This document shows positions 1 to 64,000 of a stretch of 64,000 nucleotides of DNA, in pieces. The DNA is from Prorocentrum cordatum (Eukaryota; Sar; Dinophyceae; Prorocentrales; Prorocentraceae). The notes beneath the pieces were generated by a model. That model searched no databases. It was not told where the DNA came from and was given only the letters and a program-made list of their open reading frames with translations. Each line of letters opens with the position of its first letter. Position 1 is the stretch's first letter. The stretch lies in assembly GCA_963575745.1 (NCBI GenBank), contig CAUYUJ010003647.1, forward strand, positions 376,522 through 440,521, given 5' to 3'. The translations under genes were made by a program, and so were the position numbers.

Positions 1-165
1 TCCCCCTCCCGCCGCTGGACAGGGAGCCTTCCCCCTCCCGCCGCCAGACAGGAGCCTTTTCAGGGTCCCTCTCCGGCAACGCACAGGCCGGAGAGGGAGC
101 CTTTTCAGGGCCCCCTCTCCCGCCGCCGGACAGGGAGCTTCTTTCAGGGTCCCTCTCCGGCCATA
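1..165. repeat. short GC-rich tandem repeat
   Basis: Three to four degenerate units share the core CAGGGAGCCTTTTCAGGG, each followed by TCCCTCTCC and CCGCCG. The array runs off the left edge of the window, so its full extent is unknown. Confidence 0.7.
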
Positions 166-640
166 CAGAACTGCACACACGGGCATGATAGAACATCATG
201 TAGAGCCAAGTGGCGCTTTGCGGCGAGGCAGAGAAGGCCGTTCACAACGCCGTTTCACAAGTTCTGCGAACTGGAATGCGCACCGCGTCGTTGGGAGCCA
301 GGCTGCAGACCCGCGCAGGCCAGGAGGCAGCTCCGTCGAAAAAACATTAGAGCACGTGATATTGCTCGGGGGTGGACAGAACCCCCAACAGTGACACGTC
401 GATTAGTGAATTGTCCGTTTTCGGTTCTCGAGAGGGCGCCGCGGCCGTTATTTTCCAGGCCTGTGCCCGCCAGGTTTGGGCCCGAGGTCGTTTTCACTAA
501 ACCACGTTTTACTAAAGGGAGGTCTGTCCATCCCCGAATTGCGTGAATTACATTGCAGAGGGCCTCTGGCGGGTCTCTCGCACCTGCAGAACCTTCGCAG
601 ACTGTTTCAAGAGGCCCACGGGGGGCGAAAGTCTCCGCTG
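166..640. other. non-repetitive stretch, nothing recognised
   Basis: Short open frames exist on both strands, but none shows a family motif or a convincing start. I see no RNA gene or mobile-element end here. Confidence 0.4.
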
Positions 641-1562
641 GGGCCTTCGGTGGAGCTCGATGTGGGGCCAGGGGCCACGAAACGTGTGAGGAATGAGGGG
701 TGCGCCGAAATGGATGGTGGGGGGGTAGGCGAACGCAGCCACAGGCGCCTTCGGTGGTGCTCCCTATGGGGCCACGAAACATGTGAGGGGTGTGCCGAAA
801 TGGGTGCGGGGGCGCCATGCGGACTGTGCCACTGGGGCCTTCGGTGGCGCTCCTTATGGGGCCGTGAACCGTGTGAGGTGTGTGCCGAAATGGGTGCGGG
901 GGCGGCATGCGAACTGTGCCACTGGGGCCTTCGGTGAAGCTCCCTATGGGGCCACGTGTGCCTAAATGGGCATGCGGTGTGCAGGGTGGACGCATGCGAA
1001 CTGTGCCACTGGAGCCTTCGGTGGCGCTCCCTATGGGGCCGCGAACCGTGTGAGGGGTGCGCCGAAATGGGCGTGCGGTGGGCGGGAGGACGCATGCGAA
1101 CTGTGCCACTGGGGTCTTCGGTTGAGCTCCCTATGGGGCCACGAACCGTGTGAGGGGTGCGCCGAAATGGGCATGCGGTGGGCGGGGAAGACGCATGCGA
1201 ACTGTGCCACTGGGGCCTTCGGTGGAGCTCCCTATGGGGCCACGAACCGTGTGAGGGGTGTGCCGAAATGGGCGTGCGGTGGGCGTGGAGGACGCATGCG
1301 AACTGTGCCACTGGGGCCTTCGGTGGAGCTCCCTATGGGGCCACGAACCGTGTGAGGGGTGTGCCAATATGGGCCTGCGGTGGGCGGGAGGACGCATGCG
1401 AAGTGTGCCACTGGGGCTTCTGGTGGAGCTGCCTGCGGGGCCACGAACCGTGTGAGGGGCGTGCCGAGATGGGCCTGCGGTGGGCGGGGAGGACGCATGC
1501 GGACACCCCCACTGGGGCCTTCGGTGGAGCTCCCTATGGGGCCACGAACCGTGTGAGGGGTG
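641..1562 (+). repeat. 101-bp satellite, about nine units
   Basis: The marker ACGAACCGTGTGAGG recurs at 1141, 1242, 1343, 1443 and 1544, giving a period of 101 bp (one 100). Upstream units are more divergent. Each unit also carries GGACGCATGCGAACTGTGCC and GGCCTTCGGTGGAGCTCCC. Because 101 is not a multiple of three and the unit has few stops, several frames stay open across it; these are not genes. Inverted copies of the same unit occur near 27.8-28.1 kb. Confidence 0.92.
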
Positions 1563-1576
1563 TGACGACATGGTCG

Positions 1577-1945
1577 GTGGGGACGATGATGATGAGGAGG
1601 ATGTGGATGAGGATGATGCTGCAGATGATGATGCTGATGGATGATGGATGATGGTGATGATGGCGACGATGGTGTGGGGAAGCGGAGGGAATGATGATGA
1701 TGATGATGAGGATGAGGATGAGGATGAGGATGAGGATGAGGATGAGGATGAGGATGAGGATGAGGATGAGGATGAGGATGAGGATGAGGATGAGGATGAG
1801 GATGAGGATGAGGATGAGGAGGATGAGGGATGAGGAGGATGAGGATGAGGATGAGGATGGATGAGGATGAGGATGAGGATGAGGAGGATGAGGATGAGGA
1901 TGATGAGGATGATGAGGATGATGAGGATGAGGATGAGGATGATGA

Positions 1946-1991
<46 letters not shown>

Positions 1992-2047
1992 CTGATGCTG
2001 ATGATGATGATGATGATGATGCTGATGCTGATGCTGATGCTGATGCT

Positions 2048-2078
<31 letters not shown>

Positions 2079-2180
2079 ATGGTGATGATGATGGTGATGG
2101 TGATGGTGATGGTGATGGTGATGGTGATGGTGGTGATGGTGATGGTGATGATGATGCTGATGATGATGATGGAGGAGGGG
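1577..2180 (+). repeat. GAT/GAG trinucleotide minisatellite
   Basis: About 600 bp of GATGAG, then GATGAT, GATGCT and GATGGT blocks. The internal variants form successive sub-arrays, as expected from local slippage. The acidic, His-rich and Met-rich frames it produces are artefacts of the triplet repeat. Confidence 0.95.
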
Positions 2181-2200
2181 GAGGAGGAGAGGAGGAGGTG

Positions 2201-2272
2201 GGACGCGGGGCGCTGTCTCTTCAAAACGAGGACCCAGCACCACAGGATGGTTGGGAAATTTCCAAGAGGCAG
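2201..2272 (+). repeat. dispersed short repeat D1, copy 1
   Basis: Contains GACGCGGGGCGCTGTCTCTT, then TCAAAACGAGGACCCAGCAC and CACAGGATGGTTGGG. Related copies lie at 49,345-49,400 (same strand) and at about 27,575-27,640 (reverse complement). Copy 1 directly follows the GAT minisatellite. It may be a SINE-like or non-autonomous element end. Confidence 0.6.
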
Positions 2273-2814
2273 CATCGATACATCAGTACAGCAGGGAGTC
2301 TCCGAGCCATGAGCCTAAAGAAGGCCATCGGATTCCTCCTGTCATCACCCTTTTCCTCCTCTCCCAATTGTTCATATTCCTCTTCTTCCTCCTGTTCCTT
2401 CTCCTCTTCCTCCTCCTCTTCCTCCACTTCCCCCGCCTCGTCCTCCTCTTCCCTCTCTCCCTTGCTTCTCCTTCTCCCTTCCTCCCTCCCACCCTTCTTT
2501 ATTCCCTTTTTCCAGTCATCCTCAGTAGGAGGGCGCCTCGAGAGAATTTCAGAGGCGATGGATGGGGGACAGGCTCAAGCAACGAAACGTCGCCCCAGCC
2601 TCACACATTCATCGTGAACCAAGACGTGGGTGTCCCACCAGGCCCACAATCCTGCCGCTTCGCTGACGGAAGCCCACATATCAGCGATGCGATTTCAAGA
2701 CCATGAATGCCCCCCCTTCCCATTTCCGATTTCCTACTGCTCCTGCTCCCATCCTCGTCGTCATTATCCCCCTCCGTTTTTTGGTGGACCCCCCCTTTCT
2801 CTTTATCCTTGTCC

Positions 2815-2886
2815 TGCCACTCCTCCTCCTCCTCCTCCTCCTCCTCCTCCTCCTCCTCCTCCTCCTCCTCCTCCTCCTCTTCCTCC
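2815..2886 (+). repeat. (CTC)n microsatellite
   Basis: About 70 bp of nearly perfect CTC triplets. Further pyrimidine-rich tracts without exact periodicity lie at about 2,380-2,510 and 3,070-3,290. Confidence 0.9.
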
Positions 2887-3384
2887 TGACCCTGTATTCG
2901 ACTTCCTCTACATACTGGTGGGGAGTCGCGGTCCGCCGCCTAGATCGAGGTCGAATTCCTGCGCTCCTTGGTTGACGAGGTGCGCGGCGACGTCACCCGC
3001 CTGGAGCTCGCAGCCAAAGCCCCCGAAGGCTCGGGGGCGAAACTTGCAACGCAGACGCAAGCATTCTCTGGACTCCTCCTCCCTGCTTCCATCTACCTCC
3101 CTCATCCCCCCTCCTGACTCCCCCTTCCCTCCCTCTCCCCTCCCTCTTCCCTCCCCGTGCCTCCTATTTTCCCCCTCCCTCTTCCTTCCCTCTTCCCTCT
3201 TCCCTCTTCCTCCCATCTCTCCTCCCATCTCTCCTCTTGCCTCTGGCTCCTCCCTCCCTCTCTCTCCCCTCCCCCCCCCCCGTTCCTCCGACCCGTGTCC
3301 CCGGCCCCGGCCCGCCCGCACCGCCCTCGCAGGGCCGGTCCGGTCCGTCGGACCGACGGTGCGCACTCCGCTCCGCCCCGAGCA

Positions 3385-3590
3385 CGTCCAACAGTGGGGG
3401 CCCAATGCCACGGAACAGCGCGCTTGCCTCCAAGGTGCCCTGGGTTTCTGGGGTTTCGATGGTTGTGCGATGGAGTGCTCGACGTTCCCACACCAAAATT
3501 CGATGGACGTCCTGGGGTCTCAGGGTTGGGTTTCTTGTCCAAGGTTTCTTATGGACTGGCCTCCACTGTACACGCCAGTCGTTGAACCTA
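3385..3590 (+). pseudogene. diverged fragment of the LINE-like ORF1 region
   Basis: The segment is collinear with 31,230-31,410. Shared blocks include GGTTCCGATGGTTGTGCGAT-type sequence, GACGTTCCCAC and TGGGGTCTCAGGG in the same order and spacing. In translation, GPMPRNSALASKVPW here matches RPMPKNTLVSRVPW there. It is a decayed solo fragment with no intact frame. Function is unknown. Confidence 0.65.
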
Positions 3591-3599
3591 CATATTTTT

Positions 3600-4095
3600 A
3601 GACCCCCAGATCCCATTCTACTCAAGCGCCTTCCTACCTCAAGAGTCGATCTGCTTCTGCTGTGTTTCGTTGTTCTCTGGGAAGGCCTGAGCCCAATCTA
3701 CTTGATCCGCCTTCCCATCTCATGTTCTTACCTACTTCTTCCGACGGACGTGTGTACATCTCAACAGCTTCATATACAGAGCCACGATGGTCCAGGGAAA
3801 CCGAGAGCAGAACGAAAGCCATCTCCACGCCGCTTCTTGCAGCTGGCCGCCAGCCCTGGACCCTCGCCCCAGAGGTCTCCTGAGGCTGCCAGAGGCCCGA
3901 AAAGGCCCCCGCGTTGAATCTTTGGTTTTGTAGATCGTGTGGGTTCTATGGGAGCCAGCAGATTCGGGCTTAGTCCGCCGACCCTTTGGCGTGTGTGAGG
4001 CGCCGTCGACGGCTTCGTCGTCGTCGTCGTCGTCAGTCCTAAGGAAAACTAGAAACAGCGCCTATCCATTCTCCATCCTCATCCTCCATCCTCCA
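3600..4095. other. unique-looking stretch, nothing recognised
   Basis: Mixed-composition DNA with a short (GTC)n run near 4,012-4,035. I see no supported coding region. Confidence 0.35.
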
Positions 4096-4698
4096 CTGCG
4101 GCTGACGTGCAGGTCCGTCTTGGAGGTCTGTGGGGCCGTCTTGTGGCCTGTTGGGCGGTCTTGGGTCCCTCTTGGGTTGTCCTGCGGGACTCTTGGGGGT
4201 CTCTTGTGCCGTTTTGGGGTGATTTTGGGAGCCTATCGTCTTGGAGCCGTCTTGGAGGCACCTTGGGCAATCTCGGCCGTCTAGGGGGCCATCTTGGTGC
4301 CGTGTTGCACGGGAAAGCCGACCAGGGATGGAATTCTAGACGTTTAGCGTAAAACCACCAGCCTATCCAGAAACGATGCCCAGGCGAGTTGCTTAGGTCC
4401 GGCATGTGGGGGGAGCACGCAGGCGAATAAAGGCTGAAAAGCCGCCATACCCCAAGAGGGAGAGGATGGAAGCGGACCCAGCGGAGAAGGAGGAGGAGGA
4501 GGAAAGGGAGGAGGAAAGGGAGGAAGAAGAGGAGGACGACGACGAGGAGGACGAGGAAGAGGAAGAAGAGGAAGAGGAAGAGGGGGGAGGGGAGGGAGGG
4601 GGGAGGGGGATGGGGGAGGGAAAGGGGGAGGGGGAAGAAGGAGGGAGGAGGGAGGAGGGAGGAGGGAAGGAGGGAAGGAATTATGCGCATCAGCAAGA

Positions 4699-4730
<32 letters not shown>

Positions 4731-5000
4731 GCGAACAGAAACGCCAGAGGCCTCTTGGATTCTTATCGGAGTATCTTCAGATGTCTCTCGAGTAGGCTTG
4801 TTGAGGTGTCGTTGGGGCTTCTTGGCGGTCCTGGGGGCCTCTTGAAGCGTCTTGGGCGCTTCGAGGGAGCCTCTTGGGGCCTCTTTGGGTATCTTGGGAG
4901 TCTCCTAGGGGGCCTCTTGGGCGCCTCCTGGGGCCACCTTGGGGCACTCTTGGGAGCCTCGGGGACCATCCTGGGGCCATCTTGGAGGTGATCGATCGAA
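4096..5000 (+). repeat. CTTGGGG-type degenerate arrays around a GA-rich block
   Basis: Degenerate units of roughly 18 bp of the form GTCTTGGGGCCATCTTGG fill 4,100-4,290 and 4,800-4,992. A GGA/GAA-rich tract fills 4,470-4,735. The same array family recurs at 7,040-8,060, and inverted at 8,290-9,790. Confidence 0.8.
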
Positions 5001-5392
5001 GAAGAGGCGGGGGTAAATTGCAATAACCTCCCCCCCGAGGCCAAACTTGGGCCACAACCTTAGTAACCTCAGTTATGATTGCCTTCTCGCTGAGGCTGTT
5101 TGGGATGCTTCAACGCGTCGCGAAACGCCCCGTCCAGGCCCAGGGGGAGTTGGTAGGGGGAGGGGTTAATCCCCTCCCGGAAGGGAGAAAAGTGGGGATG
5201 GAAAAGGAAACTCCCTAAACCACTCACGCCTACAAGGTTGGTGAGCTTTCCGAGTTGCCAGCGAGATCGACAGATACGCCATTGTTCCCCAATCAGAGCT
5301 TGCCTCTGTATGGGGTCCCAGCGGATTCATATGGTTAAACGAGGTGCGTCGCCGATTTCGGTGGCCAGCCCAGGTGCCCGGGGGTGCCCGGG
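5001..5392. other. spacer, nothing recognised
   Basis: No motif, RNA gene or repeat is evident apart from GGTGCCCGGG duplications at the right edge, next to the TATAGCCC array. Confidence 0.35.
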
Positions 5393-5745
5393 TGCCCGGT
5401 AGCCCTATAGCCCTATAGCCTTATAGCCTTATAGCTTTATAGCTCTATAGCCCTATAGCCTTGCAGCCCTATAGCCCTATAGCCCTAATAGCCCCATAGC
5501 CTTATAGCCCTATAGCCCTAATAGCCTTATAGCCGTCTAGTCCTATAGCCCTAGAGACCTACAGCCCTATGGTGCTATAGCCCTATAGCCATATAGCCCT
5601 ATAGCCCAATCGAGCCCTATAGCCCTTATAGCCCCACAGCCCTATAGCCTTATAGCCTTATAGCCCCATAGCCCGATAGCCCTATAGCCCTATAGCTCTA
5701 TATACCTTCAGCCCTATAGACCTATAGCCCTTTGGTCCGATAGCG
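5393..5745 (+). repeat. TATAGCCC octamer array
   Basis: About 45 degenerate 8-bp units, TATAGCCC or TATAGCCT, with scattered one-base insertions. The array contains many CTATAG palindromes. It does not match the TTTAGGG-type telomere repeat. Confidence 0.95.
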
Positions 5746-5784
5746 ATTCTCATTGGGTTTTTTTTCTCCGGTACCATTTTTTTT

Positions 5785-5990
5785 GCCACAGGGCCAAAAC
5801 CGATCAGAGGCAGATCAAAGACACATGTGGCGAATCACCGCCGCTTCTGGCCTTTTGGAAGCGCCTATGTGGCCGAACGTTGCGGCCAGATCTCAGCCAA
5901 GTCTCAGCCAAGTTATCGGGCTATGTGTTCCCCCCAGCCGTCGTTGAAACCCTTCAGGGAACACGTGGGAGGGGGGAGAGGAGAAGAGGC
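5785..5990 (+). repeat. dispersed repeat D2, copy 1, with (GGA)n tail
   Basis: Matches 7,235-7,400: GCGAATCACCGCCGC, then a block ending TATGTGGC, then TTGCGGCCAGA, TGTGTTCCCC and TTCAGGGAACACG. In both copies the right end runs into a GGAGGA microsatellite (here 6,000-6,064). A SINE-like element with a simple-repeat tail is possible. No RNA polymerase III box was confirmed. Confidence 0.65.
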
Positions 5991-6006
5991 GGATAGGGAG
6001 GAAGGA

Positions 6007-6037
<31 letters not shown>

Positions 6038-6397
6038 GAGGAGGAGGAGGAGGAGGAGGAGGAGGAAAACCAGTGTAAACCCAAGAGACATCAAAGATGT
6101 CGGAATCAATCCTCCCTCCAAGCTCCCTCTTCACAGGCCCCTACAAGGGTTCCTTCCACTGAGGGAACTGCCTCGTTGGAAGGCAACCGTTTGAAGACCA
6201 TGAAGCATGCCAAAACATTGTTCTCGGGATTGCAACGCCACGTATCAACCTGATTGTTGCGTCTTGACGATTTTGAATGGGCCCAGAACGCCATTCCTGG
6301 GACTTCAACACCGCGAATCAACTTCACTGCTGCATCCTCATAATCCGGAATCCTTCCAAAGCGCAATTCCTGGTACGCTGATCATGGAAACCGCGAG

Positions 6398-6685
6398 AGC
6401 CACATTTTGAGAATCACTCGCCCTCAATCCGTGAAGCTCTTGCATTTTTGTTAAACGACTGTGCGCGGCGCTAAGGCGGGAGCCACATTTTGAAAACCAC
6501 TCGCCCCCTATCCGTGAAACTCTTGCAGTTCTTTGAGGCGAATGTGAGCGACGCTAAGGCGAAAGGCACTTTTTGAAAGTCACTCGCCCTCAATCCGTGA
6601 AAATCTTGAACTTTTTGTCAAACGAATACGCGCGGCGCTAGGGCAAGAGCGACATTTTGAAAATGACCCGCCCTCCATCTGTGAA
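6398..6685 (+). repeat. tandem repeat, about 83-bp unit, four copies
   Basis: Units begin GCCACATTTTGA and contain ACTCGCCC, ATCCGTGAA and GCGCGGCGCTA. Starts are near 6,400, 6,483, 6,566 and 6,650. Copies are 75-85 percent alike by eye. Confidence 0.8.
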
Positions 6686-6784
6686 GCTGTTGCCAATGTT
6701 TAAGCTCCAGCGTTTTAAATGGTGAGGAAATCTCAGGCGAAACGCCCGGATCGCCCTAAAAACTAGCCTCGGGGTGCGACAGGG

Positions 6785-7030
6785 AGAAGCTGTTTTTAAG
6801 GAAAAGGAAAAGGAGAGGAGGATGAGGAGGAAGAATACGAAGAAAACTAATACAACCAAGAAGAAGACGATTACGAATAGTGATACGAATAATAATCGTC
6901 ATAGTAACGGCAGTATTATTACGAATGCCATTATCAATAGTAATACGAACAGTAATAGTAGTAACAGCACTAATAATAACTTTAAGAAGAAGAATGCAAA
7001 AACAAAAATAACAAAAACAAATCAATAAGA
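6785..7030 (+). repeat. A-rich degenerate trinucleotide tract
   Basis: An AT-rich island in GC-rich surroundings made of decayed AAT, AGT and GAA triplets. The Asn/Lys-rich frame it opens is not credible as a gene. Confidence 0.7.
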
Positions 7031-7039
7031 GGAAGATGA

Positions 7040-8060
7040 CGAGTAGGAGGAGGCCTCTTGGGGCACTCTTGGAGCCTCCTGGGAGCTTCCCGGGGGCCTC
7101 TTGGAAGCATCTTGGGTTTTTTGGGGGGCTTCATGGGGCTCTTTGGAGACTCCTTGGCAGGCTCTTTGGCCGTCTGAGGGCGTTCATTCCTGGCCCATCT
7201 GACGCCGTGCACCTCTGTGGCAAGACCACAGGGGGCGGCGGATCGAAGATGCCGACGGCGAATCACCGCCGCCCCCTGCCTTTTGAAAGCGCATATGTGG
7301 CAGAACATTGCGGCCAGAGTTCGGCCAAGCTGTCCAACATGTGTTCCCCTTGGCCGTTGTGGAACCCCTTCGGGGAACACGGGGGGAGAAAGGAGGAGAG
7401 GGAGGAGGAGGAGAAGGAGGAGGAGGCCTCTGGGGAGTCTCCCGGGGCACTCACGGGGGCTCCCGGGGGCTTCCTGGAGGCTTCTTGGAGGCCTCTTGGG
7501 GGTTTCGTCGGGCCTCTTGGGGGGCCTTTGGGGACTCCTTGGGAGGAGGCTCTTTGGCTGTCTGAGGGCGTTCCTGGCCCGTCTGACGCCGTCGGAAGCC
7601 GTCGTGAGGGCCTCTCTGATCCGATTTGGGGCCCGCTTGGGGCAGTTCAGGGCCGTCTTCGGAGGCCATGTTGGACTTCTTGAAGATCTCAGAAGCTGTC
7701 TTGGGGCCATATTGGAGGCGCCTTGGACCGTCGGAGAGCCGAAAAGATACAAGTGCCACACTTCTTCAAAGACCAATGGAACATCAATGGTTTTGGCCTC
7801 TTCGGGCCTTCCTGGAGGACCTCTTCAAGGTCTCTGGAGCAGTCTCGGAGGACTATTGGGGATCTCGTGGGCTGCCTTGGGCCATCTTCAGGCCATCTTG
7901 GGCCGCCTGGGAAGCATTCTGGGCAGTCTTGGAGACATCTTGCGACCATCTGTGCGCTGTTGGGGCCATCTTGGAGCCATCTTGGAGGCCATATCAGCCA
8001 TCATGGAAGCCATCTTGGAGCAGCCTGGAGCGGAGCAAGCCTTGAGTGCCACCTCTTCCG
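7040..8060 (+). repeat. CTTGGGGCC-type array, forward orientation
   Basis: A long degenerate array of 9- and 18-bp units such as GCCTCTTGGGG and GCCATCTTGG. It is interrupted at 7,235-7,400 by dispersed repeat D2 (copy 2, with the same blocks as at 5.8 kb) and a GGAGGA tract. Several frames remain open by composition only. Confidence 0.85.
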
Positions 8061-8289
8061 CGCGGTCGGCGCGATCGGTTGAGACCCCCTTGTGAACCAT
8101 TGAGCAGGACCAACAACTACCGAACGCCCAGCACGCCGTACACCCCTGCTGCAAGCCAACAGGGGAGCGCGGATGACAGAAAGCGCGCATAGCGTCGCGG
8201 TCCGTTAGTCGGGAGGAATAACGAGGGAGGTGGGGTGGTAGGCAGCCTGGGCCTCAGATCTAACACCCCCAAGTTTCGGCCATGTGCGG

Positions 8290-8885
8290 CCCAATAAAAC
8301 CCAAGTCAGCCCCAAGAACGCCCAAGAGGCCCCCAAGTCGGCCCAAGAGGTCCCAAGATACCTTCAAGACGGCGTCGGAGAGGTCCAAAAGGGACCGAAC
8401 ACGACCAAGAGCGCTCGAAGAGGGCCGAATATGGTTTCAAGACAGCCCCAAAGGTCCCAAGACGTGCTAAGAGGCCCCCAAAGGGGACCCCCAAGAGGCA
8501 AACTCCCATTCCTTGAGGCGAACGTGCATTTTTAGCATATTCGCTTCTTCGGTCTTCACAGCGTCCAAGACGGTCCAGGGGGCCCCCAAGACCGCCCCAA
8601 GACGGCCCTAGAGGCCCCCAAGACGGCCCAAGTGGGAGTCAAGATTGCCCAAGAGAGCCCGCAGACGGCCCAAGAGAGGCCCCTGAGGGCCGCAAAAGGT
8701 TCCCAAGAGACCCCCAAGAGGGCCATAGGAGGTCCGGAAGGGGACCCAGGAGGGCCCCCAGAGGGCCCCAAGATTGCCCAAGCTTGCCAAGACGGCCCAA
8801 GAGGGTTTCGAGTCGGCCCAGAGGGGCCCAAGACGGCCAAAAGGATTCCCAAAAGGACCCCCAGGAAGGCCCGGAAATACAACAT
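8290..8885 (-). repeat. CTTGGGGCC-type array, reverse orientation
   Basis: Units read CCCAAGACGGCC and CCCAAGAGGCC on the plus strand, the reverse complement of the array at 7,040-8,060. The pair forms a large imperfect inverted arrangement around about 8,170. Confidence 0.85.
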
Positions 8886-9029
8886 GTATTGATTTTCGCA
8901 AGGTTCGTTGCTAGATTGCTGTATTGTCGCACCGAAGCCTTAACACCAACAGGGCTCCAAGACACTAAGCCAGCGACCTCGCGCCCACGCAAAATAAACG
9001 CGCTTTCCGTACCCATGTCAGGCAGATGA

Positions 9030-9130
9030 AGGAAAGAGCGAGGTACGAGTGATGACGTTCTGGCAGGGCGAAGCCCTTTAGGGAGGGGTCCATGGGATGG
9101 GCCAGGGCCGGACCTTCGGACGTCAATGGC
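9030..9130 (+). repeat. dispersed repeat D3, copy 1
   Basis: GGAAAGAGCGAG, then GCGAAGCCCTTTAGGGAGGG, then a CCATGGGATGGGCC-type block. A second copy lies at about 10,060-10,145, with GAAAGAGCGGAGCGAGAG, GCAAAGCCTTTTCAGGGAGG and CCAGGGGAGGGGGCAGG. Both copies border the inverted CCAAGA arrays. Confidence 0.55.
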
Positions 9131-9224
9131 CAGGGGGGCCATTTCCTGTAAATGTTTTCGAGTGAAGCGGCTCGCGGGCACATTCCATGGCCCATTGCGT
9201 TGTATTTTTTCAAGCGAAGCGGCT

Positions 9225-9790
9225 CAAGGGCCTCAAGAGTCTCAAGACGTCCCAAGAGGGCTTCAAAACCGCCCAAAGACTGCCCCAAGAGAGCTTCAGA
9301 TGGCCTCCAGACAGTCCAAGAGAGCCTCGAGACGGCTCCAGAGGCCCTCCAGAGGGCCCTCGAGAGGACCTCAGGAGGCCAAAAACATTGATTTCCCTAC
9401 CGTTTTGAAGGTTTTTCAAGTGCTCGCCTTTTCGGGCCCAGAAGAGCCCAACACAGCCCACGAGGCCCCGAAGTTCGTCCCAAGACGTTCCCAGAGGCCC
9501 CGAAAATGGTCCAAGAGGGCGCCATGACGGCCCCAGAGGGGCCCAACAAAGCCCAAAAGGGCCTCAAGACGGCCCAAGAGGGCCCCAAGACGGCCCTCAG
9601 AAAGCCCCAAGAGGGCCCCAAGATGCTCCCAAGAGGGCCCCAAGAGGCGCCCAAGAGTGCCCCAAGACGGCCAAAAGTCCTCGAAGACGCCCCAAAAGGG
9701 CGCCAAGACGGTCCAAAATTGCCCCAACAGGGCTGCCGACGGGCTCCAAAACGGCCCCAAGAAAACCCCGGCGAGGCCCATGAGACGCTT
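9225..9790 (-). repeat. CTTGGGGCC-type array, reverse orientation, second block
   Basis: CCCAAGAGGGCC and CCAAGACGGCC units continue the inverted array. The block is separated from the 8.3-8.9 kb block by about 340 bp that include dispersed repeat D3. Confidence 0.85.
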
Positions 9791-9794
9791 AAGA

Positions 9795-9998
9795 ACACCA
9801 TGGCTCCCATCAGCGAGCGGTGACGTAGCAAGCTCTTGACACCAAGGCTCCCCAGAGCGCGGTAACGTACAAAGCTCGTCACACCAAGGCTCCCAAGAGC
9901 GAGCGGCAACGTAAAAGTGTCTGAGCACCAGGGCTCCCAACGGAGAGCGGCGACGTAACAAGCTCTTCACACCAAGGCTCCCAAGAGCGAAGGGTGCC
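9795..9998 (+). repeat. tandem repeat, about 45-50-bp unit, four copies
   Basis: Each unit contains ACCAAGGCTCCCAAGAGCG and CGGTAACGTA-like blocks. Confidence 0.75.
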
Positions 9999-10149
9999 AT
10001 GAGCCATCTCGGGCAAGTTCCTGAGGCGCTCTTTCCGTTTCCGTGCCGGCCCAGGTGACGGAAAGAGCGGAGCGAGAGATGTTTCGTAGGGAGCAAAGCC
10101 TTTTCAGGGAGGGGGTCCAGGGGAGGGGGCAGGACCGGGGATTTTGGGC

Positions 10150-11364
10150 CGGGGAGGCCCAGCCGCGAGAAAAAGGCTCCCAAATAGAAGATCTCATTTG
10201 GAAAACAACTATTTGTGGGGTTCGGGTGCACCCTCCCTATCCCCGAGAGGCGGCCCATAGGGCTCCTGAGAGCGCCCAGATGGAAAATCACCCGTTTCCG
10301 GTTCAATTTTCACCCCGGAATGGTTCCAGGGTGATTCTGGAATTTGAAACGGGTGGATGCCCATTCCCTCGCCTCATCCCCTCAGACGCGCCGCCACTGG
10401 ATAGGCAGGGCTGGGGGGTTTGACTGGTGGTCTTGACGAGTGCCTCCTGTCCTTCCGAATCTGCACTGCCCTCCCTGCAGAAGGCGGACCCGCGCCCTCG
10501 GAGGACGCCGCGCGCCTGGCACAGGCGAGCCCGGGGCGAAGCTGGCTGGCGCTCACTTCGGCTACACGTACGGGACCTTTGGCTGGAGTGACCTCTCGGT
10601 GCGGCATTATCTTGCGCGCTTGTGTCGGCCCTCCCGCGGCACCCCAGAGCCGCGCACCCAAGGTCACCCTTGCCTAGGGTCTCTCCCGCGTGTAGCCGAT
10701 AACCGTGCGGCAGGTTGGTGCCGTATCGCCGCAGCGGCGACGCCAGCGCGGGCGTTCGAGGCTGGGGTTGGGGCGCAGGTGCAGTCAACCCGCACGGTGA
10801 GGATGAGCAGTTTTCCAAGGTTATCCTTTTGCGTCCTTCCGCTTCGGCTCATCATTGGCCGTTTTCGCTGGCCGCGCCCCCCGCCCGCAAATTTTGTCGT
10901 CATAGCCTTCCAATGCCTCTTGCATCCTCATCGCGCGTCCTGTTATACGGGTTGACTGTAGCGGGGTCAGCCCCAACGGGTGTCAGCAAATCCTTTCCGG
11001 CGCACACCTGAGGCGATGCTTAAGAAAACTTGAATTTTCGGCCAGGGTCTCGATTATTATTAACGTTTCAATGTAAATCTCAAGATTTTAATAGAGATGT
11101 TGGGTTCTCACGCAAGTTCTGAGACTATGAATTTCTTAACCCATGATTTCTTAAGCATTTCGCAGGGTGTACCTGGGTTTGGGGGCCACGTGGGGCGGAG
11201 GCCCCGCCCTATTTCTCTTCTGACCCGAGTTTGGGACATGCCCGTGATTGGCCCGGGTGGTTTGCGCCAGGCGTCGACGCTGCGGCGACGCCAGCGCGGG
11301 CGCTCAAGGCTGAAGACCAGCGGCTGTTTGAACCAGGCTGCGTATGTCAGGAGCGAAAGAAGGA
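10150..11364. other. mixed-sequence region without recognised gene
   Basis: Open frames occur on both strands but show no family motif. The 18-bp block GCGACGCCAGCGCGGGCG occurs twice, near 10,737 and 11,285, each preceded by GCGG. That suggests two related repeat fragments. Confidence 0.35.
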
Positions 11365-11490
11365 CGTACATGTACATGAATCCACGCTGGTTTCGAGAGC
11401 ACGCACTGCAAAAATGTTCGTATAACGCGGCCGGTCTCGCGAATCGAGGGGCCGTGTTCATGTACATAGCTGGGCGCGTACGTCCTTTGT
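11365..11490. repeat. imperfect inverted repeat with GGACGTAC ends
   Basis: The left arm contains GGACGTACATGTACATGAA. The right arm, read in reverse complement, gives GGACGTACGCG followed by ATGTACATGAA. About 100 bp lie between the outer ends. It could be a short MITE-like element; only one copy is seen here. Confidence 0.5.
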
Positions 11491-11761
11491 GGGCTCCCTA
11501 GTATGGTGGAGATCGCTGACGATGTATCAATCCTGTTGTGTCAGAAATCAGTGCTCCACGAACCAACGATATACACCTACACCGACCCTGGCCAGGCCAA
11601 TATGTTGCCCAGGAGAAGAGGACGGGTCTCACTGATGAGGACGTGCATGGGGACGGGAAGGAAGGGAGGAGAAGAGGAGCAGGAGGAGGAGGAGGAGGAA
11701 AAGGAGAGGGGTGCAGCCCACGCTGGATGGGGACGCCCGAGAGAGTGGCAAGTTGGTCTGG

Positions 11762-11842
11762 CCCTAGGTGGAGTCTCAGCTCCAGCGCTTGTCGGAGCAG
11801 AGTTCCGCGTTCGAGGCGAGTATGGAGGAGGTCAGGGGTGGA
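11762..11842 (+). other. short coiled-coil-like open segment
   Basis: An open stretch reading VESQLQRLSEQSSAFEASME follows a CTAG and is followed by a pyrimidine-rich tract ending ACAG at 11,910. It has exon-like boundaries but no neighbouring exon that I can join. It may be a fragment of a retroelement coiled coil. Confidence is low. Confidence 0.25.
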
Positions 11843-11904
11843 CCTTCATTATTATCCTGCTCCTTTCCTTTTTCTCTTTCGTCACCATCCACAACAAAAT
11901 TCCC

Positions 11905-13690
11905 CAAACAGCTTGCTGAACGGGGTGCCGTTGTAGTAGAAACTAACTCCGGCCGAGGGAAGTCGCAGCAGAGACATCCTCACAAAAATTTTATGGTTTT
12001 GGCCGTTTCGCTTGAGACATCCTCACAACTCTCGTTTCTGAGCTGGCCGGGATTGGCCGTTTCGCCTGAGACATCCTCGAAAAGTTGCGCTCCGGGACGC
12101 CGCGCGAGAGGTGGTCCGGGCCGTTTCGCTTGAGACATCCTCGAAAAGTTGCGCTCCGGGACGCCGCGCGAGAGGTGGTCCGGGCCGTTTCGCTTGAGAC
12201 ATCCTCGAAACTCTGAGCCCCGAGGTGCCGTGCGAGAGGTGGTCCGGGCCGTTTCGCCTGAGACATCCTCGAAAAGTTGCGCTCCGGGACGCCGTGCGAG
12301 AGGTGGTCCGGGCCGTTTCGCCTGAGACATCCTCAAAAAGTTGCGCTCCGGGACGCCGCGCGAGAGGTGGTCCGGGCCGTTTCGCTTGAGACATCCTCGA
12401 AACTGTGCCGTGCGAGAGGTGGTCCGGGCCGTTTCGCCTGAGACATCCTCGAAACTCTGAGCTCTGCGATGCCTTGCGCGAGGTGGTCCGGCCCGTTTCG
12501 CCTGAGACATCCTCGAAACTCTGACTTCGGAGATGCCGCGCGAGAGGTGGTCCGGCCCGTTTCGTTGAGACATCCTCGAAATTCTGAGCTCTGAGATGCC
12601 CTGCGCGAGGTGGTCCGGCCCGTCTCGCCTGAGACATCCTTGCAACTCTGAGCTCTGAGATGCCGTGCGCAAGGTGGTCCGGTCTGTTTCGCACAAGACA
12701 TTCTCGCAACTCTGAGCTCTCAGATGCTGCGCGAGAGGTGGTCCAGCCTGGGCGCCCAGAAGACCACATGTGACCTATCCTCCATAAGACCCTGCGAGCC
12801 TCAGGAGGCTCCAGAGAGCTCCAGGAGGCCGCAGGACGCCCAGGAGGCCCCAGGGGTCCCCAGGAGATTCCCAGGAGGCACCCAGGAGGCCCCAGGAGGC
12901 CCTCTATCAGAACGTGTCAAGTTAATACACATCCGGTGTCGATTCGTTGATTTTTCCTGCTCTTGTGCCCCCCTCCATTTTGAGGGGCCCAAGCGGCCAC
13001 AGGTTAGATATCCCCCCTGGGAGCCCCAAGAGCCTTCAGGAAACCTCAGGTGGAGTTCAGGAGGCCACAGGAGGCCCAGGAGGAAGCTCCAGGAGGTCCC
13101 CAGGAGGCCCCAGGAGGCACCAGGAGGCTGCAGGACGCCCAGGACAGGCCCCAGGGGTCTCCAGGAGATTCCCAGGAGGCTCCCAGGAGGCCCCAGGAGG
13201 CCGCCTATCAGAACGTGTCAAGTTAATACACATCCGGTGTCGATTCGTTGATTCTTCCTGCTCTTGTGCCCTCCATTTGGAGAGGCCCAAACGGCCACAG
13301 GTTAGATATCCCCCCTGGGAGCCCCAAGAGGCTTTGGAGTTCAGGAGGCCACAGGAGGCCCAGGAGGAAGCCCCACGAGGTCCCCAGGAGGCTTCAGGAG
13401 GCCCCCGCAACTCGGAGCTCTGAGACGCCGCGCTCGAGGTGGTCCGGCCCGTTTCGCCTGAGACTTCCTCGCAGCACGTTTGCCCGAGAAATCGTCGCAA
13501 CTCTGGGGTCCGAGATGCCGCGCGCGAGGTGGTCCAGCCCGTTACGCTGGAGACATCCTCGCAACTCTAGGCTCCGAGATGCCGTTCGGGATGAAGAGGA
13601 GGTCGAGGAGGAGGAGGAGGAGGAGGAGGAGGAGGAGAAGGAGAAGGAGATGGAAGGGAGAAGGAGGAGGCGGATGATGTGCATGAGGGA
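11905..13690 (+). repeat. segmental duplication inside the satellite, copy 1
   Basis: Begins CCCCAAACAGCTTGCTGAAC. The order is module 1 array, module 2, then a GAGGAG tract with a GATGATGTGCATGAGGGAGC end. The whole order repeats at 14,776-16,485, about 2.87 kb away. Confidence 0.75.
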
Positions 13691-14775
13691 GCAGGCAGGA
13701 GGAGGGGGAGGAGGAGGAGGAGGAGGAGGAGGAGGAGGAGGAGGAGGAGGGAGAAGGAAGGGAGTTGCAGGAGAGGACCTAACGGGAAGCGAGTGCGATG
13801 TGGACTTGTCAAAACGTGTGCGAAAGATTGTCCGGCCCGTTTCGTTTGAGACATCCTTCCAATACTGAGCTCCAAGATGTCGCTCGCGAGGTGGTCCGGC
13901 CCGTTTCGATTGAGCCATCCTCGCAATGCGAGGCTCGAAGATGTTGCGCGCGAGATGGTCTGGCCCATTCTGCCTGAGACGTTTCGTAGCACAGGAGCTC
14001 CAATCACAACCTCTCTCATTCCTTCTCCCGCCTCCCTCTTCCCACTTCCCGCCTGGTTCCTCTTCCCTCCTCCCTCCTCCCGCCTCCCGCTGCTGCGCCT
14101 CTGCCTCCGCCTCCCCGTCCCTGCCGTCGTCGTTTCTGCCGCCTCAGCATCCGTCATGCGCGCACTGCCTTCCGCCCTCCCCAGGCATCCGACGTCACGA
14201 TTTTTCTTTTGAGACGTGCGCCGCGCACCTCTCGATATCATCCCCGAGGGAACCATCACGACATGCCCCCCCGCTTCCGCGCCCTCCCCCGCTTCCTCTT
14301 AAAGTTGCTTTTGAGTTCCTCTTAAAGTTTGCTTCTTAAAGAAGCCCGCGACCCGACAGCTTACTCGTCGACCAGGTGCGACCTGGGACATCCTCGCAAC
14401 TCTGGGCTCCGAGACAGGGTTCCCCAAACAGGATTTCTATATACCTTTTAGCGACGTCTCAAAACGTGCCGGAGGAGGAGGAGGAGGAGGAGGAGGAGGG
14501 AGCAGGCAGGAGGAGGAGGAGGAGGACGAGAAGGAGGAGGAGGAGGAGGAGGAGGAGGATTAGGAATGGAGTTGCATGAGAGGGCTTAACGGGAGTCGAG
14601 AGGTAGAACGGCCCGTTTCGCTTGGGGCATCCTTCCAATACTGAGTTCCGAGATGCCGCACGCGAGGTGGTCCAGCCCGTTTCTCCCGAGCCATCCTCAC
14701 AATGCGAAGCTCCGAGATGCCGCCATGCGCGCCCTGCCTTCCGCCCCCCGCAGACATCCGACGCCACGATTTTTC

Positions 14776-16485
14776 CCCAAACAGCTTGCTGAACGAGGTG
14801 CTGTTGTGGTAGAAACGAACTCCGGCCGATGGAACGCGGAGCAGAGACATCCTCACACAAATTTTATGGTTTTGGCCGTTTCGCTTGAGACATCCTCACA
14901 ACTCTCGTTTCTGAGTTGGCCGGGATTGGCCGTTTCGCCTGAGACATCCTCGAAAAGTTGCGCTCCGGGACGCCGCGCGAGAGGTGGTCCGGGCCGTTTC
15001 GCTTGAGACATCCTCGAAACTCTGAGCCCCGAGGTGCCGTGCGAGAGGTGGTCCGGGCCGTTTCGCCTGAGACATCCTCGAAACTCTGAGCCTTGCGCGA
15101 GGTGGTCCGGCCCGTTTCGCCTGAGACATCCTCGAAACTCTGTCGGAGATGCCGCGCGAGAGGTGGTCCGGCCCGTTTCGCCTGAGACATCCTCGAAACT
15201 CTGAGCTCTGCGATGCCTTGCGCGAGGTGGTCCGGCCCGTTTCGCCTGAGACATCCTCGAAACTCTGACTTCGGAGATGCCGCGCGAGAGGTGGTCCGGC
15301 CCGTTTCGCCTGAGACATCCTCGAACTTCTGAGCTCTGAGATGCCCTGCGCGAGGTGGTCTGGCCCGTCTCGCCTGAGACATCCTTGCAACTCTGAGCTC
15401 TGAGATGCCGTGCGCAAGGTGGTCCGGCCTGTTTCGCACAAGACATTCTCGCAACTCTGAGCTCTCAGATGCTGCGCAAGAGGTGGTCCAGCCTGGGGGC
15501 CCAGAAGACCACATGTTACATATCCTCCATGGGACCCTGCGAGCCTCAGGAGGCCCCAGAGAGGTCCAGGAGGCCGCAGGACGCCCAGGACAGGCCCCAG
15601 GGGTCCCCAGGAGATTCCCAGGAGGCTCCCAGGAGGCCCCAGGAGGCCGCCTATCAGAACGTGTCAAGTTAATACACATCTGGTGTCGATTCGTTGATTC
15701 TTCCTGCTCTTGTGCCCCCCCCTCCATTTTGAGGGGCCCAAGCGGCCACAGGTTTGATATCCCCCCTGGGAGCCCCAAGAGGCTTCAGGAAACCCCAGGT
15801 GGAGTTCAGGAGGCCACAGGAGGCCCAGGAGGAAGCCCCAGAAGGTCCCCAGGAGGCTCCAGGAGACACCAGGAGGCCGCAGGACGCCCAGGACAGGCCC
15901 CAGGGGTCTCCAGGAGATTCCCAGGAGGCTCCCAGGAGGCCCCAGGAGGCCGCCTATCAGAACGTGTCAAGTTAATACACATCCGGTGTCGATTCGTTGA
16001 TTCTTCCTGCTCTTGTGCCCCCCCCTCCATTTGGAGAGGCCCAAACGGCCACAGGTTAGATATCCCCCCTGGGAGCCCCAAGAGGCTTCAGGAAACCCCA
16101 GGTGGAGTTCACGAGGCCACAGGAGGCCCAGGAGGAAGCTCCAGGAGGTCCCCAGGAGGCCCCAGGAGGCACCAGGAGGCCCCCGCAACTCGGAGCTCTG
16201 AGACGCCGCGCTCGAGGTGGTCTGGCCCGTTTCGCCTGAGACTTCCTCGCGCCACGTTTCGCCCGAGACATCGTCGCAATTCTGGGGTCCGAGATGCCGC
16301 GCGCGAGGTGGTCCAGCCCGTTACGCTGGAGACATCCTCGCAACTCTAGGCTCCGAGATGCCGTTCGGGATGAAGAGGAGGTGCAGGAGGAGGAGGAGGA
16401 GGAGGAGGAGGAGGAGGAGGAGGAGAAGATGGAAGGGAGAAGGAGGAGGCGGATGATGTGCATGAGGGAGCAGGCAGGAGGAGGG
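14776..16485 (+). repeat. segmental duplication inside the satellite, copy 2
   Basis: Same module order as 11,905-13,690, with small indels and a shortened GAGGAG tract. The copies differ by scattered substitutions, so the duplication is not very recent. Confidence 0.75.
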
Positions 16486-19060
16486 GGAGGCCCCAGAGAG
16501 CTCCAGGAGGCCGCAGGACGCCCAGGACAGGCCCCAGGGGTCCCCAGGAGATTCCCAGGAGGCTCCCAGGAGGCCCCAGGAGGCCGCCTATCAGAACGTG
16601 TCAAGTTAATACACATCCGGTGTCGATTCGTTGATTCTTCCTGCTCTTGTGCCCCCCCCTCCATTTGGAGAGGCCCAAACGGCCACAGGTTTGATATCCC
16701 CCCTGGGAGCCCCAAGAGGCTTCAGGAAACCCCAGGTGGAGTTCAGGAGGCCACAGGAGGCCCAGGAGGAAGCCCCAGGAGGTCCCCAGGAGGCCCCAGG
16801 AGACACCAGGAGGCCCCCGCAACTCGGAGCTCTGAGACGCCGCGCTCGAGGTGATCCGGCCCGTTTCGCCTGAGACTTCCTCGCAGCGCGTTTCGCCCGA
16901 GACACCGGCCCGTCTAGCCTGAGACATCCTTGCAACTCTGAGCTCTGAGATGCCGTGCGCAAGTTGGTCCAGCCCGTTTCGCACAAGACATTCTCGCAAC
17001 TCTGAGTTCCCAGATGCCGCGCAAGAGGTGGTCCAGCCTGGGGGCCCAAGCGGCCACATGTTAGATATCCCCTTTGAGACCCTGGGAGCCCCAGGTGGCC
17101 CCAGAGAGCTTCAGGAAGCCGCACCCCAGGAGATTCCCAGGAAGCTCCCAGGAGGCCCCAGGAGGCCCCCTATCAGAACGTATCCAGTTAATACACATTC
17201 GGTGTCGTTTCGTTGATGTTTCCTGCTCTTGTGGCCCCTCCCCATTTTGGGGGGCCCCGACGGCCACATGTTAGATATCCCACCCTGGGAGCCCCAAGAG
17301 GCTTCAGGAAGCCCCAAGTGGGGTCCAGGAGGCCACAGGAGGCCCAGGAGGAAGCCCCAGGAGGTCACCAGGAGGCCCCAGGAGGCCCCAGGAGACCCCC
17401 GCAACTCGGAGCTCTGAGACGCCGCGCTCGGGGTGGTCCGGCCCGTTTCGCCTGAGACTTCCTCGCAGCACGTTTCGCCCGAGACATCGTCGCAACTCTG
17501 GGGTCCGAAATGCCGCGCGCGAGGTGGTCCAGCCCGTCACGCTGGAGACATCCTCGCAACTCTGGGCTCCGAGATGCCCTGCGCGAGGTGGTCTGGCCCA
17601 TCTCGCCTGAGACATCCTCGCAACTCTGAGCTCTGAGATGCCGTGGGGGTGGTCCAGCCCGTTTCGCACAAGACATTCTCGCAACTCTGAGCTCTCAGAT
17701 GCTGCGCAAGAGGTGGTCCAGCCTGGGGGCCCACAAGACCACATGTTACATATCCCCCCTGGGACCCTGGGAGCCCCAGGAGGCCCAAGAGAGCTTCAGG
17801 AGGTCGCAGGACGCCCAGGACAGGCCCAAGGGGTCCGCAGGAGATTCCCAGGAGGCTCCCAGGAGGCCCCAGGAGGCCACCTATCAGAACGTGTCCAGTT
17901 AATACACATCCGGTGTCGATTCGTTGATTTTTCGTGCTCTTGTGGCCCCCTCCCCATTTTTGGGGGCCCCGACGGCCACATGTTAGATATCCCCCCCTGG
18001 GAGCCCAAAGAGGCTTCAGGAAGCCCCAGGTGGGGTCCAGGAGGCCACAGGAGACCCAGGAGGAAGCCCCAGGAGGTCACCAGGAGGTCCCAGGAGGCTT
18101 CAGGAGGCCCCCGCAACTCGGAGCTCTGAGACGCCGCGCTCGAGGTGGTCCGGCCCGTTTCGCCTGAGACTTCCTCGCAGCGCGTTTCGCCCGAGACATC
18201 GTCGCAACTCTGGGGTCCGAAATGCCGCGCGCGAGGTGGTCCAGACCGTTACGCTGGAGACATCCTCGCAACTCTGGGCTCCGAGATATGCCCTGCGCGA
18301 GTTGTTCCGGCCCCCATCTCTCCCGAGACATCCTCGCAACTCAGAGTTCTGAGATGCCGTGCGCAAGGCGGCCCGTTTCGCACAAGACATTCTCGCAACT
18401 CTGAGCTCTCAGATGCTGCGCAAGAGGTGGTCCAGCCTGGGGGCCCAGAAGACCACATGTGGCTCCGAGGAGGCCCCAGAGAGCTTCAGGAGGCCGCAGG
18501 ACGCCCAGGACAGGCCCCAGGGGTCCCCAGGAGATTCCCAGGAGGCTCCCAGGAGGCCCCAGGAGGCCCCCTCTCAGAACGTGTCAAGTTAATACACATC
18601 CGGTGCCGGGATTCGTTGATTTTCCTGCTCTTGTGCCCCCCCCATTTTGGGGGGCCCCGACGGCCACATGTTAGATATCCCCCCCTGGGAGCTCCCAATT
18701 CAGGAAGCCCCAGGTGGGGTCTAGGAGGCCACAGGAGGACCAGGAGGAAGCCCCAGGAGGCCACCAGGAGGTCCCAGGAGGCTTCAGGAGGCCCCCGCAA
18801 CTCGGAGCTCTGAGACGCCGCGCTCGAGGTGGTCCGGCCCGTTTCGCCTGAGACTTCCTCGCAGCGCGTTTCGCCCGAGACATCGTCGCAACTCTGGGGT
18901 CCGAAATGCCGCGCGCGAGGTGGTCCAGCCCGTCACGCTGGAGACATCCTCGCAACTCTGGGCTCCGAGATGCCGTTCGGGATGAAGAGGAGGAGGAGGA
19001 GGAGGAGGAGGAGCAGGAGGAGGAGGAGCAGGAGGAGGAGGAGGAGGAGGAGGAGAAGGC

Positions 19061-19447
19061 GTGTTTAAACATGCCATGCCAGCCCGCACTGGACGGGCAC
19101 GGAATCGACCTTGGAAACCGCAGTGGGTCTAAAAACCCTGTTTGGGGATACTGCACTCCGGCCATAATCCTGTAATCTTATTCGGACGGTTGAATCGGAT
19201 CGAAGAGTGGGCCGCCCAGAATCCAGCATACCCGATATTGCCCAACCCACTCTCGCAAGATACGGCCCACATTGGCCGCGGCAATGTCTCGTGCTCGCTC
19301 GCGGCTGTTCGCCTCTTACTCGCTCGGCGTCGCCACGAATGTAGCAAGCATCGTCCTTAGCTCTCGAGTAGCAGCATATCACTATCATCATCCATCGTTT
19401 TCGTTACCCTCCCACTCCTCTTCTCCTGCTCCCCGACCTCCTCTTCC
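19061..19447. other. unique-looking spacer
   Basis: Single-copy-looking sequence between the satellite block and a pyrimidine-rich tract. No gene is recognised. Confidence 0.35.
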
Positions 19448-19511
19448 TGCCCCCCTTTTTCTCCTACAATGCCTCTCCCTCCCTCTCCTCGTCTCCTTTT
19501 CCCTCCTCCAG

Positions 19512-19571
19512 GTCCGGGGAGACCTCATGGCGCTGAAGGAGGTCGGGGACATGCTCCTCACAGACCTGCAG
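19512..19571 (+). other. possible 60-bp exon fragment
   Basis: A CT-rich tract of about 60 bp ends in CTCCAG at 19,511. The next 60 bases read VRGDLMALKEVGDMLLTDLQ in one frame and end at CTGCAG. The pattern resembles an exon behind a polypyrimidine tract. No protein family is recognised and no donor or partner exon is clear, so this is only a candidate. Confidence 0.25.
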
Positions 19572-19744
19572 GAGGGAAGACAAGGGGAAATTAAGTCTTG
19601 TAGGGGCATGTGAAGAGGGAGCTTGGAGAGAGGGTTTATTCCAACATCGTTGATGAGTCTTGTGTTTGCACTGGTCCTCCTCCTCTGCGCCGAGCCGCAT
19701 CCGTCTGCGCCTCCCTTCGATAGACCGCGCTCGTGGGGCCCGAC

Positions 19745-20135
19745 AGACTAGAAGGGGGGCCCCAGCTTGAAGCTACCCCCCTCCCCCCTTCCTTGCTAAA
19801 GGGGGGGGGGCTTCGGAAGCCCCCCCCCTCCCCCTCCTTTTCGTGGTCCGGAAAGGGCGGGAGGCTTCCAAGCTACCCCCCCCCCCTCCCTCCCTTTAAT
19901 TGAGCCGGGGTGAGCCCCCCCCCCCTTTGAAAGGGGGGGGGGCTTTGGAAGCTACCCCCCCCCTCCCCCTCTTTTCGTGGCCGGACAAGGGGAGAGGGGC
20001 TTCCAAGCTACCCCCCCTTCCCTCCTCTGGGGTGAGCCCCCCCCCCCCCCTTTGAAGGGGGGGAGGGCTTTGGAAGCCCCCCACCCTCCCTCCCTTGGTG
20101 CAAAAGGGGGGGGCTTGAAGCTCCCCCCCCTTCCC
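19745..20135. repeat. G/C-homopolymer snap-back array
   Basis: Alternating runs of C7-C11 and G6-G10 separated by GCTTCCAAGCTACC or GCTTTGGAAGC. Adjacent C and G runs are complementary, so units can fold back. The same family occurs at 29.6-30.2, 42.0-42.4, 53.5-53.9 and 55.2-55.7 kb. Confidence 0.88.
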
Positions 20136-20258
20136 CTTTGGCCGCTCAGCTCCCAGAGCCATCGCCCTTCCTTTCGCCTCCATTTCTTCCCGCCCCTCTC
20201 CCTCCTCTTCTTCCTTTTGCCTCCTCCTCTTCCTCGTCCTCCTCATCCTCCTCATAGT

Positions 20259-20266
20259 CATCATCG

Positions 20267-20327
<61 letters not shown>
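20259..20327 (+). repeat. (CAT)n microsatellite, left half, element target
   Basis: Twenty uninterrupted CAT units (20,268-20,327) end exactly where repeat A1 of YR element copy 1 begins. The tract resumes on the other side of the element at 26,668. Confidence 0.95.
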
Positions 20328-20404
20328 GAGCATGGTCTTGAAACGCTGTTCCCCGTCTGTCCTTCTGCGGCCCCTTTTGGGCTCCGACCAAAGTCGCTCA
20401 AGCT
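20328..20404 (+). repeat. split direct repeat A1 of copy 1
   Basis: Aligns with A2 at 26,421-26,497: GAGCATG, TTCTTGAAACGC or TCTTGAAACGC, CTGTCCTTC, GCGGCC, TTTTGGGCTC, then TCGCTCAAGCT. After that A1 jumps to AATTCA, which is found further along in A2. This suggests A1 has lost about 45 bp internally. Confidence 0.88.
20365..20402 (+). promoter_or_regulatory. tandem spliced-leader-like motif upstream of ORF1
   Basis: GCGGCCCCTTTTGGGCTC is followed by CCAAAGTCGCTCAAG. The first resembles the body of the dinoflagellate spliced leader (GCCATTTTGGCTCAAG). The second resembles its form truncated after the internal AG (CCATTTTGGCTCAAG). The motif ends 17 nt before the ORF1 ATG. A2 has the same pair at 26,458-26,495. 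Similarity is by eye and includes mismatches. Confidence 0.45.
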
Positions 20405-20419
20405 AATTCACGGCGGCCC

Positions 20420-21974
20420 ATGTCAGCTGCTGTGCAGGCCTCGCTCAGGGCGGCGACCTGGCTCGCGGACCGTGTGCTCGAGAGTGCGGTGGTCTCAAAG
20501 GCGGGCTCTTGTGCGATAGCCGTGCAGGTGTTCGGCGGCGTGCGCGTCGCTTTCGGGACCGTGCTGATCGGAGGAGTGTTGCTGGGGGCGCTGCTCGGCG
20601 CCAACGGCTGCTGCTGCGGCCTGGGCGATCGGCGACCGCATCGAGGTGCAATGGCGCGCGGACGGGAGCTGGCAGGCGCGCGTCGTCGTGGGCTTCGCCA
20701 CCGCCGCCGAGTTCACGACAGTGATGGGGACAGCACCTCCAGCAGGAGCGGAGGAGAGACGCGAGATCGCATACATGATCACGCCCGACGGCGACATGTA
20801 TCCCCACGTGCTGCATCCCGACGCGATCCAGGGCGCAGTGAGAGTCCTCCGCGGGCAGAGGGACCGCGCGTCAGTGGTTGGCACGGCCCCAGCCGCCAAC
20901 GCGAGGTCGTACGGCGCCGACTGGGCACCCGAGCCGCGGGAGTTCCTGGAGGCGGTGGCGGCCGCGTCGGCACGGTCCTTCGGCGAGGTGGAGACGATGC
21001 TGAGACGACCAGCAGCGCCCAAGGAGGCGGGCTTGGACTCGGATTCAGCTCCGATGCCGCCTGACTGGGAGAGCGCGTCCAACCTGCCCGACCCAGATAG
21101 CAAGGGGTGGTATATCATCGCGGGCAGCGACCAGAGCAGCTCTGCCAAGCTGCCCAGCCTGTCCGTGGACTTCGGGGTGATCGGCGAGGGCCTGGGCTTC
21201 GTGAAGGTCGGCAACAGCAGCTTCCTCGTGCAGTACGGGAGCCCAGGGACGGCCCTCGACGCACGGGGGCTGGCGATCCACAAGAGCGCAGGGGACGGGC
21301 GTCACCTGGGGTTCCGCGAGGGTGTGAAGCAGCTCACGGAGACTGCCTGGCCGTCCTGGCCCTTGCTGGGCCCGAGGACCGCGGGTTGGGTGTGCCACTT
21401 CATTCGGGACCAGGATGTTGCGCCTCGCTCCCGCCACGCTCGGTTCAAGGCCGAGGCGGGGCTGTCGTCGTCAGATCCAGGGGTCGACTTTCACGAGTTC
21501 TGCCGACGTCTGCTGCAGATTGGCATTCAGTTTGACCAGCTGAGCGTGTCAGAGCTTGCGATCTTTGAGCTGATCTGCAGGAAGGCGCAGATGATTGAGT
21601 ATAAGTACAGGGATAGGTATCTCCACCGCATGGGCGCCGCGGGCGATGATTTGGCCGAGGACGAGCACATCTACTTCGGCACGTCGGAGACCCGCGGCCT
21701 CATGATGATCTCGCCCGCCCTCTCAAGCTACGTGGCAGCTGAGTTGCACAAGGATGCGATTGTGCTCAAAGAGAGACGCAAAGTACGGGAGGAGAGATCG
21801 ACAGCTCGGCGTGGCGGCGCAGGCGGCAGCGGAGGCCATGACAACTCAGCGGGCCTGCAGAGCCGCGCCGACAAGCTGGCGAGTGAGAACAAGTCTGTCA
21901 AGGAGAAGTTGGCAGCCACCGACCGGAAGGGGAAAGGCAAATCAGGAGCGGCTGCGGCCGCGGATAGCAAGTAG
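20420..21974 (+). pseudogene. ORF1 (gag-position protein) of YR element copy 1
   Basis: This is the ORF before pol, in the position of gag. The start chosen is the ATG at 20,420. Residues about 43-60 form a hydrophobic Gly/Leu/Val membrane segment followed by Cys-rich GCCCG. The frame then shifts near 20,625 into a long frame with GDRIEVQWRADGSW, PDGDMYPHV and SYGADWAPEP, and with DEHIYFGTSETRG and KERRKVREER near the C-terminus, ending in a Lys-rich tail. Copy 2 shares YGSDWGPG, KDEHLYMGTVEIR and GRRDLREER, which supports real coding in this frame. No zinc knuckle is seen. The TAG at 21,972 is 8 nt before the ORF2 ATG. I do not know the biochemical role; capsid-like or membrane-associated packaging would be inference. 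Confidence 0.7.
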
Positions 21975-21982
21975 TCTCAGCG

Positions 21983-24555
21983 ATGGCGGCGCCACGGGAG
22001 CTGTTCCCAGTCCCCGCGGCTTTACGGGTCGAGGAGGACTTCAACGGCTTCTACTCCTCGACGCGACATCGGAGAAGCCGTGCTCGCCAATATTTCTATT
22101 CTTCTCGCTGGGCATGTGAAGCTCTACACGGTCTCAATTGGCTGTGCGGGCGGGGCGTGTCGAGCAACTTCGAGTCTCTCTCCATGGGTTAACGCCAAGG
22201 CATCGAGCAAATGAGTACTAGAATTCAGGCCCTTGGTGGGCCACCTTGCACTGCGGCGGCGGCCATCACGGAGCTGTGCCGAAGTACACCAGGCTATGAC
22301 TGTCAGCCCGTGAAGTCCACCGTGTACATCGAAGGTCGTGTGAGTCTCCCCAGCGACGCCGCGAAGTGCGACGCTTCCGAGCTGCTGGACGGTCACCCCC
22401 GCGAGTTGTGGCATGATTGGCGTCAGCGACTGCTACGCGATCCCGAACAGGTTCGCGACCGAGTCGTTCCGTACTTCGATGGGAAGCTGCGGCGGTCTCC
22501 ACGCCACTATGCTTGCTTCTTGAGCGAAATGTACAAGGCGGGTGTGATTCGTTTTTCTGCCCCACGCCCTTCCACGGTGGGCTTGTTCTTTGTTGAGAAG
22601 TCGGGGAACCAGCTGAGGGTGATCCTCGACGCGAGAGCTGTCAATCAGGAGTTCATCGATCCTGACACGACCGCGCTGCCATCGGCTGGCGTCTGGCAGG
22701 GCCTGAAGATCCAAGCCAGCCACAACCTCTCGCTGAGCCAAGTGGACATCGAGGCGGCCTTCTATCGCATCGGAGCGCCGCCAGGGCTGGACGAGATGTT
22801 CGTGCTGCCTGCGGTGCCCGTGGACGCGTTGCTGGAGGCGCTGCCCGAGGTGGACATCGGGTCTCGGCTGGAGGGCAAGGTCTCGCCTTTGCCCACTGTC
22901 TTTCCCACGGGCTGGAGTTGGAGCTTGTACTTCTGCCAAGCGCTGGTGGTATCTCAGGTCGTTGCGGCTGGCATCCGCGCGAACCGCATCATACAGGACA
23001 GGTGTGTAGTGCCCGACGTGAGCGAGACTGCGGGCGTCGCCGTGTGCGTCGACGGCGTGGCCGCCATCGGGTGCGCCCCTGTGTCCGTGAGCACGACGAT
23101 TGAGCAGGTCCACCAGCACCTGGAGGCCAGCCATCTGAAGTGCAAGGGGGTGCAGTCGGACCCGCGGGATCAGAATTTCACGGGCTTGAACTTCGATTTC
23201 GAGACAGGCCGCACACCCGTGAGCAAGGGCCGCATCTGGAGGCTGCGCTTGGCGTTGCTGGAGGTCGCCGAGCGCGGCTACTGCAGCGGCGACGACATGC
23301 TCTCGCTCCTCGGCCACTGCACGTGGGCCGCCATCTTGCGGCGTTGTTTGCTGAGCTTCTTCCACGGTGCCTATCGTTTCTCTCGGCTGCAGGGCCGCGG
23401 CGTTGGCGTCTTTGGCCCGAGGTGGCCACTGAATGCCGCGTGGCAGCAGCTCTCATCGCCTTCGCTTACCTGGGCACCAAGCTGGAGGTGGACCCCGTGG
23501 TGCTAGCTACGGACGCCTCCACGGGTTCAGGAGACCTGGAGGGCACGGGGTTCGGAGGCTACGCCGTGACGGAGAAGACCTGGACTCGGCACGACGTCTG
23601 GGCCGCAGCCTCTTGTATGGAGCGTTGGCGGTACAAGTTCGAGGGTGCCATAGAGGCTCGGCGACATGCTCTCCAGGCTGCGCGTGAACTCGAACGAGGT
23701 GACGAGGCCAGGGGGCTGACTGGCGTGACAGGCCTTGTCGAGGACCCTGAGACGTCTGACACGGTCCTGCCCCTCAAGAGCGAGGGGGTCAACTCGGATG
23801 TCGAGTGCTGCCCAGCCTGTGCAGTGTGTGTGTGTGTGTGTGTCAACATCGGTCGAGCACCAGGTGAATTTCGAGGAGATCGACCCGAGCTTCTTGTTGC
23901 CGCTGGACTCATGGAAGCTGAAGGTGTTCGGGCGCTGGCTGCGCCCTGAGGACATCATGCGTCTGGAGGGCCGTGCGCTGATCACTGGCGTGAGACATCG
24001 GCTTCGATGGGCAGGAGCTTTCGGTCATGTCATCCTGAGCCTGTGCGACAATTTAAGTTTGACACTTGCACTGGAAAAAGGGAAGATCGTCACATTATGT
24101 TCTAAATCAGACGTGCAGAGAGCTGGCCGCCTTGAGTATCCTGACGGGATCGTCCGTAGCCGTACGCTGGTTCCCAAATGATCTTAACTCGGCGGACAAG
24201 GGGAGCCGCACCATCGGGCGACCGCTCAGCTCCCACGAAGGCGATTGCCGCCATGCTGGCCAGCTCGGGGCCGACGAGGCGCGGGGCCTTGCTGCCTCGG
24301 CCCTCGCCCGCGCTTGCGGCGAGGCAGCCACCTGGCGGGACGCGGGCGGCACGCGCTTCCTCGGCGAGGTTGAGGAGCGCGAGCAGCCTGGGCGGGACCT
24401 CACTGCCAAGAGAACCTGCCCAGCCGAATGGTGGCCAGGAGGACCCGCTGGGAGACGCCAACGGGGTCGAGCACCGCCGCAGCCTCAGCTCCGACAGCTC
24501 CTCCACCAGCGACACGGAGTCGGGCGGGTCGGCCTGTGACTCGGGCCGAGATCTT
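21983..24555 (+). pseudogene. ORF2 N-terminal part: reverse transcriptase-RNase H, copy 1
   Basis: The start ATG at 21,983 gives MAAPRELFPV; copy 2 starts MPVPRDLLPA at the same place. An in-frame TAA at 22,190 breaks the N-terminus. RT signatures are LRVILDARAVNQ (about 22,615), motif A SQVDIEAAFYRI (about 22,735), motif B FPTGWSWSLYFCQ (about 22,900) and motif C CVDGVAAIG (about 23,043), where YxDD would be usual. A frameshift near 23,400 leads into RNase H: VVLATDASTGSG (about 23,497), then LEGRALITGVRHRLR and LCDNLSLTLALEKG after a shift in a (GT)n run at 23,822-23,843. A further shift at an A-rich run near 24,075 precedes AVRWFPNDLNSADKGSR. A Ser/Asp-rich linker follows. The enzyme would copy element RNA into DNA and degrade the RNA strand; this copy cannot encode it intact. 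Confidence 0.85.
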
Positions 24556-24557
24556 GA

Positions 24558-25688
24558 GGAGAGCGGGCGAGCACCAGGACGGCCCGCCACGGCGACGCGC
24601 GGGGGGGCGTCGAGCCTGGGCTCACCTTCTTGCAGACCAACAAGGTCAAGCCGCCCACGCGTACCGCCTTCCGAGAGCGAGTACGGAACTTCCTAGAGTG
24701 GGCCAACGAGGGCACGCCGGCGGAGATCTCCACTCGGCGCCTCGACCAGCTGGCGGCCATCTACATGGACGTCCTGATCTTCGACGGGATGGAGGTCGGC
24801 GAGGGCTCGAGGCTGCTGGCTGCCCTGCAGTACCTGCGACCCAGCTTGGGGGCGGCTCGCCACGGCAACTTTCCCGTGGCTCGAGCAGCGGTGGCTGGGT
24901 TCCGCCGCCGCGCCCGAGGAGGGACTCGAGACCCTCTGTGCCGGCCTTGGGTGCTGGCGGCGGTCGGAGTCAGCCTGCTGCTGGAGGACCTGGAGTTCGC
25001 GACGGCGCTGTGGCTGGCCTGGGACGGCATGCTGCGCTTGCCGTCCGACCTGGTGAGCATGACGCCCAAGACCTTGATCGGGCCTGGCAGGGCGGTGAAG
25101 CCCGCGTGGGCCCTTCTCCTCTACCCCAGCGAGGAGGAGGCGAGGAGCAAGGATATGGGCGCCGACGAGGGTGTGATCTTGCGCGAGGCCTGCTGGAGCG
25201 GCGGCGGCAGCGTGGCCCTGCGGCGCCTCCGAGGAGCTCGGGGCCCCAGCTGCCAGCTCTGGTCGTTCGACGGGGCCTGATTCACCGAGCGGTTCGAGGA
25301 GCGGCTGGCCGCCCTGCCCGAGGCGCCCGCGGCGGTCGCCTACCAGGTGCACCACGGGGCTGCGAGTCACGCGGCGGCCATGGACCTGCTCTCCCTCAGC
25401 GGGATCACCGAGCGACTGCGGCACGGCAACCCGCACAGCAGCTTGCGCTACGCCAAGCACGTCCGCTACCTTGCCCTGCTGAACAGGGCGCCGCAGGCCG
25501 TGGTCGACTGGAGCGAGACGATCCACGCGCGGCTGGGCGGCCTGCTCGGCGGGATAGACGTCTTGCAGGCTCCCGCCTTTCTGCCGCAGAGTATGCTCGA
25601 GGCCTTGCGCGCCAGCTGCGCCAAGGCCTCACATTCGGGTGTGAACAAACAGTCAAGTTTTCCTCGAAGTTGGATTCTCGAAGGGTGA
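24558..25688 (+). pseudogene. ORF2 tyrosine recombinase domain, copy 1
   Basis: The N-terminal SAM-like helical part begins FLQTNKVKPPTRTAFRER and includes LDQLAAIYMDVLIFDG and LLAALQYLRPSLG. Catalytic box I is DGMLRLPSDLV, with Arg at 25,035-25,037. A TGA at 25,278-25,280 interrupts the same frame. The second box reads YQVHHGAAS, where the family pattern would have LRHG; the Arg is His at 25,350-25,352. The nucleophile region reads SSLRYAKHVRY, with the Tyr codon at 25,449-25,451. This enzyme class inserts circular DNA intermediates by strand exchange, which explains the lack of a target duplication. The premature stop and missing Arg make this copy inactive. Confidence 0.8.
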
Positions 25689-26274
25689 GGTGAGTCGATG
25701 TCTTTGTGAGTCCAGTGAGCACGGTGCAGTGTGGGTCAGCGCCTCCATGTGTGATATCATCTCGGTCGCCCGAAAGATGCTCATTGGGTGGGTCGGTTAT
25801 TGTGCCGTGCGCGGCGTTGTGGTGACGCTTCCCGACTTGAGTGCCGATCACACAGGGGACAGTAGTTACCAGCTCCGTGCAACTATTGCCCAGTGCATCC
25901 AAATCCTGCTTAAGATTGCTAATGCTGCTTTTTCCGTTGGGCGCCCAGCGATTGCAATCAGTCCTTGCAAGGAGCAACTAGAGCCTGTTCAGGATTATCT
26001 CGGTTTTTGGTGTCGGGCCCGTGGCGTCTGGACCTCCAGAGTGCCCCCCTGTGCTTTTTCGGCTTTGTGTCGCCACGGCCCGCTCGACATCTTAACGGCC
26101 TCGGGTGGGCCTTTTGTTTGTAATGATTTCCTCTGTCGCCACCGCCGTGTGTCTGCTCCTAGTAAGTCGCCCCTCGTTTTCTTCGAGGCTGCGCCGGCCT
26201 CTCGTCTCAGCTTACACTTTAGGGGTGCCGCCGACAGAAATCATATTGACAATTTAACCCGCCTGGTTTGTTGA
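25654..26274 (+). pseudogene. ORF2 C-terminal methyltransferase-like domain, copy 1 (degenerate)
   Basis: Directly after the recombinase, in a shifted frame, the sequence reads QVFLEVGFSKGEVSRCL, then LIGWVGYCAVRGVVVTLPDL and ATIAQCIQILLKIANAA. These line up with copy 2's QVFLGLFAGQGSVGSAL, LLGWVGPDCVRGAWAAPP and ARQFEKIMRACLA, so both copies carry the same extra domain. The C5-methyltransferase assignment comes from copy 2. Here motif I glycines, the PPC-like loop and ENP are all eroded. The frame ends at 26,272, 30 nt before B1. Confidence 0.5.
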
Positions 26275-26304
26275 CATGGACCAGGGGCCAATTCGGGCTG
26301 ATTC

Positions 26305-26420
26305 GGGGACGATCGGTTCCGCCGCTTGTGAAGTCAACCGCTGCACCGTCCGAGAGATACGATCTGGATGAAAGGACAGAGAATAGTGTTGTCTGGCCGC
26401 GCCTGGGGAGGGGTCGGGCT
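26305..26420 (+). repeat. split direct repeat B1 of copy 1
   Basis: 116 bp from GGGGACGATCGGTTCCGCCG to GAGGGGTCGGGCT. Nearly identical to B2, with about five differences seen. Confidence 0.93.
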
Positions 26421-26551
26421 GAGCATGTTCTTGAAACGCCGTTGCACGCCTGTCCTTCCGCGGCCTTTTTTGGGCTCGGACCAAATTCGCTCAAGCTCCC
26501 CCACACCCTCCCCGCTTGGCGTGGCCTCCGCCACAACTTTAATTCAGAAGA
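26421..26551 (+). repeat. split direct repeat A2 of copy 1
   Basis: 131 bp starting GAGCATGTTCTTGAAACGCC. It contains the spliced-leader-like pair at 26,458-26,495 and ends TTTAATTCAGAAGA. It joins B1 and B2 without spacer. Confidence 0.92.
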
Positions 26552-26666
26552 GGGGACGATCGGTTCCGCCGTTTGTGAAGTCAACCGCTGCACCGTCCGA
26601 GAGATACGATCTGGATGAAAGAACAGAGAATTGTGTTGTCCGGCCGCGCCTGGGGAGGGGTCGGGC

Positions 26667-26667
<1 letters not shown>
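26552..26667 (+). repeat. split direct repeat B2 of copy 1
   Basis: 116 bp, same start and end as B1. Its last base is followed immediately by the CAT tract, which fixes the right boundary of the element. Confidence 0.93.
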
Positions 26668-26745
<78 letters not shown>

Positions 26746-27490
26746 TATCATTATCATTATCATTATCATCATCATCGTACTCCCCCGCGGGTCCTTCCGT
26801 TCCGTTCCTCCTCTTCCTCCTCCTCCTCCTCGGTTTTCTCCTCCTCGTCCATGTTTCCCTCCTCCTCCTCGTCCTCCTCCTCGTTATCCTCCTCCTCCTC
26901 CTCCTCCTCCTCCTCCTCCTCCTCTTCCTCCTCCTCCCCTCCTCCTCCTCCTCCTCCTCCTCCTCTCCTCCTCCTCCTCCTCCCCCTCATCCTCCTCCTC
27001 CTCCTCCTTCTCCTCCTCCTCCTCTTCCTCCTCCTCCTCCTCCCTCCTCCTCCTCCTCCTTCTCTCCTCCTCCTCCTCCTCCTCTCCTCTCCTCCTCCTC
27101 CTCCTCCTCCTCCTCCTCCCTCCTCCTTCCTCCTCTCCTCCTCCTCCTCCCTCCTCCCTCCTCCTCCTCCCTCCTCCTCCTCCCCTCCTCCTCCTCCTCC
27201 TCCTCCTCCTCTCTCCTCCTCCTCCTCCCCTCCTCCTCCTCCTCCTCTCCTTCTCCTCCTCCTCCTCCTCCTCCTCCTCCTCACTCCTCCTCTCCTCCTC
27301 CTACCTCCTCTCCTCCTCCCTCCTCCTCCTCCTCCTCCTCCCTCACATCATCAATCATCATCATCATCTTTTTCCTTCCTCCCCTCCTCCCCCCCCCCCC
27401 TCCTCCTCCTCCCCTCCTCCTCCTCCTCCTCCTCCTCCTCCTCCTCTCCTCCTCCCCCTCCGCCTCCCCCATCCTCCGCCTCCTCCTCCC
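26668..27490 (+). repeat. (CAT)n tract then long (CTC)n-rich tract
   Basis: 26 perfect CAT units (26,668-26,745) grade into CATTAT, then about 670 bp of CTC/CTT-rich repeat. The left flank of the element shows the mirror order (CTC-rich then CAT). This fits one pre-existing compound microsatellite split by the insertion. Confidence 0.93.
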
Positions 27491-27574
27491 CCAGCTGGCC
27501 GCCGTCTTACACGAACACTGCCGAACCCGACGGGCTGGCGTTCTACGAATTACACGTCGTGCAACTTTCGGGGG

Positions 27575-27640
27575 GGAATCGTATTTTTCCCAACCCTCCT
27601 TGGTTGGGTATTCGTTTTGAATAGAGCAGTGTAGTCTCCA
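27575..27640 (-). repeat. dispersed short repeat D1, reverse copy
   Basis: The reverse complement reads CTGCTCTATTCAAAACGA, then ACCCAACCAAGGAGGGTTGG, matching the core of 2,201-2,272 and 49,345-49,400 with several changes. Confidence 0.5.
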
Positions 27641-27804
27641 CTTCATCACCCCCCTCAACGGAGACTCCAGTGGGTAACTCGCCGAGGTTGGGCGTCGCCG
27701 TTTCCCGTTTTCTCGGGGAGTACACCAAGTCTTCGCAGGATTTTTCGTCGCCGTTTGTGGTCCAGGGTTCCTCTGCGTTCTTTGGGGCGCGTGATGCGGA
27801 CCGC

Positions 27805-28080
27805 GGCTTGCTCATGGGGGGCGCCACCGAAGGCCCCAGTGTCAGGGTTCACATATGCCCCCTGGCAGATTTGGGCACACGCACGCACACACATCCACAC
27901 ACACGCACACATCACACGGTTCGTGGCCTCATAGGGAGCTCCACCGAACGCCTCAATAGCAGGGCTCGCATGCGTCCCAAGTCCAGTTTTGGCACACCCC
28001 TCACACGGTGCGTGGCTTCATAGGGAGATTCAGGGAGTTTCACCAAAGGCCCTTGTGGCAGGGTTCGCATGCGTCCCGGT
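27805..28080 (-). repeat. inverted patch of the 101-bp satellite of 0.6-1.6 kb
   Basis: Two to three diverged units in reverse complement: CACACGGTTCGTGGCCTCAT, AGGGAGCTCCACCGAA and GGGTTCGCATGCGTCC. A (CA)n-rich stretch at 27,880-27,915 is embedded. Confidence 0.8.
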
Positions 28081-28344
28081 AAGTGTTTTGGCGTGTCGTC
28101 GTCGTCATTGTTTTGTTCGAAGAGGTCAACTGAAGATTTGCGTTTTGCTCGCCGTTTTTTCGTTGGGGTGGGTTTGTGTGGGCCGAGTCACGTCGCCGTT
28201 TCTCGGTGACACTCGGCAAATGTGCAGGAATCACATGTTCTTCGCTGGTCTCTCTGATCGGATGATTAGATGATAATAAAGAGTAGTGATTCCACTTCCT
28301 CCTTCCCGTCCCGTCTCCCTCTTGCCTCCTCCTGTCTTGCTTGC

Positions 28345-29062
28345 GGGGGGCCGCGATCTGTGAACCTGTCGCCACTTTCGAGGCTTGTTGGGGGGCCCAG
28401 CACAGTGACGCCACGGGCGGACCCAAATTAGACCTCGCCATCCCTGGGGGGCTGCGATCTGTGAAACTGTCGCCACTTTCGAGGCCTGCTGGGGGGCCCA
28501 GCACAGTGACGCCACGGGCGGACCCAAATTAGACCTCGCCATCCCTGGGGGGCTGCGATCTGTGAAACTGTCGCCACTTTCGAGGCCTGCTGGGGGGCCC
28601 AGCACAGCGACGCAGGGCGGACCTCGCCATCCCTGGGGGGCTGCGATCTGTGAAACTGTCGCCACTTTCGAGGCCTGCTGGGGGGCCCAGCACAGTGACG
28701 CCACGGGCGGGCCCAAATTAGACCTCGCCATCCCTGGGGGGCTGCGATCTGTGAAACTGTCGCCACTTTCGAGGCCTGCTGGGGGGCCCAGCACAGTGAC
28801 GCCACGGCGGACCCAAATTAGACCTCGCCATCCCTGGGGGGCTGCGATCTGTGAAACTGTCGCCACTTTCGAGGCCTGCTGGGGGGCCCAGCACAGTGAC
28901 GCCACGGCGGACAAAATTAGACCTCGCCATCCCTGGGGGGCTGCGATCTGTGAAACTGTCGCCACTTTCGAGGCCTGCTGGGGGGCCCAGCACAGTGACG
29001 CCACGGGCGGACCCAAATTAGACCTCGCCATCCCTGGGGGGCTGCGATCTGAGATCCCCGCT
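28345..29062 (+). repeat. second, unrelated 101-bp satellite, seven to eight units
   Basis: The marker GCTGCGATCT occurs at 28,451, 28,552, 28,640, 28,741, 28,841, 28,940 and 29,041. The period is 99-101 bp, with one 88-bp unit deleted in GACGCCACGGGCGGACC. Units are nearly identical, so homogenisation is recent. The open frames on both strands here come from the repeat. Confidence 0.95.
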
Positions 29063-29285
29063 TTCGAAGTGGCTAGGGTTGCTCAGGGATTGCAACTAAT
29101 CAGCTTTATCTAGTCCTTGTCTTGAAGCCAGTGTCCTGCGAGTCTCCCGAATTCCGTCTGCAGACATATGTAACCCCCTTTATAAAGTGTCCTAAACTAT
29201 TTGCGCCCCGCGTTTGCGCAGGGGTTGGGTACGTCGCCAGGGTAATTTTTCGTTCCCGGGCGTTGGCACGGGACGAGTTGAATGA
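29063..29285. other. spacer, nothing recognised
   Basis: Short unique sequence between the satellite and the palindromic array. Confidence 0.3.
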
Positions 29286-29640
29286 TACACTTGCGTTGCA
29301 ATCGATTGCAATCCATTGGATTGCAAACGATTCGATTGCAATCCATTGGATTGCAATCGATTGGATTGCAATCGGTTGAATTGCAATCGATTCAATCGAT
29401 TGGATTGCAGGGGAGGGACAGGACGGAAGGGAGGGAGGGGAGGAGAGGGAGGGGAGGGAGGAGATGGAACGAAGGGTGGGGAGGGAGGGGAGGGAGCGGA
29501 GGGAGGTGGGGAGGGGGATTGCAGTGGAATGGAGTGCAATCGATTGCAAGCGATTCGATTGGGATTTTCGATCGTCGATCGTTGATCGTCGATCGTCCAT
29601 CCTCGATCGTGGATTGTTCATTTTGGATCGTCGGCGAAAG
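29286..29640. repeat. palindromic GATTGCAATC / ATCGATCG arrays
   Basis: GATTGCAATC is its own reverse complement. It recurs with GATTGGATT spacers at 29,296-29,410. GATCGTCGATCG-type units fill 29,565-29,635. A G-rich GAGGGAGGGG tract lies between. Confidence 0.88.
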
Positions 29641-29649
29641 GGAGGGCGG

Positions 29650-30165
29650 AGGCTCCGGGGGCTGGGCGGCCAAAGGGGGGAAGGGGGGGGGCTTCCAAGC
29701 CCCCCCCCCCTTTGGCACAAAGGGGGGGAGGGGGGGGGGAGCTTCCAGCAGGGCGGCTCCAAGGGAGGGGGGGCAGCTTAAGCACCCCCCTCCCTTTGGA
29801 AAGGGAGGTAGGGGGGGTAACTTCCGGGGCGGCCAAAGGGGGGGGGGTAGCTTCCAAGCACCCCCCCCCCCTTTGCACGAAAGGGGGGGAGGGGGGGGTA
29901 GCTTCCAGCAGGGCAGCGCCAAGGGAGGGGGGGAGGGGGTAGCTCAAGCTCCCCCCCCTCTTTGGAAAAGGCGGGGGTAGCTTCCGGGGAGGGCCCAAGG
30001 GCCCAGGGGGGGGGGGGGGTAGCTGTAAGCCCCCCCTCCCCCCTTGCAAAAAAAGGGGGGGAGGGGGGGGGAGCTTCCAACGAGGGCGGCTCAAGGGAAG
30101 GGGGGGGTAGCTTAAGCCTAGCCCCCCCTCCCCTTTGCTCGGGCCCTGTGGGCGCACTCTCTCCT
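29650..30165. repeat. G/C-homopolymer snap-back array
   Basis: Repeats of GGGGGGGTAGCTTCC and AAGCACCCCCCCC-type blocks, the same family as at 19.7 kb in the opposite orientation. Confidence 0.88.
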
Positions 30166-30184
30166 CCCTTCTCTGGGTAACCCC

Positions 30185-30310
30185 CAGGGGCGCGAAGAGA
30201 ATAGTTCTTCGCGCGGCGCGGCCTGGGCCGCCGGGCTATCCTTTTCAAGGGGGCGGCGCGAGGGTGCGAAGATAGCCGCGCATCGCGAGGCGCGATGCGC
30301 GAAGTTCGGT
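30185..30310 (+). repeat. dispersed repeat D4 (GGCGCGAG...CGCGAAGTT), copy 1
   Basis: GGGGCGCGAAGAGAATAG, TTTTCAAGGGGGCGGCGCG, then CATCGCGAGGCGCGATGCGC and GAAGTT. Related copies lie at about 41,105-41,248 and 41,449-41,582. GC-rich internal inverted repeats suggest a foldback structure. Confidence 0.6.
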
Positions 30311-30743
30311 GACCTCGCTTTGCTACTTTTTGATGTTTCTGCTTCTCCCCCATCGGCCTAGACTTCTCCTCCATTTCTACTGTGGGGTTCTTCTCTTCCT
30401 CCCCTACCCGCCATGTTCATCCTCTTCCTCCCCTTGGACGTCCTCCTTCTCCCTACATCCTTCACCCCACACGTTAACGGAGGTCTCTGGAGGGCCCCGG
30501 AGGCGGCCCCCCAAAAATGGATATCAACCCGCGCATGTTTCAAATCGGTCAGAAGATAAAAATCAAGCCGACTGGAGTGGGCTCAAGTAGACTAGATTGG
30601 AGTAGACTGGACTGAACTAGAGTGGACCTTCTACTCTCTCATCTAAACTACTCTTTTCTACCCCACACTACCCGAACCTACTCTACTCAAGCTCGACCCG
30701 ACTCCTACTCTGATATGATCTCCCCTACTCGATTCCTACTCTG

Positions 30744-30764
30744 CATAACCATTGTTGGCTCAAG
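30744..30764 (+). promoter_or_regulatory. relict spliced-leader-like sequence
   Basis: ACCATTGTTGGCTCAAG matches the 3-prime part of the dinoflagellate spliced leader (GCCATTTTGGCTCAAG) with one inserted G and one substitution. It is followed after about 90 bp by coding-like sequence of the LINE-like element. Genomic leader relics are expected when a trans-spliced RNA is reverse-transcribed and reinserted. Confidence 0.5.
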
Positions 30765-30849
30765 TGCGACTTTCCTTGAGGAGGACCTTTCCGCGCCCGC
30801 AAAAGCGTATGTATTCATCGTACCTTCAGTCTGCCCCAGCGTCCCAGTC

Positions 30850-31858
30850 AGTGTGATGTCTGGAATGGGTGTACTTCCAGAGGGTCATTCGTCCATTCGC
30901 GCAGTTGAGAGTAAGCAGGACAACTTCGAGAGGAGGCTGGCGGCTTTCGGAAGCGGTGGCGTTCGAGTGGGAGGTGGAGCGTCTTCCGCATCAGGTTTCA
31001 CGACGCCCTTGTCGGCGACCTTGACAGCAGCGGTATTTTCGGCATCGACGGCAGCTATTGTACGTAGGCGCAAATTAGTGTGTGTGTGGGTCGTTTCAAA
31101 TATGACACAATTGACAATCGCTTGGCCCAGGTCAAGTCAGAGCTAGACGCCGCCAGGATCGCGCACGAGAAGGTGTTCCCAGCTGGTGCCTACTGTGGGC
31201 GCATCAAGAGTCGTATTTCCTCGTCAGACCACATACAGTGGAGACCCATGCCAAAAAACACGCTGGTCTCCAGGGTACCCTGGCTTTCGTGGGTTCCGAT
31301 GGTTGTGCGATCGAAAGCGTGACGTTCCCACGTCAAGAACCAATGGGCGCCATGGGGTCTCAGGGCGAAGTTTTTTGGTTGAAGGTTTCTCGTGGTCGGG
31401 CCCCTACTGTATGGGCGACGCTCAAGGCCATGCAAGGCCGCAAGTTCGACGGAGGAGATTTCCGCGCGCGCGGTCGTCAGGCTCTGTGGCACAGCATCGA
31501 CACTGAACTGCCGATCCTTACCCCATTCGTCTCGGCGCGCTTCGCGAACCATCCTGGTCATGACTTCGCCCCAGCCTTCGATGTCACGGGCTATTAATAA
31601 CGATGGTGCTGAAATAACATTCCTCCCGGATTTCCAGGCAGCGCCCACGTGGAAGGGCCCATCAAGCTCTTCGATTGCGACAGGCTCACGCACGAGATGA
31701 AGGTCTCAGCTGCCGCCAGTGCGCTGCTCAAAGAAAAATTCAGACTTCGAAGGAAACCCATGAGTAGGACCATCGAGAGCACGGAGGAGACAGCGATAGA
31801 GGTGCATGTTGAACCATCTATGCATCACCCCCGTTTGCCCCAGCCACTTCTTCCATGA
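30850..31858 (+). pseudogene. ORF1-like region of the LINE-like element
   Basis: The first frame has SIRAVESKQDNFERRLAAF, a heptad-like helix, then a Ser/Gly/Ala-rich patch. A second frame reads IDNRLAQVKSELDAARIAHE. A third reads FVGSDGCAIESVTFPRQEP, SQGEVFWLKV and RQALWHSIDTELP, and after a TAA at 31,595 continues KLFDCDRLTHEMKV. The coiled coil before a compact alpha/beta-like part fits an RNA-binding ORF1 protein of LINE-type elements, but no catalytic motif is available to prove it. A diverged copy of the 31,230-31,410 part lies at 3,385-3,590. Confidence 0.45.
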
Positions 31859-31879
31859 CCTTGGTGGGGATTTCCCGCG

Positions 31880-33995
31880 GTGCATGCTCTCACTTCGAGC
31901 GTGCGCGTTTACTTCGCGAGCGCTCGCCCTGGGCAGCGTAGACCCGCCCGGGCACGTCGATGAACGCCGCGTCGCTGCGGTCCCCCCAGGAGGCAGGAAT
32001 CGACAGCGCGCGATCATGATCCACCGCGACTGTGGATGGAAGGTGCTGAGTCTGGAGCAGCGCCCCCGCTGCGCCGGCGCAGCGTGTTCCCGCTCTGAAT
32101 TCGGTCGCGCTCTGGCGAGCTCGGCCCAGCTCCGCCCGTCAAAGGGTCAGCAATCGCTGACGGCGGGCCCCGGGGCCTCAGCGAGATCCGCGCGCGCCCT
32201 CTCGGTCTCGAATGAAACCAAGGGGATAGCTGGGGCAGATGCTAGCGCGCGCCTTTTTGGCTTCAGTTGCCGATTGTGGCCTCGAAACCTCTCGCGTTGG
32301 TCGCCATGCTCGCTCCTCTCGCGACCCCCCGCGTTTGCGTCGACTCTCTGTGAGGGATGAGCCGTTGCGCGCGCTGGCGCGTGACCTGGGACTTCGCGCT
32401 GACAGTGCTTTCAGCCAGCGCGCGTTCGGCCCGCGCTTTCGCTGCCCCAACCCACGTCAGCGGCGCGCCCGTGCGTGAATCGATGACGCGTTGGCCCGTT
32501 ACCTTTGCCCCGCCGGCCCTCTTCTGATCGGTGGAGCTATCGCTGGTTACTGCGTTCGACGAACTTCCTTGAGGATTCCAGATTCGTGTTCAGGACCCCC
32601 CCGCGACCTGGACCGAGTCTGCTTTTCGCGACCCGCCGCCCCCCGAACCCGCTAACTTGACGTGCGGCGATATTGCCGCGCGTCGAAGCGCCGTCGACGC
32701 TCTCTCGATCGACCGCGCGACGCGCGGGTTCTTCCTGGTTCGGTTTGCACATGGACAGGTCGTCCTGCGACCGCGCCCCACGTTTTCGAGAGCGTTCCAG
32801 CGGCCGCCTTCCGGGATGTGCCGGTTGGGTCTGTTCGCTGTCCTCGAGCGCCGCCCCGAAGTTGCGATCAAACCCGTTCGCTGCCGCCTGCGTGCCGCCG
32901 CCGAGGTGTCGGCCCCGATCGAGCCCTGCATCTGGCTGCCCCGTCGGGGCAGCCGCCCGCGCGAGCTCCGCAGCATCCGTCTCGAGTCGAAATGGAAGTC
33001 ATCCGGCTCTCGATGCGCGATGCAGATCTTGCGGGGCAGATTGGTGCCCGCTTCAATTTGAACCTCGCGGCCGTTCCGATGGCCCCGCGGCGCGACGCGC
33101 GCTCGCGCCGCCAGGTTCGTTCAACGTAGCGGCGGAAAGGTCCATCTGACGACGTGGGAGATACGGCTGTGGACCTCCTGGCCGCAGAGGGCGCCGACCT
33201 TCAGTTTCGCCACCCCTCGCGGTTCGTCGACGGCCCCGCGGCGCTCCCAGTTGGCCGCGAGAGATGCGGAAGGCGCCCCTGGAGCCCCAGGCCCCCCCCG
33301 AGCAGCGAGGGACCTTGCATCGCGTTTTTCGAGCGTCGGAACGGCGGCTGCCCCCGCCCCCCCCCATCCCCTTCCGAATGCGATTTCGCCGCGGGCCGTG
33401 CGTAGTCCTCCCCGACCTCGACGCGAACGCTGGGCACCCTCCGCCCCCCTCCGATCGAACCGCCGAAATTCGCCCAGTCCGCTTCTGGCGCCAGCAGGAG
33501 CACATCGCCACGTTGGAGGCGCGGACCTGTCCGCCTTACTGTCCTGGTCGAGGCTTTCGCATTCGAGGCGACTGCTGGGTCGGCCGCACCTTCTACTGAA
33601 TGTGGCATCCGTGTTTCTTGCCGCCGCGGCTGCTGCCACCCTCCGCCGCGACTTTCCACGAGCGGCAACTGGCTGGCCGCTTTGTGCTGGGGGCCCCGCG
33701 CGACGTTGCCGTCGGCGCTGGCATCGCCCATCGGCCTTCTCTGGCGGCCCCGACTGAAAGGCGTAGTCCAGCTGCGCCGTTGCATGTCGGGCGCGCCGCT
33801 GCTCTTGCCCCGCGGGGGCGCTGCCCCCCCCCGCGCGAGCCCTGCCCAGCATAGCTAGTGCCTCAGCTCGTGAAGCACCGCATTCTTTCCGACTTCGACG
33901 TGACCTTGGAGTGAAGTCATATTTCGGTTTAGAGTTCACGATCAACGCCAAGAAGCTCGAAAATACTTGGCAACGGCCGCGGCTTCCTGCGGCGC
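31880..33995. other. GC-rich block with no recognised gene
   Basis: About 2.1 kb of GC-rich sequence with many overlapping open frames on both strands. None has family motifs and none connects to the RT domains. It may be an insertion into the LINE-like element or diverged element sequence. Confidence 0.4.
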
Positions 33996-34004
33996 GCCCG
34001 ACGG

Positions 34005-34625
34005 GTGCGCTCAAGAAGATTCCACCGGATGAAACCGAACAACTTAGACATGCAAGTATCGATGTTTTTTCTCTACGATGATTTCGAGCTTGCTCTGGTT
34101 GACGAACGATCCGACGATGCAAGGGCGCTGGCGGGTGAGATTGGTGAACGCTATATCGAACAACGCCTCCAGCATGCCGGCATCAAGTTTGATGAGAGGC
34201 ACCGTGAACGCAGTACTATGCCGACTTCGATTGACCAGCAGACCACGGCGCCCACATCCAAGAAGGACAAGCAGCGCGAAGGGCCCACGACTCAGAAGTT
34301 GTGAAAGTTTGAGAATATTTTGGGCAGACTGGTGGAGTTGGGCAAGCAGATACAGCGACGACAGCAAGTACCCGCAACAGATGGACAACCAGAAGCTGTG
34401 GCACTACTCCAGCAGCTGAATACCAGTCGCCTGGGGATGAGCTACGACCGCAATTGCGACGTGCTGCAGCTTCCAACGCATGCGCTCTTGTCTGTAGTAC
34501 CTGCGCTCGCCATGATCACCGATTGGCGCCAGCAGATTGAGATGCGACATGAGAAGATAGTGAAGGAGAGAGAGAGAGAGAGAGCTCACGCGCATAGATC
34601 AATGAAGACGCCGACTACGCAACTC
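34005..34625 (+). pseudogene. uncharacterised segments upstream of RT
   Basis: Two short open segments: one with FELALVDERSDDARALAGE, ending at a TGA near 34,302, and one with ALAMITDWRQQIEMRHEK followed by a (GA)n run at 34,567-34,583. They precede the RT N-terminal part on the same strand and probably belong to the same polyprotein. No function is recognised. Confidence 0.35.
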
Positions 34626-34632
34626 ACTACGA

Positions 34633-34989
34633 TATGAAGGCGGACATGATATGTATCGATGGATTAAGCAGCGTAAGTATCATACTCTACATGCCGTGCG
34701 AGCCTACCAGGGCAACGCGCAGCGGGCAAATATCATCGAGTAGGTGGACCGTTTCTGGCGCGCGACCTTCAACATACATCAGTTTCTTACTTGGAAAGGT
34801 TTTCAAGAGTGGTTCGGCAAGTACACTACACAGCACCAGTGCGACTTCACAGATATCATTGGAGCACATCTCAGACAGCAGTTTCGCAAGATGGGAAATG
34901 CGCGGGCAGTCGCCGCTGACGGCTGGGGAGTTGCAGAGCTGCGTGCCTTACCAGTATGCATCGGAGGTTGGGGGGTGAGTCCGACGTGA
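34633..34989 (+). pseudogene. LINE-like RT, N-terminal part
   Basis: One frame reads YRWIKQRKYHTLHAVRAYQG, then after a TAG at 34,741-34,743 VDRFWRATFN, and finally QFRKMGNARAVAADGWGVAE. The last stretch resembles the region just before the RT fingers in LINE-type polymerases, where a conserved DG precedes the first helices. The frame is cut off at the GATCGAT-rich array. Confidence 0.55.
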
Positions 34990-35194
34990 AAGGGAGAGCC
35001 CCCCCACCGGGAAATTGATTTCGGTTTCGGTTTCGTGTCGCGCGTGCCGTGCGCGCGCGCGGGCGAGGCGAAGCTGCGCGGGCGGGCGAGAGGAAATCCT
35101 CCTGTGGCTGGGCCGCGGCCGGACCAAATATTTCTGCTCCGGCGGCCGGTGCCGCGCGGTGTCCCGCCGGCGTCCCGTGGTGTCCCGTGGTGTC

Positions 35195-35810
35195 CCGCGG
35201 TGTCCCGTTGAGTGAGATCGATAGTGAGATCGATACTGAGATCGATACTTTGATCGATATTGAGATCGATATTGAGGTCGATGTGGTGCCCCGAGGTGTT
35301 CCGTGGTGTCCCATTGAGTGAGATCGATAGTGAGATCGACAAGTGTCCCGCGGTGTCCCGTGGTGCCCCATTGAGTGCGATCGATAGTGAGATCGATATT
35401 GAAACCGCTGCGGTGCCCGAGGTGTCCCATGGTGCCCCAAAAAGTGAGATCGATAGTGAGATCGATACTGGGATGGACAGGTGTTCCGCGGTGTCCCGTG
35501 GTGTCCCGTTGAGTCAGATCGATAGTGAGATCGATATTGAGATCGAAAGTGAGATCGATGTGGTGCCCCGAGGTGTCCCGCGTTGTCCCGCGGTGTCCTA
35601 TGGTGTCCCGTTGAGCGAGATTGATAGTGAGATCAATAGTGAGACCGATAGTGAGATTGAGAGGTGTCCCGCGGTGGCCCGTGGTGTCCCGTGATGTCCC
35701 GTTGAGTGAGATTGATAGTGAGATCGAAAGTTAGATGGACAAGTGTCCCGTGGTGTCTCGTGGTCTTCCGTTGAGTGAGATCGATAGTGAGATCGATTGA
35801 ATCAGACGTT
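35195..35810 (+). repeat. GATCGATA / GTGTCCC compound array interrupting RT
   Basis: Alternates GAGATCGATAGTGAGATCGA and GTGTCCCGTGGTGTCCC units. It lies between the RT N-terminal part and the palm of the LINE-like element. A related array in reverse complement (ATCGATCTCAC) is at 56,955-57,175. Confidence 0.93.
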
Positions 35811-35942
35811 GGTTCCCCCCTCTCCCCCCCACACGCGATCTCCTTATCACCCGAAGGGTGGTCGTATAGGTATGTGATTGGTTTGCTTTGCTCCTCAAAT
35901 CTGTTGACGACCAGTGGCTAGCATTGCCACTGGTCATGCTCT

Positions 35943-37128
35943 GTGGCATCGTCAGCGGCCTGCCGAAGTGGGGCCCAGAAGCAGATCACGCAGCAGCAGA
36001 TCACGCAGCATGAAGTGTGGTTGGCCAGCGTTGATCAGACACGTCCCATCACGAATCTCAGCCCCGTCTACACTTCCCTCTCAGGAGAGCGCATCAAGCA
36101 GATGTCCGAGTGGCGGGAGAAGTTGCTGCACCAAGGAGCGGCAAGAGTACGACAGGGCCATCGCTATCAGGCGATTGCCTGGGAGCTCAACCTCGAGATT
36201 GAACATGCGCATCTGACGGGTGCTGCTATGTCAGGGTGCGCAGCGGACAGGAAGAAGTTCCTTGACTTGTTGGAATCTGATACCGACGACAACTTGATGC
36301 GTGCGCTCGGAGTTCCATATGGTGCCTTACGTGCTGAGCATCTTCCTACTCTGCGCTCGCTATCAGATGGAAGGTGGCACGGGCTGTTAGACCATCTACT
36401 ATCAGGCGAAATGGGTACGTGCAGGGCGACAGCTGTTCTCTCCAGCAGGCGCTCGCATTGATGACAATATGGTCTCTTGCCGTCGAGGCTGAAGGTCCTG
36501 CTTGCGTCAACAGTCTCATTGATGATGGGAACTTTCGCTCTGATGGACCTCAGCATGCATTATGTATTGCGCGTGCTACCCAGACGTCCTTGGAGTTCGA
36601 CAGGTACAGCGGCGCCGAAACCAACCGGAAACACATACCTCCCACTGCGCCGCCTCGGCGAAAGCTGAGCAGGAGCTTTCGAGGACGATGGCGTCGAGTG
36701 GGTTGGGGGTACGTTTTACTAGACGCTGTGTCTTAGTGGGCGGTGATGTTGCATCCTTCGCAGCACGTCCGCCGCGACAGCGGCGCCAGAGATATGCGTC
36801 AGCATGTCGAGCTGCGCGTCGGGCGGGAGCAGCGCCAGTCGGCCGACGAGAGAAGCAACGACTACTAGCATCGGCATCTCTACCAAGACTAGCACCTGGC
36901 CTTGAGTTTCGGAAGCTCACGCGCCACAACTACAACAACTTTCGCTCAGCTATCATGGGATCGCAGTGGTATAATGGAAAAGGCATGCCGATCTCCCGCG
37001 GTGACGCTTACCCTGACCACGAAGGGCCATGCCTTGGATCTCATACATATTGCAACCCAACAGCCAAATGTCGTAGCACGACGTCTGCTGACCAGTCCGC
37101 GTGCTGCACGGCTCCTCCAGAGGGCTAA
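35943..37128 (+). pseudogene. LINE-like RT palm and thumb region
   Basis: In the first frame, TRPITNLSPVY and MSEWREKLL precede motif A, CAADRKKFLDLL (about 36,238), and LMRALGVPYGALRAEHL. The frame then shifts to GYVQGDSCSLQQ (motif B, about 36,413), WSLAVEAEGPACV and SLIDDGNFRS (motif C with two Asp, about 36,511), then LEFDRYSGAETN. A further shift gives LTTKGHALDLIHIATQQP near 37,020. Order and spacing of motifs A, B and C fit a LINE-type reverse transcriptase. At least three frameshifts make it a pseudogene. Confidence 0.75.
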
Positions 37129-37745
37129 GCAACGTTGGACACTCGTGCGCCAACAGGCGCGAAGGGGACATGACATGCGCAAAACAAAAAGCGAATGCTG
37201 AAGGACCGATGGCACGCATCAAAGAAGTATGTGGCGATCTTGGTCGGAATTGGCCAGATTTTGATCACTCCAAGCGTGGTCATGGCCAGTTAATCTACAC
37301 CTGCAAGCATCCCTCAGGCTGGTGGCATCATGCTCTTCGGGAAGGTCTGTGCCGCTGGATCTGGAAGACTGGCGATGCGCTCCTGAAGCGCAAAGACATG
37401 CATGGCTCAGCAGTTGGAATCGAAAACCACATCACTACTGCGATCCTCAGGCAAGCTGAGCGTACATTACTGCCAGAGGACGAGGGCACCACGGAGGAGC
37501 CCAAGACTCAGCGGCCCCTCGCGCTGAACGCCACCGACGTACGCATCCCAAAGCTTTTGCGCACACAGCTACTTCATCTGCGTGCGATGCTGCAGGGCGC
37601 GACCATCACTCGACATGGGTTGCACTACATCACAGGCCAGATTTTTCACAAACGATGTGTATTCTGTGGTGCTGCTGATGAAACAACGGACCATGTATTA
37701 TACGATTGCGCGTACTGGGAACGACTACGCAAGCCGCTACTGTGA
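37101..37745 (+). pseudogene. zinc-binding connection domain of LINE-like pol
   Basis: An open frame with WPDFDHSKRGHGQLIY and ALREGLCRWIWKTG ends in CVFCGAADETTDHVLYDC (37,656-37,709), a C-X2-C-X8-H-X4-C motif like those between RT and RNase H in many LINE-type polyproteins, then WERLRKPLL. It probably binds nucleic acid. It is followed directly by RNase H in another frame. Confidence 0.7.
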
Positions 37746-37809
37746 TACATAAAATGGAGCCTCGATCCAGGAGCTCCTTATCTGCCCACGGCAGTGCGGG
37801 CTCCTGCCT

Positions 37810-38345
37810 GATCGCGCTGAGTACGACGAATATGCTGCCCGACTTCTCCCGGGCGAACTCGACCTCCCACCGCCTCCTCATCATGCTGGCGGGGAGTATG
37901 AGATCGGTCAGGGCGAAGATACGGCGCCTCTCTATCCAGATGGTTACCTTGTTGTTGCTGGTGATGGTGCGTGCCCCGGGCAGGCATCGGATCTCCGGCT
38001 ACGACGCTCAGGTTATTGTCTCTACTATGGATAGGACCATGTTTGCAACGCAGAGGTGCCACTCCTCAGCGTGTCGCAGGGGGCCCAGCGTGCAGCAGCT
38101 GCCGAACTAAGACATTGTATTCCTTGGTCATGGCGCAGACAGTTGTATCTTACGGATAGTGATTATTGTGGGCGGCAGTTTTCGGCTTTACTTTAAGGTC
38201 AACGCATGCAGCCACGCCGACATCGTGATCTTTGGAAGGCTATAGCGACAGCAGTCGATATCGAGGGCATCGAGAGGCTTCAGAGTACATGGGATCAAGG
38301 CGCATCGCAAGCATAGTGACGCTCAAGAAGAAGAGCTTCCCCTTC
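37810..38345 (+). pseudogene. RNase H domain of LINE-like pol
   Basis: One frame reads VVAGDGACPGQASDLRLRRS with the first catalytic Asp at 37,963-37,965. An in-frame TAG follows at 38,032-38,034, then QRAAAAELRHC (Glu), YLTDSDYCGRQ (Asp) and, after a TAA, RHRDLWKAIATAV. A shifted frame continues VHGIKAHRKHSDAQEEE, matching the VKxH region near the end of RNase H. The D-E-D triad, order and spacing support the call. Two stops and a frameshift break it. Confidence 0.75.
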
Positions 38346-38429
38346 TGGCAGCGAAATCAGTAAGCAGACGCAGGCGCAGCACGCGCTGCTCGACTGCATT
38401 CGGTTCCACAGCAAGTTCGGCGACCGCAT

Positions 38430-39380
38430 CTTCAGGATCAGAAGCTATGTTATGCCATCCAACTCAATGGTGATGTCAGCCTTGAGCGCCGGGCAGCAGC
38501 TTTACGTGATACGGGTCGTGCCAAACATAATGAATCAGTGCACATCTACAGGCTTTTCTTGATGCAGACACTGACGGCATCGATCAGCATGCGCTTGAAG
38601 AAGATGAAGATGACCCTTGGGCGCATCTGAGTGTGGATCAGTCTGGAGATGGCCACGAGGCGGGTCAGTTGGGCCCCCGTTCGGGTACACTGGGCGCTCG
38701 AGCGCAAAATCCATGTTCCAGGTTCCATCGCCGCGGGCGTTAGAACGCAAAGTCCTGGTGCGTCATCAGGGCCACCAGGCATCACGTCGCCACGAGTGCC
38801 CGAAAGGGGCCCTGACCCACCACTGCCACCGAGGACGGTGCTGGAGACGAAACCTCTACGCAGACATCGCAGCATGTCAGCACCACCACGGTGGTCGCGA
38901 TGTCCAGTCAGCACCACCACGGCGGTCTCGACGTCACAGGCGAGTGCGACAAACACGGCAGCGACTACGGGCACCTCGAGCAGTTCACATCTAGTTATGG
39001 TTATGGACCCCGCGACGTGTCCCAAGAAGGATGTCATTGGGACCCACTCGCGCCGAATATTACATCGTGGACGTTCGCACAGAAGATCCCAGACATCCTT
39101 GGATATAACACTTGGAAGTATCAGCAGGCATTTGTTTCGGCCACGGCCGGATTTTTTTCACAGGTAGAATGGCAAGCAGATGACACCCGCGGCGCCACCT
39201 TCAGTTACCTAGGCAGAGTTTGCGATCGACCTTACCGTATGCACAGGGCTGTCTCTTCTGGTGGCACAAGAGAATGCAGCAACGGCCACCCTAGAGCGCA
39301 TGGTGATATACTTCTCGACAGCAGCAGCTCGAATGGCCCTCTTATGTCGCTGTAGTTCTGGCGCCAAGGCAGACGCGACC
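38430..39380 (+). other. post-RNase H region, frames broken
   Basis: Probably the continuation of the LINE-like polyprotein. It contains a stretch ITSWTFAQKIPDILGYNTW near 39,060. No domain is recognised and no single frame is credible throughout. Confidence 0.3.
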
Positions 39381-39381
39381 A

Positions 39382-40206
39382 TTGATGGGTACTTTGACGC
39401 CTCTGGGGATACGGCAGGTCCCTGGTTTCAAGTGCCGCCCTACCTTTGTCAATCGCGAGCATACCATGCGAGTGCTATGCTCAGTGGCGTGTGCTACTAC
39501 TGATAAAAATAGCGGGCTACGAGTCGCTCCGCACTGGGGTACGGTGCCTACTCCGGCGTGGACGGTACCGAAGCTCACCGGGAACCTCAGCAAGACAGTC
39601 CCAGACTCCGACCTCAGCATCTCAGCAGCACACGCCGCGAGAGAAAGTGGTGTTGCCAAGCAAGCCAGTAGAGTTCCAGCTATTGCCACAGCGAGTGCAG
39701 CAGTACAATGGACAGATTCAGAGCGAGCCGACTTTGCTGGACTGACTGGCAAGGATCTCCTTTTCGAGCAGACACGTATCCTGCACAATCGTGAGGTTGT
39801 GGCTCAGGGTTATCATGTGCTTGGTCCGACTCGAGGGCCAACCAAGAAAGGAGACGTAATAATTGAGTGTGTTCATTGCAAAAGGAAATGTACGGTGTGG
39901 GCGTGGGCTGGAAATGTACGGTGTTGGCGTGGGCTCGTTTGCTTTGTAATCCAGAGAATCCGGATGGACGAAAATTTGGCCCGAGACGAACATTGGCAGA
40001 GTGGACAGCAGAGATTGAAGCTCATAGCGAGCGCACCAAAAAGCCAGGTCATCGTTGTCATGTCCTACTTCCACTCAAACTTGATGACGTTGGTAAATAG
40101 CTGGTATGTGCTAAATGTGGACAGACTTCAAGAAAGAAAGCGAGTTTGTGGTTTTGCTCAACTATATGTAGCAATCGCTGATTTGATGACACGGTGGAGA
40201 GATTGA
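39382..40206 (+). CDS. uncharacterised ORF at the LINE-like 3-prime end
   Basis: The longest intact frame of this segment (274 codons), with base composition closer to AT than its surroundings. It contains ECVHCKRKCTVW, a Cys-pair motif. Another frame near 40,108 reads LVCAKCGQTSRKKASLW, also Cys-pair like, suggesting a frameshifted zinc-binding C-terminus. Bases 39,886-39,930 carry a short tandem duplication around GGAAATGTACGGTG. I do not recognise the protein. Its position suggests the tail of the element rather than a host gene. Confidence 0.35.
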   Translation: MMGTLTPLGIRQVPGFKCRPTFVNREHTMRVLCSVACATTDKNSGLRVAPHWGTVPTPAWTVPKLTGNLSKTVPDSDLSISAAHAARESGVAKQASRVPAIATASAAVQWTDSERADFAGLTGKDLLFEQTRILHNREVVAQGYHVLGPTRGPTKKGDVIIECVHCKRKCTVWAWAGNVRCWRGLVCFVIQRIRMDENLARDEHWQSGQQRLKLIASAPKSQVIVVMSYFHSNLMTLVNSWYVLNVDRLQERKRVCGFAQLYVAIADLMTRWRD

Positions 40207-40304
40207 CTGGCATCTGTTATTCGATAGTATGCTGATCTACTGCTATTCAGTTTTATTTGTTCACTGCGGACGTGAGCCAAGGTGAAAGATCCCAGTACAG
40301 ACAC

Positions 40305-40467
40305 GGAGGACGAGGAGGAGGAGGAGGCGGAGGACAAAAAGGAGGAGGACGAGGAGGAGGAGGAAGGACGGAGTAGGGAGGAGGAGGAAGAGGAGGAGGA
40401 GGAGGCTGGATGGAGAGATGGATGATGATGCTGATGATGATGATGATGATGATGATGATGCTGTTGC

Positions 40468-40539
<72 letters not shown>

Positions 40540-40550
40540 CGAGCAGGTAG
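40305..40550 (+). repeat. GAG then GAT microsatellites
   Basis: GAGGAG-rich at 40,305-40,410, then GATGAT to 40,540 with GCT interruptions. It abuts the end of the LINE-like region. Confidence 0.95.
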
Positions 40551-40724
40551 CGCTAGGCTATATGACTCCATGCTTGGGGGAGCGTATCATAGCACCAACG
40601 CGGTGCAGTTGCCAAAGGAGTTACTCACATAGTTTCCAAAACAGCGATGGCCGCTGCAGCTTGCCTGAGGTATCGAAGTTGAGGCAGTTTCTAGTTCAAT
40701 CCGCAGTGTAAGTACGTTGGGTTT

Positions 40725-40925
40725 TGCAGGGGGAGGAGGAAGAGGAAGAGGAGGAGGAGGAGGCGGAGGTGGAGGAGGCGGAGGAAAACGAGAAGGAAAA
40801 GGGGCAGGATAAGGAGGAGAAACAGGACGAGGACGAGGGGGAGGACGAGGAGGAGGAGGAGGAGGAGGAGGAGGAGTTCAGGAGGAGGAGGAGGAGGAGG
40901 AGGAGGAGGAGGAGGAGGAGTTGAG
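40725..40925 (+). repeat. GAGGAG-rich tract
   Basis: About 200 bp of GAG/GGA triplets with interruptions. Confidence 0.93.
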
Positions 40926-41104
40926 GACACGCGACGGGCGCGCCAAAGGAGCGCAGCGCGGGGGCCGACGCGGCGGGCGGCTCCCAGTTCGCCACCGTGG
41001 ACGCGGCCACGGGCGCCACCCCTGCCGACGGCAGTAGCTGCGCGCAGGCGATGGTGACGTTCTGCGATGTCGGACGATCGGGCGGCTTCAATCAGCAAGG
41101 GCTC

Positions 41105-41582
41105 CCACGAGGGCGCGAAGTTATTCACGCTTCGCTGTCCTCGTTCCTTCTCCCCCTCCTCCTCGTCCTCCTTTTCTCCCTTTGGGGGGGCGGCGCGAGA
41201 GCGCGAAGTTATTCGCGCTTCGCGCAGCGCGAACCACGAAGTTGGGAGCCCTAGATCAATTGCAGGAGAAACCACCCGGGCCCAATAATTGGCGTTTGCT
41301 AAACGGCCCTGGGCGTTTTGTAAACAGCCCTGCGCTGCTCGATTCCTCCTGTGGGTGCGTTTACTAAATGGCTTCGCATGTCGGGTGGATCATTATGGGG
41401 GTGGATCTTCTGCCCTTCGTTCAACACGCCAGAATTTAGATCACCACCAGGGGCGCGAAAATGATCGTGCTTCCCGCATCGCGGTCTGGGGCAGACCGGT
41501 TGCCATTCTTCAAGGGGGTGGCGCTTTGGCGCGAAGAGAACCACGCATCGCGCATCGCGGAGCGCGATGTGCGAAGTTGGGT
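41105..41582 (+). repeat. dispersed repeat D4, copies 2 and 3
   Basis: 41,105-41,248 has GGGCGCGAAGTTATTC, GGCGGCGCGAGAGCGC and GCGAACCACGAAGTTGGGA. 41,449-41,582 has GGGGCGCGAAAATGATCG, TTCAAGGGGGTGGCGC and GAGCGCGATGTGCGAAGTTG. Both match the order at 30,185-30,310. Between them is a spacer with GTTTGCTAAACGGCC and TTTTGTAAACAGCCC. Confidence 0.55.
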
Positions 41583-41626
41583 AACCGAGTGGTGGTTTCG
41601 ACACACCTGAACCGACCCTGGCCGGG

Positions 41627-41850
41627 CCGATCCTACATGCCTCCTGCCAAGCTGAACCAGGAGGGTGTGTACACTTAAGTCGGGCCTGTCCCTATACAGG
41701 GGGAATATTCAAAAATAGTCCAAAATAGTGTGGGGACGATTTTTGTTCTATGTTTTTAATTGTTCGTCCACAATCCGCCTGTAGAGGGACATGCCCGACC
41801 TAATCCTACATGCCTCCTCCCAAGCTGAGCCAGGAGGGTCTGTACACCGA
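41627..41850 (+). repeat. 48-bp direct repeats flanking a MITE-like element
   Basis: CCTACATGCCTCCTGCCAAG to GTGTGTACAC (41,631-41,674) and CCTACATGCCTCCTCCCAAG to GTCTGTACAC (41,805-41,848) bracket the element at 41,676-41,803. The arrangement may be a two-unit tandem repeat of about 172 bp that includes the element. Confidence 0.75.
41676..41803. mobile_element. MITE-like element with terminal inverted repeats, copy 1
   Basis: Left end TAAGTCGGGCCTGTCCCTAT then ACAGG; right end CCTGTAGAGGGACATGCCC then GACCTAA. In reverse complement the right end gives TTAGGTCGGGCATGTCCCTC, so the inverted repeats are about 30 bp with a few mismatches. The interior is AT-rich (ATTCAAAAATAGTC, GGGGACGATTTTTG, TTAATTGTTCGTCCA). 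No coding capacity. A second copy is at 54,827-54,982. Confidence 0.72.
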
Positions 41851-41999
41851 TCTTGGGCTCAGTCCATGCTGGGCCCGACCCGGCCAGACCTGGTGAGGCG
41901 GATGATTGGCGCCCCTCGGGTGTTGCGCATTGGGGGCGATACGTGGGGCGGGGGGAAGAAAGGAAAGAACGCGCCCGCAGGGCCGGGAATAAGAAAAGG

Positions 42000-42365
42000 G
42001 GGCCCCAGCTTAAAGTTCCCCCCCCCTTCCCTTCAGAAAGGCTTTCCTTTTCAAAGGAGGGAAGGCTTCCGTGGCTACCCCCTCCCCTCTGAGCAAACGG
42101 GGGGGGGATCAGAAGCTATCCTCCCCCCTCCCTTCTTTTCGGAGTCTGGGGTAAGCCCGGGATCCCCTTTCCAGGGGGGGGGGGGGGGGGCGCGAAGCTC
42201 CCTTTCTACTCCCTTCTGTGCGCCAGAGGGGGGTGCATTGCAGGGGGGGGGGGGCTTCCAAGCTACCCCTCCCCTCCTTTTTAGAGCGGAAGGTTAGCGC
42301 GGGCTTCCCTGTGCAGGGGGGGTCTTCGCAAGCTACCCCCCCCCTTGGACGGGGGGGTTCGTTGG
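42000..42365. repeat. G/C-homopolymer snap-back array
   Basis: Same family as at 19.7 kb: GCTTCCAAGCTACCCC and runs of 7-14 G. Confidence 0.85.
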
Positions 42366-42394
42366 AGATCTCCTCCAGATTATTTCACCGAGCT

Positions 42395-42745
42395 GTTTTT
42401 TGCGACGTGGTCCGGGCCGTTCCGCCTGAGACGTCCTCACATCTGAGGGCTCCGAGCCGCCGCGGGAGAGGTTGTGTGGCTCGTTACGCTGGGGAGAAGC
42501 TCGCAACTCTGGGTTCCCAGAGGCCTTGTCCTGAGGTTGTGCGGGCTCCAGTGGGGGCGCATGCGATGTCTGGGTTGTTTTCGGAGTCGTTGGTTCCCCA
42601 AACGAACAGTTGTGTTGACAGGGCTCCCACTCTCATAGAATTCCTGTCTGGCCGAGGGGGCGGCGCACAGGGACATGCCCAACCAAAATTAGGTTATTCG
42701 GGCCGTTTCGCTTCTGACATTCTTACACATCCCGTTTCCGAGCTG
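42395..42745 (+). repeat. diverged solo units of the 12-19 kb satellite
   Basis: GGTCCGGGCCGTTCCGCCTG, AGACGTCCTCACATCTGAGG and TCGTTACGCTGGGGAGAAGC match module 1 of the 11.9-19.1 kb block. GGTTCCCCAAACGAACAG near 42,590 matches the start of its segmental duplication. Confidence 0.7.
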
Positions 42746-42794
42746 GCGGCGATCCCACGTCTATACATTTACATACATGTAATTATGAACAATT

Positions 42795-43064
42795 ACGTAC
42801 ATGCATAGTTACATGCATACACACATACATACATACACACATACATACATACACACACATACATACATACATACATACATACATACATACATACATACAT
42901 ACATACATACATACATACATACATACATACATACATACATACATACATACACACATACACACATACACACATACACACATACATACATACATACATACAT
43001 GCATGCATGCATGCATGCATACATACATACATACACGCATACATACACGCATACATACATACAT
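42795..43064 (+). repeat. (ACAT)n microsatellite, left flank of YR copy 2
   Basis: About 270 bp of ACAT/ACAC tetramers ending ACATACAT directly before A1 of YR element copy 2. Confidence 0.95.
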
Positions 43065-43170
43065 GTGTATATTTCCGTTATCAAACCTGCTTGTCGTCCG
43101 CCGTGGGGCCGTCTGAAGCCATGGCCGAGTGTGCGCGTTCTCTGTCCGTTGCTTTTTCGCTCAAGCTCTT
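43065..43170 (+). repeat. split direct repeat A1 of copy 2
   Basis: Matches A2 through TTCCGTT, TCAAACCTGCTTGTCG or TCAGACCTTCTTGTCG, CACCGTG-like, GTGCGCGTTCTCTGTCCGT and TTTTTCGCTCAAGCTC. A1 has an extra block of about 25 bp near 43,105-43,130. Confidence 0.82.
43146..43165 (+). promoter_or_regulatory. spliced-leader-like motif upstream of ORF1, copy 2
   Basis: CCGTTGCTTTTTCGCTCAAG compared with the dinoflagellate leader, which ends TTTTGGCTCAAG and starts CCGTAGCCA: about 17 matching positions with one gap. It ends 21 nt before the ATG at 43,187. A2 repeats it at 48,990-49,009. Confidence 0.5.
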
Positions 43171-43186
43171 TTTGGACGACCCGCAC

Positions 43187-44606
43187 ATGTCGTCCACAGT
43201 CTCTTCTGGAAATCCTCGGAGGCGCCCGCCCCATCAGCAATTTCGTGCGTACTGCGGCCTCGTGTCTCTCCTCGCAGGGGACCAAGCCAAGGACTGCGTG
43301 GTGGTTGACTGGGTGGTGCGTATGGGGCCCCTCATCGCTGTGCTGATCTGGCTCGGTGGGTTCGTGAAGGTCGACGCCGCCGTCGTCAAGACAAGGCGTA
43401 TCTGGTACTGGATGCGCCCGCACCTCGAAGTGTATCCCATCGCGCGGGACCTGGCGAGGATCTCTGGGCTCTAGGTGCTGGACAGTTCGAGCAGCATGGT
43501 GGAGACGTTCGGCGCACGGCGCACGGCCACGAGACCGGATTACGGTTCGGATTGGGGGCCCGGCTTGTTGGAGGTCGTGGAAGCAATCGACTTCGTGGCG
43601 GACCCAGGGCCCGTGCTGACGACACGCCTTCGTGGGAAGCAAGCAGTCCCAGCAGCCACCGCGATGTGGACAGCTGCAGCGGGGGCTCGAGTGCTCGAGA
43701 TCGAGGATGAAGTCTTGCCGGCGCTGAAGCAGCTGGAGTGTTGCGTGGTGCCGTCTTGCGGGAATCCCCGGGCAGGACAGCGTGGGGCCGCGGGTGCCCT
43801 GGATGAGTATGGCTACGCTGGAGAGTTCGCCGTGGGCCTGTTCGGCGGTGGGGTGGTATTTTTGTGGGCCGCGGACCCCAAGAATGGCGACATTCAGCTC
43901 GCATTGGGCGTTCGCATCTTCCCGATTCAGTATTCGGCGCATGGCAGGCGGAAGCGGTCCCTCAGGATTACGGTCGAGACGGTCCTGGATACGCCGTTGG
44001 AGGTCTGGCTCTTGCTCTGGACTCCAGGGCCAGGGGCTGGCGTCTTCGGTTCAGAACTGAGCAGGAACGCTACCCCAGGGCCTGACGCGTCCAGTGGCTC
44101 GACGAGGCGGGGCTGACCCTCGCGAACCCGGTGGTGGCTGATCCAGAGGTGGCGATGCGAGCCTTCCTTCGAAATCGGCCTCTGCTACGATCAGGGAGAC
44201 ATCAGTGAGATTGCGGTGTTCGGTGCTGGCCCGACGGGCGTAGATGGCGGAGTGGAGGTGCCGTGATCATCTTGCAGCCCAGCAGGCCGACGAGACGTTG
44301 AAGGACGAACACTTGTACATGGGCACCGTGGAGATCCGAGTGCACACTATGGTGGCCCCATCCCCCGTGGAGCGCATCTTGAGCGAGTTGCGCCGCGAGA
44401 GTGCCACCATGAAGGGGAGGAGGGATCTTCGAGAGGAGCGCCAGTTCGCACGAGGGGAAGGTGGCCCGAGTAGCGACGCCAAGGGGGCCCTGCAGAAGAA
44501 GATCGAGTCCACGGCCGCGGAGCTTCGCAGACTCCAGGCCCGCCAGGCCGCCGTCGGCGGCCAGGCAAATGGCGGCGGCCGCGGTGGCGGCCGCTGCGGC
44601 AAGTGA
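43187..44606 (+). pseudogene. ORF1 (gag-position protein) of YR element copy 2
   Basis: The ATG at 43,187 is chosen because it has the same distance to the leader-like motif as in copy 1. The first frame contains a membrane segment, RMGPLIAVLIWLGGFVKV (residues about 47-64), then stops at 43,472. The next part has MVETFGARRTATRPDYGSDW and ARVLEIEDEVLPALKQ, then frameshifts, WLDEAGLTLANPVVADPE near 44,100, and finally a frame from 44,244 with DEHLYMGTVEIRV, ERILSELRRES and GRRDLREERQFARG and a Gly/Arg-rich tail. The same order as copy 1 supports one ORF1 family. Role is unknown. Confidence 0.65.
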
Positions 44607-44613
44607 CCGAAGG

Positions 44614-46860
44614 ATGCCAGTGCCCCGGGATCTGCTCCCTGCATCGATCCCGGGGCGTACGGGCAGCGATGGGGGCTCCTCTTGCTGCCGGGCGGTGCGC
44701 TCGCGCGCGCGTCGCCAGTCGTTCGTCGACCCCTGGGCGGACGAGGTTTTCGTGGCGCTGATTTGCCTCTACGGACGCGGGGGCGGGCCTGATCTCGGTC
44801 GGCTCAGCAGCGGACAGAGTTGGCTATCAGCGTGGATGCAGTTCAAAGGGTCGGCGCCCCGGACGTTTCAGGCGCGGCAGCCTTTCGAGAGCTGCGTGCA
44901 TCAGCTCCTGGGTGCCTCTCCGAGCCCCAGAGGCCCGCCGCCTTCAAGCGCGAGCTCGTCGCGCTGCCGACCCCGGGTCCGAAGTGCAATTGCGCTGAGC
45001 TGTTCCAGGGGGAGGCGTGTGATCTATGAGAGGGCTGGCGTAGGGTGCCGTCGCGGCCTCGACCCGCTGGCGAGCCGGTGAAGCCCCACTGCGACCCCAA
45101 ACTCATGCGCAGCTAGACGTCCCACGCACAGTTCGCGGGCGACATGTTGGACGCTGGCGCGGTGGGCCTCGGTCCGTTGTGCGAGGCGACGCCGTGGATC
45201 TTCTTTGCGCCCAAGGGCTCGGGAGCGTTCTGGCTGATCCTCGACGCGCGACGGGTGGGCCAGTTTCCCGAGCAGCCAGCGCACACCTCGCTCCACACCG
45301 CTGGAGCGTGGCGAGGCATGCGCGCCCCCCCGGGCGAGGAGCTGAACTTTGCCCGGGTGGACATCGAGGCCTGCTCCTACCGCGTGGCCGTCCCCGACGG
45401 CCTCTTCCGATTTCTTTGTTTTCGGGGAGGTGGATCTCCACGGCTCGTCTTGATCTCGAAGTTCTTGAAGGAGGAGTGGCCTCGCCCCGTCTGATGGTTC
45501 TGCCTGCGGGATGGAGCTGGTCACTGTACTTCTGCCGGGAGATCGTGACCCAGCGCGTGCTCCGTAGCGGCTTCTCGCCCGCCTCGCTGGTCGAGGACCG
45601 ACGGGCGGCCCCGAGGTCGGAGGGGCCCACGGCCGCGGCCACCCACGTCGACGGGGTCGCCATCATGGGCACAGACGCTGCGGAGCGCCTGCGGGGCTGC
45701 ATCAAGGTGAAGGAGGCCTCAGAGCAGCGCGGCTTGCTGACCAGGGGGGTTGTCGAGCCGTGCAGCGAGCAGATCTTCGCAGGCCGGATCTTCCATCGGG
45801 CCAGCGGGCGGGCGTCTTTTTCGCGCGCTCGCCTGTGGAGGATTCAGCAGGCGCTCCTCTTTGCCGCCGAGTCCAGGGCCCTGGCGGGCGGGCAGGTCAG
45901 GCAGCTGCTGGGCTACTGCACGTGGGCCTGCCTAATCAGGCGCGGGCCCCTCTCGGTTTTCGCGGCCACGTACTCCTTCGCGGAGAAGGCCGGGGGCTGA
46001 GCCTGGCGCCCGCGGGCTGCAGTGCGCCGCGAGCTGCGCCCTGGGGCCACCCTGATCGCCCTCGCGTTCGCGGACCTCGCGCGGCCCATCGACGGGGCGG
46101 TGGTCGCCGCGGACGCATCCTGCAGCCGCCGAGACGAGAGCGTTGCCGACTGCGGCGGGTTCGGGGTGGTCAGTCGGGAGCTGGGCCCCGACATCATACA
46201 GAGAATATTGCAAGTAAGCGAGCGATGGAGGTGCCGCGCGCTAGCCAGCATGTAGGCTCGGGCCGCTTCTCTGTGCCTGCACTCGGACCTTCCTGCGCAG
46301 TGGAAAAAGCACGAGCACAATCTCGACGCGCTTGACGGCGAGCTCCGCCTGGCCCCTACTGGCACGTCGGAGTTGTTCACGTTCCTGAAGGGGCCCTCGG
46401 AGACCTCTACTGGGCCCTGCACCTCTGGGTCTGCGACCGGGCCCGAGCACGTCCTGGGGGACTCGTTCGAGGAGGTGGGCAGCGTTGTCTTGGGTACGCC
46501 TGAGGGTCGGAAGGTTTGTTTTCACTGGCGTTTCGGGCGAGCAGGGGGCATCGTGACTCTGGAGCCCAAGGCTCTTCTCATGGGGGCCCGGCATCTTCTC
46601 CGATCCCGCCGTCGGATGGGCAACCGTTTCTCGGCGCTCTCGGACAACCTGTCGCTCGTCCTAGCAGCGGGGAGAGAGGGGATCCTCAGTTCCCGCTGTT
46701 AACGCCGCTTTGCGTCGCATTGCGGCACTTTGCCTGTTCGCAGACGTCGACCTCACAGTTCGTTGGATCCCCTCAGAGCTCAACCCAGCAGGTCGCCCTT
46801 CGAGGCTACCTGGAACCCTTGTCAGAGATGCGATGGGCGACCCGCGTAGCATCCCTAGGC
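44614..46860 (+). pseudogene. ORF2 N-terminal part: reverse transcriptase-RNase H, copy 2
   Basis: The ATG at 44,614, 7 nt after the ORF1 stop, gives MPVPRDLLPA. FVDPWADEVFVALICLYGRG follows, then frames shift. RT signatures are PWIFFAPKGSGAFWLILDAR (about 45,192), motif A ARVDIEACSYRVA (about 45,352), motif B LPAGWSWSLYFCRE (about 45,500) and motif C THVDGVAIMG (about 45,642). RNase H is VVAADASCSRRDES (about 46,101), LEPKALLMGARHLLR and LSDNLSLVLAAGREG (46,559-46,678), then after a shift VRWIPSELNPAGRPSR (about 46,757). The VDGVA at motif C is shared with copy 1. A Gly/Ser/Asp linker (GSGSDSSGDSGSDDG, about 47,040) leads to the recombinase. Confidence 0.82.
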
Positions 46861-47169
46861 TCAAAGCCCCTGGGCTGGACCTGTGGACGCCTTCTGGTCT
46901 CGAGGATAATAGCGGACTTCCTTGGCATGCCGCCGTTGAAGCCGCGGCTGCAGAGGGGCCCCGGTCTGCCGCCCACCGCGCGGTCGCGAGGCATGGCGAC
47001 ACTTGGGGCCGTCGCGCCGCTGGCGCGGGCCCCGCGAACGCGGGAAGCGGCAGCGACTCCAGCGGCGATTCCGGCAGCGACGACGGGAAAATCCGCGAGA
47101 TCGGGCGCGGCCTCTCTTGTCGCGGAGCTCCGCCGTCGCGGAGCCCGCGCGCGAGCTCGGCAGGCAGCG

Positions 47170-47962
47170 ACGTCGTTGCGGACGCCGAAGCCGGGGGACT
47201 CGCGGATGTTCTTGCAGGCGCGCAAGATCAGGAGCGGCTCGGTGCAGCACCTCGACCTGTGTCACGATCGGTTCGCGCGGTGGATGGCCGAGTGGGGGTT
47301 TCGGGGACAGACGGCGGAGCAGCTGGACAGCCTGCCGAGCACGTGCCTCGACCACCTGCTGCTCGAGGGCCACGGGGCACAACGCGGGCAGCGAGGTGAT
47401 CTCGGCGAGGAAGCACTTCAACCCCAACGTCAACCTGGTGGTGAGGCTGCCGGGGGCACAGGGCCTCGGCAAGAGCTGGGGCTGGTTGCTGTGCCTGGAG
47501 AAGATCGGGAAGGGCAGCAAGGGCCAGATCTCCGACGAGGGCATGCCGCTCTCGGTGGACGTCTCACGAGCTCTTGGGCCCTTCCTTCGCGGGCTACGAG
47601 CCGGGCCAGAGAGGGCCGTGCTGGGGGGGGTCAATGCCACGGAGTTCGTCGCGCTGCTCCAGAGATTCGCCGGCCGCCTGGAGATGGGCGCCCTCCGCCC
47701 CGGCAGGATCCGCCGCGGCTCGGCCAGCTGCGAGGTCGCGGCCAGGAGGCAGAGCCTGAAGCGGGTGCAGGCGCGACTTCGCCGCGCCAACTTGTCGGGC
47801 ACGCGGACATGCAGTCGCGCGGCTCGACGCCTCGCCGAGTCGCCCAAGGCGCCCGCCATCGATCGCGACTTCGGGGAGAACGCGCCGCTGCGCACTGGCG
47901 CCCTCCTGCCCGGCAAGCGCAGCCCCGGGCGGCCGCCAGCGCGGTCGCGCTGGCCGCGGTGA
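47170..47962 (+). pseudogene. ORF2 tyrosine recombinase domain, copy 2 (deleted core)
   Basis: The N-terminal part has FLQARKIRSGSVQHLDLCHD and FARWMAEWGFRGQTAEQLDS. After a frameshift the next frame has SEVISARKHFNPNVN running straight into LVVRLPGAQGLG and SWGWLLCLEKIG. In copy 1 about 60 residues, including box I Arg, lie between these points, so a deletion near 47,430 is inferred. The second box reads RPGRIRRGSAS with Arg kept (47,711-47,716). The nucleophile site reads SGTRTCSRAARRL, with Cys (TGC, 47,810-47,812) where copy 1 has Tyr. The domain is therefore inactive in this copy. Confidence 0.72.
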
Positions 47963-48076
47963 CTGGGCAGGCGAAAGGCGACGCTTGCCAGAGCCTGTGT
48001 CGACAGCCTCGCAGCGCTGCAGCGGCTCGCCCGTCGGCTCTTTGCGCGGGTTCTCGGCCAAAGCCGCGACCGAGCG

Positions 48077-48794
48077 CAAGTCTTTCTGGGCCTCTTTGCT
48101 GGGCAAGGGTCGGTTGGATCCGCCCTCCGCCGTAGTTCTGACTTTGGCGTTGTCTCGATCGTCTGTCGTCTCGAGTCTTGGATAGATCTTGCGAACCCTC
48201 GCTTGACCGCGGTGCTGCTCGGCTGGGTCGGGCCGGACTGCGTCCGCGGGGCCTGGGCCGCGCCGCCGCGCAGCACCTGGCCCATGGCTAGTCGCAACTT
48301 GTTCTGCATCGCCTTTTAACATATACGGCCATAGTCACGCCCACGTTGAGGCCCGCATGAAAATTGTTATCGAAAGCGCTCGTGCCAGGCAGTTTGAGAA
48401 GATCATGCGCGCCTGCCTCGCACGGGGAGCGCATGTCGGCGTCGAGAACCCAGCCACCAGTCTAACGTTTCACGAGCCAGTCTTCAAGTATCTTGCCGAG
48501 TTGCCCCGCTGCACCAAGACAGCGTTCGAGTTTAGTGCCCGCGGTGCTCGCTGGCGCAAGCGCACCAAGCTGCTCGCGTGGATTTGCGGGCCGCTACCAC
48601 TTGCACTCTGTAAGAAATGCTCTGGGGCCAAACAGCTTTTCAGTTTTCTGGCCGTCCTCGCATCAATATTGAGGGAAAGGCTCCGTGCGGACAAAAATGG
48701 ACCAAGTTGGCCGAAGCCTATCCACCGCCGGTTGCCCGTGCCATCGCCACTTGGTTGCTCCGCGCCGCCGGTCGAATCCAGCTTGCCAGAATGA
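48077..48794 (+). pseudogene. ORF2 C-terminal C5-methyltransferase-like domain, copy 2
   Basis: The first frame reads QVFLGLFAGQGSVGSALRRS, like the AdoMet-binding motif I FxGxG of cytosine-C5 methyltransferases, then LLGWVGPDCVRGAWAAPPRS and TWPMAS, like the PPC...S/T loop of motif IV with Cys replaced by Arg, ending at TAA 48,317. The next frame reads KIMRACLARGAHVGVENPAT, like motif VI ENV/ENP, and ARWRKRTKLLAW, like motif VIII. Motif order fits a Dcm/Dnmt-type enzyme. Copy 1 has the same domain in the same place. Cytosine methyltransferases carried by dinoflagellate retrotransposons have been reported, so this is plausible. The missing Cys and the frameshift argue that this copy is inactive. 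Confidence 0.55.
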
Positions 48795-48844
48795 ACAGCT
48801 TGTGCGTTTGTGACACGTGCCCGCCAGAGGCCATGATGGGTTTT

Positions 48845-48942
48845 TGGGTGCGTGTCAGTGCACTGCTGGTTCAGCTCACGAGAGTCCTAGCCTCCCGCTC
48901 GCCTCACACAGAAACATAGTCTCTGGTCTCATCGGGGGACAT
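48845..48942 (+). repeat. split direct repeat B1 of copy 2
   Basis: 98 bp from TGGGTGCGTGTCAGTGCACT to TCATCGGGGGACAT. Matches B2 with about ten differences. Confidence 0.9.
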
Positions 48943-49105
48943 GCTTCCGTTTTCAGACCTTCTTGTCGCCCACCGTGCGCGTTCTCTGTCCGTGGCTTTT
49001 TCGCTCAAGCTCTCCTCCTCCCCTCCTCCTCCTCTTTTATACGTCTTTGTCAGCCTGCCAGCTGCCTGTTTGTAAATGCTTGTCAATGCCAGTCCAGTTT
49101 GCGTA
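48943..49105 (+). repeat. split direct repeat A2 of copy 2
   Basis: 163 bp starting GCTTCCGTTTTCAGACC. It contains the leader-like motif at 48,990-49,009, then a CTCCTC stretch. It lies between B1 and B2 without spacer. Confidence 0.85.
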
Positions 49106-49206
49106 TGGGGTCCGTGTCAGTGCACTGCCGGTGAAGCCCACGAGGGTCCTAGCCTCCAGTTCGCCTCACACAGAAACGCATAGTCTCTGGTCTCATCGGG
49201 GGACAT
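49106..49206 (+). repeat. split direct repeat B2 of copy 2
   Basis: 101 bp from TGGGGTCCGTGTCAGTGCAC to TCATCGGGGGACAT. Sequence after 49,206 no longer matches the B1/A2 junction, which sets the right boundary. Confidence 0.9.
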
Positions 49207-49344
49207 ATCTTTGCGCATCGATAACAGTATGTGTACACATTAAGCGCGAGCGCTAATCCCGAGCCCTCCCCAAGTCGCGATGCCGCTGCACGGCCCCTCA
49301 TCAGCGGGAGGAAGGTGGAGAGGGGGAGGGGGAAGGAAGGAGGA

Positions 49345-49400
49345 GACGCGGGGCGTTGTCTCTTCAAGACGACGACCCAACACCACAGGAAGGTTGGGCG
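49345..49400 (+). repeat. dispersed short repeat D1, copy 3
   Basis: GACGCGGGGCGTTGTCTCTT, then CAAGACGACGACCCAACACC and ACAGGAAGGTTGGG. About 85 percent like 2,201-2,272 by eye. It lies about 140 bp right of YR copy 2. Confidence 0.65.
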
Positions 49401-49629
49401 TATGAGCTTCCCCCAACTTCCCCCAACTTCCCCGTTAACTTCAACAAAATTCACCAGAGTAGACTCAACTTGCCAACTTCACTCAACTTAAGTTCCTTGG
49501 TTGTGCGAACTTGAGAACTTATTCTAGTTATTCTAAGTTTAGGTTAGATCATCCTCGCTCAGTTTAGATCATCTAGGTTTAACTACAATTTCGTTCAACC
49601 TAGCACGATTGAGCATAACTCACCAGAAC

Positions 49630-52215
49630 TATACTTGGGCATCTCAGTTCTGTCGGGCCCTGTTTCGTCATCTCGTTTTCTCTGCCCTTGGGTCGTGGTT
49701 TCGTTTTCTCGGGCCCTGGTTCGCGCTCTCGTTTTCTTGTTGTTTCGGCCTCTGGATCGTGGTATCGTTGTCTCAGACCATGGTTCGTTTTCTCGTTGTC
49801 TCGTTTGTCGCCCCCTGTGTCGTGGCCGCGGTTTCTCGGACCCTGGTTCTTTTTCTCGTTTTCTCGTGTTCTGCCCCTGGGTCGTGGCGTCGTTTTCTCG
49901 GACCCTGTTTCGTCTTCTCGTTTTCTGTTTTTGTCGGCCCCTGGATCGCGGTACCGTCTTCGCATGTTTTCTCAGACCGTTTTTCGTTTTACCGTTTTAT
50001 CGTTTTCTCATTGTCTCGGCCCCTGGGTCGTGGTCTCGTTTTCTTGGACCCTGGTTCGTTTTCTCGTTCTCTGGTTTTCCCGTTTTCTCGGCTCCTGGGT
50101 CGTGTGGATGGTTTCTCGGACCCTGGTTCGTTTTCTCGTTTTCTCTGTTCCTGGGTCGTGATATCGTTTTCTCTGACCTTGGTTTGTTTTCTCGTTTTCT
50201 TGCTTTCTCGGCCCCCGGGTCGTGATTTCGTTTTCTTTGACCATGGTTAATGTTTTCGTTTTCTTGGTTCCTGGTTCGTGGCCGCGGTTTCTCTGACTTT
50301 GGTTCGTTTTCTCGTTGTCTCGTTTTCTCGGCCTTCTGGTCGTGATCTCGTTTTCTCAGCCTCTGGGTCGTGATCTCATTTTCTCATGCCCTGGTTAGTT
50401 TTCTCGATGTATCGTTTTCGGCTCCTGGGTCGTGGTCCCTCCCGGTTTCGCGGACCCTGGTTTGTGGATTAGTTTCTTTTGTTCTCGGCCCCTGGGTCTT
50501 GTTTTTTTTGGGGGCCCTGGTTCGTTTGCTCGTCTTCTCGTTTTCTCGGCCCTTGGGTCGTGGCACTGTTTCCTCTGACCCTGGTTCGTTTTCTTGCTTT
50601 CTCGTTTTCTCGGCCCCTGGGTCGTGGTCTCGTTTTCTCGGGCCCCGGTTTGTTTTCTCGTTTTCTCATTTGGCCTCGGGGTCGTGGTCTCGTTTTCTCT
50701 GGTTCTGGTTCGTTCTCTCGTTTTCTTGTTTTCCCGTTTTCTCGGCCCCTGGGTCGTGGTTTCGCTTTCTGTGATCCTGGTTTGTTTTCTCGTTTTCTCG
50801 TTTTCTCGGCCACTGGTTCGTTTTCTTTTTTTCTCGGACCCTGGTTTGTTTTCTTGTTTCCTCGTTTTCTCTGCATTTGGGTCGTGGTCTCGTTTTCTAG
50901 GGCTCTGGCTTGTTTTCTCGTTTTCTCGTTTTCTCTGTTCCTGGGTCGTGGTATCGTTATCTCTGACATTGGTTTGTTTTCTCGTTTTCTTGCTTTCTCG
51001 GCCCCTGGGTCGTGGACTCGGTTTCTTGGCCCCTGGGTCGTGGTCTCGGTTTCTCGTTGTCTCGACACCTGGGTAGTGGTACCGTTTTCTCGGGCCTTGG
51101 TTTGTTTCCTCGTTTTCTCGTGTTACCGGCCCCTGGGTCGTGGCCTCCTTTTTCGGATTCTGGCTCCTTGTCTCGTTCTCTCGTTTTCTCGGCTCCCGGG
51201 TCGTGGTGTCGGTTTCTCAGACCCTGTGCCGTTTTCTCGGTTTCTCGTTGTCTCGGCCCTTGGCTCGTGGCCATGTTTTCTCGGACCCTGGTTTGTTTTC
51301 TTGTTTCCTCGTTTTCTCGGCCCTTGGGTCATGGTGCCGTTTTCTCGTTGTCTCGTTCCTTGGGTCGTGGTCTCGCTTTCTCAAGCCCTGGTTTGTTTTC
51401 TTGATTTCTCCCTTTCTCGGCCCCTGGGTCGTGGTCCGGGTGTCTCGGATCCTTGTTCGTTTTCTCGTTGTCTCGGCCCCTGGGTCGTGGTGTTGTTTTC
51501 TCGGACCCTGGTTCGTTTTCTCGTTTTCTCGGCCTCTGGGTCGTGGTCTTGTTTTCTCAGACCCTGGTTCGTTTTCTCGTTCTCTCGTTTTCTCGGCCCC
51601 TGGGTCGTGGTCTCGTTTTCTCGGACCCTGGTTCGTTTTCTCGTTATCTGTTTTTCTTGGCTCCTGGGTCGTGGTGTCGTTTTCTCGGACCCTGGTTCGT
51701 TTTCTCGTTTGGTGACGGTCGGTTTCTCGGACATTGCTTCGTTTTCTCGTTTTCTTTGCACTTGGGATGTAAGCTCGTTTTCTCGTTGTCTCGTTTTCTC
51801 GGCTCCTGGGTCGTGGTCTCGTTTCCTCTGTCCTGGATCGTGTTCTCGTTTTCTCGGCCCCTGGGTTGTGGTCTCGTTTCTCGGACCCTGGTTCGTTGTT
51901 TCGTTTTCTCGTTGTCTCGGCCCCTGGGTCGTGGTGTCGGTTTCTCAGACCCTGTCTCGTTTTCTCGTTTTCTCGTTGTCTCGGCCCCTGGCTCGTGGTC
52001 TCGTTTTCTCGGACCGTGATTTGTTTCCTCGTTTTCTCGTTTTCTCGGCCCCTGGGTCGTGGGCTCGTGTTCTCGGGCCCTGCTTTGTTTTCTCGTTTTC
52101 TCGGTCCCTGGGTCGTGGTGTCGTTTTCTCGGAACCTGGTTCGTTTTCTCGTTTTCTCGGCCTCTGGGTCGTGGTCTTGTTTTCTCAGACCCTGGTTCGT
52201 TTTTACCTAACAGCT
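49630..52215 (+). repeat. 2.6-kb satellite of CTCGTTTTCTCGG and CCCTGGGTCGTGG units
   Basis: Units alternate GGCCCCTGGGTCGTGGT, CTCGTTTTCTCGGACC and CTGGTTCGTTTTCTCG, with unit lengths of roughly 50-65 bp and frequent partial units. The repeat has almost no stop codons in either direction, giving Phe/Ser/Pro-rich frames on plus and Arg/Lys/Glu-rich frames on minus. No protein domain supports either. Confidence 0.93.
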
Positions 52216-52334
52216 GTTGCTGATAGGTTTCTAGTGGGGTCAAAAGAGAGCAGCAGATGGCTCCACAGGGGGGTCGGGGCGGCATCCAGGGAGCTGTGTC
52301 CGAACTCGTGTCCGAATGCGCTTTTCGCAAACAG

Positions 52335-52756
52335 TCACACACTTCGTGCTCTTCGACCTCCCAGAACTCCAATCCCGGGCCACATTCTGAATGCCTGGAG
52401 CCAACTGTAGGCCACTTCGTGCTCTTCGACTTCCCAGAACTCCATTCCCGGGCCACATTTTGAATGCCCGGAGCCAACTGTAGGCCACTTCGTGCTCTTC
52501 GACTTCCCAGAACTCCATTCCCGGGCCACATTTTGAATGCCCGGAGCCAACTGTAGGCCACTTCGTGCTCTTCGATTCCCAGAACTCCATTCCCGGGCCA
52601 CATTTTGGATGCCCGGAGCCAACTGTAGGCCACTTCGTGCTCTTCGAGTTCCCAGAACTCCATTCCTGGGCATGATTTTGAATGCCCGGAGCCAACTGTA
52701 GGCCACTTCGTGTTCTTCTAGTTCCCAGAACTCCATTCTTGGGCCACATTTTGAAT
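52335..52756 (+). repeat. 73-bp tandem repeat, six units
   Basis: The marker CCACTTCGTGCTCTTCG recurs with starts at about 52,338, 52,411, 52,484, 52,557, 52,629 and 52,702 (period 72-73 bp). Other blocks are CCAGAACTCCATTCCCGGGC and CACATTTTGAATGCCCGGAG. Confidence 0.93.
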
Positions 52757-53085
52757 GCTGAGGCAGGCTGATGCTGCGGCCGAGGCAGGCTGAGGCTGAG
52801 GCAGGCTGAGGCTGAGGCCGAGGCTGAAGGCAGACTGAGGCTGAGGCTGAAGCAGACTGAGGCTGAGGCTGAGGCAGGCTGAGGCTGAGGCAGGCTGATG
52901 CTGAGGCAGGCTGAGGCTGAGGCTGAGGCTGATGCAGGCTGAGGCTGAGGCAGGCTGAGGCTGAGGCCGAGGCTGAAGGCAGACTGAGGCTGAGGCTGAA
53001 GCAGGCTGAGGCTGAGGCTGAGGCAGGCTGAGGCTGAGGCAGGCTGAGGCTGAGGCTGAGGCAGGCTGAGGCTGAGGCTGTGACT
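52757..53085 (+). repeat. GGCTGA hexamer array
   Basis: GGCTGAGGCTGAGGCAGGC repeats with some GATGCTGAGG variants. The Ala/Glu-rich, Leu/Ser-rich and Gln/Pro-rich frames here are repeat-driven. Confidence 0.95.
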
Positions 53086-53495
53086 GCGACTGCCGTTGCC
53101 GCTGCGACTGTCATCGCGAATGCGACTACGACTGCGAGAACAGCAGAATTCGACAACTGGATTTTCATCTGAATCTTAAGGGGAATGCTTTCAGATATGC
53201 TTCTACACATCGCTGTTAGGTTGCTTTGCGGGGATAATTTCGTTCTCTCGTTTTGGGCGAGGGAGTTTGGTTCCAGGCGTCGGTGTGGGGGGGGGGGAGC
53301 GTTCGGGCGGGTGTACAATCAGGAGGGTTGAGGGTGAGGTGGTGTACATGGTCATGTGTCTGGGATAGGGTGTGTGGGTGAGGGTCGTAGTGGCAGTTTT
53401 TTGTGGGTGTGTCAACGTTAGGGTCCAAGAGTGAGGAGCCTGGGGCGACGGTTGAGGTTCCGGAGGATGGGGGGGCGCCCCCGCGGACCGGACAC
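53086..53495. other. spacer, nothing recognised
   Basis: GT-rich sequence with no recognised gene or repeat. Confidence 0.35.
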
Positions 53496-53930
53496 AAGGG
53501 GCAAGGGGGGGGGCTTCCGGCAGGTGGGGGTCCAAGGGAGGGGTGGGGGGGCTAAGCCCCCCCTTCCCTTTCGGTAAGTGCGGGAGGGGGAGGGGAAAGG
53601 GGGGATCTTCCGGCAGGGCGGGTTGAAGGAAGGGGGGGGGGGGAGCTTCCGGAGGGCGAAAGGAGGCGAGGGGAGGGGGTAGCTTCTGGACGGCAAAAAA
53701 AAGAGGGCAGGGGGGGGGGAGGCTTTTGGCAGGGGGGAGTCGAAGGAAGGAGGGCGGGTGGCTCAGCGTGCCCCCGCCTGTGCAAAAGGGGGAGGGGGGG
53801 GAGCTTCCGGAGGCGGAAAGGGGGAAGGAAGGGGGGGGTAGCTTCCGCGGGGCGGACCAAAAGGGGGGAAGGTGGGGAGGGCTTCGGGCAAGAGAGGTCC
53901 AAGGGAGGGAAGGTAGCTAAGGGGGGACCC
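53496..53930. repeat. G-rich snap-back array
   Basis: GGGGGGAGCTTCCGG and AGGGGGGGGTAGCTTCC units, the same family as at 29.6 kb, mostly in G-rich orientation. Confidence 0.85.
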
Positions 53931-54826
53931 CCCCAGTTTGCTCTGGCCCTGCGGGCGCGCTCTCTCAAAGGAAAGAGCAAACAAAGGTGCACCCTCGGAG
54001 CTATAAAAGAGCCCTCAGGCCTCAGGCCCACAAGGGGCACGAAAGGTGCACGATTCTCCCCCCACCAAATCTTTCGCCCCCCTCCCTATTAAGCAACGCC
54101 CGAGCCCCCTGACAGGAGGGGCCTTCGGGCCCGCGGCGGCCCAGGACGGGAGCGAGCCTGGCACCCCGCGCATGGTGCAGTCCATGCCGCGGATGCAGTC
54201 GTCCGACGCCGGCCAGTGCACGTCGAAGTGCCTCAGCGATTTCGCGAAAGTCAGTAAGTTTGAAATCGAACTCGACATGAGAACACGCAGTTCTGCCAGA
54301 CGGGATCCTGGCCGTGGGAGTCTAGGCCTCCCAGATGGGGTCCGAGTAGATGTGGTCGAAGGATCGCGCCGCATCACTGATGCACCGTCTATGCATCGGC
54401 GATGCATCGCCGATGCATCGTCGATGCAGAGGCGACGTTTGCGATGCATCGGCGACGTCGGCGTGGAGAAGAAGTCGGGCTCCACATGGAGCCGGCGATG
54501 CGGCAGGATGCTGCGACCCCCGCTGGTAGGCCTCTATGGAGCCCCTGGCCTGTCGCGCCGTGTTGGGCCTGCCAGGGCCCGTGGGGCCGCGCGAGGGGCA
54601 CACTGGAGACCACCTTCTGGAGGTCGGAAAGGGGTGTCTTGGCATCGCTCGGACGTGTGCATTTTTCTTTCGGCGAGGACCATCGAGGAGCATCCCTGAT
54701 CATTTGGCCCCCCCAAAAAAAAACACGCACGACACCGAAAAAAACACAGAGATTGGACGTCCGAGCGATGGCCAGGTGTGGCATCAAGGGGCATGGTGCC
54801 AATCGTGGAAATGGCGATGCTATCTG
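53931..54826. other. mixed region with a GATGCATC palindrome array
   Basis: No gene is recognised. At about 54,380-54,450 the octamer GATGCATC, its own reverse complement, recurs about seven times in GATGCATCGGC and GATGCATCGTC units. Poly-A and CAC-rich bits lie near 54,715-54,745. Confidence 0.5.
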
Positions 54827-54982
54827 TAAGTCGGCGTGCCCCTCTACAGGAGGGCTATTCAAGAATAGTGAAAACAGTCAGGGGACGAGTTGTTGACAGT
54901 GTCTGAGCATTTGGGGGGTATTTTGGAGTATGTTTAACTTTTCGTTCAAAATCCCCCTGTAGGAGGACATGCCCGACCGAAT
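54827..54982. mobile_element. MITE-like element with terminal inverted repeats, copy 2
   Basis: Left end TAAGTCGGCGTGCCCCTCTA then CAGGAGG; right end CCCCCTGTAGGAGGACATGC then CCGACCGAAT. The interior shares TATTCAAGAATAGT, GGGGACGA and GTTTAACTTTTCGTTCAAAA with copy 1, plus about 28 extra bases. No coding capacity. Confidence 0.7.
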
Positions 54983-55234
54983 GATATCTGCGATAAATTA
55001 ACACCACTCCCCTTTGTACCAAACCCCTTTCCCACCTCCAGACATCTGGGTCTCCCAAGGAGAACCGGGGCCACCTTGGACCAGGCCACTTGCGAGGTAA
55101 GGGCGCCCAGCAGCTTTTCTTCATTCCCTCCGTCTGCTCTCGCTCCCTCCTCCATTCACCCCCCCCCCCTTGTGTTCTCCCTCCTTTCACCCTCCTGATC
55201 ACACCTTCGAAAGAACGCGCCCGTGGAACGCTCC
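54983..55234. other. spacer, nothing recognised
   Basis: Includes a short CT-rich tract near 55,140-55,190. No gene is recognised. Confidence 0.3.
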
Positions 55235-55654
55235 TTACCAAAAGGGGGGGCCCATCTTCAAGCTACCCCCCCTCCCTTGGAAAACAGGGGGGGGCTTCCG
55301 AAGGTACCCACCCCTCCTCCCCTGTTGTGGGATTTGTTTAGTTAGGGGGGCCCTGGATAAGGGGGGGGTCTTGGAAGCTACCCTCCTTTTCTCCCCGTTT
55401 CGGAGCCCGAGGTCAGCCCGGGTTCCCCTTTCCATAGGCCGCGGGGGGGGTCCGAAGCTACCCCCGCCCTTCCTTGCATTTGGATTTTGCAGCTGGGGGG
55501 TCCCTGGCTATAAGGGGGGGGCCTGGAAGCTACCCTCCCCCTCTCCCTCTTGTTCAGCCATAGCAGGGGGTTGGGCTTCCGAAGCTCCCCCCTCCTCCCC
55601 TCCTTCCGTTGGCATTTCCAGCTGGAGGGCCATGGTTGAAGGGGGGGACTTCGA
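55235..55654. repeat. G/C-homopolymer snap-back array
   Basis: GGAAGCTACCCTCC and GGCTTCCGAAGCTCCCCCC units with G7-G8 runs, the same family as at 19.7 kb. Confidence 0.82.
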
Positions 55655-56755
55655 AGCTACTTTTCTTTGGGTTTTCGGAGCCCCTTTGGTTTTCGGCGTT
55701 TTTGTGGATGTCGGCGCCCTGTTGATTCTCGGCGCCCCTTTGGTTTTCGGCGCCCTTTTGGTTTTCGGCGCCCTTTGGTTTGTGAAGCCCTTTTGGTTCT
55801 CGGCGCCCCTTTGGTTTTCGGCGCCCCTTTGGTTTTCGGCGCTCCTGTGATTTTCGGCGCTCGCTTGATTTTCGGCGCTCCTTTTTGGGGTTTTCTGCGC
55901 ACCCTCACGTTTTCAGCGCATCGTTGGTTTTCGGCGCCCTCTTGGGTTCCGGCGCTCCTTCGGTTTTTGGCGCCCTCTGGGTTTTCGGCGTTCTATTGGT
56001 TTTCGGCGTCTCTTCAATTTTCGGCACCCTTTCGGTTTTCGGCGCTCCTTTTTTGTTTTCGGCGCCCCTTTGGTTTTCGGCGCCCCTTTGGTTTTCGGAG
56101 CTCTTTTGAGTTTCGGCGCCCTTTTGGTCTTCGGCGTCCCTTTGGTTTTCGACGCTCTTTAGGTTATCGGCGCTGCTTTGGTTTTTCGGCGCCCTTTTGG
56201 TTTTCAGCGCGTCGTGGGTTTTTGGCAGCGCCTCTTTGTTTTTCGGCGCCCATGCAGTTTTCGGCGCCCATGCGGTTTTTGGCGCCCCTTTGGTTTTCGG
56301 CGCCCTTCTAGTTTTCGGCGCCCTGTTGGTCTTCGGAGCTCCTTTTATTTTCGGTGCCCCTTTGGTTTTGGGAGCTCGTTTGGATTTCGGCGCCCTTTTG
56401 GTCTTCGGCGTCCCTTTCTGGTCTTCGATGCCCATTTGGTTTTCGGCACCTCCTTGGTTGTCGGTGCCCTTTTTGGGGGGTTTTTGCCAATCCTTGGGAT
56501 TTCGGCGCGTTGTTCGTTTTCGGCGTTCTTTTGGTTTCCGGGACCCCTTGGTTTTTGGCGCTTTTATTCTTTTTTGGCGCCCCTTCTTTTTTGGCGCCCC
56601 TTTGGTTTTCGGCGCCATTGTGGTTTTCGGCAAATCGCTGGTTTTCTGCGGTCCTTTGGTTTTCTGCGCACTTTTTTGTTTTTCGGCGCTCCTTTGGTTT
56701 TAGGCGCCTCTTTGGTTTTGGGCTTGTCGGCGCTCCTTTGGTTTTCGGCGCGTTG
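55655..56755 (+). repeat. TTTTCGGCGCC array, block 1
   Basis: Degenerate units of about 18-20 bp, CCCTTTTGGTTTTCGGCG, each with the palindrome GGCGCC. Open Phe/Arg/Gly-rich frames on plus and Lys/Arg/Pro-rich frames on minus are composition effects. Confidence 0.95.
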
Positions 56756-56954
56756 TTCCCCAATCATTGCTTGCACTGAAAGGGGTCCTAGCGGATCTTG
56801 AAGGAATTGGCAAGAGTAGGGGGCCGATTTCGGAGGGCCGCAGGGTTCCCACGTTCCCAGTTCCGGGTTCCCGGGCTCCCGCTTGCTGGTTCCAGGCTGA
56901 TTTCGGTGGGCGGCGGGGTTCCTGGGTTTCCGGTTTCCTGAGTTCTTCGTCAAT

Positions 56955-57175
56955 CTCTTTATCGATCGATCTCACACCATAGATCTCGCTATCGATCTCA
57001 CAATCGATATCGCATTCGATATCATTATAGATCGTTTTGCGATCTCTCGATCGATTTCACGATCGATTTCATTGAATCGGCATCACTGTCGGTCTCACGA
57101 TCGATCTCAATATCGTCCTCATTATCGATCCGACGATCGATATCACTACCGATCTCAAGTCGATTATAATATCCA
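56955..57175. repeat. ATCGATCTCAC array, inverted relative to 35.2 kb
   Basis: ATCGATCTCACAATCGATAT-type units; GATCGAT recurs at short intervals. The reverse complement matches GTGAGATCGAT of the 35.2-35.8 kb array. Confidence 0.88.
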
Positions 57176-57214
57176 GAACACGAACTCTCAAACAATCCAC
57201 TGATTGGGACTTTT

Positions 57215-57758
57215 CTGTCGTATTATCTTATTTTCGGCACCAGTTTGGTTTTCGGCGCACCTGTGGTTTTCGGCGCCCTGTCGGTTGTCGGCGCATCGTT
57301 GGTGTTTTCGGCGTCCTTTTGGTTTTCGGCGCTTCTTTAGCTTTCGGCGCCCTTTGGTTTCGGCGCCCTTGTTTTTGGCGCCACGTTTTGGTTTTCCACG
57401 TGCTTGCGGGTTTCGGCGACCCTTCGGTTTTTGTCAATCCATGGATTTCCGGCGCATCGTTGGTTTTCGGCGTGCTTTTGATTTTCTACGCCCCGCTGGT
57501 TTTCGCAGCCTTGTTTGGTTTTCTGCGCTTCTTTTTTCATCGCCGTTCGATTTTCTGGGCGCCCTTGTTGGTTTCGGCGACCTGTTGGTTTGCGGCGCCC
57601 TTTTGTTTTCTGGCGCCCTTTTGTTATTCGGCGCCCTCTTTGCTTACGTGGCACCGTAGGTTTTCGGCGCCCGCATGGTTTCCAACGCCCTTTTGGCGGC
57701 CCTTTGGTTGTTGGTGCTCTTTTTGTTTTCAGCGCCCTTTTGTTTTTCGGCGCCCCTA
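57215..57758 (+). repeat. TTTTCGGCGCC array, block 2
   Basis: Same unit family as block 1; the left part of macro-repeat unit 1. Confidence 0.93.
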
Positions 57759-60519
57759 GCGCGCCAGCTGAGGCGCTGAGGCACGGCAGGACGGTCCATT
57801 TCCAAGAGTTACCGCTCTGGGAGAGCAGCGGCCAGGTCGCAGCAGCACCCAGGCACGTGGAGGAGGTTGCTCATCCCAGCCCAGACTCCGAAGGAATTGG
57901 AACCAAGCGCAGCGGCAGCGCCACTCCAGACTGGAACGGGGATGACGCGGATTTGCCCGACACACCGCCCCCGTCCACACCCAGCGCGCATTCGGGGAAT
58001 CACGGCCCGAGCCCGGAGGACGAGCACAATTCTGACCGCAGCCGCCCGCTGGCACACACAGGCCAACGATGGGGGGATGGGGGGAGGCGGTTCCAGCCAG
58101 ACCTCCCCAATTCGGTTGCGGGGCCGGTTGAGAAGGTGCGGCCAGGGGGCCACCGGCGCGTTTGAATTGGTTCGCAGTGGCTGACGGTCTGGGACGGCGC
58201 GAGCGGCGCCCACCTGGCATGGGTCGCGAGAGGTGGCCGACCCCTTGGAGGCAACGGCCTTGCCGGATCCGCAGGTGACATGACTGCCGAACGACCGCCC
58301 GACGAATCCAGCGATCCAGGAGGCGGTGCACCGCAGGGGGCAGCAGCAGGGTGAAAGTCCCAGTGTCCAACCCGAGCGGATTCCGAATGGACTGGCGGAG
58401 GGCCCAGCAAGGGCTCGCGCGGCGCGCAGTGGAGCTTCTGGGACAGGGGCAGCCATTGCAAACTGGCACGGGGGACGGGCTTGGAGACGCGTGGAGCGGC
58501 GGGAGAGGCCCCGCGGCGAAGGGAGTGGAGCGACCACACGATCGATTGCACAAGGCGCCTGTGCGCGACATTCAGCGGGCGTCGCAATGGAGGGAAAGGG
58601 GCGGCAGAGTCGAGACCTGGCCTGGAACCATTAACCGCCTCAAGGGTGCGCGCGGCGGCCTCTCCGCAGTGGGCTGAAGCGCGGCCTGCGACCAGAGCGG
58701 TGGAAAGTGCCCCGGCAAGGGGCGGCGCAACGCCCGCGGATTTGACGATTTCTGCCGTGTTTTCTTGGGAGAACTGGCAGGGGCCCTCTACGACATCCGC
58801 ACTCTCTGCCACTGCCGTCACCTGGAAATCGATTTAGGGGGCTGTCCGGCAGCAGCAGGACCGCCCGGCCCAGGCAGCCGGCGGGGAGGGCCAAGGAGAC
58901 AAGCGCCACGGCGAGGCATCGTGGCCCACCGGGGACCAGTCAAGAGGGCGCGGGATCTAGCTGGATGCTTGACCCGCGCCCACGGCGCAGCCAATGCAGC
59001 TCCTGGGCCAACGCGGCGCGCTACAAGCCCTGCCCGGACTGCGACCGCGGCGAGGTGCTTTCCACCCCAGGACGCGGCCCGCGTCACCGATCCACTTGTT
59101 CGCGCGCCGGTTAGGTGTGTTGCGCTCCTCGGCGCGCCATCCGCTTCAGTTGGCGCGCCTGGCTCGATCTGCTGCCGGCGTGCCCGAGCTCTTGATCGGC
59201 CTGCCCGGGCGCCGGCCAGGTGCGTTCTCGCGGGCGCGCCGCCCGCCCCAGGCGGCGCGCCCCTCCCCGCCCCTGGCGCGTCCTAAGCGAGGCGCCTGGC
59301 CTCCCTTCCCCGCCGCCCTCTGGCGTTCACCCACCTGTCTGTGCGCGGGTTAGGTGCGTCATATTCAGCGCGCCGCTCGCCCCGGGCGGCGCGCTTGCCA
59401 CCGCTCCGCGAGCGCGGTCGCTGGCCCAGCTCCTCACCAACTTCCGGCGCATTGGTTTGGTGCTCGTGGCGCGCCATTCGCCCCGGGCGTCGCGCCCCTC
59501 TCGCCCCGCCGCGGGCGCGCTCGCCGCGCGCGCCCCCTGGGCTTCGTTAGCCCTGGCCCGCGCGCCGCGCGCGCCGCTACCCGGCGCCGCTTCTGCGTCG
59601 CCCTCCCGCTTCGCCTCCCAGCTGGCCCCCGCTTCGACTGGGCGCCGCCCTGCCCGCGGCTGCGATGCGCTCACTGGCCCAGGGCCCAGCCTCGCTGCCC
59701 CCCGCCCCCCCGCCCGCCCGCGTTGTTTTGCGCGGCCCCCGCGCGCCGTCAATTCCGCGGTCGCGCCCCGCGCGCCGTTTCCGCGGTTGCGCCGGCCTCG
59801 CGGCCCTTCCCTGCCGCGCTGGCCGCGCCCGGCTTCTTCGCATCTTTCTCCCTCGTGCCCGCCCGCCCGCCTCGCGCTACGAGCGCGCGCCGCCTTCGCC
59901 GCCGCTGCGTCGCCCGCCCGCCGAGTCAACTCGGCCCGTCCGCCGCTGCAGCTCGCCGGCGCGGCCCCCCAGCAGCTGCGCCGACGCCCGCTCGGGCGAG
60001 CCGCCGCCGGCGCGCAGCTCCTGCGCCCCCCGCCTTTCTGGGCCCCGCCCTGCGCCGCAGCCGCCGGGCCCGCCCCCGGTCGTTCTGGCGACGCCGCGGC
60101 GCGCCCGCTTCTGGGCGCTGCTGCGCCAGCTCGGCCGCCCTGCGCGCCCCGCCGCGGCCTCTCCGCGCGAGCGTGCCTCCCGCCCTTAGTCGCCCCTCCT
60201 CCGCGGCCGCCAATTTTCCCCCATCCGGCGCGAACGAACTTGGCGCGGAAGGAATGGGCGCGATGCCCAACAGCAGTTCTTTTTCATTTTGAACAGGATT
60301 CGCTGTCCGCGCCGTCGCCGCCTGCGTTCATGTTAGACAGAAGTTCGCATGCCCAACAGCGGCCGCTGTTGATTTGAGACAAGGGCTGTTGCTGGGCATT
60401 GTGCCCATTTTTTCCGCGCCCATTTCGGGCGCCCAAATCCATTCAGTTTGCGCGCGGGGCATTTCGCAGCGCCGTGGCCCGCGGACGGCCTCTGCTGCGC
60501 TGCGGCGGACAAAAATTGC
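57759..60519. repeat. macro-repeat unit 1, GC-rich body
   Basis: The body begins GCGCGCCAGCTGAGGCG, as unit 2 begins at 61,079. Shared collinear blocks include CAGGCACGTGGAGGAGGTTG and GGCGCCTGTGCGCGACATTC (58,552 and 61,971). A late block, CGCCGCTGCGTCGCCCGCCC, is at about 59,897 and 63,260. Offsets range from 3.32 to 3.42 kb. The minus strand keeps a long frame (58,000-58,821) with SRPGLDSAAPFPPLRRPLNV, also found in unit 2. I do not recognise it, and GC-rich DNA keeps frames open by chance. Confidence 0.82.
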
Positions 60520-61078
60520 CCGGCCCCCCTTTGGTTTTCGTCGCCCCCCTGTTTGTTTATGATTTGTTGTTTTCGGCGCTCTTTTGTGAGCGCCCTGTTA
60601 GTTGTCGACGGCTTGCTCGGCGCCGTGTGTCTTTTTGGCGCTCCTTCTGGTGATTGCTGTCCTTTTGGTTTTCGGCGCCCTTGTTATTTTCGGCGCCCCT
60701 GTGGCTTTCGGCGCTCCTTTTTTTTTTTTTTGCGTTCGGCGCCTTCTGTTCTCGACGCTTTTTTGATTTGCAGCGCCCTTTTGGTTTCCGGAGACTTTTC
60801 AGTTGTCGGCGCCCTTTTTGGTTTCCGGCGCCCTCTTGGTTATCGGCGTTTCCTTGGTTTTCGGCGCCGTCTTGGTTTTCGGTGCCATTTGGTTTTTCGG
60901 TGCCTTTTTTTTTTCGGCGCCCTGTTGCTGTTCGGCGACCTCCTGGCATTCGGCGCTCCGTTGGCGTTCGGCGCCCGTTTGTCTTCCGGCGCCTTGTAGG
61001 CTTCTAGCGCCTTCGTGGGGCCACCTTGGTTTCCGGCGCTTCTCTGGTTTCCAGCGCCCTGTTGTTTGTCGGCGCCCC
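60520..61078 (+). repeat. TTTTCGGCGCC array, block 3
   Basis: Same unit family; the left part of macro-repeat unit 2. Confidence 0.93.
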
Positions 61079-63339
61079 AAGCGCGCCAGCGGAGGCGTCT
61101 GGGCGCAGCGGGGCGGCCCGCCCCTGGGAGTCACCGCTCGGGGAAGACAGCGGCAAGGTCGCAGCACCATCGCCCAGGCACGTGGAGGAGGTTGCCCATC
61201 CCAGCCGAGACTCTGAAGGAACTGGCGTCCAGCGCAGCGTCAGTGCCATTCCAGACTGAAACGAGAAGACGCGGATAAGCTTGGCTCGCCGCCCCCGTCC
61301 TCGCCCAGCGCGCAGCTGGGGAAGCGCGACCCGAGTCGGAGGGCGAGGGCACTTCTGGCCGCGACCGCACTCCGCGTCGAAGGCACGCCCCAGCGGCACC
61401 AGGGCCCGGCGCCCCCGGCCCACCTTGGAGATCACCTCTTTGCCCGGGACGACACGGAGGTTTGGCCCGCCCGCCGGCGCGCGCAGGTCAACGATCACGT
61501 GGGGGGTGGGCGGCTCCAGCAAGACCTCCCCAGGGGAGCCGTTGCGGGGCCGGTTGAGGAAGCGCAGGCAGGGGGCCACATGTGCTTTCGCAGTGGATCG
61601 CAGTGGCTGACAGCCCGGGGCGGCGCGAGCGGCGCCCGCCCAGCATGGGTCGCGAGAGGTGGCCGACCCCTTGGAGGCAACGGCTCTGCTGGATCCACAG
61701 GTGACACGACTGCCGGGCGACCGCCCGACGAACCCAGCGACCCAGCAGGCGATGCATTCCAGGGGGCAGCGGCAGGGCGGAGGCCCCAGTGCTCAACCCT
61801 AGCGGATTTGGAGTGGACTGGCGGATGGCCCAGCAAGGGCTCACGCGGCGCGCTGTGTAGCTCCCGGGACAGGGGCAGCCATTGGCACGGGGGGCGGGCT
61901 TGGAGACGCGCGGAGCGGTGGGAGAGGCCCCGCAGCGGAGGGAGTGGAACGACCCACGCGATCGACTGCACAAGGCGCCTGTGCGCGACATTCAGCGGGC
62001 GCCGCAATGGAGGGAAAGGGGCGGCAGAGTCGAGACCTGGCCTGGAAACATCAACCGCCCCAGGGGTGCGCGCGGCGCCCTCTTCGTAGAGGGCTGAAGC
62101 GTGGCCCGCGACCAGAGGGGCGGAAAGTGCCCGGGCATGGGGCGGCGCGCCCCCAGCGGATTTGACGACTTCTGCCATGTTTTCTCGGGGCCTGGCAGAG
62201 GCCCACGACGACATCCGCAATTCCTGCCACTGCCGCCACCTGAAAGACTGGGGGGGTGTCCGGCAGCAGCAGGACCGCCAGACCCAGTCAGCCGGCGGGA
62301 AGGGCCACAGAGGCAAGCGCCACAGCGAGGCATCGTGGCCCACAGGGGACCAGTCCCGAGCGCGCGGGATCTAGCTGGATGCCTGGCATGCGCGACCGCG
62401 CGGCGAGATGCTTTCCACCCTGGGGGGCGCCCCGCGCCGCCGACCCATTTGTTCGCGCGCCCGTTGGGCGCGTCGCGCTCGGCGCGCCTCCCGGCCCGGG
62501 CGACGCGCTGCGCTGCTATTCCGACACCCGGGCGCGCCAACCATGTCAGGCGGCGCGCCTGGTCTGCCGCGGGCGTGCCCCAGCTCTCGATCAGCCTGCG
62601 CGCGCGCCGGAGAGGTGCGTCCTCATGGGCGCGCCATCCGCGCCCGGCGACGCGCTTGCCACCGCCCCGCGGGCGCGGCGCCCGCCCTGGATGCAGCGCC
62701 CTGCCCCCGCTCGGGCTCCAGCCCAGCTGCTGACCAACCTGTCTGCGCACTGGTCGCGCGCCCCTGGTGCCTTAGCTGAGAGGGGCGCGCCGCCCACCCC
62801 AGGCGGCGCGTTGCCCAAGGCTTCGCCCTCCCTGGCCCGCGCGGCGCGCGCGTCGCCGCACTGGCCGAGGGCGTCGCAGCTTCGCCCTGGCGCCCATCGG
62901 CTGGCGGCCCCTGCTCGGTGGCGCGCTGCCGCCCCTTTTTCGGGGGGCGCCGGTTCCGCGTCGCCCTCCCGTTTTGCCTTTCGGCTGCCCCCGCCGGGAG
63001 CCCTCGCCTGGCCCCCGCTCCGGCCGGGCGCCGCCCTGGCCGCGGCCGCGACGCGCTCGCTGGCCCCGGCCGGGCCTGGCCTCGGCGCCCTTCGCCCCCC
63101 CCCCCCCGCCTGCGCGCGGCTTTGAGTGCGCGGCCCCTGCGCGCAGGTTCCGCGGTCGCGTGGGTCTCGCGGTCGCTTCCGGCCGCGTTGGCCGCGGCCG
63201 CCCACGTCGCGTCTTCCTTCGTGCCCCCGCCGCTCCCGCGCTGCGAACGCGCGCCGCTTTCGCCGCCGCTGCGTCGCCCGCCCGCCGAGCCAACTCGGTC
63301 CTTGGCCCTCCGCTGCAGCTCTGCCGCGCGGCGGCGCAA
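61079..63339. repeat. macro-repeat unit 2, GC-rich body
   Basis: Collinear with 57,759-60,000. The minus strand frame 61,495-62,343 has the same conserved stretch as unit 1 (SRPGLDSAAPFPPLRRPLNV) and PLPPRGRPPLATHA in both. If selection acted on a protein it would be here, but no domain, start context or expression evidence is visible. Unit 2 is shorter than unit 1 at its right end. Confidence 0.8.
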
Positions 63340-64000
63340 GAATTTCTGTCGGTGCTTCTTATGTTTTCGGCGCCCCTTTTGGTTTTTGGCGCCCCTTTGG
63401 TTGCCGGTGCTCTTTGGTGTTCGGCGCCCCTTCGGTTGTCGGCGCCCGCCTTCTGAGTTTTCGGCGCCCTCGCGGTTTTCGGCGCCCCTTTCTGGTTTCC
63501 GCGCCCTTTTGGTGTTCGGCGACCTCCGGGTGTTCGGCGCCCTTTTTGTTTTCGGCGCTCTTTTTAGTTGGGTGTTCGGCGCCTTTTTGGTTTGAGGCGG
63601 CCCTCTTCAGGTTTTCGTTGCTTCATTGATTTTCGACGCCCTTTCGGTTTTCGGCCCCCCTTGGGTTCCCGGCGCCCTCGTGGTTGTCGGCGCCCGTTTA
63701 GTTTTCGGCGTTCCTTTGGTCTTCGGCGCCGTTTTCGTCTTCGGCGCCCTTTTGGTTTTCGGCGCCTCTTGGGTCTTCGGCGCCCCATTGGTTTTTGATG
63801 CCGTTTTGGTTTTCGGTGCCCGCGTGGTGTTCGGCGACCCTTTGGTTATCGGCGCCCCATGGGCCGTTTGGTTTTTGGCGCCCGTTTGGAGTCCGCCTTC
63901 CTTTTGGTTTGCGGCGCCCTTTGGGTTATCGGCGCCATATTGGTTTTCGGCGCACTTTCGGTTTCCGGCGCCCCTTTGATTTCCGGAATTCTTTTTTGTT
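63340..64000 (+). repeat. TTTTCGGCGCC array, block 4, to window end
   Basis: The same array family restarts after unit 2 and runs off the window, so a third macro-repeat unit may follow. Confidence 0.92.

What the first reader, a model, noticed from the sequence alone, without database searches (positions are those of the whole stretch)
20328..26667. YR retrotransposon with split direct repeats and a fused methyltransferase-like domain
Copy 1 shows A1...B1-A2-B2 directly (B1 and B2 are 116 bp and nearly identical; A1 and A2 match over about 77 bp). It encodes RT, RNase H, a tyrosine recombinase and a further domain after it. PAT and Ngaro type elements have the repeat layout, but a C5-type methyltransferase fused behind the recombinase is not a standard part of them. 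The same domain order appears independently in copy 2, so it is a family trait and not an accidental junction.
Basis: partly seen in the sequence, partly recalled or inferred. Interest (0 to 1): 0.88.

Follow-up and report, generated by a model that had tools for sequence, protein, structure and literature searches.

The report
Jumping gene that targets simple repeats
The feature is a decayed copy of a dinoflagellate jumping gene of the DIRS type, whose methyltransferase-like tail has lost the usual catalytic signatures and whose relatives appear to insert into simple DNA repeats, each family favouring its own repeat unit.

Summary
The repeat layout is real: A1 20327-20404, B1 26305-26420, A2 26420-26497, B2 26552-26667. 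Nine other places in the 4.13-Gb genome, which fits Prorocentrum cordatum, hold near-full-length copies. RT, RNase H and a tyrosine recombinase (YR) are encoded; this copy's frames are broken.

The terminal domain is not fused to the YR. In relatives RT-RNase H-spacer-methyltransferase is one open frame and the YR gene is nested in the spacer in the +1 frame; the same frame offset holds in 19 of 29 loci. The domain is homologous to a C5-like methyltransferase of other DIRS elements (hhalign P 1.1e-9), but none of 23 rows keeps PCxTW or ENP. It shows purifying selection. Methyltransferases in DIRS Pol, C5 ones included, are already published (PMC5890265, PMC3266345).

The new observation is target choice: this family and its kin lie in (CAT)n, a second family in (CCT)n, others in (AT)n. 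Five literature searches on this point showed, among DIRS elements, only TATE in telomeric repeats.

The parts
20262..20326 (.). (CAT/ATC)n microsatellite, 5' part of the target site (left limit approximate)
   Evidence: 5' flank lists
20327..20404 (+). A1, 5' terminal split direct repeat; junction CATCA-T-GAGC
20568..21974 (+). gag-like ORF (stop to stop, 468 aa); no Pfam match; 'gag-like' by position only
   Evidence: found in genomic copies
22193..23506 (+). RT part of Pol; motif A 22739-22771, B 22910-22939, C 23042-23071 (CVDG here; YVDG in 8 of 11 family rows that cover it)
23506..24203 (+). RNase H part of Pol in shifted frames; ATDAS 23506-23520, LEGRAL 23963-23980, LCDN 24041-24061, SADKG 24186-24203
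   Evidence: motifs; their meaning recalled
24618..25661 (+). tyrosine recombinase, one frame with a stop at 25278-25280; R box 25017-25046, HxxR-type box 25341-25370 (YQVHH here, YQVRH in most copies), LRH 25413-25427, Y box 25440-25460; the YR gene is nested +1 to Pol in open relatives
   Evidence: motif meaning recalled
25654..26271 (+). C-terminal domain, degenerate C5-like methyltransferase (motif I remnant 25660-25692; positions of PC 25810-25839 and ENP 25945-25968 replaced); +1 to the YR frame in this copy
   Evidence: selection
26305..26420 (+). B1 repeat
26420..26497 (+). A2 repeat; the B1-A2 border GGGC-T-GAGC is the inferred circle junction
26552..26667 (+). B2, 3' terminal repeat
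26668..26779 (.). (CAT)n microsatellite, 3' part of the target site (right limit approximate)
43073..49206 (+). copy 2, a different family with the same layout (A1 43073-43105 and 43124-43169, B1 48846-48942, A2 48945-49013, B2 49108-49206; MTase motifs at 48083-48109, 48260-48292 (Cys lost), 48441-48461, 48543-48569); (CATA)n repeat upstream, no repeat at its 3' border

Best explanation
The feature is a decayed copy of a DIRS-order YR retrotransposon with PAT/Ngaro-type split direct repeats in a dinoflagellate genome. Pol is RT-RNase H-spacer-methyltransferase-derived domain; the YR gene is nested in the spacer in the +1 frame. Inferred mechanism: the RNA is reverse transcribed, the A and B repeats allow the ends to be completed and a closed circle with a B-A junction to form, and the YR recombines that junction with a simple repeat, sharing one T, so no target duplication is made. 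Each family favours one repeat unit ((CAT)n for this one). In sister families the Pol tail is a C5-like methyltransferase that may mark element DNA; in this (CAT)n clade it lost the catalytic motifs and is kept for a non-catalytic role, perhaps DNA or partner binding. Shown: layout, nesting in open relatives, homology, motif loss, selection, insertion sites. Inferred: circle, recombination step, roles of the tail.
For: Repeats and ends. Open Pol frames of 1535, 1453 and 1479 aa with the YR ORF inside them in L039, L040, L041; over 10 elements, chosen for long ORFs, the YR region has 0 stops in 4544 codons of the Pol frame against 117 in the third frame; tail at the Pol-type offset to the YR in 19 of 29 loci. 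Family-1 tail vs intact-type MTase: hhalign P 1.1e-9, probability 96.4, 197 columns; intact-type MTase vs genome C5 enzymes P 2.9e-5, probability 73.8, 72 columns; control YR vs MTase 0.86. PF00145 in 5 of 15 intact-type rows, best 1.8e-4. Median omega YR 0.43, tail 0.44, RT 0.34; the two shifted sense frames 1.02-1.40. Target: 3' flanks CAT-type at 15 of 15 scored borders of family 1 and its nearer kin and 6 of 6 sister subfamilies; 5' flanks 10 of 11. (CCT)n family: 5' 8 of 10 fetched (>=15 of 30 bp; other two 0), 3' 5 of 6 (>=9 bp; the sixth 8); (AT)n families 9 of 10 at the 3' end. Joined flanks stay in register across one T in 7 of 10 copies.
Against: The direct comparison of the family-1 tail with genome C5 enzymes is negative (P 0.69), and PF00145 is not found at E<=1 in 41 of 41 database proteins carrying the intact-type domain, so the C5 assignment rests on profile comparison and motifs. 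The structure tool was off. Among recent pairs (dS 0.03-0.15) tail omega is 0.87, and 6 of 88 pairs reach 1 or more. The tail is +1 to the YR in 7 loci, the window among them, and in the YR frame in 3 (L026, L031, L035) of 29. Simple repeats are common: CAT-type scores in 3.5% of window 40-mers, 5.5% of 40-mers in short coding loci, 6.7% of 30-mers in C5 loci, and 17% of 30-mers further out in the same flanks; CCT in 11% of window 30-mers. Exceptions: L018 5' end, L037, L080, L081, L085; copy 2's 3' border; L022's 5' flank is (CACT)-rich. Three of ten joined sites (L011, L017, L020) are off register with the borders used. Several borders were set by eye. No transcription or activity data.
Confidence: 0.82

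Rival explanations
1. One reading: an active C5 DNA methyltransferase fused to the C-terminus of the tyrosine recombinase, a new polyprotein arrangement.
For: The domain follows the YR in DNA order in both window copies; in copy 2 the two stretches share a frame with one stop between them, and in 3 of 29 loci the tail is in the YR frame.
Against: The tail is in another frame than the YR in 26 of 29 loci; in open relatives L039-L041 it is in the Pol frame, and so it is in L043, the near relative of copy 2. PC and ENP absent in family 1.
Confidence: 0.06
2. The microsatellite association is a by-product: the genome is so rich in simple repeats, or selection removes insertions elsewhere so strongly, that any element ends up there; or the element itself seeds repeats at its ends.
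For: Simple repeats are common here, up to 17% of 30-mers in the outer flanks for CAT; other retrotransposons can generate repeats (PMC2887409, listing only).
Against: Repeat unit goes with family; both flanks carry the same unit, in register across a single T in 7 of 10 copies; one copy (L017) sits in the opposite strand of the same repeat with both flanks flipped; AT runs occur in 0.1% of window 30-mers but at 9 of 10 AT-family borders.
Confidence: 0.12
3. The C-terminal domain is unrelated to methyltransferases, and motif I is a chance resemblance.
For: No informative Pfam or PDB match and no direct C5-profile match.
Against: hhalign P 1.1e-9 over 197 columns with the intact-type relatives, from motif I to the terminal AADR..N segment; negative control 0.86.
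Confidence: 0.07

Closest known systems
SymbioDIRS-Dnmt3 (Symbiodinium, PMC5890265)
   Same: A-coding-B-A-B repeats, RT and a C5 methyltransferase domain in one Pol ORF, separate YR ORF, dinoflagellate host (parts 1-2 of 7 and passages read; figures not held).
   Different: That domain groups with Dnmt3 and keeps key residues; here the intact-type domain has PPC/ENP and is missed by PF00145 in 41 of 41 database proteins, and in the (CAT)n clade the motifs are lost. No target choice is described in what I read; one of its two architectures may equal this one.
PAT-like YR retrotransposons (PAT, TOC, Kangaroo)
   Same: Split direct repeats A1...B1-A2-B2; described as like DIRS1 apart from the termini (PMC3266345, passages).
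   Different: The methyltransferase of DIRS elements is described as Dam-like N6-adenine type (PMC3783388, passages); here C5-like or degenerate, with the YR nested inside Pol.
DIRS1-like elements
   Same: Pol ending in a methyltransferase, YR gene often overlapping Pol, integration without target duplication (PMC3266345, passages).
   Different: [quoted passage not shown] here repeats are direct and the whole YR lies inside Pol in L039-L041.
TATE (kinetoplastids) and YR-bearing endogenous nimaviruses
   Same: Tyrosine-recombinase elements inserting in simple (telomeric) repeats (PMC6681497 and PMC10871703, abstract and passages).
   Different: There the target is the telomere repeat; here (CAT)n, (CCT)n and (AT)n microsatellites, changing between families of one genome.

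Membership tests
DIRS order (YR retrotransposons) | RT + RNase H + tyrosine recombinase in one element | tested here: met
   (Pfam scores below cut-off in part, motifs complete)
DIRS order (YR retrotransposons) | no target site duplication; junction recombination | tested here: inconclusive
   7 of 10 joined flanks in register with one shared T; in a repeat a short duplication cannot be told apart; recombination itself not tested
PAT-like | split direct repeats A1-B1-A2-B2 | tested here: met
PAT-like | Dam-type (N6-adenine) methyltransferase in Pol | tested here: not met
   no Dam (PF05869) match; domain is C5-like or degenerate
PAT-like | RT groups with PAT/DIRS1 in a tree | not tested
   no reference RT sequences fetched
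Ngaro-like / VIPER-like | split repeats without a methyltransferase domain | tested here: not met
   methyltransferase-derived tail present
DIRS1-like | inverted terminal repeats with internal complementary regions | tested here: not met
   terminal repeats found are direct; only 25 of 254 inverted pairs were shown
SymbioDIRS-Dnmt3 | DNMT in the same ORF as RT, YR in a separate ORF, A-B-A-B repeats | tested here: met
   (open relatives; A1 seen for the L041 family)
SymbioDIRS-Dnmt3 | Dnmt3-type domain with conserved key residues | tested here: not met
   family 1 has no PC or ENP; relatives' type has ENP and PF00145 mostly fails; no tree with Dnmt3 was made
C5 DNA methyltransferase (PF00145) | catalytic PC motif and ENV/ENP motif | tested here: not met
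   family 1: none in 23 rows, not all of which cover both positions; present in open relatives
C5 DNA methyltransferase (PF00145) | methylates cytosine at C5 | not testable with these tools
   needs an enzyme assay

The most novel reading that the evidence does not exclude
Dinoflagellate DIRS-type elements are microsatellite specialists: their tyrosine recombinases read short tandem repeats, and related families have switched the repeat unit they read ((CAT)n, (CCT)n, (AT)n), while the Pol methyltransferase has become a conserved catalytically dead domain in the (CAT)n clade. This would make the recombinase a natural series for studying how target recognition changes.
Probability: 0.55. Interest if true: 0.8.

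Novelty: new variant of a known kind. Interest (0 to 1): 0.6.

Why it matters
Insertion sites of YR retrotransposons are poorly known (from general knowledge), and I know of no eukaryotic YR family whose members read different simple repeats. Families side by side in one genome, some with identical B repeats and open frames, make the link between recombinase sequence and target testable. The kept but motif-less methyltransferase asks what the domain does besides catalysis. It also bears on how microsatellites and retroelements build very large dinoflagellate genomes.

Tried and rejected
Rejected: YR-methyltransferase fusion; ordinary C5 methyltransferase in family 1; chance motif. The TAL-effector match of the tail profile has 0 significant stretches and I take it as a repeat artefact. 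Profiles of YR, RT and intact-type MTase found no convincing PDB relative (the RT profile touches a retroviral Pr125Pol at E 1.7). The first protein search with the tail found nothing. A1/A2 and B1/B2 identities within copies equal those between copies, so they neither support nor contradict copy-wise homogenisation. An RT tree was not made.

Rows left out of the border counts: L010 (same site as L009), L022, 3' end of L024, L027, L028, L032, L038 (no clean border), L026 (alignment stops some bases before the border; (CAT)n follows), L068 (B2 cut), L069 (locus ends), L072 ((TCC)n, only copy of its kind), L083 and L087 (not at a border). Of the A-repeat matches I fetched ten 5' ends by choice, and of the 150 scored places nine 3' ends; the rest were not looked at. 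Borders of L030, L033, L034, L070, L082 and L084-L086 were set by eye.

Full report
What is there. The window lies in a 4.13-Gb assembly of 21,875 contigs. Size and contig number fit Prorocentrum cordatum CCMP1329 (4.15 Gb, 22,724 scaffolds; PMC10666404, passages), and one database relative of the domains is named Prorocentrum cordatum. The reported repeats are exact: A1 20327-20404, B1 26305-26420, A2 26420-26497, B2 26552-26667. A DNA search with B1-A2 gave 51 matches. Of 20 loci fetched, eight align to the window element from A1 to B2 in one piece (L009-L015, L018; L009 and L010 share flanks and are one site, so seven places), and L017 and L020 do so in pieces; the others are partial or more diverged.

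Coding content. The copy holds a gag-like ORF, RT, RNase H, YR and a terminal domain, in broken frames. Pfam finds nothing convincing in the window copy, RT in 4 of 15 rows and YR in 2 of 22 rows of genomic relatives; YR scores are better in other families (best 5.4e-5). The third RT motif is YVDG in 8 of the 11 family rows that cover it, CVDG or HVDG in 3, and YVDN or YADN in all 18 of 43 database proteins in which my pattern found a motif, where YxDD is usual (recalled).

Where the terminal domain sits. Searching the genome with copy 2's domain gave 2653 first-look candidates, 150 scored, many in long open frames. Three relatives, L039, L040 and L041, have a single Pol frame of 1535, 1453 and 1479 aa running RT-RNase H-spacer-methyltransferase, and the YR ORF (459, 483, 467 aa) lies wholly inside it in the +1 frame. 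In ten elements the YR region carries 0 stops in the YR frame, 0 in the Pol frame and 117 in the third; these elements were chosen for long ORFs, so the figure is biased, but the third frame is an internal control. Over 29 loci of family 1 and kin, the tail stands at the Pol-type offset to the YR in 19, at the other offset in 7 (the window copy among them) and in the YR frame in 3; I read the last two groups as decay, which is an inference. The spacer has no amino-acid constraint in the Pol frame (omega 1.40). So the domain is the Pol C-terminus, not a YR fusion.

What the domain is. Intact-type domains carry DLFAGxG, PPCSTWS, ENP and WRKxT. They match the genome's own PF00145 enzymes in profile comparison (P 2.9e-5, probability 73.8, motif I to PC), match PF00145 in 5 of 15 rows, and match PHROG DNA methyltransferase families in up to 13 of 41 database proteins, while PF00145 itself is missing at E<=1 in all 41. 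The family-1 tail is homologous to them (P 1.1e-9, probability 96.4) but none of 23 rows has PCxTW or ENP; not all rows cover both positions. Against the C5 enzymes directly it gives 0.69. Median pairwise omega is 0.44 over 88 pairs, like the YR (0.43), with the shifted sense frames above 1. One shifted antisense frame is also low in all three domains (0.69 YR, 0.51 tail, 0.48 RT), which I put down to its wobble positions falling on those of the sense frame; and the most recent pairs show little constraint (0.87), as expected of dead copies. Hence a conserved, probably non-catalytic relic.

Where it inserts. The window copy sits inside (CAT)n, and so do the others. The 3' flank is CAT-type at 15 of 15 scored borders of family 1 and its nearer kin and at 6 of 6 sister subfamilies, against 3.5% of window 40-mers and 5.5% of 40-mers in short coding loci; the 5' flank at 10 of 11. 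Further out in the same flanks 17% of 30-mers score, so the neighbourhoods are repeat-rich. Joining flanks gives a repeat in register across one T in 7 of 10 copies; L011, L017 and L020 are off with the borders used, and L017 is in register with the border. L017 lies in (GAT)n, the other strand, on both sides. Other families differ: L041 kin in (CCT)n (5' 8 of 10 at >=15 of 30 bp; 3' 5 of 6 at >=9 bp; window background for >=9 is 4.4%), and L039 kin (4 of 4), L040 kin (2 of 2) and single borders of L036, L043 and L070 in (AT)n, L037 not, making 9 of 10. Copy 2 has a (CATA)n repeat upstream but none at its 3' border. B1 and B2 are identical in several of these (L039, L040, L041, L064, L066, L071), pointing to recent insertion.

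Prior work. A Dam-like methyltransferase in Pol and overlap of Pol and YR are known DIRS1 features (PMC3266345 and PMC3783388, passages). C5 methyltransferases in dinoflagellate DIRS Pol, with two domain orders and A-B-A-B repeats, were published in 2018 (PMC5890265, parts 1 and 2 of 7 and passages). Their figure was not available, so one of their two architectures may equal this one. TATE inserts in telomeric repeats (PMC6681497, passages), and nimavirus tyrosine recombinases in telomere repeats (PMC10871703, abstract and passages). Five of my eight paper searches bear on target choice; their listings showed no report of DIRS elements choosing ordinary microsatellites by family. Most subscription literature is not in that library, and I read only the papers named here and passages of three others (PMC6338049, PMC11453091, PMC8226300), which add nothing on target choice.

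Verdict. Observation confirmed; interpretation partly supported; the methyltransferase itself is not the novelty. The family-specific microsatellite targeting and the conserved motif-less tail are the points worth following.

Noticed in passing
window 23042-23071; relatives L039-L043; P0003-P0040: RT motif C is YVDG, YVDN or YADN (HVDG or CVDG in a few copies) instead of YxDD across these dinoflagellate DIRS elements (18 of 18 database proteins where the pattern was found, of 43 scanned): second catalytic aspartate replaced.
   Followed up: partly
window 43073-49206: Copy 2 belongs to another family next to a (CATA)n repeat; its methyltransferase motif reads PPR where its relative L043 has PPC.
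   Followed up: partly
G000: PF00145 gives 3988 first-look candidates in this genome (123 scored), many as repeated open frames of 383-576 aa: expanded C5 methyltransferases, possibly retroelement-borne.
   Followed up: no
L041 5413-5422 (B1-A2 border): The inferred circle junction GGGCATGCCC of the (CCT)n family is a perfect palindrome; a single T (or A) seems to be shared with the target in several families.
   Followed up: no
A6 (P0003-P0043): The profile DNA_pol_viral_C (hepadnavirus type) matches 15 of 41 proteins, presumably in the RNase H region.
   Followed up: no
L009 and L010: Two contigs carry the same insertion with identical near flanks: allelic or duplicated contigs.
   Followed up: no
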